From Deltaproteobacteria bacterium (GTDB lineage Bacteria > Myxococcota > JACPTQ01): a DNA stretch of 58,521 nucleotides. Shown one piece after another: positions 1 to 58,521 of the stretch. The notes beneath the pieces were generated by a model, which did no database searches, had not been told where the DNA came from, and saw only the letters and a program-made list of their open reading frames with translations. Positions within the stretch are counted from its first letter, which is position 1. Every line of letters begins with the position of its first letter. Both the position numbers and the translations under genes were made by a program. Where the stretch lies: NCBI GenBank assembly GCA_016192705.1, contig JACPTQ010000006.1:1-58521 (forward strand). Reading direction: 5' to 3'.

Positions 1-220
1 TCGTGCTCATCGATTCCTCGACCGGCCGCGTGATGAGCGTCTCTATCTCCTCGGGCCCAACGCCGGCGTACTGCGTCACGACGGAAATCGAAGGGAAATC
101 GATGTCGGGGAGCAAATCGACGCGCAGCCGCGAAAGCGACACGGCGCCGACGACCGTCAAACCCGTGAACAGCATAAAAGTCGCAACGGGCCGGCGAATT
201 GAAAAGGTCGCGAGACTCAA
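1..220 (-). CDS. RND efflux permease, N-terminal fragment
   Basis: Only the first ~73 codons are in the window; the gene runs off the left edge. Translation from a TTG at 218-220 begins MSLATFSIRRPVATFML and continues with a hydrophobic first membrane helix and then LPDIDFPSISV. This is the typical start of AcrB/CusA-type inner-membrane pumps: a short cytoplasmic amphipathic segment, TM1, then the porter domain. The TTG overlaps the TGA stop of the adaptor gene (TTGA), so the two are probably translationally coupled. It would be the proton-driven pump of a tripartite exporter with the adaptor and TolC-like channel upstream. Substrate cannot be told from this fragment. Confidence 0.9.
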   Translation of the reverse strand, partial: MSLATFSIRRPVATFMLFTGLTVVGAVSLSRLRVDLLPDIDFPSISVVTQYAGVGPEEIETLITRPVEESMST

Positions 221-1947
221 TTCTCTCCCTCGACGGCCCGGGCATCGCGAACCCGGCCGCGCTTCTCCTCGGTCGCTCGGGAATCCCCGCGCTTACGGCC
301 GTATTCGGGCTCAGCCCCGCTCTTGTCGCTCTGCCGTCCACCCCAAACTCCGCGCTTGATAAACGTTCCGCTCGGCCGCCTCGTTGGTGGGACCCATTCG
401 AACGGATTCTTCGCCCGAGGCCCCCGCGGCAGCCACCCATCATCCCAGCGTCGCCGCCGCTCCTCCCTCACCCGTCGCGTCTCACCGTCATCGTCCTCGT
501 CCGCGCGCGGCCGAAGCAACCGAAACGTTTTCGGCTTCTCGTCCGCCGCTTCCGCGCCCGCATCCGAATCCGCATCATCGTCGTCGTCGATTGCCCTTCG
601 ACCTCCCGTGCCCGCTCCGCCGTCCGCCTCCGCTCCCGTTTCCGCGTCCGCACCCGCATCCGCCTCCGCTTCCGCTCCGAATCTTCTTTCCGACCCCGGC
701 TTCTCCGTGACTCCGTGTCGCCGTGGTGAATCGTCTCTTCCAGCTCTCGCGACCCGCACCGGGTCGCGATGCCGCAGATTCGCGTGCCCATCCACGATCA
801 CCGCTTCGCCCGCCTCGATCCCTTCGCCGACTTCAACGTCATCTGCCATCGACTTTCCAAGCGTGACCTTCATCTCGCGCGCCGTGACCCGCGGCCGCAT
901 CCCCTTCCACCCAACCGCCACGCGCATCAAAACGGTCTCGCCCTTTTCGGATATCGCTTGCGCGATCGCCGCGCGCGGGACCATCGTCACCCCTTCGCGC
1001 TCTTCGAGCTTAACCTCCGCGCGAACAAACATTCCGGGCGTGATCGGTCGCATCCCGCCCGTCACCTCCGCCTCCACGAGCCGCGTGCGACTCGCCGCAT
1101 CGATCGTCGGCGCCAACCGAACCACGCGCCCCAATAGTCGCTCGCCTCCGAGCGCGTCGATCACCACGTCAACGGCGAGTCCTTCCTTCACATCGCCCGC
1201 TTCCCGCTCCGGCACACGAAACCGCGCAACGAGCGTGTCCGTATCGACGAGCGTTAGAATCGGTGCGCCGGGGGCGACAACGGCTCCCGCGTACAAAAGC
1301 CGCCGCGCGACTTTTCCCGACCACGGTGCGTGCGCCCGCGTCGCGTCGAGCTGAATCCGAAGCACCGCGCTTCGCGCCTGCGCCTGCGCGACCTGTGCCG
1401 TGGCGAGCTCAATTTGCGCCTTCGCCTGATCCCGTCGCGCTTCGAGCGTCTCCTTCTCCTGCACCGGCAAGAGCTCTTTCTTGAAAAGCGGCCCCTTTCG
1501 CTCAAGCTCGCGTTCCCACTGCGTCAGGTCAACTTCGGCGCGCGCGAGCGCCGCCTTCTGCACCACCGTCGACGCCTCGGCCTCGCGCAACTGGCTTCGA
1601 ACGTCGGCGTTTTCAATCTCAGCGATGAGCGCCCCCCGCTCGACCGACTCGCCAAGCAACCCGTTCACATGCGTGAGGCGGCCGCCCAGCTTCATCGCAA
1701 CATCGACCGTCTGCGGCGGCGCAAGCTCGCCCGGGTACGTCTCCTTGCGCACATACGTCCCGACCGTCGCCGCCGCGAGCCTCACCGTCGCGACCCGCAC
1801 CCGCGCCATCGCGCCCCATTTCGCGACCGGCTTCTTGTCGCCTGCGAGTTTGTCACGCACCTTCATCGCGCCAAAGAGAACGCCGCCCACCATCGCGAAC
1901 ACGAGCAAAACCTTCGCGAGAATCTTCGCTTTCGCTTTCGCACTCAC
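217..1947 (-). CDS. RND efflux periplasmic adaptor (HlyD/MFP family) with long charged C-terminal extension
   Basis: 576 residues. Residues ~8-28 form a signal anchor. They are followed by a barrel-sandwich half (around LTHVNGLLGESVERGALIAE), a coiled-coil hairpin (~115-215, rich in Glu/Gln/Ala/Arg), the second lipoyl half (HAPWSGKVARRL) and beta-barrel/membrane-proximal domains to ~403. The family normally stops about here. This protein continues for ~173 residues (404-576), first with an AEAEADAGADAE-type tract, then Asp runs, then an Arg/Trp/Pro-rich tail. The tract is encoded by the repeat at 612-677 and by CACGGAG units at 703-726. The ATG overlaps the stop of the channel gene by 4 nt (ATGA). 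It bridges the pump to the outer-membrane channel. The tail has no function I recognise. Confidence 0.9.
   Translation of the reverse strand: MSAKAKAKILAKVLLVFAMVGGVLFGAMKVRDKLAGDKKPVAKWGAMARVRVATVRLAAATVGTYVRKETYPGELAPPQTVDVAMKLGGRLTHVNGLLGESVERGALIAEIENADVRSQLREAEASTVVQKAALARAEVDLTQWERELERKGPLFKKELLPVQEKETLEARRDQAKAQIELATAQVAQAQARSAVLRIQLDATRAHAPWSGKVARRLLYAGAVVAPGAPILTLVDTDTLVARFRVPEREAGDVKEGLAVDVVIDALGGERLLGRVVRLAPTIDAASRTRLVEAEVTGGMRPITPGMFVRAEVKLEEREGVTMVPRAAIAQAISEKGETVLMRVAVGWKGMRPRVTAREMKVTLGKSMADDVEVGEGIEAGEAVIVDGHANLRHRDPVRVARAGRDDSPRRHGVTEKPGSERRFGAEAEADAGADAETGAEADGGAGTGGRRAIDDDDDADSDAGAEAADEKPKTFRLLRPRADEDDDGETRRVREERRRRWDDGWLPRGPRAKNPFEWVPPTRRPSGTFIKRGVWGGRQSDKSGAEPEYGRKRGDSRATEEKRGRVRDARAVEGEN
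602..731 (-). repeat. Composite repeat inside the adaptor gene: CACGGAG units followed by a (GCGGNN)n tract
   Basis: On the plus strand CTCCGTG occurs at 703-709 and 711-717, followed by GCCGTGG at 720-726, so the units are spaced about 8 nt. On the minus strand they read CACGGAG. A short purine-rich spacer then leads into a hexanucleotide tract in 6-nt register at 612-677 (plus strand CCGCNN). The whole unit is in frame and encodes the start of the adaptor's C-terminal extension. The same arrangement occurs in nusA (48698-48809). Confidence 0.75.
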
Positions 1948-3323
1948 GGCTTCAGAGGCTCCTTCGCTTTCGCGGGCGGTTCCGCTTCGGTGTCCGTTTC
2001 GACCAAATCCGCCCCGATCGCACGGAGCAGGTTGACCCGCGCGAGGTCCCGATTCAACTCCTCGCGCACGACCGCAACCCCCGCATTAAAGAGCGCCGCG
2101 TTCGCATCGACAATCTCAACCGCCGTCGCGAGCCCCGCGCTGATGCGGGCGCGCACCGCCGCGTCGTTCTCTTCGGCGAGCGCCTTCTCGTCGCGACTCG
2201 CCTTAAGCGCCGCCTCAGCCGCCTTCAAATCGTTCTGCGCCACGCGCACCTCGCGCCCAATGTCGCGCCGCAAGCGCCGCTCGCGCAACTCCGCCTCGCG
2301 CAACTCCGATTGGCGCAGCTTCACATCGAGGTACCGCTGGCCACCATCGAAAATCGTCCACGCGAGGTTGACCGTGAGGTTCCAGCTTCCGATGTCGCCG
2401 CTGAATCCTGTCGACTCCGTGAGTTTCATGTTGCCGACGAGCGACAACGAGGGGAAAAGCCCAAACCGAATCTCCTGGATCGCGTTTCGCGCCGCGGCGA
2501 TCTCGAGGCGGGTCGCTTTTACATCGGTGCGTCGCGCGAGCGCCGTCGCGATCAGCGCATCAGACGACGCCGCCGGCACCCTTGGCAACGGCGGTGTTTC
2601 GACGCGAAATGGCCCCGTCACGCCCGACAAAAACGAAAGCGCCTCAACCGCTGATTTGACGGCGAGATCCGCAAGCTCGCGATCGCGCTCGGCGCGAACG
2701 AGATCGATTTTTACGCGTCGCAGCGCGAGCGGAATCGTGTGCCCGGCTTTCACCTGGTGCTCGATCCCCGTGACATACTCTTTCGCCGTTAAAACCGCCT
2801 GCTCCGCAACGCGAAGTCGCTCTTCCGCCGCAAGCACCGCGAAGTACGCTCGCGCAATGGCAATCGCAAGCTCGGCCCCCGTGAACGACGCCACCTCGGC
2901 CGCGCCTTCTTCGACGCGCAACGACTTCTGAATGTAAGGGATGGTGCGCGCGTCAAAGAGCGGCATCGCGAACGTACCCGTTGCGCCGAACTGGTCTTGC
3001 TTTTGAATGACGATCGGCGCGCCGCCCGACGTGAACGCGATCTCCTTGTTGTAATGCGTGAAGGTGCCGCCGGCCGTCAGCGTCGGCACGAGCGCCGCAA
3101 TCGCCTTTCGGGTCGCAATCTTCGCGCGAATCACGCGCTCACGCGCCGTGGCGATATCTTCGTTTCGCTTAAGCCCCTCGCGCACGGCGTCACGCAATGT
3201 GAGAACGCGCGGCGCCGGTGCTTCGTCCGAGGCGGCCTGAACAGCAGGTGCCGCCCCAAGAACCGCTATGGTCACTCCCAGCGCGCGCCCGACACCCCGG
3301 ATTCGATCATCGATTCCAAACAC
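1944..3323 (-). CDS. TolC-family outer-membrane efflux protein
   Basis: 459 residues starting at GTG 3321-3323. An N-terminal hydrophobic stretch (RALGVTIAVLGAAPAVQA) looks like a cleavable signal peptide. The mature part is two homologous long-helix repeats typical of outer-membrane channel tunnels, e.g. LTLRDAVREGLKRNEDIATARERV and, later, the second-repeat LRQSELREAELRERRLRRDIGREV region with many Ala/Glu/Arg heptads. First gene of the channel-adaptor-permease operon, with 4-nt overlap into the adaptor. It would form the trimeric channel of the exporter. No clear Shine-Dalgarno precedes the GTG. A promoter candidate lies 10 nt upstream. Confidence 0.9.
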   Translation of the reverse strand: MFGIDDRIRGVGRALGVTIAVLGAAPAVQAASDEAPAPRVLTLRDAVREGLKRNEDIATARERVIRAKIATRKAIAALVPTLTAGGTFTHYNKEIAFTSGGAPIVIQKQDQFGATGTFAMPLFDARTIPYIQKSLRVEEGAAEVASFTGAELAIAIARAYFAVLAAEERLRVAEQAVLTAKEYVTGIEHQVKAGHTIPLALRRVKIDLVRAERDRELADLAVKSAVEALSFLSGVTGPFRVETPPLPRVPAASSDALIATALARRTDVKATRLEIAAARNAIQEIRFGLFPSLSLVGNMKLTESTGFSGDIGSWNLTVNLAWTIFDGGQRYLDVKLRQSELREAELRERRLRRDIGREVRVAQNDLKAAEAALKASRDEKALAEENDAAVRARISAGLATAVEIVDANAALFNAGVAVVREELNRDLARVNLLRAIGADLVETDTEAEPPAKAKEPLKP

Positions 3324-3333
3324 GAGTCTTGAT

Positions 3334-3363
3334 GAAATACGGCTGCATCGCGCACGCTGTCAA
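3334..3363 (-). promoter_or_regulatory. Sigma-70-like promoter candidate for the RND operon
   Basis: Read on the minus strand: TTGACA (perfect -35) at 3363-3358, an 18-nt spacer, then TATTTC at 3339-3334, 10 nt before the GTG start of the channel gene. The -10 is weak, so the call rests mostly on the -35 and spacing. Confidence 0.45.
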
Positions 3364-3400
3364 CGGGCGATGGTCCGCGAATCGATCGTCGCTCGCGCTT

Positions 3401-3562
3401 CCGCTCCCGCGCCCGCATCCGCTACCGCTACCGCACCCGCGCCCGCATCCGCTACCGCTACCGCACCCGCACCCGCACCCGCACCCGCTTCCGCGCCCCC
3501 AACCGCTCCCGCGCCCGCTTCCGCGCCCGCAACCGCACCCGCTTCCGCGCCCGCTCCCGCTT
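3401..3562. repeat. (CCGCNN)27 hexanucleotide tract, intergenic
   Basis: 27 consecutive hexamers of form CCGCNN in unbroken 6-nt register; only the unit at 3497 departs (CCCCAA). The two variable bases are mostly TT, TC, GC, AT, TA, AC or AA. It fills most of the 347-nt gap between the RND operon and the first four-helix-bundle gene. It can be read as alternating-residue peptides in every frame, so the ORFs across it are not evidence of a gene. Sister tracts: 4439-4534, 5944-6051, 612-677 and 48762-48809. Confidence 0.9.
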
Positions 3563-3670
3563 TCCTTCGTTCGCGCCTCCTTTCTTGCCCTTGCCTCACG
3601 GGCTTGCCCTGACGCTTCGCGCCTTTTGGGCGAAAGCCCGTTCGGCTGCGGGCTTCGAAAGGAGTCCTTC

Positions 3671-4012
3671 ATGTCTCATCGGTTCATTGCTCTCGACGTC
3701 GCGTTTCAGCTTGCCGCTTCCGTCCGGCCCCTGCTCGATTCGCTTCGTCGCATAGATCGCAATCTCGAAGATCAGCTGCGGCGCGCAACGGCGTCGGTGG
3801 TTTTGAATTTGGCGGAGGGCGACGGAAAAAGTTCCCTTCGCGATCAAGCCCGCTACTTTGAGATAGCCCGCGGGAGTTGTCGCGAAGCTCGCGCAGCCCT
3901 GAAGCTCGCGGCGATATGGGGATACATCGACGACACGCAGGTCGCTGCGCTCGACACATTGGCCGATCGCTTGTGCGCGCTGCTCTCGCGACTTATCCAA
4001 CGAGTCGCGTGA
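3671..4012 (+). CDS. Four-helix bundle protein (23S rRNA intervening-sequence/bAvd-like family)
   Basis: 113 residues from ATG 3671, preceded by AAAGGAG at good spacing. The sequence shows the family pattern: LRRIDRNLEDQLRRATASV, then LNLAEGDGKSSLRDQARYFE, then IARGSCREARAALKLA. Small proteins of this type occur inside 23S rRNA intervening sequences, as accessory proteins (Avd) of diversity-generating retroelements, and as orphan genes; their basic helical bundle can bind nucleic acid. Here no rRNA or reverse transcriptase is nearby. The 3' end overlaps by 20 nt the 3' end of a second, convergent copy. An inverted repeat (GAAAGCCCG / CGGGCTTC) lies just upstream at ~3631-3660. Confidence 0.85.
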   Translation: MSHRFIALDVAFQLAASVRPLLDSLRRIDRNLEDQLRRATASVVLNLAEGDGKSSLRDQARYFEIARGSCREARAALKLAAIWGYIDDTQVAALDTLADRLCALLSRLIQRVA

Positions 4013-4351
4013 GCATCGCGATAACTCGCGAAAGCAGGTTGCCGAGTTCGCCTGGCGCATCGTCAATAAGGTCGAGCAATGCCGCCGATTCACACGCCTC
4101 GCCGCGGGCAATCGCATAGCAGCGGCGCTTGTCAGCTCGGGCCACTCGCCCAGCACCCTCGGCAACACATTGGTGAGGACCGACAACGACGCACGCCGAA
4201 ACTGATCTCGAAGCGCAGCATTCGCGATCGGGAGCCGCTGTGCCAGCCGAGCAAAGTCGCGAGCGACACGGAAGCAATCGAGGCGTTCGAGCGAGGCGGT
4301 AGCGGAAACGGTTGCGGTCGGGGTAGCGATTGCGGAATCGGGAAGCGGCAT
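3993..4351 (-). pseudogene. Four-helix bundle protein, frameshifted
   Basis: Starts at ATG 4351 with AAAGGAG 5 nt upstream. An N-terminal low-complexity part (ATPTATVSATAS) is encoded by the CCGCNN-type repeat. The family match then runs FRVARDFARLAQRLP to LRDQFRRASLSVLTN. At 4168-4165 the minus strand reads AATGTGTTGCC, where one GT removed would give N-V-A and continue into AEGAGRVARADKRRCYAIA and LLDLIDDAPGELGN, ending at 3993. The second half is in the +2 frame. So one GT dinucleotide duplication (or a sequencing error) breaks an otherwise complete gene. It is convergent with, and about as long as, the intact copy at 3671-4012. Confidence 0.75.
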
Positions 4352-4438
4352 AGGATCTCCTTTCGAAAGCGTGAGCCGAACCTTTCGGCCCCTAACCGAA
4401 GGTGGGCCGAAAGTGAGGCGAGCCGGAGAAAGCAGAAC

Positions 4439-4534
4439 CCGCTTCCGCTACCGCCCCCGCATCCGCTACCGCCTCCGCAACCGCATCCGCAACCGCATCC
4501 GCTTCCGCTCCCGCATCCGCTACCGCCCCCGCTC
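4439..4534. repeat. (CCGCNN)16 hexanucleotide tract, intergenic
   Basis: Sixteen perfect hexamers of form CCGCNN in register. It lies on the far side of the four-helix-bundle pair from the 3401-3562 tract and in the same orientation. The pair is therefore bracketed by the two tracts. The 444-nt gap 4352-4795 contains this tract and the phased array at 4585-4722; I see no gene in it. Confidence 0.9.
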
Positions 4535-4584
4535 CCCCAGTCACCCGAAAACACTCAATTATTTCAACCTGGAGCCAAATTGTT

Positions 4585-4722
4585 GCGCAACGGGAGCCCC
4601 CCGCGATGAAACAAATGCCCCGCAGCGTGAAACAAACGCCGATCCGCTTGCAACAACCGCCTACGCCCGTGAAACAATCGACGCGCGAATTGAAACAATC
4701 GCGTTCTGGGGTGAAACAATCG
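4585..4722. repeat. 21-bp-phased TGAAACA array
   Basis: Six 12-nt cores related to GTGAAACAATCG begin at 4606, 4627, 4648, 4669, 4690 and 4711, exactly 21 nt apart. A degenerate seventh is at 4585 (GCGCAACGGGAG). Between cores the 9 nt differ. The period is two helical turns and also 7 codons, so any frame gives a heptapeptide repeat (plus strand VKQSxxx; minus strand RLFHxxx). It lies 74 nt beyond the stop of the esterase gene. It is not CRISPR: the cores are too short and there are no constant-length unique spacers. Confidence 0.85.
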
Positions 4723-4795
4723 TCGCGTCGCCGGGCAGATCCAGGATACCGACGAGCCCCCAGATCGCAATCGATCGTGCGGAAAACTCGCCGCC

Positions 4796-6124
4796 CTACG
4801 GCATCGCAGCCAAGCGCGCGCGGAGCCAAGCGATCGATTCGTCGGTTCGCAAGTCTTTGCGCGCGAGGACGCCGAACGCGGTTGTGAGGTGCGTGCCGCC
4901 GGGCACAACTTGATAGTCGATCACCATGCCGCCAAGTCGTAGAGCCGCGACAAGTTGGTCCGTGAGCGACTGCATGACGGTTGTGTCGGCTGTGCCTTGA
5001 TAGATGCGAATCGGCGCCGATTGCGTAAACGCGCGCACAGCGTTTGTCTCGAACGCATCGTGCACAAACCCGTAAACGCCCCAAACGCGGTATCGATACG
5101 CCGCGAGAAACGCGGGATCGAACACGTCGGCCGGGTCTTCGGGGAATGAATTGAGAAGCGTCGCGCCGCCGGTCGGCGACCAGAGGCAGAGCGTCGTCAT
5201 GAGGTCGTCGATGCGCGCGGCCATCGCGGGCGTCCAAAGCGTCGCGCTCGTCGGCCACGAATAGAACTTCGACCAGGCATAAATGAGCATCGCGTGCATC
5301 GAGATGTGCGGGCCGGAGACCCAAACGCCGGGCGACCAGTGCGCCTCCCAAACCGCCGCGGGTGCCGTCGCCCCGAACGCGCGCACATCGAGGTCGGGGG
5401 CATACGACGCGTGAAGCGCCGCGGCCGCGAGCGTCGCGTGACCGCCCTGTGAGAGGCCCGCCATTGCGAATCGCCCAGACGTCGCGACACCCAACCCCCG
5501 TGCCAATTCCCGTGCGGCACGCAGCGCGTCGAGCGCACTCGTCCCCTCGACCCGCGACACAAGGTACGGGTGAAGCCCCGGCGTCCCGAGCCCCGGGTAA
5601 TCGACCGCGACGCCGATAAACCCGCGCGCGCCAAAAAGCCCCGCGTGTCCCGCGCCCAAGACCGTCGCGCTCGGCGCACACGGATCGTCGAGCCCAATCG
5701 TTCCGTGGTTGTTGCCGACGATGTGGAAACCAGCCACGGGCGGCGCGCCCGTCAACTCTTGTGGGATCGTGATTGTCGCCGTCGACTCGCGGCCGTCGGT
5801 CGCGTACCGCGCTATATAGATGTCGTAGCCGTTTTCAATCGCAACGTCGCGATCGACATACGTCGCAAGCACCGCGCGGCTGAATCGCCCAATAAACTTC
5901 ACCGCGCGCAGGCACCCATTTGTCGCGCATGCTGGGTCTCCAACCGCACCCGCATCGACACCCGCATCTGCTACCGCATCCGCATCCGCAACCGGAACCG
6001 CAACAGGGCCCGCGCCGACGCCCGCATCCGCAACCGCGCCCGCAACCGCGCCGCACCCCAGAACAGCAACGCCGCCGAGCAACAGTGCGCCCCGAGCGTA
6101 AAGACCACGGCTCCTCAAAAACAT
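4796..6124 (-). CDS. Secreted lipase/esterase-like alpha/beta hydrolase, lipoprotein
   Basis: 442 residues. Residues 1-24 are a lipoprotein signal (LLLGGVAVLGC, Cys24). Residues 25-62 are a low-complexity AGAVADAG/VPVADADAV linker encoded by a CCGCNN tract. The hydrolase domain follows. The nucleophile elbow is GLSQGG (Ser225); the likely acid is Asp380 in QGTADTTV and the base His412 in VPGGTHLT. The pattern resembles the secretory lipase (LIP) family: a substrate-binding lid region follows the elbow, and the TADTTV motif precedes the His. It probably hydrolyses ester or lipid substrates at the cell surface. It is followed by the 21-bp array. No strong ribosome site precedes the ATG. Confidence 0.8.
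   Translation of the reverse strand: MFLRSRGLYARGALLLGGVAVLGCGAVAGAVADAGVGAGPVAVPVADADAVADAGVDAGAVGDPACATNGCLRAVKFIGRFSRAVLATYVDRDVAIENGYDIYIARYATDGRESTATITIPQELTGAPPVAGFHIVGNNHGTIGLDDPCAPSATVLGAGHAGLFGARGFIGVAVDYPGLGTPGLHPYLVSRVEGTSALDALRAARELARGLGVATSGRFAMAGLSQGGHATLAAAALHASYAPDLDVRAFGATAPAAVWEAHWSPGVWVSGPHISMHAMLIYAWSKFYSWPTSATLWTPAMAARIDDLMTTLCLWSPTGGATLLNSFPEDPADVFDPAFLAAYRYRVWGVYGFVHDAFETNAVRAFTQSAPIRIYQGTADTTVMQSLTDQLVAALRLGGMVIDYQVVPGGTHLTTAFGVLARKDLRTDESIAWLRARLAAMP
5944..6051 (-). repeat. CCGCNN-type hexanucleotide tract within the esterase linker
   Basis: About 18 units in 6-nt register on the plus strand, more degenerate than the intergenic tracts (units such as CGACAC, CTGCTA, CCGGAA). 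Because 6 is a multiple of 3 it reads through the esterase frame as alternating Ala-X dipeptides, giving the linker between the lipidated Cys24 and the hydrolase domain. Confidence 0.75.
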
Positions 6125-6166
6125 CGAATCAACAAAATGCCAAATCGCGGCCCATTCGTAAAGGGT

Positions 6167-8209
6167 CTATCGGTGCCGCCACGCCCTAAACTTTGCGCGA
6201 ACCCCCCAAAGCACGAGCGCAAGTGCGAAAAGGATCGCGAGCCCACTCACAATCAGGCTTGGCACGAGATACGGCGGCTGATACTGCAAAACGACGTCGT
6301 GTCGACCGCTCGAAAGCTCGAACGCCGTCAACCCGTGCGCCGTCCGCCGCGTTTCGTGCGGCGCTCCATCAACCGTGAGCTTCCAATTCGGCGTGAACGG
6401 CGAACTCCACACAAACTCGGCGACATCAGCGCTGAGCAAAACTTCAACCTCGGCGCTCGCCGTCGTGAGCCGCCGAATCGTGATCTCGTCAGCCATCGCC
6501 ATTGCCGGTTTGCCGTCTCGTTCCGTCGGATAGAAAACGTGATCGAGCCGATCTCGAAGCGCTCTGTCACCCGCAAGCCGAACACCGACGGGGTGCGCAA
6601 AAGGTTGGTACGCGACGACGGCCGGCTGTTTCGCAAAGTACTGGCTTTTCTCCCGAGGTGCCGACATCAATCGCCGGTTTTCCGCCGGTCCGAAACCCGC
6701 AACCTTCAGCCTTTCGTTTTCGGCGATGACAGCTGGAGACGGCCTCACATTGATGCGCCCACTCAAACGCACGTATTGAAAAGACGTCGACACAAGTTCG
6801 ACAAGGCACAAAAGCAGAACAGTTTTCGCGACGGGCAAGCGCACGCGATGGCGCAAAACAAACGCGACGGCGAGAAACCCTAAAAAAGTCCAGATCTGCG
6901 GGAACTCGATGAATCGCGAAATGTCGGGCGACCGCGCGTCTCCCGTAAGCAGAAGGACCGGCGACGCCGCCACCATAAGAACGACCGCTGCGATCGCCGG
7001 CCGCGGTTCATCCGCGTCAAAGAAGCGTCGCGCTCCCGCTGCGGCGAGCGCCGCCAGGAAAAACACGACCGTCCCCGCATGCCAACCGTGGTATCGAATC
7101 TGATCGAAAAACGGGATCGCCCCAGTCAGAAAACGTCCCGGCCACCACTCCCGCGACAGCATCGCGCAAAAAGCGACCACCGCCATCACCAACAAAAGCG
7201 CGACACGCCGATCCCGTCGCACGCCCAACGCCGCGTACACAACGAAGAAGAGTCCAATCGCGCCGATGAAAAGCGCCGCGATGTGCGCCCGCTCGGGACC
7301 GCGCGCGACAAACGACGACAGGCCGTTTGGAAAAAGGAGTGAGCGAAGCGACCCGAGTTGGGCCGAGCCCTCGAACGGGTCGACCTTTGTTTCGCGGATT
7401 TGCGTCATGTCGAGGTTGTAATGGTGCCAAGCTTCAAGGATTGGGAAGTTAAAGATGGCGACAAACAGGGCGACCCCCGCGAGGGCAAAAAGGACTCCAC
7501 GCAGAACGGCACGCAGGTTCGTCGGGCCGCCCGTCGCGAGGCGTTCAGCCAAAACGAACACCGCGATGAACTGGGCCGCAACGAAGTTTACGCCGAGATA
7601 ACCAGCCGTAAACATCTGCCACGCCGCAAGCGCAATGACGCCAATCCCGCTCGGCCGCCCTTCGAGGGCGAGCCGACCACCCAGCGCGAGCCATGGAAAC
7701 CCAGCGAGACTCGCAATCCCCTCGACGTTGATAGGAGCCTGGATCGCTTGGTATTGCGACAATCCAAACAGAACTGCACCGAGCAGTGTCGGCATTTTCC
7801 CCGCGAAACCCCGAAGCCAAAGGACCATTCCGATAACGCCGAAGAGATGCGTGAGGAGCACCTCACAGAAAAACGAGCCAAACCCGTAAACTCCGAAGAG
7901 CGAAATCCCAGCGACGAGTGGCGATAAACTGGTCGCGGTCGCGGGCGAAACGAAGGGTCCACCCGCGAACGACCAGTGGTCCCAAAGCGGCATGACGCCA
8001 TCAGAGAGGGCGGTGCTGACGAGGACGCGCAGCGGGTACGACAGGTGATAGTTGTCGTGATAGATGCCGCGCGCGAACGGAACAAGGTCGGCGACGACGA
8101 TGAAAGCCGCAGCCTCGATTGTGAGGACAGCGACGATGAACCACGGGCCCACGTCGCACGGCCGGCGTTCACCCGTGGCAATCTCGCCAGAAACTCCTCG
8201 GCCGCTCAC
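6167..8209 (-). CDS. YfhO-like polytopic membrane protein
   Basis: 680 residues from GTG 8207-8209. An N-terminal helix is followed by an extracytoplasmic loop containing FARGIYHDNYHLSYPLR and WDHWSFAGGPF. About a dozen membrane helices follow, then a C-terminal soluble domain with FTPNWKLTVDGAPHE, FELSSGRHDVVLQYQPPY, and a last helix. That Trp-x-x-x-V-D-G plus G-x-H-x-V-x-x-x-Y-x-P ending is characteristic of YfhO-type proteins, which belong to the GT-C-like superfamily and are linked to glycosylation of cell-wall polymers. Start context: AGGGTA at 8216-8221 (TACCCT on the minus strand) lies 6 nt before the GTG and there is no Shine-Dalgarno. Enzymatic activity is inferred only from family. 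Confidence 0.8.
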   Translation of the reverse strand: MSGRGVSGEIATGERRPCDVGPWFIVAVLTIEAAAFIVVADLVPFARGIYHDNYHLSYPLRVLVSTALSDGVMPLWDHWSFAGGPFVSPATATSLSPLVAGISLFGVYGFGSFFCEVLLTHLFGVIGMVLWLRGFAGKMPTLLGAVLFGLSQYQAIQAPINVEGIASLAGFPWLALGGRLALEGRPSGIGVIALAAWQMFTAGYLGVNFVAAQFIAVFVLAERLATGGPTNLRAVLRGVLFALAGVALFVAIFNFPILEAWHHYNLDMTQIRETKVDPFEGSAQLGSLRSLLFPNGLSSFVARGPERAHIAALFIGAIGLFFVVYAALGVRRDRRVALLLVMAVVAFCAMLSREWWPGRFLTGAIPFFDQIRYHGWHAGTVVFFLAALAAAGARRFFDADEPRPAIAAVVLMVAASPVLLLTGDARSPDISRFIEFPQIWTFLGFLAVAFVLRHRVRLPVAKTVLLLCLVELVSTSFQYVRLSGRINVRPSPAVIAENERLKVAGFGPAENRRLMSAPREKSQYFAKQPAVVAYQPFAHPVGVRLAGDRALRDRLDHVFYPTERDGKPAMAMADEITIRRLTTASAEVEVLLSADVAEFVWSSPFTPNWKLTVDGAPHETRRTAHGLTAFELSSGRHDVVLQYQPPYLVPSLIVSGLAILFALALVLWGVRAKFRAWRHR

Positions 8210-8246
8210 GGACGTAGGGTAAGCGAGCTGTGACGCGAGGATCAGC

Positions 8247-8273
8247 TTGACTTCGCCGCGAAATCCCTATAAA
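8247..8273 (+). promoter_or_regulatory. Promoter of the rplM-rpsI operon
   Basis: TTGACT at 8247-8252 and TATAAA at 8268-8273 with a 15-nt spacer (or ATAAAT with 16). It lies ~30 nt upstream of the rplM ATG, which has its own GGAGG. This is the best -35/-10 pair seen in the window next to a Shine-Dalgarno-led gene. Confidence 0.6.
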
Positions 8274-8300
8274 TGGTGAGCCCTTTCACTTGGAGGGCGT

Positions 8301-8759
8301 ATGCCAGTTCGTGAGACATCGATAGCCAAGCCGAGCGATAAGAGCTCGAAGTTCCCGAGGAATTGGGTCGTCATCAACTTGGATGGCCAGGTTCTCGGAC
8401 ACGCCGCGACCACGGTGGCGACGCTGCTTCGTGGCAAGAACAAGCCGAATTTTTCGCCGAGCGTTGCGATGGGTGATTTTGTTGTCGCGATCAACGCGAG
8501 CAAGATCAAGTTCTCGGGCGCAAAGCTCGACAAGAAGGTTTATCGGCACCACACCGGTTATTACGGGCACGTGAAGAGTGAAACGGCGCGCCAGTTCCTG
8601 TCGCGAAAGCCGGGGGAGCTGTTTCGCGCTGCGGTGTGGGGAATGTTGCCGCACAACAAGCTGGGGCGGCGCCTCATTCTCAACCTCAAGGTGTACGCGG
8701 GGGCCGAGCATCCGCATGCGGCGCAGGGGCCGAAGGCGCTCGACCTAAAGAAGGAGTAA
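8301..8759 (+). CDS. rplM: 50S ribosomal protein L13
   Basis: 152 residues, with GGAGG 7 nt before the ATG. Recognisable core: WVVINLDGQVLGHAATTVAT, LLRGKNKPNFSP, GDFVVAINASKIKFSGAKL, KVYRHHTGYYGHVKSE and AVWGMLPHNKLGR, in the order and length usual for bacterial L13. A ~15-residue N-terminal extension (PVRETSIAKPSDKSS) is a little longer than in E. coli. L13 binds 23S rRNA early in large-subunit assembly. It is followed after 6 nt by rpsI, the near-universal rplM-rpsI pair. Confidence 0.97.
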   Translation: MPVRETSIAKPSDKSSKFPRNWVVINLDGQVLGHAATTVATLLRGKNKPNFSPSVAMGDFVVAINASKIKFSGAKLDKKVYRHHTGYYGHVKSETARQFLSRKPGELFRAAVWGMLPHNKLGRRLILNLKVYAGAEHPHAAQGPKALDLKKE

Positions 8760-8765
8760 CGGTTT

Positions 8766-9188
8766 ATGGCAACGGCGACGACGGAAGTTAAGACCGCGAA
8801 GGCGAATGAATGGTACGCGACCGGAAGCCGCAAGACGGCGCAAGCGCGCGTGTGGATTCGGCCGGGCACTGGGGTTATCGAGGTCAATGGGCGACCGCTT
8901 GAAGAGTATTTCGACCGGCCGACGGCGAAACTGATTATTGAGCAAGCGTTTGAAGTTACGGAAATGCGCGGGCGGATCGACGCGGAGGTAACGGTCAAGG
9001 GCGGCGGCGGGTCGGGGCAGGCGGGCGCGGTGCGGCATGGGCTGTCGCGGGCGCTCACGCTGTACGATTCGGCGCTTCGGGGGCCGCTTAAGAAGGCGGG
9101 CTTCATGACGCGTGACGCGCGAAAGAAAGAGCGAAAGAAGTACGGTCAAAAGGGCGCGCGCAAGCGATTCCAGTTCTCGAAGCGGTAG
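8766..9188 (+). CDS. rpsI: 30S ribosomal protein S9
   Basis: 140 residues. AAGGAG overlaps the end of rplM and serves this start. Motifs: [59 protein letters not shown], and the highly basic C-terminus ending QFSKR. The Arg-terminal tail reaches the decoding site in ribosomes and contacts P-site tRNA. It is co-transcribed with rplM from the promoter at 8247 and followed 26 nt later by argC. Confidence 0.97.
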
Positions 9189-9214
9189 TCGACATTTCGA
9201 AATCCCCTCATTTG

Positions 9215-10264
9215 ATGATGGGCGAACGAGTTCGCGTTGGGGTCGTTGGAGCGAGTGGCTACACCGGCGCCGAGTTGCTCCGGCTTTTGCTCGCGCACCC
9301 ACGCGTCGACATCACGAGCGTTTCGGCACAGTCGAGTGCAGGGCAACCGCTTGCGACGGCGCTCCCGGCGTACTTTGGCCTTTGCGATCTCACACTCGAG
9401 ACAGTCGATACCGCGGCCATTGCCCCGCGCGCCGATTTTGTTTTCCTCTGTCTCCCGCACGGCGCTTCCCACGATGTGGCACGCGAGTTTCTTGGGCGTG
9501 GCGTTCGCGTCATCGACCTCTCGGCCGATTTCAGGTTTCGCGACCCAAAGAATTACGAACGGTGGTACGGCGTCCCACACAAGGCTCCCGAGCTTTGTGC
9601 CGAAGCGGTTTACGGCTTGCCGGAGCGCAATCGACGCGAAATCGCACCCGCGCGTCTCGTTGCGGCACCGGGATGTTACCCGACCGCTGTACAGCTCGGC
9701 CTCGTCCCGATCGTCGATGGGGGCTTGGTCGTGCCGTCGATCATCGCCGATTGCAAGTCCGGCGTTTCGGGCGCGGGGCGAACGGCAAAGCGCGAAATTC
9801 TGTTTAGTGAAGTTGCGGGCGGGCTTAGGGCCTACAGCGTCGTCGGGCACCGACACACCGGCGAAATGCTCGACCAGCTCTCGCGCGCGGCCGGGCGCGA
9901 CGTGCGGCTCACTTTTGTTCCGCACCTTGTTCCGATGTCGCGCGGAATCCTCGCGACGATTTACGCGCCGCTTGCGGGCGCCGCGACAGACGAGGCCGTT
10001 CGCGCCGCGTTCGAAACGGCCTACACGGGCGAACCGTTTGTTCACCTCCTCCCGGTTGGCGCCGAGCCCGACACGCTGCACGTGCGCGGCACAAATCGTG
10101 CGCACATCGCGGTGTCAGCCGACCCACATGGCGGACGCGTGATCGTGCGGGTCGCTATCGACAACTTGGGTAAGGGAGCCGCGGGACAAGCGGTGCAGTG
10201 CTTTAACATTATGAATGGGATCGACGAGACCACGGCTCTGGGGGGCGCTGCGATCTTTCCGTGA
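9215..10264 (+). CDS. argC: N-acetyl-gamma-glutamyl-phosphate reductase
   Basis: 349 residues from the first of two adjacent ATGs (9215, 9218); a TTG at 9212 is also in frame. NADP-binding GVVGASGYTGAELLRLL at the N-terminus, then the catalytic cysteine in AAPGCYPTA (Cys154), SGAGR, VVGHRHTGEM and the C-terminal GAAGQAVQCFNIMNG. It reduces N-acetylglutamyl phosphate to the semialdehyde in arginine/ornithine biosynthesis. No other arg gene is nearby. The linkage to rplM-rpsI is a gene order I associate with deltaproteobacterial lineages. Confidence 0.95.
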   Translation: MMGERVRVGVVGASGYTGAELLRLLLAHPRVDITSVSAQSSAGQPLATALPAYFGLCDLTLETVDTAAIAPRADFVFLCLPHGASHDVAREFLGRGVRVIDLSADFRFRDPKNYERWYGVPHKAPELCAEAVYGLPERNRREIAPARLVAAPGCYPTAVQLGLVPIVDGGLVVPSIIADCKSGVSGAGRTAKREILFSEVAGGLRAYSVVGHRHTGEMLDQLSRAAGRDVRLTFVPHLVPMSRGILATIYAPLAGAATDEAVRAAFETAYTGEPFVHLLPVGAEPDTLHVRGTNRAHIAVSADPHGGRVIVRVAIDNLGKGAAGQAVQCFNIMNGIDETTALGGAAIFP

Positions 10265-10305
10265 CCCGCGATGATTCTTTTTGACGCCCCCCATAAACGG
10301 AAATA

Positions 10306-11481
10306 ATGTACGCGAACCGCTTCGTTGGAGGTTTGTTGCTCGCGATCGCCGTCGGTTTATTTTGGCTTGGCACGCTTGACGCCGGCGCGTCAAAACAACT
10401 ACAGCCCGGCGCACCAACGACCCCGCCTATCGTTGCGGCACCACAAGGCTCGGTGCGTCCCGTTCGACCGCCCCCTTCACTTCCTTGCGAAACAGTCGCC
10501 CGTCTCAAACTCGAATCCGGAAAACAGGTCGAAGTTCCCGTCGCGCTCAGTCCGTCGCAGTACATCGAAATCGTCATTCGCGGCGTTGTTCTTGTCGGTT
10601 CAGGCACGGTGAAAATCGACGCCCGACGCGTCTACCGCGACGCAAAGCCCACCGAGCACCGCCTCCTCGCGCTTTGGCCACCGCAGTTTCGCCTTTTCAT
10701 TTCGGGTGGCGCCGAGAAACACGAATACGTTTTTGGCCGAGTCGACGCACGCGCGCTTTCGGGAAAACCCGTGCGCGCCCTTTTCGACATCGCTCCGCTC
10801 AAGGCGGAGTTACAGGACGTGAGCCAATCAACGGGCGCGCTCGTTGGCGAGTTGCGGCGATGCGAAACGGGTCAGGCGATCCCGAGCGGACCCGCACAAA
10901 CAGCGGTACCGATTGTTCCTCTCGTCATCGTCGGCGCGAGCACGCTGTCGCTCGGCGCGGTCGGTTTTTTCGTGATCACCGCAAGGCGGCGACGACAGAG
11001 GGCGACGAAGGAAACATCGCCGGGATTGACTTCAGGCCCGCTCACCAGCGACTACGCCATTCAGCTCGAAGAACGCTTGCGAACGGCATTCGATGCCGCG
11101 CTCGACGCCGCCGAAGGTAGAGCGGGCGCCGCAACAACACTCTCGGGTTCGCTCGCCACGCTTTACGACGCCACGCGCGGACTTCTTGGACGTATCGATC
11201 GACTGGCCGCCCTGGAGGCGAGCATCGATGAAGCGGGCGCTGCGACCGACGGTGCACTCGGCGAGCGCCTCCGAGCGACTCGCCACGAGCTTGCGCAGTA
11301 TCGAATTCGCGCCGAAAAGATTGAACGCGTCTTCAACGAAACCGCCACGAAAATCTCTGCGGCCGCTGACGAAGGCTCCGGCGCACCGATCGACGTCGAC
11401 GCGCTCACCAAGGAACTCAGCGTTGAGATTCGTGCCATCGAGACCCTTGTAACCCCGGCCCAAGGGCAACCATCGCGATGA
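10306..11481 (+). CDS. Uncharacterised membrane protein with cytoplasmic coiled coil
   Basis: 391 residues. An N-terminal signal anchor (GGLLLAIAVGLFWLGTL) is followed by a Pro-rich stretch and an extracytoplasmic beta-rich domain (~50-190; FGRVDARALSGKPVRALFD). A second membrane helix is at ~207-227 (IVPLVIVGASTLSLGAVGFFV). A basic RRRR cluster and a long Ala/Glu/Arg helical region follow in the cytoplasm (~245-391), likely coiled coil. I recognise no family. Topology suggests a sensor or scaffold. The stop overlaps queF by 4 nt (ATGA), so the two are probably co-translated, though no functional link is known. Confidence 0.75.
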   Translation: MYANRFVGGLLLAIAVGLFWLGTLDAGASKQLQPGAPTTPPIVAAPQGSVRPVRPPPSLPCETVARLKLESGKQVEVPVALSPSQYIEIVIRGVVLVGSGTVKIDARRVYRDAKPTEHRLLALWPPQFRLFISGGAEKHEYVFGRVDARALSGKPVRALFDIAPLKAELQDVSQSTGALVGELRRCETGQAIPSGPAQTAVPIVPLVIVGASTLSLGAVGFFVITARRRRQRATKETSPGLTSGPLTSDYAIQLEERLRTAFDAALDAAEGRAGAATTLSGSLATLYDATRGLLGRIDRLAALEASIDEAGAATDGALGERLRATRHELAQYRIRAEKIERVFNETATKISAAADEGSGAPIDVDALTKELSVEIRAIETLVTPAQGQPSR

Positions 11482-11834
11482 ATCCCGCGCCAGAAAAACT
11501 CCTCAAGACGTTCCCCAACCCAGAACCGAAGCGCGCCTATGAAATTGCGATCGAATCTCCCGAGTTCACGTGCGTCTGCCCAATGACCGGCAACCCCGAT
11601 TTCGCCATCCTTCGCATCACGTACTCTCCGGCGAAGCTCTGCGTCGAGCTCAAATCGCTCAAGCTTTACCTCTTCGGGTTTCGCAACCTCGGCACCTTTC
11701 ACGAGGCCGTCACCAACCGAATCCTCGACAACCTCGTCGCGCTCCTTCACCCGCGCACAATGACCATCGTCTCCGATTGGAACATCCGCGGCGGCCTTCA
11801 CACGGTGGTCACCGTCCGCCACGGCGCGCGCTGA
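11478..11834 (+). CDS. queF: NADPH-dependent 7-cyano-7-deazaguanine reductase (preQ1 synthase)
   Basis: 118 residues, the short (type I) QueF. The active-site region is FTCVCPMTGNPDFA, with the nucleophilic cysteine at ~34 and the general-acid Asp at ~41. The family signature SLKLYLFGFRNLGTFHEAV follows. It reduces the nitrile of preQ0 to the amine of preQ1 for queuosine in tRNA. No other que genes occur in the window. Overlaps the upstream membrane gene by 4 nt and is followed 6 nt later by the CPBP protease gene. Confidence 0.95.
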   Translation: MNPAPEKLLKTFPNPEPKRAYEIAIESPEFTCVCPMTGNPDFAILRITYSPAKLCVELKSLKLYLFGFRNLGTFHEAVTNRILDNLVALLHPRTMTIVSDWNIRGGLHTVVTVRHGAR

Positions 11835-11840
11835 GCGCCC

Positions 11841-12392
11841 TTGAGCAAGCACCCCCAAACGATTTCACCGCGCGTCATCATCATCGCGTACGCCGTCCTG
11901 TTTGCCGTCGCGTGGGTCTGGTGCGCCCTCGACGGCCGGAGCCTTTTCGACCAACGCGGCGACTTCAATTTCGCGCTCGGCATCGCGATCGCGCTGGGCG
12001 GCGCCCTCGCAATCGGCGTGGCCAGCCGACTCCTCGCGCGCCTGCCCGCGTTCGGCGATCTCAGCCATGAGTTCCGCACCGTGCTCGGCGACCTTTCGAC
12101 GACTGAAATCACCACGCTCGCCCTCGCGTCCGGAATCGCCGAGGAGGCGTTCTTTCGGGGCGCGATGCAACCTGCGCTCGGACTCATTCCAACGAGCGCG
12201 ATCTTTGGTCTTCTCCACATCGGCCCCACGCGAAAGTTCCTTTGGTGGACAGCATCGGCGCTCATCCTCGGCTTCGCCCTCGGGCTCGTCGCCGAACTCG
12301 CCGGCAACGTCGCCGGGGCGATGCTTGCGCACTTCACGATCAACTACTTTAATCTCCACGAGATCATGAAGACGGGAGAAACGAATGCCTGA
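11841..12392 (+). CDS. CPBP-family intramembrane glutamic protease
   Basis: 183 residues from TTG 11841, the only start near the expected N-terminus, directly after queF. Several membrane helices. Motif 1 is EEAFFRG (~100-106; the Glu-Glu pair and Arg). Motif 2 is the His in FGLLHIGPTRKFLWW, and the last motif is LAHFTINYF, the order seen in CPBP/Abi proteases (Rce1-like). Such proteins are used for prenyl-protein processing in eukaryotes and for bacteriocin immunity or unknown roles in bacteria. It overlaps the next gene by 8 nt. Confidence 0.85.
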   Translation: MSKHPQTISPRVIIIAYAVLFAVAWVWCALDGRSLFDQRGDFNFALGIAIALGGALAIGVASRLLARLPAFGDLSHEFRTVLGDLSTTEITTLALASGIAEEAFFRGAMQPALGLIPTSAIFGLLHIGPTRKFLWWTASALILGFALGLVAELAGNVAGAMLAHFTINYFNLHEIMKTGETNA

Positions 12393-12663
12393 CCCTTCGC
12401 GCCCCATCATCGCCCTTATCCTAACCCTCGATCGGGCAACACTTCTTTACACTCTGCCCATCGCCGTCGGCATCGCGCTCCTTGTCACCGTCATCTTGTT
12501 CCGCGAGCGGCGCGCCTTCGAACTGGTCTCGATCTTTTTCCTGGTTGTGACAGCGATTCTCGGGGTCACATTTCTCGGAAGCTACTTTTTGTTCTCCATC
12601 GACCCCCCAAGGCTCGACGTCGTCGCGTGGCAACCGATGCACTCGTTGCTCGGCAACGATTAA
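12385..12663 (+). CDS. Small membrane protein, stop codon supplied by repeat element
   Basis: 92 residues with two predicted membrane helices (YTLPIAVGIALLVTVILF and SIFFLVVTAILGVTFLGSYF). No family recognised. It overlaps the CPBP protease gene by 8 nt, so it is probably in the same operon. Its TAA stop (12661-12663) is the first three bases of the MITE-like terminal inverted repeat, so the natural C-terminus may have been replaced or trimmed when the element arrived. Confidence 0.65.
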   Translation: MPDPSRPIIALILTLDRATLLYTLPIAVGIALLVTVILFRERRAFELVSIFFLVVTAILGVTFLGSYFLFSIDPPRLDVVAWQPMHSLLGND

Positions 12664-12793
12664 CAGGTTGCTGAAAAACGCCCATCTGCGGCGTTGGCGC
12701 GTCGCCGCTCCCTTCCGCGTACATCTGAGTACAGCGTCCGGTCGCGGCTTTCCGCGCCTGCCTTGCATCTGGACATTTTTCAGCAACCTGTTA
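12661..12793. mobile_element. MITE-like element with 18-bp perfect terminal inverted repeats
   Basis: TAACAGGTTGCTGAAAAA at 12661-12678 is exactly inverted at 12776-12793, enclosing 97 bp with no ORF. It sits exactly between two convergent genes whose stops are at 12661-12663 and 12795-12797. The ends read TAA on both strands. Transcribed from either side it would fold into a long hairpin and could also act as a bidirectional terminator. No transposase is present in the window. Elements with ends similar to CAGGTTGCTGAAAAA are, from memory, scattered through deltaproteobacterial genomes; I cannot check this here. Confidence 0.75.
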
Positions 12794-12794
12794 G

Positions 12795-14321
12795 TTACGA
12801 TTTCCGAACGACCCGGATCGCGCGCTCGAACGATGTGGCGACAACCCGCGCCAAGTCCGAAAAGAGCGGCGCCGCAGCGTTCAGTCGCGCCGCGTCGTTG
12901 ATCGCTTCGCAGTAAATCAGACAGACCACACGATCGCGGAGCATAACCGGAACCACAAGAATCGAGGCCGGTCGAACGCCGCCCAGCGCATCAACAAGTG
13001 CGTCGTCAATTTCGCTCGCCGCGAATCGCCCAGACCACACTTGGCCGCTCACAACGACGTTCGCGAGCGTCGAGTTGCCCTCCTTGGGTAAAATAATCGA
13101 CTTGAGCCGTTCTGGAGAAAACCCCGGCCCCGAACCGTGCCAACCAACGATGACGGCGTTCTTCACAACAAAGAGCGCGACGCGATCCGAAACCGTAAGC
13201 GCGCAAAGTTCGATGGCACGAGCGATTTCGTTGCGGTCGGTCGCTTTCTCGAGCCGGTTCGTCGCTTCGCGAAACGCCGCCGCATCGGCTCGCCCGCGAA
13301 CGCCCGACTGCGTCGTGGTCGGAACGGCCATGGTTGCCGTCACTTCCGATGGCAGCGGCGCCGAGCTTTCAACGGCCGGTGCCGCAACGCCGGCACCCAC
13401 CTCAGGCGTCGGCGTCATCTCCGCGTCCCGCGCGCTCTCGGTCTCGCGCGACGAACGCGCATCGGCCCCGCGTCCCAACAATTCGGCGAAGGCGGTCTGA
13501 AGTGACGTCGACGAGGCCCCCGGGTCAGGGTTCGGTGTCGGCCCGACGTTGGTCGTTCCGCGGCGCGGAACGCCGGCAATACCCGGCACCGTCGAGCCGC
13601 CCTCCGCGGGTCGCCGCACGCCTCCGACGATGACTTCACCCGGGGCCACAATTCGCGCGGAACCGCCGCTTTCCCGAACGATGGGTATCGCCGGAGCCGT
13701 GTCGGCGCTCGGGTCTTCTGAAAACGCCTTCGGAAATCCGATTGGGGATTCGAGCGCCTTCGCAATGTCACCGAGTACCCGCCGTGACGGCGGCGACGTC
13801 ACCGAGAGCGCATCAACGGCCGATGGCGTTTCAGGCGTGGTGGCGCTCGCTCCACCCGTTGGCGCTGCGCGCGCGCCGTTGCCGTCCATGAGCGCGACGC
13901 CGTAATAGGTCTTCATCGCCCACGCAATCGTCGAATCTTTCGCGACCATCGGACGCGGCGTCATCCCCGTAAAAAAACCGATCTCATCCAGCGCGTGCCG
14001 ATAACTCGGATCGGCCATCGCGACGTAAAGCGCATCCTGTTCGAGCGCGATCGGCACAACGGAAAACTCGGCGACCATGTCGCGTGGAATCGTCGAAATC
14101 ACTTGCGGCTGAACGTCCCGAAAAAGCGCGTCGTCGGCGAACGGAACCTTGAACTTGCGACAGTAGTAGTTGACGAGAAACCCTTCGTCGATGAATCCGC
14201 ACTGAACCAAGTTCCAACCGATCGTACCGCCCCGCGCCAACTTGCGCGCGATCGCATCCTCGAGCTGCGCCCGCGACACAATGTTCTCTGCAACGAGCAT
14301 GAGGCCGACTTTGGTGGTCAT
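12795..14321 (-). CDS. MshEN (GspE N-terminal)-domain protein with C-terminal GAF-like region
   Basis: 508 residues from ATG 14321 (an upstream in-frame TTG at 14372 is less likely). Residues 1-145 match the MshEN/GspE-N domain: KVGLMLVAENIVSRAQLEDA, GWNLVQCGFIDEGFLVNYY, FAVPFADD-like KVPFADDALF, then VVPIALEQDALYVAMADPS and the second-half DEIGFFTGMTPRPMVA. In pilus/secretion ATPases this domain binds cyclic di-GMP. There is no ATPase domain here: a low-complexity linker (~150-340) leads to a C-terminal domain resembling GAF (ALFVVKNAVIVGWHGSGPGF; ASILVVPVMLRDRVVCLIYCE). A likely cytoplasmic signalling adaptor. It is divergent from pcm. Confidence 0.75.
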   Translation of the reverse strand: MTTKVGLMLVAENIVSRAQLEDAIARKLARGGTIGWNLVQCGFIDEGFLVNYYCRKFKVPFADDALFRDVQPQVISTIPRDMVAEFSVVPIALEQDALYVAMADPSYRHALDEIGFFTGMTPRPMVAKDSTIAWAMKTYYGVALMDGNGARAAPTGGASATTPETPSAVDALSVTSPPSRRVLGDIAKALESPIGFPKAFSEDPSADTAPAIPIVRESGGSARIVAPGEVIVGGVRRPAEGGSTVPGIAGVPRRGTTNVGPTPNPDPGASSTSLQTAFAELLGRGADARSSRETESARDAEMTPTPEVGAGVAAPAVESSAPLPSEVTATMAVPTTTQSGVRGRADAAAFREATNRLEKATDRNEIARAIELCALTVSDRVALFVVKNAVIVGWHGSGPGFSPERLKSIILPKEGNSTLANVVVSGQVWSGRFAASEIDDALVDALGGVRPASILVVPVMLRDRVVCLIYCEAINDAARLNAAAPLFSDLARVVATSFERAIRVVRKS

Positions 14322-14339
14322 GTGCGCCCGATCTTGTGA

Positions 14340-14350
14340 TTTATGATAAG
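14340..14350. promoter_or_regulatory. Shared AT-rich -10-like box between divergent genes
   Basis: TTATGATAA at 14341-14349 gives TATGAT on the plus strand (27 nt before the pcm GTG at 14375) and TATCAT on the minus strand (~21 nt before the MshEN-protein ATG). It is the only AT-rich block in this GC-rich gap. No good -35 is visible for either direction. Confidence 0.35.
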
Positions 14351-14374
14351 AGTCGGCGAAGAGGAGCGTCAACC

Positions 14375-15067
14375 GTGATTCCCTTAGTTTTCTTTGTGTT
14401 GTCGGACATCGGAGGCGACGCGGAGTTCGAGCGGCTCCGCGAGGCGATGGTGGACGAGCAGATCGTTCGACGCGGCGTGCGCGACGCGCGGGTTCTCAAG
14501 GCGATGCGACGTGTGCGCCGTCATGAATTCGTGCCAAAGGAGCTGCGCGAGCGCGCGTACGAAGATGGCCCGCTCCCGATTGGAGAAGGGCAGACGATTT
14601 CGCAGCCGTTCATCGTCGCGTTCATGTCGGAGGCGCTCGACCTCAAGGGGGAGGAGAAAGTTCTCGAAATTGGCACGGGGTCTGGTTACCAAGCGGCGGT
14701 CCTCACGCTCCTCGCACGCGAAGTTCTCAGCATCGAAATCGTCGCGATGCTTGCGAAGCGCGCCGAGGAGACGTTTCGCCGCCTCGGTTACACGGTGCGC
14801 ACAAAAACTGGCGACGGCTACCTCGGTTGGCCCAACGCGGCGCCGTTTGAAGCGATCCTCGTCACGGCCGCGGCCGACCACGTTCCGCAGGCGCTCAAGG
14901 ATCAGCTCGCGATCGGCGGGCGACTCGTGATGCCGATCGGCCCGCCCGAAGAGCAAGAGATCGTGCGGCTCACAAAATTCTCCGACGGCTGGAAGCGCGA
15001 GGTGCTGCTGCAAGTCCGCTTTGTACCGATGACCGGGCGCGCTAAAGATCGCCGCGGTCGCCGATAA
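14375..15067 (+). CDS. pcm: Protein-L-isoaspartate O-methyltransferase
   Basis: 230 residues from GTG 14375, chosen because AGAGGAG sits 8 nt upstream; an in-frame GTG at 14336 has none. Family core: MVDEQIVRRGVRDARVLKAM, HEFVPKELRERAYEDGPLPI, GEGQTISQPFIVAFM, SAM-binding VLEIGTGSGYQAAVLT and GDGYLGWPNAAPFEAILVTA. The enzyme methylates isoaspartyl residues in damaged proteins to start their repair. The N-terminus is hydrophobic (IPLVFFVLSDIGG) but too short for a clear signal peptide. Confidence 0.93.
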   Translation: MIPLVFFVLSDIGGDAEFERLREAMVDEQIVRRGVRDARVLKAMRRVRRHEFVPKELRERAYEDGPLPIGEGQTISQPFIVAFMSEALDLKGEEKVLEIGTGSGYQAAVLTLLAREVLSIEIVAMLAKRAEETFRRLGYTVRTKTGDGYLGWPNAAPFEAILVTAAADHVPQALKDQLAIGGRLVMPIGPPEEQEIVRLTKFSDGWKREVLLQVRFVPMTGRAKDRRGRR

Positions 15068-15139
15068 GCGGATCTTCTTTTCCGCGGGCCGCCTGTAAAA
15101 CCACATCTAACCCAATCTAACTCGCCCGAACTGTGTTTC

Positions 15140-15161
15140 GGTGTACGTTTGGTGTACGTTT
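15140..15161. repeat. Tandem 11-bp direct repeat upstream of the hypothetical gene
   Basis: GGTGTACGTTT occurs at 15140-15150 and again at 15151-15161, one helical turn apart and on the same DNA face. It lies 33 nt before the ATG at 15194. A second near-repeat, TCTAAC, occurs twice just upstream (~15105-15121). The spacing suits a dimeric regulator, but no regulator gene is adjacent. Confidence 0.55.
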
Positions 15162-15193
15162 TTTGATGAGAACGAGCGGGAACAGACGATCGC

Positions 15194-15826
15194 ATGACGT
15201 CGCGAACCTACAAGGGGAAGCGGTACCAGATTCGGTTCGATCCGAGTTTTGCGCCGAGATCTAAGGCGGGATCGAACGGTCGCAAGCATTCCGATCGTGG
15301 TTTCGACGCCGGCATTCTCGCGGAGCTTCATGCCCTCGAGGCCGAGTATGACCGCATCGACGACCCAAACGGAGCCCCCCGCGCGAAAGTTTTGAGGGAA
15401 AGCCTCATTCCGGCCGCGGCGCGCGCGGTGGTGCGGCTCGAAACACGCGGCACGCAGAGTACGGCCCAGTCTGTTTATCTTTGTGCCAAGCTAAAAGGTT
15501 GGCGATGCCAATTTGGGCGGAGCCTAACTTGGGGCGATGACACCGCCCACACCACGGAGTTCGAACACGAATCGATCGCCCTCACCGCGGGCGTCGTGTT
15601 CCGTTTCGTCGACGCCGACGGGAAGGCGGCGCCTGGGCTCGTTAAGATTGGAATCGCGAGTACCAGGAAGCTCCACGACAGCGTCGACGCGGTGGAACCA
15701 GTCGCCGCAAAACGCGATGGTTGGGCGGTCGATAAACTTCCGGGCATCGGCGATGCGGATCTCCTTATCGCGCTATTTCGGGACGCGCGGGGTTTCCGCA
15801 AACATATTTGGGTGATTCGACCGTAA
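15194..15826 (+). CDS. Hypothetical protein, 210 aa
   Basis: Soluble, no signal peptide. An N-terminal basic region (TSRTYKGKRYQIRFDPSF) is followed by a helical stretch (ILAELHALEAEYDRI) and a beta-rich C-terminal half ending GFRKHIWVIRP. No recognised domain. It follows pcm by 126 nt, and the intergenic DNA carries two copies of GGTGTACGTTT in tandem (15140-15161), so it may be separately regulated. There is no good Shine-Dalgarno before the ATG. Codon use looks like its neighbours. Confidence 0.6.
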   Translation: MTSRTYKGKRYQIRFDPSFAPRSKAGSNGRKHSDRGFDAGILAELHALEAEYDRIDDPNGAPRAKVLRESLIPAAARAVVRLETRGTQSTAQSVYLCAKLKGWRCQFGRSLTWGDDTAHTTEFEHESIALTAGVVFRFVDADGKAAPGLVKIGIASTRKLHDSVDAVEPVAAKRDGWAVDKLPGIGDADLLIALFRDARGFRKHIWVIRP

Positions 15827-15894
15827 GGCGACCCGGATTGCTCGGCATGTCCAAGTAGAATTCTCAATAAGGAGAATAAACGAATGAAAAGGAA

Positions 15895-16263
15895 ATGGTC
15901 GATCAGCATGCGCGAAGCCTGTTGAGAGACCGCGGATTCAATCAAGTTTCGCGGATTGACGGTGAATCGACCGCATTTGAAACAGAATGGAAATCCTACG
16001 ACGGGGACACCCAGCAAAAGTATGTGGTTCGCATTTTGCGATCGAGATCAGGATCGTCTCGAGCCGAGATATTTTCGCATTATCGAACAGAGGAGACGAA
16101 GCAAGGGATTGGTCATCCGTCGCGCTTAGAGGTACGCCGCGATGCGGATCTCGAGTGGGATCTTCTGAAGCGGGTTGCTCCCGATGCGGCACGAGAGATT
16201 TCGCGGAAGGCTGACGAAAGCGCCGCACGCGCGACCGCGGGTTGCCGTGAGATGGGCGGGTAG
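15895..16263 (+). CDS. Hypothetical protein, 122 aa, possibly N-terminally disrupted
   Basis: Begins at ATG 15895 within a GGAAATGG context. The best ribosome site in the area, AATAAGGAG at ~15867-15875, instead precedes ATG 15884, which opens a 13-codon ORF ending at 15925 in another frame. The 122-aa frame may therefore be re-initiated, or the first exon-like stretch may be frameshifted. The protein is charged (EFETEWKSY-like FETEWKSYDGDTQQKYVVR; LEVRRDADLEWDLLKRV) with no signal peptide. No family recognised. Confidence 0.45.
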   Translation: MVDQHARSLLRDRGFNQVSRIDGESTAFETEWKSYDGDTQQKYVVRILRSRSGSSRAEIFSHYRTEETKQGIGHPSRLEVRRDADLEWDLLKRVAPDAAREISRKADESAARATAGCREMGG

Positions 16264-16387
16264 GTCGGCCGCTCGGCGCCCGATGCGGAACAGCAAAGGC
16301 CAGAGTTCCGTCGATGGCGGCTCGGCCACCGGTTCCGGCACGATGCTGTGTTTACGACGACGCGCAATTCTGCGATAACGCGCGGCG

Positions 16388-17569
16388 ATGCGGGTTGCAC
16401 TGGTTCATGATTGGCTCACGGGACTTCGCGGAGGCGAACGCTGCCTCGAAGCGATGTGCGAGCTTTTTCCCGAGGCCGACCTCTTCACGCTCCTCCACAC
16501 CACGCGGGATTTGCCAAGCGTCATCACGCAACGCCGCATCGTCACGTCGTTCTTGCAGCGTCTCCCGGCCGTCGGCCGTTACTACCGATACCTCCTCCCG
16601 CTCTTTCCGCTCGCCGCCGAATCGCTCGACCTGCGTGGCTATGACCTCGTGCTCTCGTCGTCGCACGCCGTCGCGCGCGGCGTCATCACCGACCCCCGCG
16701 CCTGCCACATCGCCTACGTTCACACGCCGATGCGCTACGTTTGGGAGGCTGGCGCCGATTACTTTGGCCCCGAACGCCTCGGCCGCGCCGCTCGCGCCGC
16801 TGCGCTCCTCGTGCAGTCGTACCTTCGCCTCTGGGAAACGTCGACGGCAAGCCGCCCCGATTTCCTCATCGCCAACTCGCGCAACGTCGCGCTCCGCATC
16901 TGGAAGCGATACCGTCGCCACGCCGAGGTGATTCACCCCCCGGTCGACATCGACCGCTTTCAGATTCTGCCGGAGGTTGGCGCTCACTTCGCCGTCGTGT
17001 CTGCGCTCGTCCCTTACAAGCGCATCGACCTTGCGATCGACGTTGCAAATCGGCTCGGCTTTCCACTTGAAATCGTCGGCGCCGGCCACGAGCAGTCGCG
17101 CCTCGCGCGTTGCGCAGGCCCCACCGTGCGGTTTCATGGCTATGTCGCTGAAGACACGGTCCCGCGCATTGTCGGCTCAGCCCGTGCCCTCCTTTTCCCG
17201 GGTGAAGACGATTTTGGAATCGCCCCCGTCGAAGCGATGGCGGCTGGGCGCCCGGTGATTGCCCTCGCGCGCGGCGGCGCCCTAGAAACCGTTGTTCCGA
17301 TAGACCACGAGGACCGCGCGGCGACTGGCGTTCTTTTCGACGACCCGAGCGTCGCGTCGCTCACCGGCGCCATTCGCTGCTTCGAAGCCTGCGAAAGGCG
17401 TTTTGAGCCAGCCGCGATTCGCGCCCACGCTCTCGGCTTTCGAGCCGAGCTTTTCCGCGCGCGCCTTTTCACGCACATCGAAACTTGCCTCGCCACGCAC
17501 CGCGCCATGCTGCACGACCGATTCTCGGGTCCATCTCTGCGCGTTGACGCACTTTCGGCCCGCAGTTAA
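16388..17569 (+). CDS. Family 4 glycosyltransferase
   Basis: 393 residues. GT-B fold: the N-terminal half starts MRVALVHDWLTGLRGGERCLE and has YDLVLSSSHAVARGV and CHIAYVHTPMRYVW. The C-terminal half has HFAVVSALVPYKRIDLAI and the nucleotide-sugar motif GEDDFGIAPVEAMAAGRPV, the EX7E signature of GT4 retaining transferases. It likely adds a sugar (mannose-type donors are common in this subgroup) to a polysaccharide or lipid at the inner membrane. It stands alone, not in a polysaccharide cluster. The TAA stop is part of a TAAATT box 8 nt before the next gene's ATG. Confidence 0.88.
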   Translation: MRVALVHDWLTGLRGGERCLEAMCELFPEADLFTLLHTTRDLPSVITQRRIVTSFLQRLPAVGRYYRYLLPLFPLAAESLDLRGYDLVLSSSHAVARGVITDPRACHIAYVHTPMRYVWEAGADYFGPERLGRAARAAALLVQSYLRLWETSTASRPDFLIANSRNVALRIWKRYRRHAEVIHPPVDIDRFQILPEVGAHFAVVSALVPYKRIDLAIDVANRLGFPLEIVGAGHEQSRLARCAGPTVRFHGYVAEDTVPRIVGSARALLFPGEDDFGIAPVEAMAAGRPVIALARGGALETVVPIDHEDRAATGVLFDDPSVASLTGAIRCFEACERRFEPAAIRAHALGFRAELFRARLFTHIETCLATHRAMLHDRFSGPSLRVDALSARS

Positions 17570-17580
17570 ATTGAAAGTCG

Positions 17581-17847
17581 ATGGCGTCCGAGAGCGAAAG
17601 GCGCGGCGATGTTCGCGCACCGATTGAGCTCAAGATCGAATACAAGTCGCTCAACACTTTTTTTGCCGATTACACGGCCAACCTCTCAACGCGCGGGACA
17701 TTTATTCGAACGCCAAATCCGCTCCCCGTGGGCACCGAGTTCAATTTCAAGTTGGTCGTGCCGCGAATGGACAACGCGATTGAGCTCCGGGGCGTGGTGC
17801 GGTGGATCCGCGGCAAGGACCAGGGTACGCAGGAAAGTAAAGGATGA
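17581..17847 (+). CDS. PilZ-domain protein, short
   Basis: 88 residues. RRGDVRAPIELKIEYKSLN carries the RxxxR-type c-di-GMP motif, and NLSTRGTFIRTPNPLPVGTE carries the D/NxSxxG motif. ELRGVVRWIRG is followed by an abrupt end. Homologous PilZ proteins of this subtype usually continue for ~15-25 residues through a GMGVxF strand, which is missing here. The FHA-protein gene begins just after, in another frame. A TAAATT box lies 8 nt before the ATG and there is no Shine-Dalgarno. Predicted cytoplasmic c-di-GMP receptor, perhaps impaired by the missing last strand. Confidence 0.8.
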   Translation: MASESERRGDVRAPIELKIEYKSLNTFFADYTANLSTRGTFIRTPNPLPVGTEFNFKLVVPRMDNAIELRGVVRWIRGKDQGTQESKG

Positions 17848-17857
17848 GCCCCCCGCA

Positions 17858-18937
17858 TTGAATGACGGCGCGGCATCGGACAACGATAAAGAGCAAGGCG
17901 TCGACGACAGCGCAACGGTGGTGGACGGTGGCGCGCGCGAAGGGCCGCCCCGCATCGCCCGTCTCGTGGGGCTTTCAGGCGCGGTTTCGGGCGAGACGTG
18001 GCTCGTCCCGGACGACGGGGGAATCATCGGACGAAGCAAGGGAGCGGAAATCTGCATCGAAGATTGGTCGGTCTCAAGGCGGCACGCGGAGATCACGCGA
18101 TGCGAGGGTGGATTTCAAATCAAGGATATCGAGAGCTCCAACGGAACGAAGGTAAACGGAAAACGGGTGACAAGCGCCGTACTTTCGGAGGGCGATACGG
18201 TGCGACTCGGCCGACTCGTTTTTCGATTTGAAATCGCCGACGGTGCGAATGAATTCGAGGCGAAGGGCACAGGGCTTCCCGGTGACGCGGCGCCGTTGCG
18301 TCGTCGTTCGCGACGAAAGCCCCGGCGATCAAATGATGCGAGACGTGCGGCGATTGCCGCCTTGGCGCTTGGGCTCGTCATGGGTGTGGCCTTGGCGTTC
18401 GTTGTTTTTTCGCCGGACGCCTCGCGCGATGCGCCGGTCATAGCCGCACCCGCACCAGCTGCTCCCGCCCCCGAAGAAGATTTCAACGCCAAGGCGCAAA
18501 GGAGCAAAGACGAAAGGAATGAGACCACTTCCCTTGGCGTCTCTGCGCCTTTGCGTCAAATTCCCGCACCCGCTCCCGCTCGAGCCCGCCTTTCGCCCCG
18601 CGAGCTAACCCGCGCCCTGGCTGAGGTCGAGCCGCACGCTCGCCTTCGAACCGCCCTCGCGCGTTACCACCGCGGCGAAATCGACGCCGCCATTACAATC
18701 GTCAAGCGACTGGCGGCTCGCCCCCTCACGCAGCCCGCGAACAATCGCGCCGCGCGCACCCTCGCGCACTTCATCACGGTCCGCGACGCTTTCCGGCGCG
18801 CGACCGGGTCCGGCGCCCCCAGTTCGGCCGCCACACGCGCGCTTTGGCGCACCGTTGCTTCGGCGGATCGCGCACTCTTGCTCAGCGTTGACGACTCTTT
18901 CTTTCGTGTGCGTGCAACGGCCGCTCTATCGCGCTAG
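17858..18937 (+). CDS. FHA-domain membrane protein
   Basis: 359 residues from TTG 17858; AAAGGA 13 nt upstream fits loosely, and no ATG in frame is suitable. An acidic N-terminus leads to an FHA domain (~45-125: GIIGRSKGAEICIEDWSVSR, RHAEITRCEGGF, DIESSNGTKVNGKRV) that would bind phosphothreonine peptides. A basic patch, one membrane helix (AAIAALALGLVMGVALAFVVF) and an extracytoplasmic tail follow. The tail begins with APAPAAPAPEEDFNAKAQRS, encoded by a repeat insertion (18487-18587), and ends in a helical TPR-like region (HARLRTALARYHRGEIDAA). It is adjacent to PilZ, so both may serve one signalling route. Confidence 0.75.
   Translation: MNDGAASDNDKEQGVDDSATVVDGGAREGPPRIARLVGLSGAVSGETWLVPDDGGIIGRSKGAEICIEDWSVSRRHAEITRCEGGFQIKDIESSNGTKVNGKRVTSAVLSEGDTVRLGRLVFRFEIADGANEFEAKGTGLPGDAAPLRRRSRRKPRRSNDARRAAIAALALGLVMGVALAFVVFSPDASRDAPVIAAPAPAAPAPEEDFNAKAQRSKDERNETTSLGVSAPLRQIPAPAPARARLSPRELTRALAEVEPHARLRTALARYHRGEIDAAITIVKRLAARPLTQPANNRAARTLAHFITVRDAFRRATGSGAPSSAATRALWRTVASADRALLLSVDDSFFRVRATAALSR
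18487..18587. repeat. Imperfect palindromic repeat plus CCGCNN units inside the FHA gene
   Basis: Left arm 18487-18512 begins CGCCAAGGCGCAAAGG; right arm 18532-18557 ends GCGCCTTTGCGTC. The two are related as an imperfect inverted repeat built of GCAAAG/GCAGAG units. They are flanked by CCGCNN-type hexamers on both sides (around 18447-18476 and 18564-18581). The block keeps the reading frame and encodes the linker after the membrane helix. Its architecture parallels the repeats in nusA and the RND adaptor gene. Confidence 0.65.
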
Positions 18938-18946
18938 ATTCTCCCC
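18935..18946 (+). promoter_or_regulatory. -10 box of a probable leaderless trpBA transcript
   Basis: TAGATT at 18935-18940 is followed by six bases and the trpB ATG at 18947. There is no Shine-Dalgarno. The start site would fall at or beside the ATG. The box overlaps the stop codon of the FHA gene. Confidence 0.45.
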
Positions 18947-20131
18947 ATGAACGCGTCGCGATTTGGCGATTTCGGTGGACGCTACGTCGCCGAGACGCTC
19001 ATCCCAGCGCTCGAAGAACTCGAACGCGCGTACGCCGATTCCGCCAAAGACCGCGGCTTTCAAACTGAGTTGACGCGCCTTCTCAGAACTTACGTCGGAC
19101 GCCCGACCCCGCTCACGTTCGCCGCGAATCTCTCTCGCCGCGCGGGATTCCGCGTTTACTTAAAACGCGAAGACCTGGCTCACACAGGCGCCCACAAAAT
19201 CAACAACGGCATCGGCCAAGCGCTCCTCGCACGCCGTATGAAAAAGCGTCGCCTCATCGCCGAGACGGGCGCCGGCCAACACGGCGTCGCGACCGCCACC
19301 GTTGCGGCGCTTTTTGGATTTCCGTGCGACGTCTACATGGGAAGCGAAGACATCGCCCGCCAGGCGCCGAACGTTTCACGGATGAAACTCCTTGGCGCGC
19401 GCGTCATCCCGGTCGAGGCCGGCACCCGCACGCTCAAAGACGCCCTCAACGAGGCCCTGCGCGATTGGGTCACGAACGTCCAGGGTACGTACTACCTCAT
19501 CGGCAGCGTCGCCGGGCCACACCCGTACCCAACCATCGTGCGCGATTTTCAATCGGTCATCGGTCGCGAAACCCGCGCCCAGATTCGACGCGCGGCCGGT
19601 CGCCTCCCGGACGTCGTGGTGGCGTGCGTTGGTGGCGGCTCAAACGCTGCTGGGATTTTCAAACCGTTCGAGCGCGAAGGGCGCGTTCGACTTGTCGGCG
19701 TCGAAGCCGCGGGCGACGGCATCTCGACCGGACGCCACGCCGCGACGCTCGCGGAAGGCCGCGTCGGCGTTTTTCACGGAATGCGCAGCGTTGTCCTCCA
19801 GGATGCCGACGGGCAGATTCGCGAGACGCACTCCATCTCGGCCGGTCTCGACTATCCAGGCGTCGGTCCGGAGCACGCATTTTGGAAAGAATCGGGGCGC
19901 GTCACATACATCTCCGCAACCGACAACGAAGCGCTCGCCGCCTTTCACGACCTCACGCGCCTCGAGGGGATCGTCCCCGCTCTCGAAAGCGCGCACGCGC
20001 TCGCCGCACTCCCAAAACTTTCGCGCGCCCTAGGACACCGCCTGACGCGTAAGAGCGTCGTCGTCGTCAACGTTTCTGGACGCGGCGACAAAGACCTCGC
20101 GACCGTGCTCGCCCGCGAGGCCAAGCCGTGA
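18947..20131 (+). CDS. trpB: Tryptophan synthase beta chain
   Basis: 394 residues, standard trpB1 type. [20 protein letters not shown] starts the protein. [13 protein letters not shown] and [13 protein letters not shown] (PLP lysine Lys84) follow, then [13 protein letters not shown] (catalytic Glu), [10 protein letters not shown] for phosphate binding, and [13 protein letters not shown]. It condenses indole, channelled from TrpA, with serine to make tryptophan in an alpha2-beta2 complex. It overlaps trpA by 4 nt (GTGA). The rest of the trp pathway is not in this window and no trp leader peptide or attenuator is visible. Confidence 0.97.
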
Positions 20132-20904
20132 ACCGCGTCACCACCGCTTTCGCAAACCGCAAGGCGTTCATCGTTTACATCACGGCCGGCGATCCAACCC
20201 TCGACGACACCGCGCGCCTCTTGCCCGCGATCGCCGCCGCGGGCGCTGACATCATCGAGGTTGGCGTCCCGTTCTCCGACCCAAGCGCCGATGGCCCGGT
20301 CATTCAACGCGCCGCCGAACGTGCACTCGCAAGCGGCACAACGCTTCGCGGTGTCCTCGACATGCTTCGCCGCACGCGCGCCCAAATCAGCGTCCCCATC
20401 CTCCTTTTCACCTACATGAACCCCATCGTCGCCATTGGAATCGACGCGTTTGCCTCGGCCGCGAGCGCCGCTGGCGTCGACGCGGTTCTCGTCGTCGACT
20501 TGCCGCCCGAAGAAGCGGCCGACCTTGACGCGGCCTCTGCGGCGCGCGCGCTCTCGCGGGTTTACCTCGTTGCCCCCACAACACCGCCCGCGCGAATCCG
20601 GCGCATCGCTCGCGCGTCGACGGGTTTCATTTACTTCGTGTCGATGACAGGCATTACTGGCGCGAATCTGGGCGGCCTCGAACCGGTCGAACGCGGTGTC
20701 GCGCAAATTCGCAAAGTCTCGCTCCTTCCTGTGGCCGTTGGGTTTGGCGTTGCAACGCCCGACGAAGCCGCGCGCGTCGCAAAAACCGCCGACGGCGTCG
20801 TTGTTGGGAGCGCCATCGTGCGCGCGCTCGCTGAAGACGCGACGCGAGGCCTGTCCCTTGTCCGATCGCTCGCCTCGGCCGTCCACAGGGCGCCATCGAA
20901 ATAA
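20128..20904 (+). CDS. trpA: Tryptophan synthase alpha chain
   Basis: 258 residues from GTG 20128, which overlaps the trpB stop. Motifs: [15 protein letters not shown], then [20 protein letters not shown] with the catalytic Glu and Asp, [23 protein letters not shown] and [10 protein letters not shown]. It cleaves indole-3-glycerol phosphate to indole and glyceraldehyde 3-phosphate. Convergent with the RNA-binding protein gene, separated by a terminator. Confidence 0.96.
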
Positions 20905-20930
20905 AAAAAGGGCCCGGCATCGCCGAGCCC
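20903..20930 (-). terminator. Rho-independent terminator of the RRM-protein gene
   Basis: On the minus strand GGGCTCGGC-GAT-GCCGGGCCC forms a GC-rich stem with one mismatch, followed by seven T (20909-20903). It lies 45 nt after the stop of the RNA-binding protein gene and just beyond the convergent trpA stop at 20904. Confidence 0.75.
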
Positions 20931-20974
20931 ATTCTCGTCCCGCGCCTTTCGGGGCGCGCAGACTTCCTATCGAC

Positions 20975-21331
20975 TTACCAGCGGTTTCCGCCACCGCCAC
21001 GGCCGCCACGGCCATAGCCGCCACCGCCGCCGCCGCCACCGCCACCGCCGTAACCACCACCGCCACCGCCACGTGGCCGGTCTTCACGAGGCTTCGCCTC
21101 GGTGACCTTGATGTTGCGATTTCCAAGCGCGGTGCCGTCGAGCTCGCCGATGGCCTTCTTGCCGTCCTCGACGTTTCTCATCTCGACGAACGCGAAACCG
21201 CGCGAGCGGCCCGTGTCACGGTCCGTGATGATCTTCGCGCTCTCCACCTCGCCCGCTTTCGCGAAATAAGCCTGGAGATCCGCCTCCGTCGTGTCGTACG
21301 ACAAGTTGCCAACATAAAGCTTCATACCCAT
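20975..21331 (-). CDS. Glycine-rich RNA-binding protein (RRM)
   Basis: 118 residues; the ATG at 21331 follows a GGAAGGGAAG site. One RRM domain (1-80): RNP2 LYVGNL and RNP1 RGFAFVEM with the aromatic positions intact. A Gly/Arg/Tyr tail follows (~85-118). The layout is that of cyanobacterial Rbp and plant cold-inducible GRPs, and of RRM proteins in deltaproteobacteria and bacteroidetes. It probably acts as an RNA chaperone, often induced by cold or stress. The 5' region is long (~190 nt before the next feature) and AT-richer than its surroundings, which fits regulation through the leader; no specific element is resolved. Confidence 0.92.
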   Translation of the reverse strand: MGMKLYVGNLSYDTTEADLQAYFAKAGEVESAKIITDRDTGRSRGFAFVEMRNVEDGKKAIGELDGTALGNRNIKVTEAKPREDRPRGGGGGGYGGGGGGGGGGGYGRGGRGGGGNRW

Positions 21332-21599
21332 GAGACACTTCCCTTCCTACCAGAGGACGTGACGTTTAGCCCTTCCTCAAGTCGAAAAAAACCTAGAACC
21401 ATGTAACCCAAACAATACCTTCTGACGATCGTCGTGGTAGGCCCGACAAGAGGAAAGTAACCCGAAGCAGGCGCTATCAGTAAACGCGTCTAATTCGGCA
21501 CTATACTCCAATTCAATTCAAAAAGGCACCAGAATCTTTTGGCGGCTTTTATGGGTCAAATCGCGGCTCCCGTCCCATCGGGCGTACCCGTCCGCGCTC

Positions 21600-23141
21600 C
21601 TATTTGACCCGCACCGCGAAGACCGACGCTGGCCAATCACCCCCCGACCACGTAACAAATCCGCCCGCATCGTCCGACGGGCCAGATGCGACGGCCGGCG
21701 CCGTCGGAAGGGTCGACGACACCGAGATTTCCGTGGAACCGCCGAACGGGCCGCCGTCCGACGTCGAAACCATGATTCTTCCCCCGTCTGCGAGCGGCTC
21801 AATCCAAGTCGCGATCGCGCGACCCGACGGCGACACGGCGATGTGTGCGCCACCCGCATCGGCCTGCGGACTGCTGAGGGCTGCCGGGGCGGTCCACGGC
21901 GCGCTGCCCACCATGCCGATTCGGAACTGCGACGCCCAAACGGCTCGAATGCCCGGTGTCGAGTCTTGCTCCCATAAGACGACCGCATCGCCGTTGCCCG
22001 CCATGCCCACCGTCGCGTTGCTTGCGCTCGACGTCCCAACGCTCACGGTTCCCGCGTCAGCCCACGCGGCGCCAGCATCTCCCGCGAGAAAGCTGTACCA
22101 AATCCGTGCCTCCGTCGATTGATCCGGTTGATCCCAAACAACGATGGCGTTCCCGTTCAAGTTCACCGCAACGCGCGGTCGGCTTGCGTTTGACGATGAA
22201 CGATCGAGCCGCTCTGACGCGCTCGCCCACGCGACGCCGCTTGTGGACCGCCGCAAGAATACGCTGTCGGGGCCGGCCGCAGGGCCACTCGCAAACACAA
22301 CAAACGCAGCGCCGCTGAGCGGGTTAATCGCGACGTCGGGTGTTCGTCCTCCCGCGTCGACGTCACTCGTGACCTCCCCCGCGTCGTTCCAAGCGCCACC
22401 CGGTCCCGGGAGCCGATTCCAGTAGATTCGCCCCTCCCGTTTCCACGTCGCGGCGCCCGCGCCAAGGTTATCGACCGCGATTCGCACGTCACCCGATGAA
22501 GACGTGCCACCCTGGCCCCGTTCGATCAAGTCCGGACCGCCGAAAACTCCGTCGATTCCGAAGGGCGATCCGTAAACGCGTGCCATCGTACCCTCCAGCC
22601 AAACGACCCAACCGTTGCCGCCCGCACCGACAGCAACTTGAGGAGCTGTCGGCAACGCGCCGCTCGTCGAGACGGCGCTCGCGGAGATCCATCCGCTGCT
22701 CGGAAGAAACCGCCGTCCCCAAACGCGGGGCGTCGATGCACTCGTCTGAATCCAGACGACCGTCGCACGACCAGCCTCATCGACGGCAACAGCGGGCGAT
22801 TCCGCCGAGGACCCGCTGTCCAAGCTGATGACAGCGATCGACGACGCATCGGTCGCGAGTCCCGCATCGCCTGGTCCCGCATCGACTGGTCCTGCGTCGC
22901 TTGGTCCCGCGTCGCCGGTCCCGGCGTCAAAGATGCCCGCGTCTTCGCCGCCGGCGTCGCCCGCATCTGCGACGCATGTTGCGCCGAACGCAACGCACTG
23001 CCCGCCGCAACAGTCCTCGTCTTGCAGGCAGTCGCTGACCTCAGCGCAGGCAGTCGATGGTCTCGTGAACTGCCGGCAGCCGATCGAAAAAAAGAAGGTC
23101 GACGCGGCGAGCAGCCATCGCAACGAAATTGTCGTGGTCAC
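21600..23141 (-). CDS. Lipoprotein with Asp-Ala-Gly linker and repeat-rich beta domain
   Basis: 513 residues from GTG 23141, preceded by GGAGG; a GTG at 23165 lacks one. Lipoprotein signal ends FFFSIGC. A Cys-rich knot follows (ACAEVSDCLQDEDCCGGQC), then a DAG-x-DAG linker and a ~400-residue beta domain. That domain repeats the pattern PxVAVDxxGxAxVVW (for example PAVAVDEAGRATVVWIQT, VRIAVDNLGAGAATW, PRVAVNLNGNAIVVWDQP), like a beta-propeller with about one repeat per 50-60 residues. Exposed outer-membrane or surface lipoprotein; ligand unknown. Confidence 0.75.
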   Translation of the reverse strand: MTTTISLRWLLAASTFFFSIGCRQFTRPSTACAEVSDCLQDEDCCGGQCVAFGATCVADAGDAGGEDAGIFDAGTGDAGPSDAGPVDAGPGDAGLATDASSIAVISLDSGSSAESPAVAVDEAGRATVVWIQTSASTPRVWGRRFLPSSGWISASAVSTSGALPTAPQVAVGAGGNGWVVWLEGTMARVYGSPFGIDGVFGGPDLIERGQGGTSSSGDVRIAVDNLGAGAATWKREGRIYWNRLPGPGGAWNDAGEVTSDVDAGGRTPDVAINPLSGAAFVVFASGPAAGPDSVFLRRSTSGVAWASASERLDRSSSNASRPRVAVNLNGNAIVVWDQPDQSTEARIWYSFLAGDAGAAWADAGTVSVGTSSASNATVGMAGNGDAVVLWEQDSTPGIRAVWASQFRIGMVGSAPWTAPAALSSPQADAGGAHIAVSPSGRAIATWIEPLADGGRIMVSTSDGGPFGGSTEISVSSTLPTAPAVASGPSDDAGGFVTWSGGDWPASVFAVRVK

Positions 23142-23174
23142 CAGCCCTCCATGAAACGCAATCACGTTAACATA

Positions 23175-26100
23175 TTACTGGCATATGACGCCTCGCCCGC
23201 CCCCGCGGCCTGCGCTCACGATCCCCTCCAATGCGCCAATCCCGTTTACCACGCCCATCAGAATCGCCTCTCTGAGCGGCTTGAATCTCAGCGCCTGAAT
23301 CACGTTTTGCGCGGCTTCAAGGCCCGTCTCGAGTGCGATGCCGCACGTCAGGTTGTCCCACATGTCGGCCATTCCTTCGGAGAGCGCGCAAACGCTCATT
23401 TGCTGATAGCCCCCGACCATCTCAAGAGCGGCCGTCGCGATTGCCACCGCCGCCATTTGCGCTTTCTGAAGCTCGATCATGATCCCTATCCAAACGGGTC
23501 CGCCGATGATATCGACCCCCGCACCAATGATGTCGTAGACGCGAGACAGGGAATCGAAGATAGCCGTTACCCTAAATTCGCACGCGCCGCCGACGCCGGG
23601 GACAATCCCGATGAGCGTTCCCGTCCGCGGATCAATCGTGTGGTACGCGGCAACCGAGCCATCCGCCGGGATGACGTTTATGTTCGCAATGTTTGGCGCG
23701 AGGTAGCCATCCCACGTCGTTTTCAGCGCACCCGTAAATGGTGGTGCGGTGTACGGCAGAACCGCGACGAGCGCTTTCCCTTTGAGCATCGTCACCGCGT
23801 TCGTCGGCCCGGCTTCCTCGGCGATGGCAAGCCGCGCCGATCGTCGCGCCGTTGTCCGAAAAGCCGTCAGTCGGTTTTCGGTCATCGTGGCAAATTCGGT
23901 GAACGGAAGAATATCGAGGCGATTCACCACTTGATTGTTTTGCAGTTTTTTCACCTGCAACGTCGCGCGCGTCCCCGACTCGAAGGTGAGGGGGGCACCC
24001 GTTCGGTGGCGCGGGAGTTCGGGCTGAACCATGAGCGCTCCCTGCGGTGCGTTGTAAGACGGCTTTTCGAAAAGCGCGAGGCGGTCCGCCATCGGCAACG
24101 TGCTCTTTTTCGTCGCCTCTCGCTTTGAGATGCGCGATGTCAACCATTCGTCGAGCAACATCGCCGTCGTTGGCGATCCCCCTTCGAACGCGAGGGTGTA
24201 ATTGCCGAACATCGCGAGCGTCATTTCGTCGATCGATTCCGGCGACGCCGTCCACCCAGCCGCGAACTTTTCAGGACCCGCGAGAACGCGCGTCACCGTT
24301 TTGTTCCCGATCCGCACGTCGATCCCAACCGACGCGAGTCGCACGGGGAGGGCAGGCGAATCGGGCACTTTGTAAGTCGTCGTCGTTTGGACCGTCGTAT
24401 TGGCGATGCCCACGGTGACTGTGCGCGTCGCTCCCCCCACGCGCGGCGCGACATATCGCAGCACGTAAGAGCCTTTCGTAAACGCGCGGGCAAAACCGCG
24501 CGCTGCGATCGCGGCCTCGGCGGTGCTCGCGGCCAGAACCGCCGATCCGTGACTTGCCGCCGCGAGTGCGGTGAGCGTGCCCGTGTTTACCGTCCCAACG
24601 CCGATGAACACAGCCGGAGGGCCATTCCCAATGGTCTCGATCGAGGCGCTCCCCGGGGCGTCGGTCGGTTGGCCGTCGGTGATAAAGACGGTTGCCGACT
24701 GCCCATAGGAGGCCGCCGCAGAAAGCGCCATCCAAAGATCGGAGCCGAGACCGAACGCGGCGTTCGCGTTTGCCTCAAGCACCGCGGGGCTTGCCGTCCA
24801 ATCGCCGCTCGCGACCAAACCAACGCGGACACCTGCCACACGAAACTCGACGCCCGGAATATCGATCGCGAGTTGGGTTGCGACGTTTCGAACGAGCGCG
24901 GCCATGCTCGTGCCTCGATACGCGGCCGGGATGCTGCTCGATGTGTCGAGGACAAAAAGGACGCGCGGCTTTCGCGGTCGCGTTTGGATGACCGTGACCC
25001 GCTGGGACTCACCTCCCTCCATGACGGCGAACGCACCCGCTGTAAGACCAAGGACATCGCGGCCGTTGGAGTCGGTTGCGGCGACACGAAGATTCACTTC
25101 CGGAAACGCTTGCACTGTCGCGCTGGCTGAAATCGACGTGACACGCGCAAGGGTCGCAGCGGGTGCCGGCGCCGAATCGACGACTGTGCCGTTTACGGTC
25201 ACGCCCGCGTCACCCATCGTGATGATGTCGCCTGCGTTCGTGACGAGGCCGCCGACGGCAAGTGTCTCAGCGGTTTTCGACGACGGCACATCGATCCCGT
25301 GAAGTGAAATCGTCGGGTAGAACGGTCCAATGCTTTCGAGCGGGCGCATCAGCATGTCTTTCAGCTTCATGGTCGGAACGAATGCAATGTTGAGCTGACG
25401 CCCGGCGACGTCGGCGAGCTGCCACGTACCGGCCGCAAGCGTTTTCTTCCGCTGCGTGTTGGCAGCGCTGATTCCCCAGAGGGTGACCTGCACCGTGGGC
25501 GTTTCGCCCGCGTCTTGAACCGAAGTCGGCGACGTGGTCGTAAACGTGTCACCGACCGAGGCGTCGGGTACGTGCGGATTTGCATAGGTGACGCCGCCGT
25601 CGATCGTGAGGCGCACGAGCGGCCAGCTTCTCAGCGACGACCAGTCAAAGGGAGAACCCGTCCACGCCGTGTCTGGAATTGCCGCGAGGACAGCGTTCCC
25701 GATCGCATCGCTCTCGCCGCCATCGACGTCGATCGGACCCGCGTCAATCGGCGTCGCACCGGTCGCGCGCATCCAACGTTCAATCTGCGCACGGCTGGCG
25801 TCGGGCGAAAACGTGAGAGGGTACGGCCGTTCGATCGCCGTTCGCGCCGCCGCCGCACCGCCGAGGATATTTCCGGCGACGACTTCGGCTGGGAACCCCG
25901 CATCACGGTAAAGGTCCGCGAGGATCTCCGCTTTCTCGCGGAGCGTCGCGACGCCGCTTCGCATCGCCGCGCGCGTGCCGAATCGCGTGGCGGTGGCATT
26001 GTCGCCGAACGACGTCGCCGTCGCGGGGAGCGGCACGAACGAGTCACGGACGAAGGCGAGGATTCGATTCGGATCCCGCGATGCCGCGACGCGCCTCGCC

Positions 26101-26249
26101 TCGGATGGCAAGTGGTCGGGGCTCGTTCGAATCGCCGCCTGGATTTCGCTCCAGGTGTCCGCGACGGGGTCGGTCGGTGGCGCCGACAGCTTCTCATCGC
26201 TACAGCCAACGCTGACGGCAAGAAAAGCGGGGATTATATGAAGTCTCAT
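23175..26249 (-). CDS. Large lipoprotein with transglutaminase-like and VWA domains
   Basis: 1024 residues from ATG 26249, chosen for GGAGGAG 5 nt upstream; an in-frame extension to 26300 would hide the signal. Lipobox AVSVGC (Cys at ~16). An N-terminal helical region includes LREKAEILADLYRDAGFPAE, resembling the transglutaminase-like (TGc) fold entry. The middle has a beta region, then a VWA domain with MIDAS-like DTSSS (RVLFVLDTSSSIPAAY) and ITDGQPTD. A C-terminal ~200 residues has two hydrophobic segments. It resembles surface proteins for adhesion or protein modification in myxobacteria-like genomes. Adjacent to another lipoprotein on the same strand. Confidence 0.7.
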   Translation of the reverse strand: MRLHIIPAFLAVSVGCSDEKLSAPPTDPVADTWSEIQAAIRTSPDHLPSEARRVAASRDPNRILAFVRDSFVPLPATATSFGDNATATRFGTRAAMRSGVATLREKAEILADLYRDAGFPAEVVAGNILGGAAAARTAIERPYPLTFSPDASRAQIERWMRATGATPIDAGPIDVDGGESDAIGNAVLAAIPDTAWTGSPFDWSSLRSWPLVRLTIDGGVTYANPHVPDASVGDTFTTTSPTSVQDAGETPTVQVTLWGISAANTQRKKTLAAGTWQLADVAGRQLNIAFVPTMKLKDMLMRPLESIGPFYPTISLHGIDVPSSKTAETLAVGGLVTNAGDIITMGDAGVTVNGTVVDSAPAPAATLARVTSISASATVQAFPEVNLRVAATDSNGRDVLGLTAGAFAVMEGGESQRVTVIQTRPRKPRVLFVLDTSSSIPAAYRGTSMAALVRNVATQLAIDIPGVEFRVAGVRVGLVASGDWTASPAVLEANANAAFGLGSDLWMALSAAASYGQSATVFITDGQPTDAPGSASIETIGNGPPAVFIGVGTVNTGTLTALAAASHGSAVLAASTAEAAIAARGFARAFTKGSYVLRYVAPRVGGATRTVTVGIANTTVQTTTTYKVPDSPALPVRLASVGIDVRIGNKTVTRVLAGPEKFAAGWTASPESIDEMTLAMFGNYTLAFEGGSPTTAMLLDEWLTSRISKREATKKSTLPMADRLALFEKPSYNAPQGALMVQPELPRHRTGAPLTFESGTRATLQVKKLQNNQVVNRLDILPFTEFATMTENRLTAFRTTARRSARLAIAEEAGPTNAVTMLKGKALVAVLPYTAPPFTGALKTTWDGYLAPNIANINVIPADGSVAAYHTIDPRTGTLIGIVPGVGGACEFRVTAIFDSLSRVYDIIGAGVDIIGGPVWIGIMIELQKAQMAAVAIATAALEMVGGYQQMSVCALSEGMADMWDNLTCGIALETGLEAAQNVIQALRFKPLREAILMGVVNGIGALEGIVSAGRGGGRGVICQ

Positions 26250-26525
26250 CGATTCTCCTCCTGCGACGTGACAGTGCAACGGGACTGCCAGGCCAAACAT
26301 CCTGAAATCACATTGGATTCCGTCTCAGGCCAGGAGATGGCCGCGCGCGGCGCGATCGTTTAGCACGCGCTTCGAGTCATGAATCGATCTCGTGGGGGCG
26401 TCGATTCGATGACCAGGCCTTACACAAATTTGCGATCCGAAGTCGGTCGATTGGGTTACGATGGCGTCGCGGTGAGCCTCGTTGCGAAGCGAGGAACTGG
26501 CGTAACGTCCTAGAATCACAAGGGT

Positions 26526-26599
26526 GCCCCCGTAGCTCAGCTGGACAGAGCGGCGGTTTCCTAAACCGTAGGCCCCGTGTTCGAGTCACGGCGGGGGTA
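26526..26599 (+). tRNA. tRNA-Arg, anticodon CCT
   Basis: Acceptor GCCCCCG (26526-26532) pairs with CGGGGGT (26592-26598) plus discriminator A. D stem GCTC/GAGC; anticodon stem GCGGT/ACCGT around loop TTCCTAA, anticodon CCT at 26560-26562; T stem CCGTG/CACGG with loop TTCGAGT. CCA is not encoded. It decodes AGG. A run of T follows at once. Confidence 0.95.
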
Positions 26600-26649
26600 T
26601 TTTTTCGGCGTCCTCAGCAGAAGCCAGTGGCTTCTGCGTGCCGAAAAAA
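26600..26649. repeat. Two-tier inverted repeat after the tRNA
   Basis: Outer arms TTTTTTCGGC (26600-26609) and GCCGAAAAAA (26640-26649) enclose a perfect 9-bp hairpin GCAGAAGCC-AGT-GGCTTCTGC (26617-26637). Directly adjacent to the tRNA 3' end, so it may help end or process the transcript. The T run precedes the stem, so it is not a standard plus-strand terminator; on the minus strand the T run of the arm follows the stem. Confidence 0.7.
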
Positions 26650-26849
26650 TGGGTGAGCCCTGCTTGCAGAGGCGAACCCCACCAACGTTTTCCCAAGCGT
26701 GGACCCGAACACGTGAGCGCGACGGGCACGGAGCGCGAACCCCACCAAGACGCATTAAGAAACTACGCGGCTGCCGCGCAACATTCGTCGAGAGCCTCCG
26801 TCTCTTAGATGACGAAGGAAGACAACCGAAACAGCCACCGAGGGAAAAA

Positions 26850-28367
26850 ATGAGTAATGTCAATGCATGCACGAAAGTTTTCTGCGCGGCCGCCTACCTA
26901 ATCCTCATTGGGTGCGGAGGACAGGATCGCGGCGATCAAGTGACCGGAACAATTCCGCCGGGATTTCCCGAGATCGACAGCGGGACTCAACTCATCGACG
27001 CTGGGGCACCAACAGCGAGCGATGGAGGGCGTCATCCAGATGTCGTCGTTCCACCCGACGCGGGAGCACCGTCGGGGCGCGACGGTGGGACCGGCTCTGA
27101 CGCGGGGCAAGACGCGGGCGCGCGCGTGGATGCTGGAACCGACGCGGGAGCGCGTCCTGACGCCGGGCAGGATGGTGGCACGCGACCAGACGCGGGAACC
27201 GACGCAGGCGTTCGCATCGACGCCGGTGCTGACGCCGGAACATCGCTCCAAGACGGCGGCTCCGACGCAGGATCAACTCAAGACGCAGGGACCACCACCG
27301 ACGCGGGCAACGGCATCGGCACGGCTTGCTCGACCTATGCCGACTGCGCCAGAGACCTCTGCTGCGCGGCCGGCGCAAACCGATGCGCGCGCCCCGACCT
27401 CGCCTGGACGCAACTCACTTCGATGCCCAACACGACGCGCGCCGGTCACGTCGCCATCTTCCGCGAATCAACCAGCGAGATTCTCGTCCACGGCGGTTTC
27501 GACGGGACGACCGGCCGCAGCGACGTCATGACCTATTCAGCCGCGCGCGGCTGGAACACGCTCACGACGTCCGGCACGGCGCCCGCGCGCAGTTACCACA
27601 CCGCCGTCTACGACAAACAAACCGACCGAATGATCCTCTTCGGCGGCTACAGCCCCGCGCTCACAAACGAAATCTGGGCCCTTGACCTTTCGCAGCCGAC
27701 GCCAACGTGGTCGCAGCTTTCCCCAACAGGAACGCCGCCCGCAGCGCGCCAAGTCCACTCCGCCATCTTTGACAGCGTAAATCGCCGCATGATCGTTTAC
27801 GGCGGTAACACCGGTGGCTGGGGCACGGGGATGAGCGACGTATGGGCCCTTTCGCTGCCGATCGGCGGCACGCCGTCATGGACGCAGCTTCCACAGAGCG
27901 GCGTTGGTCCGAGCGGACGCGCCTATCACACGGCGATTTACGACGCCGCAAACCAACGAATGATTACTTACGCGGGCTACAGCGGCACCGGCTATTTGAA
28001 CGACGTTTGGGAGCTTTCGCTCTCGATCGCAACTCCAGCGTGGAGCCGCGTATCAACGTCGGGCGCTACCGGATGGTGGCGTACCGGCAGCACCGCCGTC
28101 TACGATTCCGCCCAACAACGAATGGTCGTTTTCGCCGGGTCGTACGGCGGCCCGATGCAGGATGTGCAAGCCTTGACGCTCCCAGCAAGTGGAACGGCCA
28201 TCTGGTCGCAGCTGATCGCGCCGTTGCCAGTGCCCGGAATACGAACAACCCATGCCGCAGTTTTCGACTCCACGCGTGTCGAAATGTTTATCGTGGGCGG
28301 TTTTAACGGGAGCGCCGGACTTGGCGATGCATGGGCTCTCTCGCTTGTAAACTACAACTGCCACTGA
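26850..28367 (+). CDS. Kelch-repeat lipoprotein with DAG linker
   Basis: 505 residues from ATG 26850 (GAGGG upstream). Lipoprotein signal with lipobox LILIGC. Residues ~40-160 are a DAGxDAGARPDAG linker. A Cys-rich knot follows (CSTYADCARDLCCAAGANRC), then six kelch-like repeats forming a predicted beta-propeller (e.g. YHTAVYDKQTDRMILFGGYS, HSAIFDSVNRRMIVYGGNT, YHTAIYDAANQRMITYAGYS). Its layout parallels the lipoprotein at 21600, with lipidated Cys, knot, flexible spacer and propeller. Probably displayed at the outer surface. Function unknown. Confidence 0.8.
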   Translation: MSNVNACTKVFCAAAYLILIGCGGQDRGDQVTGTIPPGFPEIDSGTQLIDAGAPTASDGGRHPDVVVPPDAGAPSGRDGGTGSDAGQDAGARVDAGTDAGARPDAGQDGGTRPDAGTDAGVRIDAGADAGTSLQDGGSDAGSTQDAGTTTDAGNGIGTACSTYADCARDLCCAAGANRCARPDLAWTQLTSMPNTTRAGHVAIFRESTSEILVHGGFDGTTGRSDVMTYSAARGWNTLTTSGTAPARSYHTAVYDKQTDRMILFGGYSPALTNEIWALDLSQPTPTWSQLSPTGTPPAARQVHSAIFDSVNRRMIVYGGNTGGWGTGMSDVWALSLPIGGTPSWTQLPQSGVGPSGRAYHTAIYDAANQRMITYAGYSGTGYLNDVWELSLSIATPAWSRVSTSGATGWWRTGSTAVYDSAQQRMVVFAGSYGGPMQDVQALTLPASGTAIWSQLIAPLPVPGIRTTHAAVFDSTRVEMFIVGGFNGSAGLGDAWALSLVNYNCH

Positions 28368-28453
28368 GCGGGGCTTTTTCGGTCACCCTCATGGCATAAA
28401 ACTTCGCGCTCTAGTAACGTTGCCGACGGTTCGTAACGCGAGGAGGTGCCCCG

Positions 28454-29185
28454 ATGAATCGCTACGTCGTGATCGGCTTAATTCTTTTTGTTTCGCTCAA
28501 CGTAACCGCGGACGAAAAACCAAAAACGCCTGCGCCGGCGAAAGCCGCACCCGTTTTGAAGGGCGCGGGTTCCGTTGACCTCGAAGATCTCCTCGCAAAA
28601 AACCCGATCCCAGCCGACGCAAAAGGTCCGCTACACCTCGTGCCGATCGCGCGCGGCCGAGCCCCCGGGAGCGGCGTCCCGTATCAAGTTGCGGGCCTCC
28701 ACGCGCGCGGCGAGCTCCCGCTTCACTTCCATCGGCGTCGCGCTGAAATCGTTTACGTGATTGCGGGGGGCGGCACCTTCACACTGGGTACCGAGTCGAT
28801 CACGCTCAAGCCAGGAATGGTCCTCCACATCCCCGCAAAGACGCCACACGGCTTCAAGCTCGACGCGGACGGGCGCGTTTTCATCGTCACGGTCGGACCG
28901 TTCGATCCAAAAGATTTCGTCGGTGTCGGGGCGTCGAGAAAGGCGGTCCTTCAGAAGATTCTCATGAGAAAGGGCGGCATCATGAACGTCTTCGGTGGAA
29001 CCGCCGGCGATATGGGCGAAGGAGGACTCGGCGGTGTTGGGGTCGGCCGCGGACGAGGCGCGGACCGTCGCGACTTGAAGAGTTCTGAGGAAAAGCAAAA
29101 GAGCACAATCAAGACGCGCGGTTCGAAGCCGGGCGCGAAGGAGCGCGAACCCGACGACGTCGTAACCCCATCGACGAAAGAGTGA
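28454..29185 (+). CDS. Exported cupin-domain protein
   Basis: 243 residues with GAGGAGG before the ATG. Signal peptide VVIGLILFVSLNVTA. The cupin core (~70-150) has LPLHFHRRRAEIVYVIAGGG (metal-binding His-x-His and Glu), GTESITLKPGMVLHIP and KTPHGFK (last His ligand). The remaining ~90 residues are Gly-rich, then a basic/acidic tail. Periplasmic small-molecule or metal binding is likely; no specific enzyme can be named. Confidence 0.75.
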   Translation: MNRYVVIGLILFVSLNVTADEKPKTPAPAKAAPVLKGAGSVDLEDLLAKNPIPADAKGPLHLVPIARGRAPGSGVPYQVAGLHARGELPLHFHRRRAEIVYVIAGGGTFTLGTESITLKPGMVLHIPAKTPHGFKLDADGRVFIVTVGPFDPKDFVGVGASRKAVLQKILMRKGGIMNVFGGTAGDMGEGGLGGVGVGRGRGADRRDLKSSEEKQKSTIKTRGSKPGAKEREPDDVVTPSTKE

Positions 29186-29410
29186 CCGCGTCGCGCGCCA
29201 TGTGCGCACAATCCCCCTTTTCACGAGATACCGTGTCACGTCGTGCGGACCAAACAGCGCGCTTGAAGGCGCGTTCCTTCGTGACAGCGACACGGTCGCG
29301 CGTCATCGCACGGAAATTCCAGTTCGCGCCATCGGCCCCGCTCTTGCGATAGCGGTGGGTCAACGAGGCGGGGCAGAGTGCCTGCGGTCTCGGGGAAAAA
29401 GGAGAAAACA

Positions 29411-30037
29411 ATGTCTACGAATTTGAACAAATATGTTGCGATTGCTTTTGCTGGTATCGGCGCCGCGTGCAGCGGACAGACGGTCCCGTCGACCGGTGAG
29501 GCGACATCGACCGTACAGCTTGGGCTTTCGAAGTCGTCGATCTGCCCGTTCCCGGGCGGCTTGCAAGGGTTCTTTTGGTGGATTCAACCGCACGGTTCGA
29601 AGAACATCGTGCCGGTTGGTGTCTCACTTGCCGACATCGAAGCGTTTTGTTCAGGCGCGCGCGGCTACTTGAAGCGCGTACACCTGGCACCCGGCGACTA
29701 CGAAATCATCGCGCAAGCGAAAGACGCGAACAGGAACGTCGTGAACGATGTCGAAGCGAGTTACGACGCCTTCACGGTGGGCGCCGGTGCGTCGACGCCG
29801 GTCTTCAAATCGTTCGTCCCCGCGAGCCAACCGAGGAGTTACGGCGATTCACCGACTGGCGGCGCTGAAGCGATGTTCGACGCAACCGGCGACGACGCGC
29901 TCGTCTGCGGTACGACGCCGATGATGGCCGACGGCTGCTGCTGCCCATCGTCGTGCAAAGGCGAATCGGTCGTCGGTTGCTCCCGCGCCGTCCGCAATGG
30001 TGTTTGCACCGGCTGGACGAATCCCTGCGGCTGCTAA
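29411..30037 (+). CDS. Exported protein with Cys-rich C-terminal domain, next to radical SAM gene
   Basis: 208 residues from ATG 29411 (AAAGGAG upstream). N-terminal signal with a weak lipobox (GIGAAC, Cys20). A middle domain of about 120 residues has FFWWIQPHGSKNIVPVG and YLKRVHLAPGDYEIIAQAKD. The last ~45 residues hold nine cysteines, including ADGCCCPSSCKGESVVGC and TNPCGC. It resembles neither a known lectin nor a known toxin. The radical SAM gene starts 138 nt downstream on the same strand. The Cys-rich tail could be a substrate of that enzyme, or could simply be disulfide-bonded. Confidence 0.7.
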   Translation: MSTNLNKYVAIAFAGIGAACSGQTVPSTGEATSTVQLGLSKSSICPFPGGLQGFFWWIQPHGSKNIVPVGVSLADIEAFCSGARGYLKRVHLAPGDYEIIAQAKDANRNVVNDVEASYDAFTVGAGASTPVFKSFVPASQPRSYGDSPTGGAEAMFDATGDDALVCGTTPMMADGCCCPSSCKGESVVGCSRAVRNGVCTGWTNPCGC

Positions 30038-30082
30038 TCGGCCAGACAACTCCATATTGCAACGAATCACTTAATACTTTTA

Positions 30083-30115
30083 TTGACAGCCGCCGCGTGT
30101 TCGGTTTCGATATCG
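30083..30115 (+). promoter_or_regulatory. Weak promoter candidate before the radical SAM gene
   Basis: A perfect TTGACA at 30083-30088 lies within an AT-richer patch (CACTTAATACTTTTATTGACA). No good -10 is present: TTCGAT at 17 nt or GATATC at 20 nt is the best. It could let the radical SAM gene be expressed apart from the Cys-rich gene. Confidence 0.3.
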
Positions 30116-30174
30116 CGCGCTGGGGGCGAAGTCTTCACACGAACACCCCAGTTGCACGCGAGAAAGGTGGAATC

Positions 30175-31473
30175 ATGAAATCTATCGATCACCGCAGAGT
30201 TTATCGACTCCCGTGGAGCTTGCCCGATAACCCGGTCGCGTGGCTCGAACCGACGTCGCAATGCAACTTGTCGTGCGAAGGGTGCTACCGCGAAAACGTG
30301 AAAGACGGCCACCTCGCGCTCGATGAGATCGAACGTCACCTCGACATCTTTCAGCGCGACCGAAACCCAGACGGCATCTCAATCGCGGGCGGCGACCCGC
30401 TCACGCACCCGCAGATCGTCGAGATCGTCACGGCGGTCGCGCGTCGCGGGCTGAAGCCGATCCTGAACACGAACGGCGTCAAGCTCGAAGAGCCACTTCT
30501 TCGCGAACTTCGGCGCGTCGGCCTCAAGGCGGTCACGTTCCACATCGATTCAAAACAAGGTCGAAAAGGCTGGCGCGGGAAAAACGAAATCGAGCTCTGC
30601 GCGCTGCGCGAACAGCTCGCACGCACCGTCGCGAAAGTTGGTGGCATCACCTGCTCGTTCAACCAAACGGTTTACCCCGACACGCTCGACCAAGTCCCAG
30701 ACGTCGTCCGCTGGGCCGCCGACAACATCGACATCGTGCAGGTCGTGGTCTTCATCCTTTACCGCTCCGCGCGCCTCGACGGCCCGTTCCACTACTTCGC
30801 GGGCGGCAAAAACGTCGACATGCAGGTCGTACCGTACATCACCGAGGGCACGAAGGCCGTCTACAAAGACCTCAAAGCCGACGACGTCATCGCGAAAATC
30901 CGTGAGGCTGACCCCCTATACGCGCCGGCCGGGTATTTGAATGGCACCGAAGACCCGACGTCGTTCAAGTGGACGTTGGCGGCGCGCTTCGGCCAACGGG
31001 GAAAATCGTACGGCTACGTCGGACCGCGCTTTATGGAAGTCGGGCAAGCGGGACACCATCTTTTGACGGGGCGCTACATGGGATATTCGCCGCGCTGGAT
31101 TCAGCGGATGGGCCTCCCGCTCCTCGCGGCGGCGCCGATTGAACCCGGCCTCAAGGGGATCGCGAAACGATTCGCGCGCGACGTCGTGCGAAACCCGTTT
31201 GTCCTTACGAAGGGGTTGCACGTTCAGGCGTTCATGATCATCCAGCCGATCGACGTCCTCCCCGACGGTCGACAAAGCATGTGCGATTCATGTCCCGACA
31301 TGACGGTCTACGATGGGCGTCTCGTCTGGTCGTGCCGCATGGAGGAACTGCGCTGCTTCGGCACCTTCGTGCAAACCGTTCCGCGTCCCGACGCAACCAC
31401 GAAAAAAAAGGCGGCGCGCCCCGAGCCGACAATTCGCGCGCGTGGCACCTTGCCCACGCCGACCGACGCCTAA
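30175..31473 (+). CDS. Radical SAM protein with C-terminal cysteine cluster
   Basis: 432 residues from ATG 30175, preceded by AAAGGTGG. The SAM [4Fe-4S] motif is CNLSCEGC (Cys30, Cys34, Cys37), followed by the GGDPLTHPQI motif for SAM binding and the inner barrel strands (PILNTNGVKL, AVTFHIDSKQGRKG). A C-terminal cluster with Cys370, Cys373, Cys387 and Cys394 (CDSCPDM and SCRMEELRCFG) could hold an auxiliary Fe-S centre, as in peptide- or lipid-modifying radical SAM enzymes. A long insertion contains a predicted amphipathic region (~300-345). Substrate unknown; the gene follows a Cys-rich exported protein. Confidence 0.88.
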   Translation: MKSIDHRRVYRLPWSLPDNPVAWLEPTSQCNLSCEGCYRENVKDGHLALDEIERHLDIFQRDRNPDGISIAGGDPLTHPQIVEIVTAVARRGLKPILNTNGVKLEEPLLRELRRVGLKAVTFHIDSKQGRKGWRGKNEIELCALREQLARTVAKVGGITCSFNQTVYPDTLDQVPDVVRWAADNIDIVQVVVFILYRSARLDGPFHYFAGGKNVDMQVVPYITEGTKAVYKDLKADDVIAKIREADPLYAPAGYLNGTEDPTSFKWTLAARFGQRGKSYGYVGPRFMEVGQAGHHLLTGRYMGYSPRWIQRMGLPLLAAAPIEPGLKGIAKRFARDVVRNPFVLTKGLHVQAFMIIQPIDVLPDGRQSMCDSCPDMTVYDGRLVWSCRMEELRCFGTFVQTVPRPDATTKKKAARPEPTIRARGTLPTPTDA

Positions 31474-31494
31474 GAACGTGCGTAATTAGCTGAT

Positions 31495-32073
31495 TTAGCG
31501 TGTTTTTTCGCCACCCTTGATGGGCTCGCACTTGACGGGGCACGGCGTCGTAATGCAGCGAATGACGTTCTCTTGGCCCTTGGGACACGCGCCGGAAACT
31601 TTGCCACCCGGCCGCTTTCCCTCACCGAGCCCCTTAATCCAATCCTGCGCGCCGCTCGCGAGCTTGTTGAACGCGCACGACGACGTACCGAGCTTCCCGT
31701 CCGTCCCCTTCCCCGCGAACACGAGGTACGACTCGCCCCGGCTAAACGACGTTCCGCACGCCGCGCCGCTCGTTCGCGCCGAAACGCGCACCGCCGCCTT
31801 GAGATTGCCCTTCCAATAGGTGTCGACCTTGAAGGTGTACGTGCGTGACAACGGCATCAGCTTTTGCGACGCCGCCGGACTGACGGCCGTCACTTTCCCA
31901 AGGAAAACCGCGTCAAATTTCTTCGCGTGTTCCTGAACGTCCGTGGACGGCGGCATGCATCGGCACGCATCCGCGCGCGACGGCACAAGCGCGACAGCCA
32001 AAGACGCCATCGCGGCCAACGTGACGGCGCCACGAACAAAAGTTACCTGACCTCTGCGACTCAGTTTTTTCAT
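31495..32073 (-). CDS. Exported TIMP-like/netrin-fold protein
   Basis: 192 residues from ATG 32073 with AGGAGGT upstream. Signal peptide ends SRADA; the mature protein starts at CRCMPPST. In TIMP-family proteins the N-terminal Cys-x-Cys is the metalloprotease-inhibiting end. Core: FDAVFLGKVTAVSP, TYTFKVDTYWKGNLK, SGAACGTSFSRGESYLVFAG and LGTSSCAFNKL. A C-terminal Cys-rich end (CITTPCPVKCEPIKGG) follows. Bacterial TIMP-like domains are common in myxobacteria-like genomes; targets are mostly unknown. Convergent with the radical SAM gene. Confidence 0.75.
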   Translation of the reverse strand: MKKLSRRGQVTFVRGAVTLAAMASLAVALVPSRADACRCMPPSTDVQEHAKKFDAVFLGKVTAVSPAASQKLMPLSRTYTFKVDTYWKGNLKAAVRVSARTSGAACGTSFSRGESYLVFAGKGTDGKLGTSSCAFNKLASGAQDWIKGLGEGKRPGGKVSGACPKGQENVIRCITTPCPVKCEPIKGGEKTR

Positions 32074-32142
32074 GGTGACCTCCTGTTTCCTTCTTTGACG
32101 CAAGCGGCCACCGTTTTATTCAATCACCGGCGCTTCCCGCCC

Positions 32143-33165
32143 CTACCGCGGGGACCAATCGGCCGCCGGATCGGGAGCGAACGAAACGCCATACGCAACG
32201 ATCGGCGCATCGGCCGCGTCTTTCTGCGCAAATCGCCAGCGCCGCACCTGCGCGCGCACGCACGCCGCCATTTCGACGTCGCGCACGGAGTCTTCGTCAA
32301 TGCCCTCGTCCTCGACGCGACCCCCGTCGCCAATCGCGAATCGAATCACGTAGCGCCCCGAGAGCCGCGCATTTCGTTTCAGCGCCCGCTCGTAACAGGC
32401 TTTCACGCCGCCGAGCGACAACTTGATCCGCCGGCGAATTGCGTCGCCCGCGTCGATCGACTTCAAGTCGATCTCAACAGCGCCACGCGCGGTCTTGGCG
32501 CCACCGCCCATCGAATCGACGTTCGACGCGGCTTCGCGAAGCCCACGAATCGCGACCCGAGGCAAATCGACGGACGCGGCAACCGTGTCGGAAACCCGCG
32601 TCGCGGCTGCGATCGAGCGCACTGACGCGAGCGCCGTCGCCATCTCGGCGCGCCGACCGGTCTCGGTCATGAGCCGCGCTAAATCGTCGTCGACGGGAGA
32701 TTCCGCGCGCGACGACGCGCCACCAAGCGCCGACGAAAGCGCCGCATCGATCCGCGCCGCGATCATGCCGCGATCGACGCCTTCAACAACGCGCGTCAAG
32801 TTTCGAACCACATCGATGATGAACGCATCGGCCGCTGAATCGGCTGTTGCAGCGTGCCGTTTTATAGGATGCCGTGCAGCCTGCACCAGCGCGCGGTCGA
32901 ACTTCACACCGGTGACAGCCGTCGACGTTTCACGGCGCGCCACAGCGTTCGCGAACTCAAGAACAGCCGAAATCGAACCGCGTCGCGCCTCCCAAAAACC
33001 TGTCCCGCTTGAACGACGACTCACGGTCGATTCCACGCCGATCGCGTGTGCAACGAGCGCCCCCCCGAGCGTCAGCGCCATCACCGCAAGCCCGCGCGGA
33101 TGCGATTCCCCGCGCTTCGCGGCTCGCCCGTCAAACACCTTTCGAGTGCGCACCTCTACCACCAA
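32143..33165 (-). CDS. AgmX/PglI C-terminal domain membrane protein
   Basis: 340 residues. The start is TTG 33165, 5 nt after a TAGTGT box, or GTG 33162. An N-terminal anchor (LAVMALTLGGALVAHAIGV) is followed by a helical Ala/Arg-rich stalk and a C-terminal TonB-like domain: KLSLGGVKACYERALKRNAR, LSGRYVIRFAIGDGGRVED and AACVRAQVRRWRF. This C-terminal domain is named after the gliding-motility genes agmX/pglI of Myxococcus and occurs in many delta-group envelope proteins. It is likely a periplasm-spanning component. Confidence 0.8.
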   Translation of the reverse strand: MVVEVRTRKVFDGRAAKRGESHPRGLAVMALTLGGALVAHAIGVESTVSRRSSGTGFWEARRGSISAVLEFANAVARRETSTAVTGVKFDRALVQAARHPIKRHAATADSAADAFIIDVVRNLTRVVEGVDRGMIAARIDAALSSALGGASSRAESPVDDDLARLMTETGRRAEMATALASVRSIAAATRVSDTVAASVDLPRVAIRGLREAASNVDSMGGGAKTARGAVEIDLKSIDAGDAIRRRIKLSLGGVKACYERALKRNARLSGRYVIRFAIGDGGRVEDEGIDEDSVRDVEMAACVRAQVRRWRFAQKDAADAPIVAYGVSFAPDPAADWSPR

Positions 33166-33277
33166 GTCCTACACTAGCCCCCCAAAAAGCGGATCGCAAA
33201 AAATCGGATCGCGATGACCGGAACCCGCGGAGCCGCTCGATGTACACGCCACAACTCATCTCTGGTAAACGTCTCCC

Positions 33278-33631
33278 ATGCACGCGCTTCACCGCGCCCT
33301 CGTCATCACCGTCGCGTTTCTCCTGGGCGCGCTTGTGCTCGTTACGATTTTGCAAACCCTCGATCGCGCAGACGTCCCCGCGGTGACAACCGGCATCGCG
33401 ACGACGATCGCGGTCTACCTCGCCTTTACGCCGCTTCCGCGCCGCCATCGCCTCGTTGCGCCCGCGCTCGCGCTCGTCACCATGTTCGTCTCGCTCCTCT
33501 ATTTTTTCAGCGCGTTTTGGCGCTCATCGTGGACGCTCTCCCTCGCGCTCGTCTGGGGCGCCGCGTACCTCTTTGGATTTGGCGTCGGGCGCACGTCGGA
33601 GCCGTCCCACGACGAGAAAGATGCGTCGTGA
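33278..33631 (+). CDS. Small membrane protein in a ureohydrolase operon
   Basis: 117 residues with about four predicted membrane helices (ALVITVAFLLGALVLVTILQ, GIATTIAVYLAFTPL, LALVTMFVSLLYFFSAFW, LALVWGAAYLFGFGVG) and a short charged tail. No family recognised. The stop overlaps the next gene's GTG (GTGA), so the two are co-translated. Confidence 0.7.
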   Translation: MHALHRALVITVAFLLGALVLVTILQTLDRADVPAVTTGIATTIAVYLAFTPLPRRHRLVAPALALVTMFVSLLYFFSAFWRSSWTLSLALVWGAAYLFGFGVGRTSEPSHDEKDAS

Positions 33632-34731
33632 ACCGCGCGCTCGCCTTCGTCATCGTGCCGCTCACGCTGCTTCTCGTGCAGTTCGCGCTTCCGTACGGCC
33701 AGACGCGCGTCGAGGACCAGCGTTTCACGCCACTCGTCGGCAAGTGGCTCGACAACCCATTGCCGCCCGTTCAGGGTTACGCCTTCACGAACGTTCCCGG
33801 CGTTCCCGAGGTCGTCAAAGAGGTCACAAAGAAAATCGGCAAACAAGAACCGGCGCCCGCACCCATCGCGCTCGAGCTCAGCGACGACATCATCGATAAG
33901 GCGTGCGACGGCCAAGCGCGACCCGCAAGCCACCCACACGGCGTTTTCACGCTGCCGCTCGAAGACACGCGCCCCGTCGTCATCAACGGCTCGGGCAGCC
34001 TCCACCACGTTTCGTACTTCGCGACGACGCGCTGGATCGAGCGCCTCGGCGTTCCGTACGCGCTCGTGCAGATCGACGCGCACGACGACTCACGCGACGA
34101 AATCCATCGGTCGATTCAGCGCGAAGGGCGCATCGACTGCGGCAACTGGATCACATGGCTTGTGCGCAAGAGCTCGCTCCTCTCGCACGTTTTCGTTTTC
34201 GGAAAGTACTTCGCGACCGGCGCCGGCGAGCACAACTTCGCACGCTGGGCGACGCGCGAACTCGCCGAAGGCCGTTTCGATCTTTACCCGTACCCGCGCC
34301 GCCCCGAAGCGCCGCCCCGCAACCGCGAATTCTATTATTCAAACGGCTACGACATCGTTCATTCCCTCGTCCGTGGTTATCGCGCTGACATCGTTGGAAC
34401 GCTGCTCGGACGCGGCGGCCGCCTCATCCTGCACCACTCGGTCGACGAAGCGATCCCGCTCATCGGAACCCGCATCCAAGAAAAGTATGTCTACATTTCG
34501 ATCGACCTCGACGTCTTAAAAAAAGAGTTCATCACAACCGACTGGGACAACGGCCCGATGACGCTCGACGTCCTGAAATCGCTCATCCGCGAAATCGCAC
34601 GCACGCACACGATTCTCGGCGCCGACATCTGCGGAATGTCCGCGAAGGCGAAAACCGACGAGACGTCCGTGAAAACCGTGGCCGAGGTCTATCGATTCCT
34701 CATGGAGACGCTGAAGGAGCAGTCGGAGTGA
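33628..34731 (+). CDS. Membrane-anchored ureohydrolase (arginase/agmatinase/deacetylase fold) family protein
   Basis: 367 residues from GTG 33628. An N-terminal anchor (ALAFVIVPLTLLLVQFAL) is followed by a short linker and the ureohydrolase fold. Metal-ligand motifs are DAHDD (Asp150, His152, Asp154) and SIDLDVL (Asp293, Asp295), with a His in NGSGSLHHVSYF. These are the GG-x-H / D-A-H-x-D / S-x-D-x-D positions of Mn-dependent ureohydrolases. The exported location is unusual for this fold. The substrate could be an amidino compound; it cannot be told from sequence. It sits between two membrane proteins, each overlapping it by 4 nt. Confidence 0.82.
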   Translation: MNRALAFVIVPLTLLLVQFALPYGQTRVEDQRFTPLVGKWLDNPLPPVQGYAFTNVPGVPEVVKEVTKKIGKQEPAPAPIALELSDDIIDKACDGQARPASHPHGVFTLPLEDTRPVVINGSGSLHHVSYFATTRWIERLGVPYALVQIDAHDDSRDEIHRSIQREGRIDCGNWITWLVRKSSLLSHVFVFGKYFATGAGEHNFARWATRELAEGRFDLYPYPRRPEAPPRNREFYYSNGYDIVHSLVRGYRADIVGTLLGRGGRLILHHSVDEAIPLIGTRIQEKYVYISIDLDVLKKEFITTDWDNGPMTLDVLKSLIREIARTHTILGADICGMSAKAKTDETSVKTVAEVYRFLMETLKEQSE

Positions 34732-35159
34732 CGCTCGGCCGCATTATCCCGTGGGCCGTGTCGGCGGTCCTTGCGGTCGTCGCGTCGTTCGCGATTGGCT
34801 TTCACTGGAGCGACCCGATGGTCACGCGCGAATGCGGATGGCTCGGCGACGTGGGGCGCGCGCTCATCGACGACATTTTCGACGTCAAGTTCGTGAAAGA
34901 CACGCTTTGCCCCGCGTCGTGGGGAATCGAAGCGCCCGCGCTTGGCCTTTTTATCTTCACGGGCGGCGTCCTCGCGCTCGTGCGTCGCCCGCCCGCATGG
35001 ATGCGCGTCTTCGCGGTTGTCACGGCGATCGTCGCGTCGGCTCTCGTCACCGACAAGTTGTCGTCGCAGTACGCGACCGAGACGGCCAACTGCCACATCA
35101 TCGTCCTCTTTATCGCGATGGCGTTTGGAATCGCCGAGGGCAAGCGCGCACAAATTTAA
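34728..35159 (+). CDS. Small membrane protein following the ureohydrolase
   Basis: 143 residues from GTG 34728, overlapping the upstream stop by 4 nt. Helices at ~9-26 (WAVSAVLAVVASFAIGF), ~70-88 and ~95-115. A periplasmic loop holds two cysteines (RECGWLGD, DTLCPAS). No family recognised. Third gene of the operon; probably its membrane partner. Confidence 0.7.
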   Translation: MTLGRIIPWAVSAVLAVVASFAIGFHWSDPMVTRECGWLGDVGRALIDDIFDVKFVKDTLCPASWGIEAPALGLFIFTGGVLALVRRPPAWMRVFAVVTAIVASALVTDKLSSQYATETANCHIIVLFIAMAFGIAEGKRAQI

Positions 35160-35189
35160 TTTCAGTCGTTCACATGATAACGTGCCGAT

Positions 35190-37271
35190 GTGCGAGGCTC
35201 TCAAAAAGCGATGGCCTTGATGTGGCTCATCCAGGCCGCTGGGGCGCACGCCCGCGCGGGCGACGTGACCAAAAACGACGAACTCAAAGACGAGCTCGAC
35301 CTCTTGCGCGAAGAGGCGCCGCTTGGCGTCGTCGTTGCCGCAACGAAAGTTCCGCAAGCGCGTCGCGATGCGCCAGCGCAAGTCGTTGTCATAAGTGGCG
35401 AGGATTTGCGGCGATTCGGCTATCGCACCGTCGCCGAGGCGGTGCGCGGACTCGCGGGTTTTTTCGTCGCACCCGGTCGCGACTTCGATCAAATTGGCGC
35501 GCGCGGACTGGCACTCCCGGGGGATTTCAACACGCGGCTCCTCGTCACGCTGAACGGGCACACGATGAACGAGCTTTGGAACAACTCGAGCGCGCTCGGT
35601 GAAGACCTCGGGCTCGACATCGGCCTTGTCGACCGAATCGAGGCGGTGCTTGGACCAACGTCGAGTCTTTACGGCGCCGGCGCGTTTTTGGGCGCGGTCC
35701 ACATCACGACAAAAACCGGCGCAGACCTGAATTGGGCGCGGGCTTCAGTCGAAGCGGCGAGTTTCGGCGTCGCGCGGGCAAGCGCAACGGTCGGCAAGGG
35801 GTTTGGAAAAGGTTTCTCGTTTCTCGTGAACGCCTGGCACTTGGGGCGCGAAGGTGAGCCGCTCTTCTTCCCAGAGTTCGCGTCGACGCCAACCGCCGGT
35901 TTCGCGCCCGCCCTCGCCGATCGCACGTGGGCGTTCGGTTTCCTTGCAAACGTGAAGCTCGGCGATTTTACGCTCCACGGGAAAATCCACACGCGTGACC
36001 AGGGGCTTGCGTTTGCGCCGTTCGCGACCGAGTTCGCGAATCCGAAAAACGCGTTCGATGAGCGCCGCGGGTTTGTCGAGCTCCGCTTCGATCGGCGCTT
36101 ACTTTCCAAAGGCTTTCCCGCCACACCGAACATCGATCTCTCTGCGCGCGTCTACGTCGACACGTATCGGTACGGCGATACGCTCGCCTACACCGATGGC
36201 GTCGCCCCGCTTGCCGAGCGTTACCTCTTTCGCGACCTCGGCGAGGCTGATTGGTTTGGCGCCGAAGCCCGCGTCCTCGTTGGTTTTGGGCGCGCAACCC
36301 GTCTGCTCGTTGGCGCCGAATACCAAGACGTGTTCAACGTCCGTTCACGTTCGTTCATCCCGACTGAGTTCTATTCACCGCTGCCCAGCGACGCGCGCGA
36401 CCAAACCATCTCGACGCCATTTCGCACGGCCGCCGCGTATCTATCCGACGAGGTTCGGCCGATCGACGGACTCACGATCGTCGGCGGCCTTCGCTTCGAC
36501 CACAACTCGCGCTTCGAAGGCGCGCTGTCGCCGAGCGGTGCTCTTATTTTTCGGCTGAGCGAAACGGCCCGCGTGCGCTTTATTTACGGCGCGGGATTTC
36601 GTTATCCATCTGTTTACGAAGCGTATTTCGACGACGGCGTCGACATCGCGGCAAACCCAAAACTCATGCCGGAGCGTGTCCACGCGTTCGAAGCCGCGTT
36701 CGAGCAGAACCTGCGTGAAGACCTCACGTTCCGAACGAGTGGTTTTTACAGCCGCGTCGAGAACCTCATCCAGCTCAAGACGGTCGACATCGATCCGGCG
36801 CCAGACGCGGAATCGCTGCGCAAACAGTTCCGAAACACATCCCCGCTCGCGCACCTCTTTGGCGGCGACGCGCGGCTCGACTACGTACCCAAGTACGGTC
36901 TTAGGGCGTATGCATCACTCTCGATCCAATCAACGAGCCTCGACGGAAAGAACCTCCCGAATGCCCCGCTCGTCCTTGGCTCGGCTGGCTTCTCCGCGCC
37001 GCTCGTCAAAGACCGCCTCTTCGCGGGGCTTGAGCTTCACGTCGTTGGCAAGCGCCAAAACGCCGACAACACGGGCGAAGTCGCGCCGTACGCCCTCGTG
37101 AACTTCCACCTTCTCACGGTCAAGGTTCTCGAAAAACTGTCGTTCTCCGCGCGCATCCAAAACCTCCTCGACGCGCGATACGGCGAAGTTCCGAGCATCG
37201 AGCGTGCTTCGCTTTCGGCGATTCCGAGCCCGCGTCGAACGTTTTTTATGCGCCTCGACGCCGAGATGTAA
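35190..37271 (+). CDS. TonB-dependent outer-membrane receptor
   Basis: 693 residues. The start is GTG 35190, chosen because TAACGT lies 6 nt upstream (leaderless pattern); an in-frame ATG at 35211 is an alternative and has no good ribosome site. Signal MALMWLIQAAGAHARA. The plug domain (~45-170) has PAQVVVISGEDLRRFGYRTV, GLAGFFVAPGRDFDQIGARG, LLVTLNGHTMNE and DRIEAVLGPTSSLYGAGAF. The beta-barrel follows to a terminal aromatic-containing strand (TFFMRLDAEM). It would take up a scarce nutrient using TonB energy. No ligand-specific feature is seen and no tonB/exbBD is adjacent. Confidence 0.9.
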   Translation: MRGSQKAMALMWLIQAAGAHARAGDVTKNDELKDELDLLREEAPLGVVVAATKVPQARRDAPAQVVVISGEDLRRFGYRTVAEAVRGLAGFFVAPGRDFDQIGARGLALPGDFNTRLLVTLNGHTMNELWNNSSALGEDLGLDIGLVDRIEAVLGPTSSLYGAGAFLGAVHITTKTGADLNWARASVEAASFGVARASATVGKGFGKGFSFLVNAWHLGREGEPLFFPEFASTPTAGFAPALADRTWAFGFLANVKLGDFTLHGKIHTRDQGLAFAPFATEFANPKNAFDERRGFVELRFDRRLLSKGFPATPNIDLSARVYVDTYRYGDTLAYTDGVAPLAERYLFRDLGEADWFGAEARVLVGFGRATRLLVGAEYQDVFNVRSRSFIPTEFYSPLPSDARDQTISTPFRTAAAYLSDEVRPIDGLTIVGGLRFDHNSRFEGALSPSGALIFRLSETARVRFIYGAGFRYPSVYEAYFDDGVDIAANPKLMPERVHAFEAAFEQNLREDLTFRTSGFYSRVENLIQLKTVDIDPAPDAESLRKQFRNTSPLAHLFGGDARLDYVPKYGLRAYASLSIQSTSLDGKNLPNAPLVLGSAGFSAPLVKDRLFAGLELHVVGKRQNADNTGEVAPYALVNFHLLTVKVLEKLSFSARIQNLLDARYGEVPSIERASLSAIPSPRRTFFMRLDAEM

Positions 37272-37637
37272 ATGAAACGCCCACCGCGACCTTTCTCGGC
37301 GGATGAGGTCGCGCGATTCATTCGCGCCATCAAGCTCGCGCACGTGCCCGGGATAAGGGTTCGCGACGCATGCGCGAAGTACGGCCTTAACCCGCGCCAT
37401 TTTGCGCGCGCGCGACGTGAGCTGGCGGCCGAGTCGTATTGGACGGGCGACGATGTTGTCATCGCGGGGCTCGTTCGTTCGCCGGCGACTGTCGCCAACC
37501 TCATCGCCTTCATCGAGTGGGTTGATCGCGCAACCTGGACCGAAGCCGAAGTCATCGCAGCGCTCAAGCGGGCAGAAACAGTAGGCCTCGTCGCAGAAAA
37601 CGGCGGGAAGTGGCGCCTCATCGGCGATTGGCCGTGA
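37272..37637 (+). CDS. Hypothetical HTH-like protein downstream of the TonB receptor
   Basis: 121 residues. The ATG directly follows the receptor's TAA with no gap. Helical, basic (IRVRDACAKYGLNPRHFARA looks like a helix-turn-helix, similar in feel to transposase/phage N-termini; a second helical block EWVDRATWTEAEVIAALKRA follows). Not identified. It may regulate or simply follow the receptor. Confidence 0.55.
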   Translation: MKRPPRPFSADEVARFIRAIKLAHVPGIRVRDACAKYGLNPRHFARARRELAAESYWTGDDVVIAGLVRSPATVANLIAFIEWVDRATWTEAEVIAALKRAETVGLVAENGGKWRLIGDWP

Positions 37638-37674
37638 AAAGAGGACGGCCCCGATAGTCGCGGACTCTCAGCCG

Positions 37675-38070
37675 CTACTTCGTCGGAAGAGGAGGAGGGA
37701 CCAAAAAAGGACAGACCGTGCACCGACTGGCGTAATGGTATATGGGTCTACAGATCCTGTTCTTACTTTTGCAGGGCCGTATTTGCCGGCACCACCAGCA
37801 TACTTGCCCAACTGGACCCGGGCCGGGGCCAAATCCTGCATCAAGAGGAAGAGGGGGATGGTTGGTCGACCCAAACCACGTCCACTTTGTTGGACAACTG
37901 TTCGGACGAACGGGCGCACATCCGGACACGAGGTTAATCTCCTGCGCAACGTCATCGATCACGCCAGCTACGTCCGATTCGGAAGGCTCACCCGATACTG
38001 GACCCGACGGCCCGCAGGCTGACAGCCCGAAACCAACTCCCCAGAAAAGAAGAAACCGCGTCAACATCAC
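37675..38070 (-). CDS. Small Cys-rich lipoprotein
   Basis: 131 residues from ATG 38070, preceded by GGGAGG. Signal MLTRFLLFWGVGFGLSAC with lipobox LSAC. The mature part is short and carries seven cysteines in CAPVRPNSC, VCWWC and CKSKNRIC-type pairs, and a Pro-rich end. No family recognised. Convergent with the hypothetical gene at 37272 and divergent from the Flp pilin across a region with a palindromic operator-like sequence. Confidence 0.6.
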   Translation of the reverse strand: MMLTRFLLFWGVGFGLSACGPSGPVSGEPSESDVAGVIDDVAQEINLVSGCAPVRPNSCPTKWTWFGSTNHPPLPLDAGFGPGPGPVGQVCWWCRQIRPCKSKNRICRPIYHYASRCTVCPFLVPPPLPTK

Positions 38071-38181
38071 GTCCTCCCTTCTTACGCCCCCCGGTTAATG
38101 CCGAAGCATCCGGCGTTCCACGTGAAGCGGCCGGATTAACCCTGTTTTCTCGGTGTCGTGAACCGTATTCCAACAAACCCA

Positions 38182-38209
38182 ATTCCAATGCATTGGAATA
38201 CATTGGAAT
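38182..38209. promoter_or_regulatory. Operator-like palindrome between divergent genes
   Basis: ATTCCAATGCATTGGAAT (38182-38199) is a perfect 18-bp palindrome; CATTGGAAT repeats at 38201-38209. Half-sites TTCCAA/TTGGAA start at 38168, 38183, 38193 and 38203, the last three 10 nt apart. It lies between a lipoprotein gene on the minus strand and the Flp-like pilin. Likely a transcription-factor site. Confidence 0.6.
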
Positions 38210-38300
38210 GCCTAAGGTTCTAACGGTCGTATCTACGTCAACCAAGTATTTCACTCATTGCGGTTGCCGGGCGGCAGCGGCCGGGCTAGGATTCGTCTTC

Positions 38301-38636
38301 ATGAACTCGCTGAAATCGCCGCCCCGAAAACTTGCCCGCCGAAACGTTCGCACGTTCGGCCAAGGGATGACCGAGTACATCATCATCGTCGCGCTCATCG
38401 CGATTGCCGCGATCGGCGTCGTAACGCTGTTCGGTGACCAGATTCGAAACCTGTTCACGTCGAGCGAACCCGCGCGCGACGACCGCCGAGACGAACGACG
38501 CGACGACCGCCTCGACGGCCGCGGCGAAACACGCAACGTGCGCCGAGGCGAAGTGCGTCGCGAACGCAGCGATGAACGCCGTGACGAAAGGCGTCGTGAC
38601 GATGCGCCCCGCAGCGAAGAACGTCGCGATCGTTGA
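38301..38636 (+). CDS. Flp/Fap-type pilin
   Basis: 111 residues from ATG 38301; TAGGAT lies 8 nt upstream and there is no Shine-Dalgarno. The N-terminal basic leader has a prepilin-type cut before GMTEYIIIVALIAIAAIGVV, the hydrophobic helix of Flp pilins with Gly-x-x-x-Glu spacing at the cut. A long C-terminal extension (~50-111) is almost wholly Arg/Asp/Glu (DRRDERRDDR), unusual for Flp. No tad secretion genes are in the window. Probably assembled into an adhesive pilus by a distant Tad system. Confidence 0.8.
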   Translation: MNSLKSPPRKLARRNVRTFGQGMTEYIIIVALIAIAAIGVVTLFGDQIRNLFTSSEPARDDRRDERRDDRLDGRGETRNVRRGEVRRERSDERRDERRRDDAPRSEERRDR

Positions 38637-38647
38637 GGGGACCCACC

Positions 38648-40069
38648 TTGCGAATAACTCAGCGCTCAGGCGGCATCGCGGCAACGATAGCCGTCGTCTT
38701 TTCGAGTGGCTGCGCGGCGAGGAATGGAGTTCGCTATGAAAAAGGGTCGCTTGCGGAATCCTCGTCGTATCGCGCGACCGTTGACGCTCGTGCTTCGCAA
38801 CTGCTGAACGGCCAATGGGTCACGGGGCTCGCGGTTGGGCTCGTCACGCCCTCGGGTGTCGAAACGTTTGGGTACGGACGCGTTGACGCCGCGACTTCGA
38901 GGGTTCCCGATGCCAACACCGTCTTCGAAATCGGTTCCATCACCAAAGTCTTCACGGGGCTTCTCCTCGCTGAGGCGAATCGTCGCGGCCTCGTCGCCCT
39001 GAACGCCCCGCTCGGCCAATGCCTCCCGAGCGCGACAATCCCAGCCAACGCAGCCGTTGCTCGCATCACGATGGCGCAGCTCGCAACGCACACATCGGGC
39101 CTCCCGCGGTTGCCAGCGAATCTGAGACCCCGCGACCCAGCGAACCCTTACGCAGACTACTCCGTGAGCGACCTTTATCGCTATCTCGGTTCGCACGTGC
39201 TCGCGCGTGAACCGGGAGCCACCTATGAATACAGCAACCTCGGGGGCGGATTGCTCGGGCACGCCCTCGAGGTCTGCGGCAAATCGGATTATGTAACGCT
39301 CGTTAAAGACTGGATCACATCCCCGCTCGGAATGACCAGCACCTCGATCGCGCTCACGGACGAGATGCGGAGCCGTCTCGCGCGCGGCCACGACGCGGAC
39401 GGTTCGCCCGTTGCGAACTGGGATTTAACAACTCTCGCAGGCGCGGGAGGCCTTCGCTCGACGGTCTCAGACCTCGTGCACTTTCTTCAAGCGAACATCA
39501 ATCCATCAAAGGAACCGATCTCTCAAGCGATAAGCACGACGCAAAAAGCACGCCGTGACCGTCCCGGGGGCAAGATCGGGCTCGGATGGCACATTGGATT
39601 TCGGTCGCCAACCGACGCCGAAATTCGATGGCATAACGGCGGCACGGGCGGCTACCACAGCTTCATCGCGTTTGATCCGAGCGCGAAGGTCGGTGTCGTG
39701 GTTCTCGCAAATTCATCGGCGCCGATCGTCGACAAATTGGGTGTCTCCCTAATCAACATGCTTCGACGACAGCCCCATTCATTCGCGATCCCGCCCAGCG
39801 TCCGAATTGACCCGCAGATTCTCGATCGCTACGTCGGTCGCTATCAACTGGTGCCGACGTTCGTCATCACCGTGACGCGCGAAGGCGCTCGATTGTTTGC
39901 ACAGGCGACCGGTCAATCGAAGTTTCGCGTTTTCGCTAAGAACAAACGCCGCTTCTCGTATCGCGTCGTCGACGCCGAGATCGAATTTGAAACAGGCGCC
40001 AATGGGCCCGCCTCGATCCTCATCCTCCATCAAGGCGGACAGAGCCAGCGCGCCTCGCGACTGCCGTGA
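38648..40069 (+). CDS. Serine hydrolase of the class C beta-lactamase/penicillin-binding family, lipoprotein
   Basis: 473 residues from TTG 38648, chosen for GAGGGG 7 nt upstream. Lipobox SSGC. Catalytic Ser-x-x-Lys is SITK in FEIGSITKVFTG; the Tyr motif is YSN in YEYSNLGGG; the third motif is HNGGTGG in place of Lys-Thr-Gly. Esterase/peptidase-type relatives share this set (class C beta-lactamase, EstB, D-Ala-D-Ala peptidases). The C-terminal beta-domain (~375-473) resembles the lipocalin-like tail of such proteins. Located just upstream of PBP1A, it may act on muropeptides. Confidence 0.8.
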   Translation: MRITQRSGGIAATIAVVFSSGCAARNGVRYEKGSLAESSSYRATVDARASQLLNGQWVTGLAVGLVTPSGVETFGYGRVDAATSRVPDANTVFEIGSITKVFTGLLLAEANRRGLVALNAPLGQCLPSATIPANAAVARITMAQLATHTSGLPRLPANLRPRDPANPYADYSVSDLYRYLGSHVLAREPGATYEYSNLGGGLLGHALEVCGKSDYVTLVKDWITSPLGMTSTSIALTDEMRSRLARGHDADGSPVANWDLTTLAGAGGLRSTVSDLVHFLQANINPSKEPISQAISTTQKARRDRPGGKIGLGWHIGFRSPTDAEIRWHNGGTGGYHSFIAFDPSAKVGVVVLANSSAPIVDKLGVSLINMLRRQPHSFAIPPSVRIDPQILDRYVGRYQLVPTFVITVTREGARLFAQATGQSKFRVFAKNKRRFSYRVVDAEIEFETGANGPASILILHQGGQSQRASRLP

Positions 40070-40113
40070 TTGTTGGACCACCGCTTGCGCCCGCGAGCGT
40101 CCTATAATAGGAG

Positions 40114-42592
40114 GTGGCGGTTACGGCGATGACGACTCCTACTCCCATAAAGCCGATTCGTGTCGGCGAACGCGCACGCATCACGGTGAAAGACCCGCGC
40201 GGGCCACGGCACGTCAAAGGGACTATGGTCATCGTCGACAACCCGCGATCGTCGAACATCTTCCTCGGGTTCTTTAAGGGGATCGTTTTCCTTCTCACGG
40301 TTGTCGGCGTTATGGGCGCGTTCGGCGCGGGCGCGGTCTACCTTTTCTTTTCGTTCAATCTGCCGCAGGTCGGCGAATGGAAGCCGAAGGTCGACACGAA
40401 AATCTACGCCCGCGACGGAACGCTCATCGGTGATTTTTACGACGAGGTCGATGGCCGCCGCGAGCCGCTGCCTGTCGCGAAGATTCCGACGCGCGTCATT
40501 AAAGCGTTTCTCGCGGCCGAGGACGCCGAATTCTTTGACCACGAGGGGTTTAACATCGTGTCGATCGGGCGGGCGCTCGTCGAAAACCTGCGGGCCGGGC
40601 GGACGCGGCAAGGCGGGTCGACGATCACGCAGCAGGTCGCGAAGGGCTACTTCGCGAAAGAGCGCGCGCTCAAGCGAAAGGTGCGCGAGCTTATCGTCGC
40701 GTCGCGCATGGAGCGGCAGTTTTCAAAAGAGGAGATTCTGTCGCGCTATTTGAACGGCGTTTATTTGGGGCACGGAGCGTCGGGCGTCGAGGCGGCGTCG
40801 CAAAACTATTTTGGCAAAGGCGTGCGCGATTTGACGCTCGGTGAGGCGGCGATGCTCGCGGGGTTGCCGCAGGCGCCATCGGAATATTCGCCGGCTGTGA
40901 ATTTCGACGCGGCGAAGCAGCAACAGAAAAAAGTTCTCGAGCGCGGCGTCAAAAAGGGGTTTTTTACGCGCGAAGAGGCCGACGCGGCGATGGCCGAGAA
41001 GATTGAAATCCACAAAGAACGCCCCGATGTCTTGCGCGAGGTCGTGCCGTATTACACCGAGCACGTGCGCCGCGACCTTGAGCAGCGCTACGGCAAAGAC
41101 CTTCTCTATGGAGGCGGGCTGCGCGTCGAAACGGCAGTGGACGTGAAAAAACAGCTCTACGCGCAAGACGCGATCGTCGCCGGAATGATCAACATGGACA
41201 AAAAGGAGGGCTGGCGCGGGGCGTGGATGAAGCTCGCGCGGAGCGAGTGGCCGGCGTTCATCGCGAAGCAGAAGAACTATTACGGCGATTTGTCGAAGTC
41301 GGGGCTCATGCCGGGGCGCGTCTATTTGGGGCTCGTGACGGGCGTCGGCGCGCGCGGGAAGATCGTTAAGATTGGCGATCATGAAGTCGTCGTGGCGGGC
41401 GAGAGCGCGCGCTGGACGGGCGGGCGTTATCACGAGGGCGACGTCATCGACGTCGAGCTTGCCGATGCGCCGAAAAAAAAGCCCGTACGGCGCTTGAAGA
41501 AGGACGAGCCGCCGCCGCCGGAAGACGGCAATTTACTCGATCGAGCCGGAGTCAGGGTACGTCGCCGCGATGGAGGGCGGGTACGATTTTGATTCGGATG
41601 AGCTTAATCGGTCCGTGCAGTCGTGCCGACCCGCGGGGTCGTCGTTCAAGCCGCTTTATTACAGCGCGGCGATCGAGAAGGGGTATCACGTCGCGCAACC
41701 GATTCTCGATATTCCGCGGTCGGAGTACGATTATGTACGAAAGCAAAACTGGACGCCCGGAAACATCGACGAGGAATACGCGGGCGAAGTGACGCTCGCA
41801 CGGGCGATCATTGCGTCGAAGAATGCGCCGTCGATTCGGGTGTTTGAGTACGTCGGGATTCAAGACGCGCTCGACTGGGTGCGAAGGCTCGGGATTTCGA
41901 CGCGCATTGCGGCCGACAAATCGAGCGCGCTTGGATCCTCATGCGTGCGCGTTGCCGATATGGTGCAGGCGTTTGCGACGTTCAATCGCGGGGGGACCAA
42001 GGTGAAGCCGGTTTACATTCGGCGCGTGCTCGATGCCGAGGGGCGCGTCGTCGAGGACCATGCGCATCTGCGCGATCCGTACCTCGACCCGCGCGCGCGC
42101 ATCGACGCGGTCGTGCGAAAAACGTGGGACCGGCCCGAGCGCGTCATGAAGCCGACGACGGCGTACATCATGACGTATCTGCTGCAGGCGGTTGCGACGC
42201 GCGGAACGGGTTACGGCGCGCGAAAGATTGGGCGACCGGTCGCAGGGAAAACCGGGACGCACTCGGATCATTACGACGTGTGGTTTGTTGGGTTTACGAA
42301 GGAGCTCGTCACGGCCGCGTGGATGGGGCACGACTTGAACGACCGGCAGCTCGCCGGGTACGCGACGGGCGGCAATACGGCGATTCCGATTTGGTTGTCG
42401 TACATGTCGCGCGCGGTCGCGGGACAACCGGCGCGCAACTTCCCGGAGCCCGGCGGCATCGTGTGGCTCGGAAGCGAAGCGGGGCGCGCGCCATTTGAGC
42501 GCGGGAACGAGCCGAAGGCGGAGGACAAAGTGCAGAGGCCGGGCACGGCAAATGCGCCGTCCGTCGAAGATCCGTCGCGCGTCGAGTTTTGA
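40114..42592 (+). pseudogene. mrcA: Penicillin-binding protein 1A (class A), split by a frameshift
   Basis: The N-terminal frame 40114-41592 holds the membrane helix (~55-77), the GT51 transglycosylase (EDAEFFDHEGFN, GGSTITQQVAKGYF, ELIVASRMER, KEEILSRYLNGVYLG) and the start of the linker. The downstream frame, from about 41525, reads YSIEPESGYVAAMEGGYDFD and continues with transpeptidase motifs SSFKP, SKNAP and KTGT to the stop at 42592. At 41510-41524 the sequence is CCG repeats then GAAGACGGC; one base too many (G) would explain it. All catalytic motifs are intact across the break. The GTG 40114 is 5 nt after a perfect TATAAT; ATG 40129 has GGAGG 14 nt upstream. Confidence 0.88.
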
Positions 42593-42753
42593 CGAGCGAC
42601 GCACGCTGACCTGACTGGATATCGTCCTTTACCTCGTGGTCGTGTCCGCGCTCGTTCGAAGATCCCGACGTCAACGATATCATCGATCTCGAAACGCTCG
42701 CCTTATCGACTCTGCGGCTTCCGAAACAGAGTTCCCAGCGGGGCGCCGACGGG

Positions 42754-43950
42754 CTATTCGACGACCTTGTACAAGATGCGCGCCGTGACGCGAACCTTGG
42801 TGTTATTGGTTCCGAGCGTCGCCTTGATATGGTACGCAATCGGGTTGGTGGACTCGTTTTTCGCGGCCTGGTCCACAAACGCAACCCAATACGAGTAACC
42901 CCTTCCGCTTTCGTTTGGGTGAAAGAAACTCGTCGTCGTTCGCGTGAGCTGGGCGGGAAACGTCCCGATCACAGTCCCAAACTCGATGCTGACCGCCGGC
43001 GAAAAGGCGGAAACCGCTTCGGCCTCGTTCAAATAGCGAACTTCTAAGAGCATCTTCGCGTGGGTATTCTTGTCGGCGTCGTAAGCCTGTTTGTAATCGT
43101 ACGTGCTAAACGTCACCGACGTGACGCTGCGCGACGCGTCCAAGATGGCCATCTTCTGGGTCATCCGATAGCCGCCCGGGAGATCGAACGTGTCGTCAGA
43201 GCCGCGAAAGTTGCCGCTCGTGTCGACGAACGGGGGCAGGCGAACCACGAACCCAGCGACGCCGTATTGGCTGTGATACCAAAGGTCGGCGGTGAAAGGG
43301 GCACTTGCAATGGCCGAGGGGACGCCGCTCCCAGACAAGGTGAAGCTCCCTTGAAAGCGCCGGCAACCGTGCAGCACGCCGGCCGCGGTTTCGTACGAGA
43401 CTCCGTCCGCCACGGCGGTAATGGTGCCTTGCAGACGCGTGGCGGTCGCAACGCCCGCAATCGTCGCTTGCCCCGTCGTATCGATGTTCAGCGGTTGACC
43501 GACGGGCATCGTCGCATCAAGCGACAACGGCTGGTCGACCGTCCCAGAAATAAGCGCTTGCCCCGGCGTTCCAATCCCAAGAAGCGGCGTGTACGCCTCG
43601 CCCCCAAGAAACTCCCACGTCTCGGTGGCCGTCTTTCGATGCCACGACTCAATTCCCTTCTGCGGTGCCGTCAGCGAGTCCGCGACGCGTAGCCGCGAGT
43701 ACACGACCGCGCCAGCGTCCCTCGTTCCGACGACGCGTCCGGACCGCATTTCAACTGCGCCGCCGTCCTGTCTTGTCTCGAACGACAACGACACGTTTTC
43801 CGATGCCGCGGCGTAGGGGGCTTCCGGGTTACTGAGATCGGAAACAGCGCCACTGTCCGAGCGGCAACCGACGGCTGCGAGACTGCTTGCGACAATCAAG
43901 GGAACGGCCGTCGACCAGATTGCGCGTTCGAAAAACGTGGCTTTCAACAT
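42754..43950 (-). CDS. Lipoprotein, unknown
   Basis: 398 residues with GAGGAG before the ATG. Signal ends LAAVGC. The mature protein is beta-rich (GQPLSLDATMPVGQPLNIDT, LWYHSQYGVAGFVVRLPPF, SYWVAFVDQAAKNES) with two cysteines beyond the lipidated one. Pattern suggests an outer-membrane or surface lipoprotein. No family recognised. Convergent with the PBP1A gene; the 161-nt gap 42593-42753 shows no feature. Confidence 0.65.
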   Translation of the reverse strand: MLKATFFERAIWSTAVPLIVASSLAAVGCRSDSGAVSDLSNPEAPYAAASENVSLSFETRQDGGAVEMRSGRVVGTRDAGAVVYSRLRVADSLTAPQKGIESWHRKTATETWEFLGGEAYTPLLGIGTPGQALISGTVDQPLSLDATMPVGQPLNIDTTGQATIAGVATATRLQGTITAVADGVSYETAAGVLHGCRRFQGSFTLSGSGVPSAIASAPFTADLWYHSQYGVAGFVVRLPPFVDTSGNFRGSDDTFDLPGGYRMTQKMAILDASRSVTSVTFSTYDYKQAYDADKNTHAKMLLEVRYLNEAEAVSAFSPAVSIEFGTVIGTFPAQLTRTTTSFFHPNESGRGYSYWVAFVDQAAKNESTNPIAYHIKATLGTNNTKVRVTARILYKVVE

Positions 43951-44256
43951 TTCTGTTTGTCTCCTCTCCCGTCACATTCAAGCATAACTCGTTCCCACGC
44001 CACCTTGAGACGATGGGTTCCTTCAAGAACGTCAAAACATGATGAGTGGCGCTGGGAATCTCGTGAAGGCGGCGCTAGAACTGCGGGCGGCGCCACTCGC
44101 CGCGCAGCAAGCGGCGCTTTAGCTGACCGACCCGAAGAATCCGGCGTGGGCGGAAAGTACGGAAATCTCTATAACGAATAGATGAAGTAGGCGCGTCGTT
44201 GAGAGCCATGCGACGGCTGGAAGTCTAAACTTCTAGGAAAACGCTATGATGTCGTC
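43951..44256. other. Intergenic region without a supported gene
   Basis: 306 nt between the lipoprotein and arfB, both of whose starts face it. An ATG at 44042 opens a 26-codon frame (MSGAGNLVKAALELRAAP) with no ribosome site, and a similar non-starting frame follows. I do not call either. It holds the TATGAT box of arfB at 44245-44250. No repeat or hairpin stands out. Confidence 0.6.
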
Positions 44257-44676
44257 GTGCTCGCGATTTCGGAAAGAGTCTTGGTTCCCGACTCCGCGAT
44301 GGAGGTGCGCGCGGTGCGCTCGTCGGGGCCGGGTGGACAAAACGTGAATAAGGTCGCATCGAAGGTGCAGCTCTGGATCGCACTCGATGGCATCGTCGGT
44401 TTCGAAGGCGACGAGCGCGAACGCGTGCGCGCCGCACTTGCATCGAGAATCGGCGCGGACGGGCGACTCCTCTTGACGAGCCAGCTTACGCGCGATCAAG
44501 CGAAGAACCTCGACGACGCGAAACAAAAAGCGGTCGCGCTTATTCGCGCGGCGCTGCACCGTCCAAAGCCACGAAAACCAACGCGCCCAACGCGCGGTGC
44601 CAAGGAGCGCCGTTTGTCTGATAAACGGAAACGATCGCGCGCGCTCAAGAGTCGGAAACCCGACGACCGCGAGTGA
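44257..44676 (+). CDS. arfB: Alternative ribosome-rescue peptidyl-tRNA hydrolase
   Basis: 139 residues from GTG 44257; TATGAT ends 6 nt upstream and no Shine-Dalgarno is present, so the transcript may be leaderless. The release-factor catalytic motif GGQ lies in SSGPGGQNVNKVASK, and LTSQLTRDQAKNLDDAKQKA follows. The C-terminal tail is strongly basic (KPRKPTRPTRGAKERRLSDK), the segment that enters the mRNA channel of stalled ribosomes in ArfB/YaeJ. It hydrolyses peptidyl-tRNA on ribosomes lacking a stop codon. Convergent with the membrane gene at 44680. Confidence 0.93.
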   Translation: MLAISERVLVPDSAMEVRAVRSSGPGGQNVNKVASKVQLWIALDGIVGFEGDERERVRAALASRIGADGRLLLTSQLTRDQAKNLDDAKQKAVALIRAALHRPKPRKPTRPTRGAKERRLSDKRKRSRALKSRKPDDRE

Positions 44677-44679
44677 ACT

Positions 44680-45243
44680 TCACCCGTCAAGATCGATAAC
44701 AGAAAGGGCGGCTTCGACCCGCTCGGCCCACGTCGCCCGCGCGTTGACCGCGAGAACGGCCCGCGCCTTTTGGCGAACGATGGAAACAAACGCCGTCTCG
44801 TCGCGTTTTGACACTTGAGCGCGCCAAACCTTGCCGCCCGCAAGCCTAATTCTAAGCCGACGGCCCGCCGCAACCCCAGGCGCCTGGCCGACTTCGAACG
44901 ACACGATGTCGTCCCACTGAAACTCTTTGACACCGAAAAGCGCGCGCAAGCGAATCGAATCGCCGAACTCAATCCAAAACGCATTCCCGCGTACCTGGAA
45001 CAAGAAAACCGGAATGCCGACTACAACATACGCAATGCTGCCCCCAATCGCCGCCCGCGTGAAGAAATTGTCCGCGTAAAGGTAAAGAAAGAGGGTGCCG
45101 CCGGCCAACAACGGGAGAAAGATCCCGGAAAGAAGTCGACCGATCGCCTGGTTGTAGTTCGTGATTCGCACCGAAGCCACGCTCCGCTTAATAGCACTCG
45201 CTGCACGCGCGGAATAGATCTGTAGTACAACTTCGTTCGTCAT
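44680..45243 (-). CDS. PH-like membrane protein, unknown
   Basis: 187 residues from ATG 45243. Two membrane helices (SGIFLPLLAGGTLFLYLYA and GGSIAYVVVGIPVFLF) are followed by a soluble beta domain (FWIEFGDSIRLRALFGVKEF, WDDIVSFEVGQAPGV, LRIRLAGGKVWRAQV) that looks like a bacterial PH domain. Upstream in-frame codons to 45501 lie in the coding region of the divergent ClpP-like gene and are ignored. No ribosome site is obvious. It shares a 22-nt divergent promoter gap with the ClpP-like gene. Confidence 0.65.
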   Translation of the reverse strand: MTNEVVLQIYSARAASAIKRSVASVRITNYNQAIGRLLSGIFLPLLAGGTLFLYLYADNFFTRAAIGGSIAYVVVGIPVFLFQVRGNAFWIEFGDSIRLRALFGVKEFQWDDIVSFEVGQAPGVAAGRRLRIRLAGGKVWRAQVSKRDETAFVSIVRQKARAVLAVNARATWAERVEAALSVIDLDG

Positions 45244-45265
45244 ATTGAGAACAAAGGAGTTTCCG

Positions 45266-46663
45266 ATGAAAAGGTGTGGACGTTTTCTATCGATGGCGGC
45301 TTCGGGCGCGGTGATCGCGCTCGTAGGTCCAACCGCTGGTTTCGCGCAAGAATCGACCGGAAGCGGTGCCAAAGGTGTAAGTGGAATGACCACAGGCGTT
45401 GGCTCGACCGGAAAGGGGACGACCGACCCACTCGCCGACTTGCGCAAAGAACAAGGGCGTCTCGCGCTTGAGGGCGCCATCAACGAGCTCAAGCAGCGCA
45501 CGCAGCTTGCACCGCTCGCGGCCGAAAAAGCGCGGCTCGAGCTCGAGGCCGCGATCGCACGGTTGAAGCTCGAAGTTCGACTCGCGGCGATTCAAACTGA
45601 AATCGAAGAGTTGACACGCAAGGGGACGCTCCTTCAGCGTCGCGCCCTCGCGCAAGACCTTGAACGCAAAGCGCTTCTCGACACCGAGCTCGCCGAAACG
45701 CGCATCAAGTTCGAACGCGCCAAACTCGCGAACGATCTCGCGATGCAGCTCGCTGCGGGTAAGGCACGCGAAACGATGCAGCGCCAGCAAGAGATGCAGT
45801 TGCACCTCGCCGAGTTGAACTTCAAAAAGGCGCAGCTCGACCACCGCCTCGCGAAGCTCAACACCGAAATTAGCCTGCGCGAAAGGCGCGACGTCTGGAA
45901 AAACCGCGTGAACGCCGACATCAACTACACAAACGAGCCGTTCAAAGACGGCACGCTCACCATCAGCGACCGCCGCATCGCGCTAAACGGCCCGATCGGC
46001 ATGGACACCGCCGATCACATCGCCGACCGCATCGATTATTTCAACAACCAAAACCGCGAGCACCCGATCTTCATCGTTATCGACCGCTCGCCGGGCGGCT
46101 CCGTCATGGCCGGCTTCAAAATCTTGAAAGCAATGCACGGCAGCGTCGCCCCCGTTTACGTTGTCGTCAAATCGTTCGCCGCAAGCATGGCCGCCGGCAT
46201 CACAACGCTCGCGAAACGCTCGTTTGCGTACCCGAACGCCATCATTTTGCACCACCAAGTTCTGTCGATGGCCTGGGGAAATCTCACTGTCCAGAAGGAA
46301 CAGCTCCGCGACCTCGAGGAGTGGTGGCGCCGCCTCGCGAAGCCCGTCGCGAAAAAAATGGGCATCGGCCTCGATGACTTTATCAAGGAGATGTACAAAC
46401 ATCGCTCAACCGGCGACTGGATCGAGTGGGGCGACCGCGCGCGCAAACTCAAGTGGGTCGACGACCTCGTCGAGACGATTCGCGAGGAGTCGTACGACAA
46501 AAACCCCGACACGCTCCCCGTCGTGCTCCCCCCGCGTCGCCACCCGTTCTTCGCCGAGCGCGTCGACACCAACGGCCGCCGCTACGTGGAGCTGCCGCGC
46601 CTCGACCCCGTCGACGGCTACTACCTCTTCAACCCCGACAACTACTACCGTCTCGCGCGGTAA
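45266..46663 (+). CDS. Exported ClpP-like serine protease with N-terminal coiled coil
   Basis: 465 residues from ATG 45266, chosen for AAAGGAG 7 nt upstream. Signal peptide ends AGFAQE. Residues ~55-215 are Glu/Lys/Leu/Ala-rich and strongly coiled-coil (KARLELEAAIARLKLEVRLA and onward). The C-terminal ~220 residues match ClpP: IDRSPGGSVMAGFKILKAM, the nucleophile in FAASMAAG (Ser307), base in IILHHQ (His330) and acid in STGDWIEWGDR (Asp384). Cytosolic ClpP is ~200 aa, lacks a signal peptide and needs a AAA+ unfoldase. This one is exported and has its own coiled coil, so it probably works without ClpX. Divergent from the PH-like membrane gene. Confidence 0.85.
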   Translation: MKRCGRFLSMAASGAVIALVGPTAGFAQESTGSGAKGVSGMTTGVGSTGKGTTDPLADLRKEQGRLALEGAINELKQRTQLAPLAAEKARLELEAAIARLKLEVRLAAIQTEIEELTRKGTLLQRRALAQDLERKALLDTELAETRIKFERAKLANDLAMQLAAGKARETMQRQQEMQLHLAELNFKKAQLDHRLAKLNTEISLRERRDVWKNRVNADINYTNEPFKDGTLTISDRRIALNGPIGMDTADHIADRIDYFNNQNREHPIFIVIDRSPGGSVMAGFKILKAMHGSVAPVYVVVKSFAASMAAGITTLAKRSFAYPNAIILHHQVLSMAWGNLTVQKEQLRDLEEWWRRLAKPVAKKMGIGLDDFIKEMYKHRSTGDWIEWGDRARKLKWVDDLVETIREESYDKNPDTLPVVLPPRRHPFFAERVDTNGRRYVELPRLDPVDGYYLFNPDNYYRLAR

Positions 46664-46790
46664 AGCTTCGCCTCGACCGCGAACCGCCTGCGGGCGATAT
46701 CATCCTTTGGCGCCACCCCATTTAGCGTCGCCCTTGCGTTTTTCGTCGCTTCCGTGCTAGACACTCCCTTTCTCGTGGTGTTTCGCAACA

Positions 46791-46818
46791 TGCGGGCCAC
46801 AAAGCCCGCATTTTTTTT
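46791..46818 (+). terminator. Rho-independent terminator between the ClpP-like gene and rimP
   Basis: TGCGGGC (46791-46797), loop CACAAA, GCCCGCA (46804-46810), then eight T (46811-46818). It lies 128 nt after the ClpP-like stop and 36 nt before the rimP ATG. A weak promoter (TTGCGT at ~46734, TAGACA at ~46758) upstream of it would make the terminator an attenuator for the rimP-nusA operon; otherwise it just ends the ClpP-like transcript. Confidence 0.8.
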
Positions 46819-46853
46819 GCGCGAAAGGCGATGGGGAATCGGAAAAACCGTTG

Positions 46854-47348
46854 ATGCGTATCGGCCAAATTCAGAATCGCGACGTCGTACTGGCGGTCGA
46901 GGGGATCGCGCGCCCAGTGCTCACGGGGCTCGGGCTCTCCCTTGTTTCGTGCGAGTTCCAGCGCGAGGCGACCGGCTGGGTGCTTCGGCTTTACATCGAA
47001 GGGCTCGGAGGCGCGCCAGTTTCAGTCGAAGACTGCACGCGTGGAAGCCGCGAGGTCGGGGCGTTGCTTGATGCCGCCGCAATTCCAGAGCTCGACGCGG
47101 CCCGTTATTCCCTCGAAGTTTCGAGCCCGGGAATCGAACGACCGCTTACGGAATCAGAGGATTTCGTGCGATTTCGTGGGCAGCGCGCGCGCGTGCGCCT
47201 CGCCAAACCGCAGGACGGCAGCCGAAATTTCGTCGGGCGGCTCCGCGGAATTGAGGATGACGCAATCGTTTTGGAGTGCGATGGGAGCCGCGTTGTGGCG
47301 CTCCCGGTGAAAAACGTGGCGCGGGCTTGTTTAGCGCCGGAAGGTTAA
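46854..47348 (+). CDS. rimP: Ribosome maturation factor RimP
   Basis: 164 residues from ATG 46854 (a TTG at 46851 is also in frame). Two-domain SM-like/alpha-beta RimP pattern: VRPVLTGLG-type ARPVLTGLGLSLVSCEFQRE, VSVEDCTRGSREVGALLDA, YSLEVSSPGIERPLTES and the C-terminal FVGRLRGIEDDAIVLECDG. It assists late maturation of the 30S subunit. First gene of the classical rimP-nusA-infB operon. Preceded by the terminator at 46791. Confidence 0.95.
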   Translation: MRIGQIQNRDVVLAVEGIARPVLTGLGLSLVSCEFQREATGWVLRLYIEGLGGAPVSVEDCTRGSREVGALLDAAAIPELDAARYSLEVSSPGIERPLTESEDFVRFRGQRARVRLAKPQDGSRNFVGRLRGIEDDAIVLECDGSRVVALPVKNVARACLAPEG

Positions 47349-47357
47349 AGGGAAGTG

Positions 47358-48833
47358 ATGAGGGCTATGGCAACCAAAAAACAACAACCGCAACAGCAGA
47401 CCGAGGCGGCGCCGAATCTCAATTACCTGATTGATACGTTCCACCGTGAACGCGGTGTCGACAAAACCGTGCTGGTCGACGCGCTGATTCAGGCGATCTT
47501 GACGGCGGCGCGGCGAAAGTTCGGGCCGGAACACGAGCTCGAGGCGCAGTTCAATGAGGACACGGGCGAAGTCGAAGTGTTCGAGTGCAAGGTCGTCGTC
47601 GAGACCGTCACCAATCCGATTAAGGAGATCCTTGTCACCGAAGCGCAAGCCGATGACCCCGAGATCCAGCTGGGCGACACCCAGGGGAAGAAGCTTGAGG
47701 GGGTTGGGTTTGGGCGAATCGACGCGCAAACCGCGAAACAAGTGCTGATTCAACGCGTGCGCGAGGCGGAGCGCGCGATGATTTACAACGAATACAAAGA
47801 CCGCAAGGGCGAAATCATCACGGGAATCGCGCGGCGGTTCGAACGCGGGAATATCATCGTCGAGATTGGGCGCGCCGAGGCGATTTTGCCGGTGCGCGAG
47901 CAGGTTCCGCGTGAGTCGTATCGGCTCGGCGACCGCGTCCAGGCGTATGTCAAAGAGATCGAGCGGAACCCGAAGGGGCCGCAGATCGTTTTGTCGCGGA
48001 CGCACGTGGGGCTCCTGCAGAAGCTGTTTGAGCAGGAAGTCCCAGAGATTTACGAGGCAATCGTGAAAATCGAGGCGGCCGCACGCGAGCCGGGAGGACG
48101 GTCGAAAATTGCGGTGTCGTCGCGCGATTCGGATGTCGATCCGGTCGGAGCGTGCGTCGGAATGAAGGGGTCGCGCGTACAGGCGGTCGTTCAGGAGCTT
48201 CGGGGCGAAAAGATCGACATCGTGCCGTTTTCGATCGATCCGGCGCGATTCGTGTGTGACGCGCTTCTGCCCGCGAAGGTCGCACGCGTGATTATCGATG
48301 AGGGAAAACACGCGATGGAGATCATCGTGCCCGACGATCAACTGTCGCTCGCCATCGGGCGGAAGGGGCAAAACGTGCGGCTTGCGTCGCAACTTTCTGG
48401 TTGGCACCTCGACATCATCGCGGAATCGAAGATGAGAGAGCTCACCGAGCGCCAGTGCCGGCTCTTCACGCTCCTCGATGGAATCTCGATGACGATGGCG
48501 GAACAGCTGTACAAGTTCGGTTACACGTCGATTCAGGAGATCGCGGACGGCGAGGCGAATGAGGTTTCGTTGATTTTGGGGCGAGGGACGAAGTTCGCCG
48601 CCGACGTGCAGGAGCGCGCGCGGGAGATGGTGAAGAACGGGATTCCCGAGCTGCCGCCGGAGCCGGTTGCGGAAGACGAAGAGAAGAAAAATGCAACCAC
48701 AGAGGCACAGAGCGCGGCACAGAGATCTGAGGGAGAGGAAATAGGGGGTAAGAAAGAAGAAGCGGTAGCGGTTGCGGAAGCCGGGACCGTGACGGAAGCG
48801 GATGCGGGAACCGCGGAGAAGGCACCGGAGTGA
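47358..48833 (+). CDS. nusA: Transcription termination/antitermination factor NusA with repeat-encoded C-terminal tail
   Basis: 491 residues from ATG 47358 (GGGAAG upstream; a GTG precedes in frame and an ATG at 47367 is also possible). N-terminal RNAP-binding domain, S1 domain ([20 protein letters not shown]) and KH domains ([40 protein letters not shown]), then one C-terminal helical AR-type repeat ([20 protein letters not shown]). The last ~50 residues after [11 protein letters not shown] are low-complexity ([33 protein letters not shown]) and come from a repeat insertion at 48698-48809. NusA acts in pausing, termination and rRNA antitermination. Confidence 0.96.
48698..48809 (+). repeat. 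Composite CACAGAG + (GCGGNN)n repeat in the nusA 3' end
   Basis: CACAGAG occurs at 48698-48704, 48706-48712 and 48718-48724, then a purine-rich spacer (GAGGGAGAGGAAATAGGGGG and more), then hexamers GCGGNN at 48762, 48768, 48774, 48798 and 48804 in one register. The block keeps the reading frame to the nusA stop. Same two-part design as the adaptor-gene repeat (602-731). Confidence 0.75.
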
Positions 48834-48840
48834 GTCGTGC

Positions 48841-49095
48841 GTGGAGTCGGTGCGAACATGCGTGGGGTGCGGCACCAAGCGGAGTCGGGACGCGTTCGTC
48901 CGGCTGGTCGCGCGGACGGATGGAGACGTTGTGATTGACCGTCGTCGCCGCGAATCGGGTCGGGGCGCCAATTTGTGCGCGAATCCGGCGTGCCTGCGGG
49001 CCTGGCTCAAGAAAAAGGGGTCGCTCATGCGCGCGTTCAAGCGCGAGGTGCACCCGGTCAATGTTGCAGAAATAGAAAAGGGGTTGTCGTCGTGA
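48841..49095 (+). CDS. ylxR: YlxR family RNA-binding protein (DUF448)
   Basis: 84 residues from GTG 48841. Family hallmarks: [55 protein letters not shown], with Cys-x-x-Cys and a second Cys pair. The small protein sits between nusA and infB in very many bacteria and binds RNA. Its TGA stop shares one base with the infB ATG (TGATG), so infB is probably translated by coupling. Confidence 0.9.
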
Positions 49096-51725
49096 TGAAT
49101 GAAACCTATCGGTCCATGGGGCTTGGAAACCGCGGCGCGGGCGATGCGAACGCGATGCCGCCCGCTGTCAGACGGCGTGTTTACGAGGTCGCAAAAGAAG
49201 TCGGCCTGTCGAACGTTGAACTCGTCCAGCGGATGAAGGGGCTTGGGATCAACATCCAAAACCACATGAGCATCGTTGAACCGGACGACGTGCTGAGGGT
49301 CAAGCGCGAACTCGAGACATCGCGACACGAAAAAATGGTCGAGCGGCGGGTGAGCAAGACGGTCATTCGATGGCGCGCAAAGAAGACGCCGGAGCAAGAG
49401 GCGGAGGAAAAGGCGCGCGTGGCGGCCGAAGAAGCTGCGCGTGAGGCTGAAGCGGCGCGGGCGGCCGAAGCGATTGCGAAGGCAGCGGCGGAAGCGGCGG
49501 CGCGACTGGCCGCGTCCGAGGCGGCTGCGAGCGCCGCCTATTCGGCACGACCGGCGAGCGCTGGAGCCGGGGCGCACAAAGAGACGACGCTTTCTGCGAG
49601 CGCGACCGTCGAAACGTCGCCGGCAATTTCCGCGGTGTTGGGCTTAACACAAGCGGAAGGCGCGGCGGCTCGCGATGCGGCCGCTCATGGCCAATCGCCC
49701 GTATCGCACGGCGAGGCCGTCGCAACCGATGGCAGCGCGTCGCCTGGCCCCGAGTCTGGTGACTTGGTTTGGCGACGTGAAGAGGCGGCGAAGGCTCCCG
49801 AAAAGGCGGGGGCGACACCGTTTGGCGGTCCGGCTGGGGCAATCAAAAAGAAGGAGCAGCCGAGCCGACAGCAGCTTTACGAAATGCGAGAGCGGATGTT
49901 CCGGCAGCAGCGCGCGAAGAAAAAATTGCCGCGCAAAGCCGCGAAGCAGACCGAGATCACGACGCCCAAAGCGTCGAAACGCGTCATCAAGATGGCCGAG
50001 AACATCACGGTTGCGGAGCTTGCGGCTGGGCTGGGCCTGAAGGCGTCGGAAATCATCAAAAAGCTGTTTGCGTCTGGCGTCATGGCGACGCTGAATCAGT
50101 CGCTCGATGCCGACACGGCGACGCTCATCGCGAACGACTTCGGGTATGAGGTTCAGAAGAAGGTGTTCGAAGAGGGGACGTTGCTTGGCGCCGACGAAGA
50201 AGTCAGCGCCGAGGCGCTGGTCGCGCGACCGCCGGTTGTGACGGTGATGGGCCACGTCGATCACGGCAAGACATCGCTTTTGGACGCGATTCGGAAGACG
50301 CGCGTCGCGGAGGGCGAGGCCGGAGGAATCACGCAGCACATTGGGGCTTACCGCGTGCCGGTGGGTGAGCGCGTGGTGACGTTCCTCGATACGCCGGGTC
50401 ACGAGGCGTTTACGGCGATGCGCGCGCGCGGGGCGAAGGTCACGGACATCGTCATCTTGGTGGTCGCCGCCGACGACGGCGTGATGCCTCAAACCGAAGA
50501 GGCGATTCACCATGCGCGCGAGGCAAAAGTGCCCATCATCGTGGCGCTCAACAAGATCGATAAGCCGGAAGCCGCGCCAGATCGCGTGAAACAGGAGCTC
50601 GCGAAGTTCCAGTTGGTTTCTGAAGATTGGGGTGGCGACACGCTGTTCGTTCCCGTTTCGGCGCGACAGAAAAAGGGCATCGACGAGCTGCTCGACGCGG
50701 TGTTGCTGCAGGCTGAGGTGCTCGATTTGAAGGCGAATCCGGATCGCGCGGCGATCGGTTCGGTCGTCGAAGCAAAACTCGAAAAGGGGCGCGGACCGCT
50801 CGCGACGATCCTTATCAAAGAGGGGACGCTCAAACTCGGCGACGTTTTGGTGTCGGGCGTGCATATGGGTAAAGTGCGCGCGCTGACGAACGACCGCGGC
50901 GAATCGATTCTCCAGGCGGGTCCCGGCGAACCGGCGGAAGTTCTTGGGTTGTCGGGCGTGCCGTCGTCCGGCGATTCGGTAAACGTCGTCGCGGACGAGA
51001 AGGCGGCGCGGCAGCTCGTGGATCACCGGCTCCAAAAATCCCGCGAAACGGACCGCTCAAAAACGGCGACATCGACGCTCGACGATTTGTATCGTCAGGT
51101 CGAGATGGGCGAGGTCAAAGAACTCAAGATCGTTATCAAGGCCGACGTTCACGGCTCGGTGGAGGCGTTGACCGACGCCCTGTCAAAGCTGTCGACGGAA
51201 AAGGTCAAAGTTCAGGTCATCCACGGTGGCGTCGGTGGAATCACCGAAACCGACGTCATGTTGGCGGCGGCGTCGCGCGGCCTCGTGGTTGGGTTCGGGG
51301 TCAGGCCCGAAGCGAAGGCGAATCAGCTTGCGGAGCGCGAGCGCGTTGAGATTCGGTTGTACAACATCATCTACGACGCAACGCAGGAGATTCGAAAGGC
51401 GATGGAAGGGCTCCTCGCGCCAACGTTCAAAGAAAAGGTGCTCGGGCGCGTCGAGGTGCGGCAGATTTTCCACACGAAGGCGGGAACCATCGCGGGCAGT
51501 TCTGTGACCGACGGGAAGATCACACGAAGCGCGCAGATTCGGCTGCTTCGCGACAACGTTGTCGTCCATACGGGGCGCATCGGATCGCTGCGACGGTTCA
51601 AGGACGATGTTCGCGAGGTGCAGCATGGGTATGAATGCGGCATTGTGCTCGATGGATATTCCGATCTGAAACCGGGCGACATCATCGAAGCGTTTGAACT
51701 GGAAGCGGTTGCGGCGACGCTGTAG
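49095..51725 (+). CDS. infB: Translation initiation factor IF-2
   Basis: 876 residues from ATG 49095. N-terminal IF2-N-like helices ([20 protein letters not shown]-type [19 protein letters not shown]), a long Ala/Glu/Arg low-complexity linker (~105-250), IF2-N ([20 protein letters not shown]), then the G domain: GHVDHGKT (386-393), [12 protein letters not shown]. Domains II-IV complete the C-terminus ([37 protein letters not shown]). GTP-dependent loading of initiator tRNA on the 30S subunit. The linker is longer than in E. coli but of the usual kind. Confidence 0.97.
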
Positions 51726-51747
51726 TTGCGAGTGAAATCAGCACGCG

Positions 51748-52074
51748 ATGTTCGTCGGCATCTGTAGACTTTCGCTCATCATTCCTGAGAACGCTACGCT
51801 CAAAGGGAAACGGAGCGTCGTGCGGCGACTCATCGACCGAACGCGCACGAAATTTAACGTCGCTGTCGCCGAGGTCGGCGCCAACGATGACCCGCGACAG
51901 GGAGTCATTGGATTCGCCGTCATCGGGAACGAGTCTGGATTTGTGGATGAAATGATGGCGACGATCGTTTCGTTTATCGAAGGGATGGGGCTCGCGTTTA
52001 TCGGGCGACGGGAAACGGAAGTTACGACGTACGGCGATGAGCTGTACGATGGCGTGAGGTACAAGGGGCGCTGA
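51748..52074 (+). CDS. ylxP: YlxP/DUF503 family protein
   Basis: 108 residues: MFVGICRLSLIIPENATLKG, KRSVVRRLIDRTRTKFNVAV, AEVGANDDPRQGVIGFAVIG. This is the DUF503 family, found next to infB and rbfA in many bacteria; a role in translation or ribosome assembly is inferred from position. Two nt separate it from rbfA. Confidence 0.9.
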   Translation: MFVGICRLSLIIPENATLKGKRSVVRRLIDRTRTKFNVAVAEVGANDDPRQGVIGFAVIGNESGFVDEMMATIVSFIEGMGLAFIGRRETEVTTYGDELYDGVRYKGR

Positions 52075-52076
52075 CG

Positions 52077-52430
52077 GTGAGGGATCGGCCCAAACGAGTC
52101 GGCGACGAGGTGCGCGCCGTTGTGTCAGAGATGCTGACGCGCGGCGAAATCAAAGATCCGCGGATCGGCTTTGTGACGTTGACGGAAGTTGTTATGTCGC
52201 CCGACTTGCGACGCGCGACGATTTACTTCAGTCTCGTGGGCGACGCGAAGGCGCAGTCGGACGCGGAAACGGGGCTCAACAGCGCGGCCGGGTTCATTCG
52301 ACGCGAGATTGGCGCGCGCATCCGGCTCCGAAGCCGACCGGAAATTGTTTTTCGATTCGACGGGTCTTTCGAACACAGCGAGAAGATTTCGCGCCTGCTC
52401 AAAGACCTTGAGGAGCCCCACCATGATTGA
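52077..52430 (+). CDS. rbfA: Ribosome-binding factor A
   Basis: 117 residues from GTG 52077. KH-like fold: RPKRVGDEVRAVVSEMLTRG, KDPRIGFVTLTEVVMSPDLR, ATIYFSLVGDAKAQSD, ARIRLRSRPEIVFRFDGSFE. It helps 16S 5' end processing and cold-shock ribosome assembly. It overlaps the next gene by 8 nt. Confidence 0.95.
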   Translation: MRDRPKRVGDEVRAVVSEMLTRGEIKDPRIGFVTLTEVVMSPDLRRATIYFSLVGDAKAQSDAETGLNSAAGFIRREIGARIRLRSRPEIVFRFDGSFEHSEKISRLLKDLEEPHHD

Positions 52431-53391
52431 TGTTCGAGCGGTCACAAAGATCCTGCGGGAGGGCTCGCGCTTCCTTTGCACGATGCACAAGGGTCCCGAT
52501 GGCGACGGGATTGGGAGCGCCATGGCGCTTGCGGCGGCTGTGCGTGCGATGGGGAAAACGGCTGTGGTCTATTCGGAAGATGGTGTTCCGCGGATGTACC
52601 ATTTTTTGCGCGGCGCAGACCGCGTGGTGCGGGAGGTTTCCAGCGCCGACAGGTGGGATGCAACGTTCGTTTTTGATTGCGGTGATCTCACGCGCATGGG
52701 GAGCCACTTTCCGCCAAAAGAGCGCGCGGGCGTTCTCGTGAATTTCGATCACCACGTCACCAACACGCGGTTTGGCGATTTGAATGTTATCGACGACCAC
52801 GCAGCGGCGGTTGGCGAGATGGTTTACCACGTCGTAAACGCGCTCGGGGTGACGCTGGACCGCGAAATGGCCGAAGCGATGTACGTTTCAATTACGAGCG
52901 ACACCGGATCGTTCAAGTACTCGAACACGCGCCCAGAGACGATGCGCGTCGCGGCGGACTGCCTCGCCGCGGGCGCCGACCCGTGGCTGTGCGCACAGCG
53001 TGTTTTCGATGATCAGCCGCTCGCGAAGTTGCGCCTCACAGCGCTCGTGCTGCCGACGCTCGAGCTTCACGCCGATGGCAAGATCGCGAGCCTCGTGATT
53101 TCGTCAGAAATGTTTGCCGCGAGTGGGGCCGATCAAGAGCTGACCGAAGGACTCGTCAATTACGCGCGTTCCGTTGAGGGTGTCGAAGCGGCGGTTTTGG
53201 TTCGCGAAACGCCGACGCCCGGTACCTGCAAAGTTTCCCTCCGCTCGCGCGGCACCGTCGATGTCGCGGCGACGTCGCTCGTTTTCGGCGGAGGTGGACA
53301 TCGCGCGGCGGCCGGCGCAACGGTCAAGGGTTCGCTCGTGGATATCAAGAATCGTGTCGTGGCCGCGCTGATTTCACAGATTCGCGCGTGA
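52423..53391 (+). CDS. nrnA: DHH-family phosphoesterase (NrnA-type oligoribonuclease/pAp phosphatase)
   Basis: 322 residues from ATG 52423, with GAGGAG 8 nt upstream. Motifs: MHKGPDGDGIGSAMAL (the metal-binding PDGD), FVFDCGDLTRMG, VNFDHHVTN (DHH), SITSDTGSFKYSNT and C-terminal VFGGGGHRAAAGA (DHHA1). NrnA degrades nano-RNA and pAp. Standard position between rbfA and truB. Overlaps truB by 4 nt (GTGA). Confidence 0.9.
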   Translation: MIDVRAVTKILREGSRFLCTMHKGPDGDGIGSAMALAAAVRAMGKTAVVYSEDGVPRMYHFLRGADRVVREVSSADRWDATFVFDCGDLTRMGSHFPPKERAGVLVNFDHHVTNTRFGDLNVIDDHAAAVGEMVYHVVNALGVTLDREMAEAMYVSITSDTGSFKYSNTRPETMRVAADCLAAGADPWLCAQRVFDDQPLAKLRLTALVLPTLELHADGKIASLVISSEMFAASGADQELTEGLVNYARSVEGVEAAVLVRETPTPGTCKVSLRSRGTVDVAATSLVFGGGGHRAAAGATVKGSLVDIKNRVVAALISQIRA

Positions 53392-54266
53392 CCGCGTTCG
53401 CGCTCATCGACAAACCCCGCGGGATAACGTCGTTCGACGCCGCCCTGCGCGTGCGGCGCGTTGTTCGCGAGAAGCGCGTCGGGCACACTGGAACGCTCGA
53501 CCCGATGGCGACGGGCCTGCTCATCATCGCAATCGGCGAAGCCACGAAGCTCATCCCCCTCTTCGAAAACGACGATAAGACCTACGATGCGGAACTTCTT
53601 CTCGGCGTCACAACCGACACCGGCGACGCCGACGGTCGCGTCACGGCCGAATCGCTTGTTCCGGCGCTCACCGCTGCGCGACTCGACGAGATCCGCGCGG
53701 CATTTTCAGGCGACATCCTCCAAACGCCGCCGATGTATTCCGCGCTCAAGAAAGATGGAAAACGCCTTTACGAGCTTGCGCGCGCCGGGAAAGTCGTCGA
53801 ACGCCGAGCGCGACCGGTGACCGTCCACGAGCTTTCCATCACCGCGCAGGGCGAACGCCGCCTCGGCCTCCACGCGCGCGTCAGCAAAGGAACTTACATT
53901 CGCGCCCTCGCGACCGATATCGGCGACGCGCTTGGTTGTGGCGCGCACCTCACATCGCTTCGCCGACTCGCCGCTGGATTCGTGTCGCTTACCGACGCGC
54001 AACCCCTCGACGCCTTCGAATCCGCACCGCGCCTCTTTCCGCCGATTGCACTTGCCGAACGGTACGCCACCCTGCGTTTAGACGCGCACCAGGTCGACGA
54101 AATCCGACACGGCCGGACGATCCGTTGCGCCGGCATCGCCACAAATCCGTGTAACTCCAGGGGCTCGCCCCTTGTCGTCATCGACCCCCACAACAACGTC
54201 ATCGGCCTCGCGAACATGACGCCCCATAACGAGCTTCAACCGCGTCGCCTCCTCAACCTGAAATGA
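53388..54266 (+). CDS. truB: tRNA pseudouridine(55) synthase
   Basis: 292 residues from GTG 53388. LIDKPRGITSFDAALRVRRV, then the catalytic Asp in VGHTGTLDPMATGLL (Asp38), TYDAELLLGVTTDTGDADG, PPMYSALKKDGKRLYELAR and GTYIRALATDIGDALGCGAH. It makes pseudouridine 55 in the T loop of tRNAs and acts as an RNA chaperone. The C-terminal PUA-like part is present (VDEIRHGRTIRCAG). Last gene of the translation operon; the usual rpsO-pnp does not follow. Confidence 0.95.
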   Translation: MTAFALIDKPRGITSFDAALRVRRVVREKRVGHTGTLDPMATGLLIIAIGEATKLIPLFENDDKTYDAELLLGVTTDTGDADGRVTAESLVPALTAARLDEIRAAFSGDILQTPPMYSALKKDGKRLYELARAGKVVERRARPVTVHELSITAQGERRLGLHARVSKGTYIRALATDIGDALGCGAHLTSLRRLAAGFVSLTDAQPLDAFESAPRLFPPIALAERYATLRLDAHQVDEIRHGRTIRCAGIATNPCNSRGSPLVVIDPHNNVIGLANMTPHNELQPRRLLNLK

Positions 54267-54360
54267 CGCCGCGTTTATCGCCCTCACGGCACACGGCCGC
54301 TCTTCGCGAGTGCCGCAAATCACCTGCCAAACCGAACTCTCCATCCGACGAGGCGGATTG

Positions 54361-54393
54361 TTGACGAGATTTCCGCGCGCTTCACGCTATAAT
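54361..54393 (+). promoter_or_regulatory. Promoter of the FHA-DUF4388 gene, leaderless type
   Basis: TATAAT (perfect) at 54388-54393 followed by seven bases and the GTG at 54401. TTGACG at 54361-54366 is a possible -35 but the 21-nt spacer is too long for a standard sigma-70 promoter. Transcription would start at or next to the start codon. Confidence 0.5.
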
Positions 54394-54400
54394 CTTCCTT

Positions 54401-55327
54401 GTGTCGCGGGCCCCTCAATCTGCACCGTCAGTTTTGGCGCTGAAATTTCTCTCGGGGAAATACCGCGGCAGCGAATTCCCGCTCGATTGGGAGCGCGAAT
54501 TCATTATCGGTCGCGCCCCCGAAATTGAGCTCTCGCTCGTCGAAGACCTCGTCTCGCGCAAGCACGCCCGCATCTCGACCCGAAAAAACACGATTGTCCT
54601 CGAAGACCTTGGAAGCACCAACGGCACCTTCGTTAACGGCGAGCGAATCAAGCGCGTCCTTTTGAAAGATGGCGACCGCATCCTCATCGGCACCAGCATC
54701 CTCGCCCTCGGACCGTACGACGGCCACGTTCCACAGTCGCCCCAGTCCGACGTCGAAGCAACGGTCACGGCGCCCGCGCTCTTTGGGTCGCTCGCGGCTG
54801 TTCCCGTTTCGAGTCTCGTCGACCTCCTCTCAACGTCGCGCAAGTCCGGCACGCTCGTCATCCGCAGCGATCGCATCGGGCGCATCGTCTTCAACGACGG
54901 AAAGCTCACCGCGGCAAGCATTGACGACCAACCAGACTGTCCCTCGCAAAAAGCGTTCTTCCGTATTTTGTCTTTTATGTCGGGCAACTACACGCTCGAA
55001 TCCAACAAATCGGACGCCGCATCGACCACCGATTCGATCGAACTCGCAACCGCGCCCCTTCTCATGGAGGGGTTGCGACAACTCGACGAAATGCGCCACC
55101 TCCGCGAAACGCGCCAGATCGAAAACCCGCATTTCAGCCTGCCGGCTCCGCTCGCGGTTCCGCTCACCGACCTCTCGACGGCCGAGCTCACGGTTTTCCA
55201 GCTCGCGCTGAACTTCGGCTCGCTTCAACCCATCCTCGACGCCTCTCACCAAACAGATCTTGAGACTCTCCAGGCGTTGTTGTCGCTGGCTGACCGCGGC
55301 TACCTGGACAAACAGTCGCCCGAGTGA
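54401..55327 (+). CDS. FHA-domain protein with C-terminal DUF4388 region
   Basis: 308 residues from GTG 54401, cytosolic. FHA domain ~12-105: FPLDWEREFIIGRAPEIELS, LVSRKHARISTRKNTIVLED, LGSTNGTFVNGERIKRVLL, the Gly/Arg/Ser/His/Asn phosphothreonine-binding set. After a linker, ~130-220 reads SLAAVPVSSLVDLLSTSRKS, GTLVIRSDRIGRIVFNDGKL, FFRILSFMSGNYTLESNKS, the DUF4388 domain found in delta-group signalling proteins and linked to motility regulation in Myxococcus relatives. A helical C-terminus follows. It stops 4 nt into the next gene. Confidence 0.85.
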   Translation: MSRAPQSAPSVLALKFLSGKYRGSEFPLDWEREFIIGRAPEIELSLVEDLVSRKHARISTRKNTIVLEDLGSTNGTFVNGERIKRVLLKDGDRILIGTSILALGPYDGHVPQSPQSDVEATVTAPALFGSLAAVPVSSLVDLLSTSRKSGTLVIRSDRIGRIVFNDGKLTAASIDDQPDCPSQKAFFRILSFMSGNYTLESNKSDAASTTDSIELATAPLLMEGLRQLDEMRHLRETRQIENPHFSLPAPLAVPLTDLSTAELTVFQLALNFGSLQPILDASHQTDLETLQALLSLADRGYLDKQSPE

Positions 55328-55899
55328 CCGCCTCCGTCCTCTTCGCAACGCTCGCGGCCTTCACCCACGCCCCCAGCCATCCGAAGAAGCTTGTCGTCGC
55401 CGTAACCGCACACCGCATCGTCGTCGCCTTTCACGTTGAAGTTGCCGTCGGCGAACGCGCGCGCATGTTGCGGTCGCTCTTCGACACAAACCACGATCGG
55501 CAAATCGACGGCGCCGAAGAGGCGCGGCTTTCAACCTACCTTTCCGAACGAGCAAAGCGCGCCCTCATCGTTCGCCTCAACGGCCGGCGCGTGCCATTCG
55601 CCACTGAAACCCGCTTCATCGATGGCGCCCGCACCCGCGTCGACGCCGCGATGAGCATCATCCTAAAAATGGCGCTCGTCAGCGAACCCATTCAGATTCG
55701 CTTCGGAACCAACCGCCTAAAAATATCCGACGCCGGCTTTGAGCGCGCCGCCGATATTCCGGTCGCACTGGCGCTTGGCGTTCGCGGCGAGATCATTTCC
55801 GGTCGCCAACCGGCCCTCATGTCCGCGCGCGGCGAGTCGACGGTTTTCGCGTTCAAGTCGCTTGAACATCCTCGCGACATCGCAATCGACGGGAAATGA
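55324..55899 (+). CDS. Exported EF-hand-like protein
   Basis: 191 residues from GTG 55324, overlapping the upstream stop (GTGA). Signal-like N-terminus (ASVLFATLAAFTHAPSH). A Ca-binding-loop-like element DTNHDRQIDGAEEARLS (Asp-x-Asn-x-Asp-x-x-Ile-Asp-x-x-Glu) matches one EF-hand at ~54-65. The rest is beta-rich. Likely periplasmic, perhaps Ca-dependent. No family recognised. The 160-nt gap to the next gene shows no feature. Confidence 0.6.
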   Translation: MTASVLFATLAAFTHAPSHPKKLVVAVTAHRIVVAFHVEVAVGERARMLRSLFDTNHDRQIDGAEEARLSTYLSERAKRALIVRLNGRRVPFATETRFIDGARTRVDAAMSIILKMALVSEPIQIRFGTNRLKISDAGFERAADIPVALALGVRGEIISGRQPALMSARGESTVFAFKSLEHPRDIAIDGK

Positions 55900-56059
55900 C
55901 GCCAAAACCAACGCGTTGCAAAACACAACCGCCAGGTTTCCGGTGGGGTCTTCTGACACCATTTGGCCACAACTGCCCCCGGTTGACGGAGCCCAAGTTA
56001 AAAAAGACCGAGAAAACGTAACACCTTGTAGCGGCACACAGAGTGCAGAAATGTAAGGA

Positions 56060-57976
56060 ATGACGACTCGCCCAAGAAAAGCCATCCTCGGTGTCACGGT
56101 TTTTGCCTTGAGTTACCTACATGTAGGACGCGCTGAGGCCGTCTGCGAATACCCAAACCTTCTGATCATTCTCGACGCGTCGGGGAGCATGTGGGGCCAG
56201 ATCAACGGCGTCGACAAGTGGACGCTCGCGAAGAACGCCATCACGACGATGCTGAACAACTACGGCACAAAGTTCTATTTCGGGCTCATGATGTTCCCGT
56301 CGACGTCGCAGTGTGCGGTCGGCAACGTCTCGGTCGGCGTGGGACCAAATACCAAGAATGCGATCATCTCGGCGATGAACAGCAAATCCCTGACGGGCAA
56401 CTGGACGCCGCTTGCCTCGTCGGTCGACGCCGTCGCGAACTACGCGCCGATGCGTACGACGACGCAGCGCAACTTCGCGCTCATCATCAGCGACGGAACA
56501 CAGGATTGCGGCGTTTCGGGCGAACGGTTGACGCCGATTGACTCCGTTAAACGGTTGAAGGCCGTTGGGATCACAACGTTCGTCGTCGGGTTTGGCGGCC
56601 AAACCGACGCCTACGTTCTCAACCAAATGGCGGTCGAAGGTGGAACCGCGCGCGCCGGGTGCTGGGCGGGCGGCAACGACGCAACGCGCAGCGACACCTG
56701 TTATTACCAAGCGGACAATTCAACCGGGCTCGGGCTCGCGCTCAGCGCTGTTGGCTATTCAGTATCGACGGAGATTTGTGACAACAAAGACAACGATTGC
56801 GATGGGCAGGTTGACGAAAACTTAACGCGCGCCTGTTCGAGCGCTTGCGGCGGCGGAACGGAAACGTGCACGACCGGCGTTTGGTCGGGCTGTTCGGCGC
56901 GGCAGCCGACGGCGGAAATCTGCGACGGCATCGACAACGACTGCGATGGGCGTATCGACGAAGGTTTGACGCGGTCGTGCTCGACGATTTGTGGAAGCGG
57001 AACCGAGACGTGTGGCGCGGGCCGATGGGCCGGTTGCACCGCGCGGCAGCCGTCGCCAGAAGTGTGTGACGGCATCGATAACAACTGCAACGGCACAACC
57101 GACGAGGGGCCGGACGGATTGCCGATGCGTCGTCCCTGCAGCACGGCGTGCGGGAGCGGAGTCGAATCATGCACGGGCGGTGCGTGGGGAGGGTGCACGG
57201 CGCGGGTGCCATCGGCAACTGAGATTTGTGGGAACGGCATCGACGACAACTGTAACGGCGAAGTCGACGAAAACTGCGAGTGCACTCACGGACAAACAAA
57301 GCCGTGTGGATCGGGCGAGGGCGTATGCCGACCTGGGATCGAGCGGTGCGTGAATGGGCTCTGGACGCGGCAGTGTGAGGGCGATGTTCGCCCAAGTCCT
57401 GAAATTTGCGACGGGGTCGATAACAACTGCGACGGAAAGATCGACGAGAGCGCGACGTGCGCGGATGGGCCGACGGGGCCGGAGCGGTGCGGCTGTGGCG
57501 GGTGCGTACCGCGCTGCGCGAGTGGCGGCGAGTGTTTCAACGGCGGGACGTGCGTAAACGGTTGGTGCGTTGTGAATCGCTGCCCGTCGGGTTGGGTCTG
57601 CAATGGCTTGACGTGCGTGCCAAGCGGGACGATCGACTTGGACGGAGGCGCTGCGGCGGATGGCGGCGCGGGCGGAGGCTCCGGAGGCGGCGACGGTGGA
57701 AGCGGCGGGACAGGGCCCGGCACAGGCGGTGGCAGCGGAGGGGGCGGTGGCGCGGATGGTGGCGGTTCTGGGCTTGGTCACCCGGGCGGCACATTCCCAG
57801 GCGGCGACGAAAACGGTCTCGCCGGCGGCCGTGCGATTCCGGTCGAAGGGTGCTCGTGTGGCATCGGAGCTGAAAACGGCGGCGGCGCACCATCCTTGTT
57901 CGCGCTCTTTGCCGTCGGTGCGATTCTCGTTACTTTCGCGCGGCGGCGCCAGCGCGCTCGAACCGACAACCTGTAA
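56060..57976 (+). CDS. MopE-like VWA surface protein with MYXO-CTERM-like tail
   Basis: 638 residues, signal peptide ends GRAEA. VWA domain ~30-215: LLIILDASGSMWGQ (MIDAS), ALIISDGTQDCG. Then five MopE-type repeats (~225-470) of the form EICDGIDNDCDGRIDEG (also NNCNGTTDEG, DDNCNGEVDEN), each a Cys and Asp/Asn-rich Ca or metal-binding motif, spaced by Cys-rich segments. A Gly-rich stretch (~530-600) follows, then EGCSCGIGAENGGG, a membrane helix (LFALFAVGAILVTFA) and RRRQR: the MYXO-CTERM sorting signal layout (Cys motif, helix, Arg cluster). Likely anchored to the outer surface after processing. Confidence 0.85.
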   Translation: MTTRPRKAILGVTVFALSYLHVGRAEAVCEYPNLLIILDASGSMWGQINGVDKWTLAKNAITTMLNNYGTKFYFGLMMFPSTSQCAVGNVSVGVGPNTKNAIISAMNSKSLTGNWTPLASSVDAVANYAPMRTTTQRNFALIISDGTQDCGVSGERLTPIDSVKRLKAVGITTFVVGFGGQTDAYVLNQMAVEGGTARAGCWAGGNDATRSDTCYYQADNSTGLGLALSAVGYSVSTEICDNKDNDCDGQVDENLTRACSSACGGGTETCTTGVWSGCSARQPTAEICDGIDNDCDGRIDEGLTRSCSTICGSGTETCGAGRWAGCTARQPSPEVCDGIDNNCNGTTDEGPDGLPMRRPCSTACGSGVESCTGGAWGGCTARVPSATEICGNGIDDNCNGEVDENCECTHGQTKPCGSGEGVCRPGIERCVNGLWTRQCEGDVRPSPEICDGVDNNCDGKIDESATCADGPTGPERCGCGGCVPRCASGGECFNGGTCVNGWCVVNRCPSGWVCNGLTCVPSGTIDLDGGAAADGGAGGGSGGGDGGSGGTGPGTGGGSGGGGGADGGGSGLGHPGGTFPGGDENGLAGGRAIPVEGCSCGIGAENGGGAPSLFALFAVGAILVTFARRRQRARTDNL

Positions 57977-58521
57977 CCCCCCGATCCCCGGTTAAGCGGC
58001 GGATTCTCTGCAGCGCGTCGGGTTGGCAGGAGGCCGTGTCGGCGCGCCGACGTCCTCGGGTCTGAACGCGAACGAGCGATCGATCCACTGTCTTATGGCG
58101 TGCGAAAACCCGTAGATTCCAAGTAATATTGCGCTGCAGACCCTGCGCAAAGGTGGGGCTGCGGGCTCCGTTCCGTCGCCCTCGCCATTCTGCTCGCACA
58201 GGCAAGCCACCGGCTTGCCTGCAGACCGCTCGCAGAATAGGCGCGCCTTTGCGGCGCCCCTGCCAACCCGACGCAACAGCTAGCGAACCGCTTACCGGGT
58301 AGATATTTTTTGGCCCTTGAGGGCGGTGCGATGTGTTCACCCCTCGGGTGCAGACGGGCGATCGTTCAACCCCCAAACACACCGCCGCCAATTCGCGCTG
58401 AACGGTGAACTTTTGAGATGGCGGGAGGGGTTTGGGCAAGCAGAGGCTCGCGTATTCTGTGAGCAATGGTTGGCAAGCCTGTGGCTTGCCGACGCGAACA
58501 GAATCGCGAGGGCGACGGAAC
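57977..58521. repeat. Nested inverted repeats at the right end
   Basis: No supported gene in these 545 nt. GCGTCGGGTTGGCAGG (58015-58030) is exactly inverted at 58259-58274; TCTGCAGCGC (58007-58016) is exactly inverted at 58131-58140, overlapping the first arm by two bases, so the two stems compete. A second family, ~83 nt at 58170-58252, is inverted with a few mismatches at 58439-58521; each copy centres on a GGCAAGCC-ACx-GGCTTGCC hairpin. A minus-strand frame of 178 codons here is judged spurious (repeat DNA, no ribosome site, odd composition). The window edge cuts copy two. Confidence 0.75.

What the first reader, a model, noticed from the sequence alone, without database searches (positions are those of the whole stretch)
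4585..4722. 21-bp-phased TGAAACA array between an esterase and a repeat tract
Six 12-nt cores at exactly 21-nt steps (4606 to 4711) plus a degenerate one at 4585, with variable 9-nt spacers. The period is two helical turns, so a protein bound to each core would lie on one face. It is also 7 codons, so any frame gives a heptad repeat; I cannot tell whether the DNA or a peptide is selected. It does not match CRISPR, iterons of a plasmid origin (no rep gene) or known operators. The array is beyond the esterase stop and close to a CCGCNN tract, in an accessory-looking island.
Basis: seen in the sequence. Interest (0 to 1): 0.58.

Follow-up and report, generated by a model that had tools for sequence, protein, structure and literature searches.

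The report
Helix-phased DNA repeats after genes
A row of six short DNA sites spaced exactly two helix turns apart lies just past the end of a gene, and the same genome carries several other such rows with different site sequences, which suggests rows of protein-binding sites rather than a coded peptide; nobody knows yet what binds them.

Summary
In detail: six TGAAACAA-like cores sit at exact 21-bp steps (4606-4722). The claimed seventh unit at 4585 is unconvincing. The core array occurs once in its 5.2-Mb genome, but it is not a lone oddity. In about 31% of the genome I found further intergenic arrays whose spacing is a multiple of 21 bp and whose cores differ: asymmetric cores at 21 bp, palindromes at 42 bp. 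Four array types (window, L292, C49 family, C10b) have sharply conserved cores and near-random spacers, which uniform decay of tandem duplications does not reproduce (at most 1 of 1000 simulations). One type has three dispersed copies with conserved cores (2/64 variable columns against 19/78 in spacers). Nine of 11 arrays lie within 75 bp of a stop codon facing them (1.6 expected). Several adjoin CCGCNN tracts, and the density is about 16-fold higher near convergent pairs of 23S-rRNA-IVP-type genes. The window's array is not coding and not RNA-structured. Best reading: a one-face row of DNA-binding sites at gene 3' ends. The protein and the role are unproven, and neutral minisatellite origin remains the main rival. 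REP/BIME, parS and CRISPR membership is not met; the iteron reading is unsupported.

The parts
4606..4722 (+). Phased array: six 12-bp cores (4606, 4627, 4648, 4669, 4690, 4711) at exact 21-bp steps, 9-bp variable spacers
   Evidence: core/spacer contrast not reproduced by even decay, 0 of 1000 simulations
4439..4534 (+). CCGCNN hexamer tract on the far side of the array, 72 bp before it
4796..6124 (-). Secreted lipase-like gene (PF03583) transcribed towards the array; its stop is 74 bp from the array (start codon uncertain; my gene caller starts it at 6082)
3671..4012 (+). Gene A of the convergent pair, 23S-rRNA-IVP-type (PF05635)
3993..4351 (-). Gene B of the convergent pair, same type, broken by a frameshift
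   Evidence: Similarity to B of sister elements; two reading frames; not found by the family search
3401..3562 (+). CCGCNN tract on the gene A side of the element

Best explanation
The array is a non-coding row of DNA sites. Each 12-bp asymmetric core would be bound by one protein unit, and the exact 21-bp (two-turn) step would place all six on one face of the helix, so that the bound units could touch and bind cooperatively. It belongs to a class of intergenic arrays in this genome, each with its own core: asymmetric cores at 21 bp, or palindromic (dimer-type) cores at 42 bp. They mostly sit just past a stop codon of a gene that runs towards them. The most likely role is a local nucleoprotein block at the gene's 3' end, separating the gene's transcription from what follows (here the tract and the IVP element). 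Shown: the phasing, the conserved-core/free-spacer make-up, the lack of coding and RNA-structure signals for the window array, the dispersed copies of one sister array, and the position after stop codons. Inferred: that protein binds, that binding is cooperative, and the barrier role.
For: Exact steps with near-random spacers. Sister arrays with other cores and periods that are multiples of 21. Core columns vary less than spacer columns among three dispersed copies: 2/64 against 19/78, p=2.7e-4. Nine of 11 arrays within 75 bp of a facing stop codon, 1.55 expected, 0 of 2000 random placements reach 9. No coding signal in the window array and no RNA folding signal there. Palindromic cores at 42 bp suit dimers, asymmetric ones at 21 bp suit monomers.
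Against: No binding protein is known and cores differ between loci, so several proteins would be needed. The core/spacer contrast is significant for only four array types; C38 is borderline and C3, C19b and L323 are not. C3 may be coding. C10b has one 62-bp step and L289 steps of 22-23 bp. C19b and L323 are not beside a facing stop. The barrier role rests on position alone. No relatives are available to test conservation of the window array.
Confidence: 0.42

Rival explanations
1. Neutral minisatellite: local tandem duplication of a roughly 21-bp unit (perhaps promoted by the GC-rich tract) that then decayed, with no function.
For: Arrays differ in sequence from locus to locus, as expected of independent local duplications; C38, C3, C19b and L323 fit even decay (C38 borderline); tandem repeats of many periods occur elsewhere in the phylum (G031).
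Against: Window, L292, C49 and C10b arrays are bipartite beyond even decay; near-random spacers yet no change of length within the window array; preference for multiples of 21 among intergenic arrays; conserved cores among dispersed copies.
Confidence: 0.3
2. End or recognition repeats of a mobile element: the array is the trans-recognised end of a dispersed unit with the CCGCNN tract and IVP gene pair, moved by an enzyme encoded elsewhere.
For: C49 and C61 share gene B, leader, tract and array, with homology ending at the array's end; a third copy (C48) has tract and array only; arrays are about 16-fold denser near IVP elements.
Against: Most IVP elements lack an array; cores differ between loci; no Y1 transposase in the genome; target duplications were not examined.
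Confidence: 0.13
3. RNA element: the array acts as a 3'-untranslated region of the upstream gene, as single-stranded protein sites or a termination signal.
For: Position just past facing stop codons; C10b folds better than shuffles (z -2.56).
Against: Window array folds no better than shuffles on either strand; three of four sister arrays tested show no signal; RNA sites would not need exact helical spacing.
Confidence: 0.08
4. Coding heptad repeat: the 21-bp period is seven codons and a repeat peptide is selected.
For: 21 and 42 are multiples of 3; several frames are open through the window array; C3 has one open frame with a good codon score.
Against: Window frames score -0.40 to 0.03 per codon against a gene median of 0.22; variable columns in the C49 family are spread 8/7/6 over codon positions; no 18- or 24-bp steps in the clearly phased arrays.
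Confidence: 0.05
5. ParB half-site array: the core GTGAAACA is one arm of parS (parS consensus recalled, not from a call).
For: Three of six units carry exact GTGAAACA; the genome holds one parS-like site, TGTTCCACGTGAAACA.
Against: No palindrome in the array; the units continue as ...ATCG rather than into the second arm; sister arrays have unrelated cores.
Confidence: 0.02

Closest known systems
REP/BIME repeats (enterobacteria, Pseudomonas)
   Same: Intergenic, often tandem, palindromic in part, dispersed; BIMEs bind proteins such as gyrase and IHF and are linked to termination (PMC2817692, passages read)
   Different: Short cores at exact 21/42-bp steps, a different core at each locus, few copies, no Y1/RAYT-type transposase
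Cooperative direct-repeat binding as by BldC (PMC5859096; title and start of abstract in the search listing only)
   Same: Would work alike: a row of direct repeats bound by cooperative units
   Different: BldC binds at promoters (recalled); here arrays lie after stop codons, some between convergent genes; no binder is known
Plasmid iterons (recalled)
   Same: Direct repeats near two helix turns apart
   Different: No replication gene among the neighbours looked at; several unrelated cores in one genome; position after stop codons
Bacterial minisatellites / VNTRs
   Same: Tandem array, intergenic
   Different: Core conserved, spacer near-random in four array types
parS (ParB site; recalled)
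   Same: Shares the 8-bp arm GTGAAACA
   Different: No palindrome; true parS-like site elsewhere

Membership tests
REP/BIME (REPIN) elements | High copy number of one palindromic sequence (more than 100 per genome, abstract) | tested here: not met
   Window core array once; C49-type core at three loci only
REP/BIME (REPIN) elements | Y1/RAYT transposase in the genome | tested here: not met
   PF01797 0 matches; 5 of 14 control genomes ring; 96.65% complete genome
REP/BIME (REPIN) elements | Extragenic position | tested here: met
parS | Palindromic TGTTTCACGTGAAACA-type site (consensus recalled) | tested here: not met
   No second arm in any unit; one site within 2 mismatches in the genome, on C28
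CRISPR | Repeats of about 25-40 bp with unique spacers of like length, near cas genes (recalled) | tested here: not met
   12-bp core, 9-bp spacers; six neighbouring proteins scanned with Pfam, no Cas match
Iterons | Adjacent replication initiator gene (recalled) | tested here: inconclusive
   None among the six window proteins scanned; the rest of the genome was not searched for one
Cooperative direct-repeat operator array | Protein bound to each repeat | not testable with these tools
   Needs pull-down or EMSA
Cooperative direct-repeat operator array | Exact helical spacing of conserved cores | tested here: met
   Five of five steps are 21 in the window; core/spacer contrast
Coded heptad-repeat protein | Coding signal through the array | tested here: not met
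   Window frames -0.40 to 0.03 per codon, genes median 0.22; C3 is an exception
Neutral minisatellite | Even decay over the unit | tested here: not met
   Window, L292, C49, C10b reject it; C38 is borderline and C3, C19b, L323 do not reject it

The most novel reading that the evidence does not exclude
This lineage marks the 3' ends of many genes with phased nucleoprotein arrays that share a 21-bp geometry but carry a different recognition core at each locus, so that geometry rather than sequence is the conserved feature: an insulator or terminator code read by a diversified family of DNA-binding proteins, and spread together with hexamer tracts and IVP gene pairs. Phased TGAAACA-type arrays with palindromic cores in Bacteroidota, Armatimonadota and others would be relatives by design.
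Probability: 0.15. Interest if true: 0.78.

Novelty: new variant of a known kind. Interest (0 to 1): 0.5.

Why it matters
If right, a genome keeps the spacing of site arrays constant while changing the sites, which would make gene-end insulation in bacteria testable by simple means (shift the phase by half a turn and measure read-through). If the arrays are neutral, the strong preference for 21 bp would still need a mutational explanation. The repeated IVP gene pairs between hexamer tracts offer a concrete place to study how such intergenic DNA spreads.

Tried and rejected
Window-core search for further copies in the same genome: none. Because the scan fixed the step at 21, it says nothing about preference for 21. 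The viral scan gave 55 stretches, mostly inside long open frames.

IVP loci of other phylum genomes as a source of sister arrays: 20 stretches from nine genomes gave hexamer or heptamer tracts but no clear intergenic 21-bp array; weak lag-21 signals (L259, L263) look like glycine-rich or heptamer repeats or were not followed. A 400-kb sample of G071, scanned without a gene caller, showed tracts and coding-type repeats; one lag-42 and some lag-63 or lag-84 signals there were not followed up.

Rfam gave only a tRNA in the window. RNA folding of the window array gave no signal. My first gene caller failed and was replaced. Literature searches for known 21-bp phased intergenic arrays, IVP elements and hexamer tracts in this group gave no match; this covers open PMC papers only, by search listings.

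Full report
OBSERVATION. The six cores and their exact 21-bp steps are present as described. The pair pattern occurs three times in the 5,210,217-base genome, all within this array, and the reversed control not at all. With up to 3 mismatches over the longer core only the same place is found. Of 195 genomes searched in the phylum with two free gaps of 8-30 bases, eight have a match and only this one has 21/21. No close relative is held: the other 57 genomes share only the phylum.

SURROUNDINGS. The array starts 74 bp past the stop of a lipase-like gene (PF03583) that is transcribed towards it. On its other side is a CCGCNN tract (4439-4534), then a convergent pair of genes of the 23S-rRNA-intervening-sequence-protein family (PF05635), then a second tract. 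This block is a dispersed element. The genome has 35 PF05635 matches, which I count as 15 convergent pairs, plus the window pair, whose gene B is broken by a frameshift and falls below the search threshold. Both genes of a pair carry similar hairpin-rich leaders (by eye), and tracts flank most pairs.

SISTER ARRAYS. I scanned the flanks for any tandem period from 15 to 89 with CCGCNN tracts masked. The strong signals near IVP elements came at 21, 42, 63 or 84. With a codon-usage gene caller, six intergenic arrays in 182,029 bases near IVP elements (window included) have such periods: WIN, C3 (L204), C10b (L206), C49 (L210), C38 (L216), C61 (L218). A seventh element-flank signal (L203, lag 18) is a hexamer repeat. 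In 1,449,744 background bases nine intergenic signals were found: three with multiples of 21 (L292, L300, L323) and six others (lags 31, 54, 22, 24, 76, 54). That is 6 per 182 kb against 3 per 1450 kb, about 16-fold. C19b (L203, seven GGAGACA-type units at 21 bp) is below the threshold and was seen by eye; L289 has four units at 22-23 bp. C49, C61 and C48 (L300) are homologous copies of one array, so independent array types number seven above the threshold.

ANATOMY. Cores differ: GTGAAACAATCG (window, 21), GCGTGACGGAAGTGG (L292, 21), GCAACTCCG (C38, 21), palindromic GATATTTCGAAATATC (C49/C61/C48, 42) and a palindrome-like CCGTTCCGAGACGG (C10b, 42, one step of 62). In C3, C19b and L323 a simple core search does not return clean steps. 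Simulated tandem duplication with even decay, matched to the mean identity, reaches the observed core/spacer contrast in 0/1000 (star) and 0/1000 (tree) for the window, 0 and 1 for L292, 0 and 1 for C49, 0 and 0 for C10b; C38 gives 10 and 57, and C3, C19b and L323 are not significant. Among the three dispersed copies 2 of 64 core columns vary against 19 of 78 spacer columns (p=2.7e-4). The block shared by C49 and C61 ends within a few bases of the last unit, and the C48 copy has tract and array but no IVP genes.

POSITION. Of 11 arrays (the nine above, C19b and L289) nine lie within 75 bp of the stop codon of a gene running towards them; the window's is 74. Random placement in 382 gaps gives 1.55 of 11, and 0 of 2000 trials reach nine. 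The C61 stop comes from the ORF list, as my gene caller did not call that gene. Under a strict definition (five exact CCGCNN units) 4 of 82 tracts have an array on their 3' side and none on the 5' side; three more arrays adjoin shorter or imperfect tracts (C61, C48, C19b; read by eye). C38 and C48 lie between convergent genes, so a promoter operator cannot be the common role.

DNA, RNA OR PEPTIDE. Window frames score -0.40 to 0.03 per codon against a gene median of 0.22; variable columns of the C49 family are spread 8/7/6 over codon positions. C3 is the exception: one open frame scores 0.47 and it may be coding. The window array folds no better than shuffles on either strand; of four sister arrays only C10b does. 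I therefore favour DNA-level sites, with protein binding inferred and not shown.

ELSEWHERE. By a crude ORF test 49 are intergenic, and 16 of these 49 are within 75 bp of a facing stop. Some show variable spacers and palindromic cores, e.g. a Chitinophagaceae MAG (L095), an Armatimonadetes MAG (L017) and a Bacteroidetes MAG with two related copies (L056, L082). Because the step was fixed beforehand this is not evidence for a general preference for 21 bp.

KNOWN KINDS. REP/BIME repeats are the nearest in setting (PMC2817692, passages read), but copy number and transposase tests fail. BldC-type cooperative binding to direct repeats (PMC5859096, search listing only) is the nearest in proposed mechanism. 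CRISPR and parS fail on structure; iterons were only partly tested. The searches found no description of this array class.

VERDICT. A real, non-random, probably functional phased DNA array, one of a small class in this genome. Mechanism: one-face protein array at gene 3' ends, confidence about 0.42; neutral minisatellite about 0.3.

Noticed in passing
window 3401-4534; L203-L218: About 16 convergent pairs of PF05635 (23S-rRNA-IVP-type) genes with similar leaders, mostly between CCGCNN tracts: a dispersed element in its own right.
   Followed up: partly
L250-L257, L259, L260, L264: IVP gene loci in other genomes of the phylum are flanked by tracts of other hexamers (G071, G073, G079) or of heptamers (G024, G037).
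   Followed up: partly
starts of contigs C34, C49, C27 and end of C76 (L209, L210, L215, L205): The same roughly 150-base sequence abuts the gene A leader at four contig ends, like an insertion sequence that broke the assembly.
   Followed up: no
L289:826-913: An array of four GGGACAG-type units at 22-23 bp just after a stop codon, similar to the 21-bp arrays but one base longer.
   Followed up: partly
L204:2874-3224, L206:2489-3313, L216:1487-2674: Three arrays directly follow genes for proteins without a significant Pfam match that look helical by eye.
   Followed up: partly
L056, L082, L095, L017: 21-bp-phased intergenic arrays with TGAAACA-type, partly palindromic cores and variable spacers in unrelated bacteria; L056 and L082 are related copies in one Bacteroidetes MAG.
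   Followed up: partly
L220 (C28:25147): The only parS-like site found in the genome with up to 2 mismatches; few for a chromosome that uses ParABS, though the assembly is in 88 contigs.
   Followed up: no
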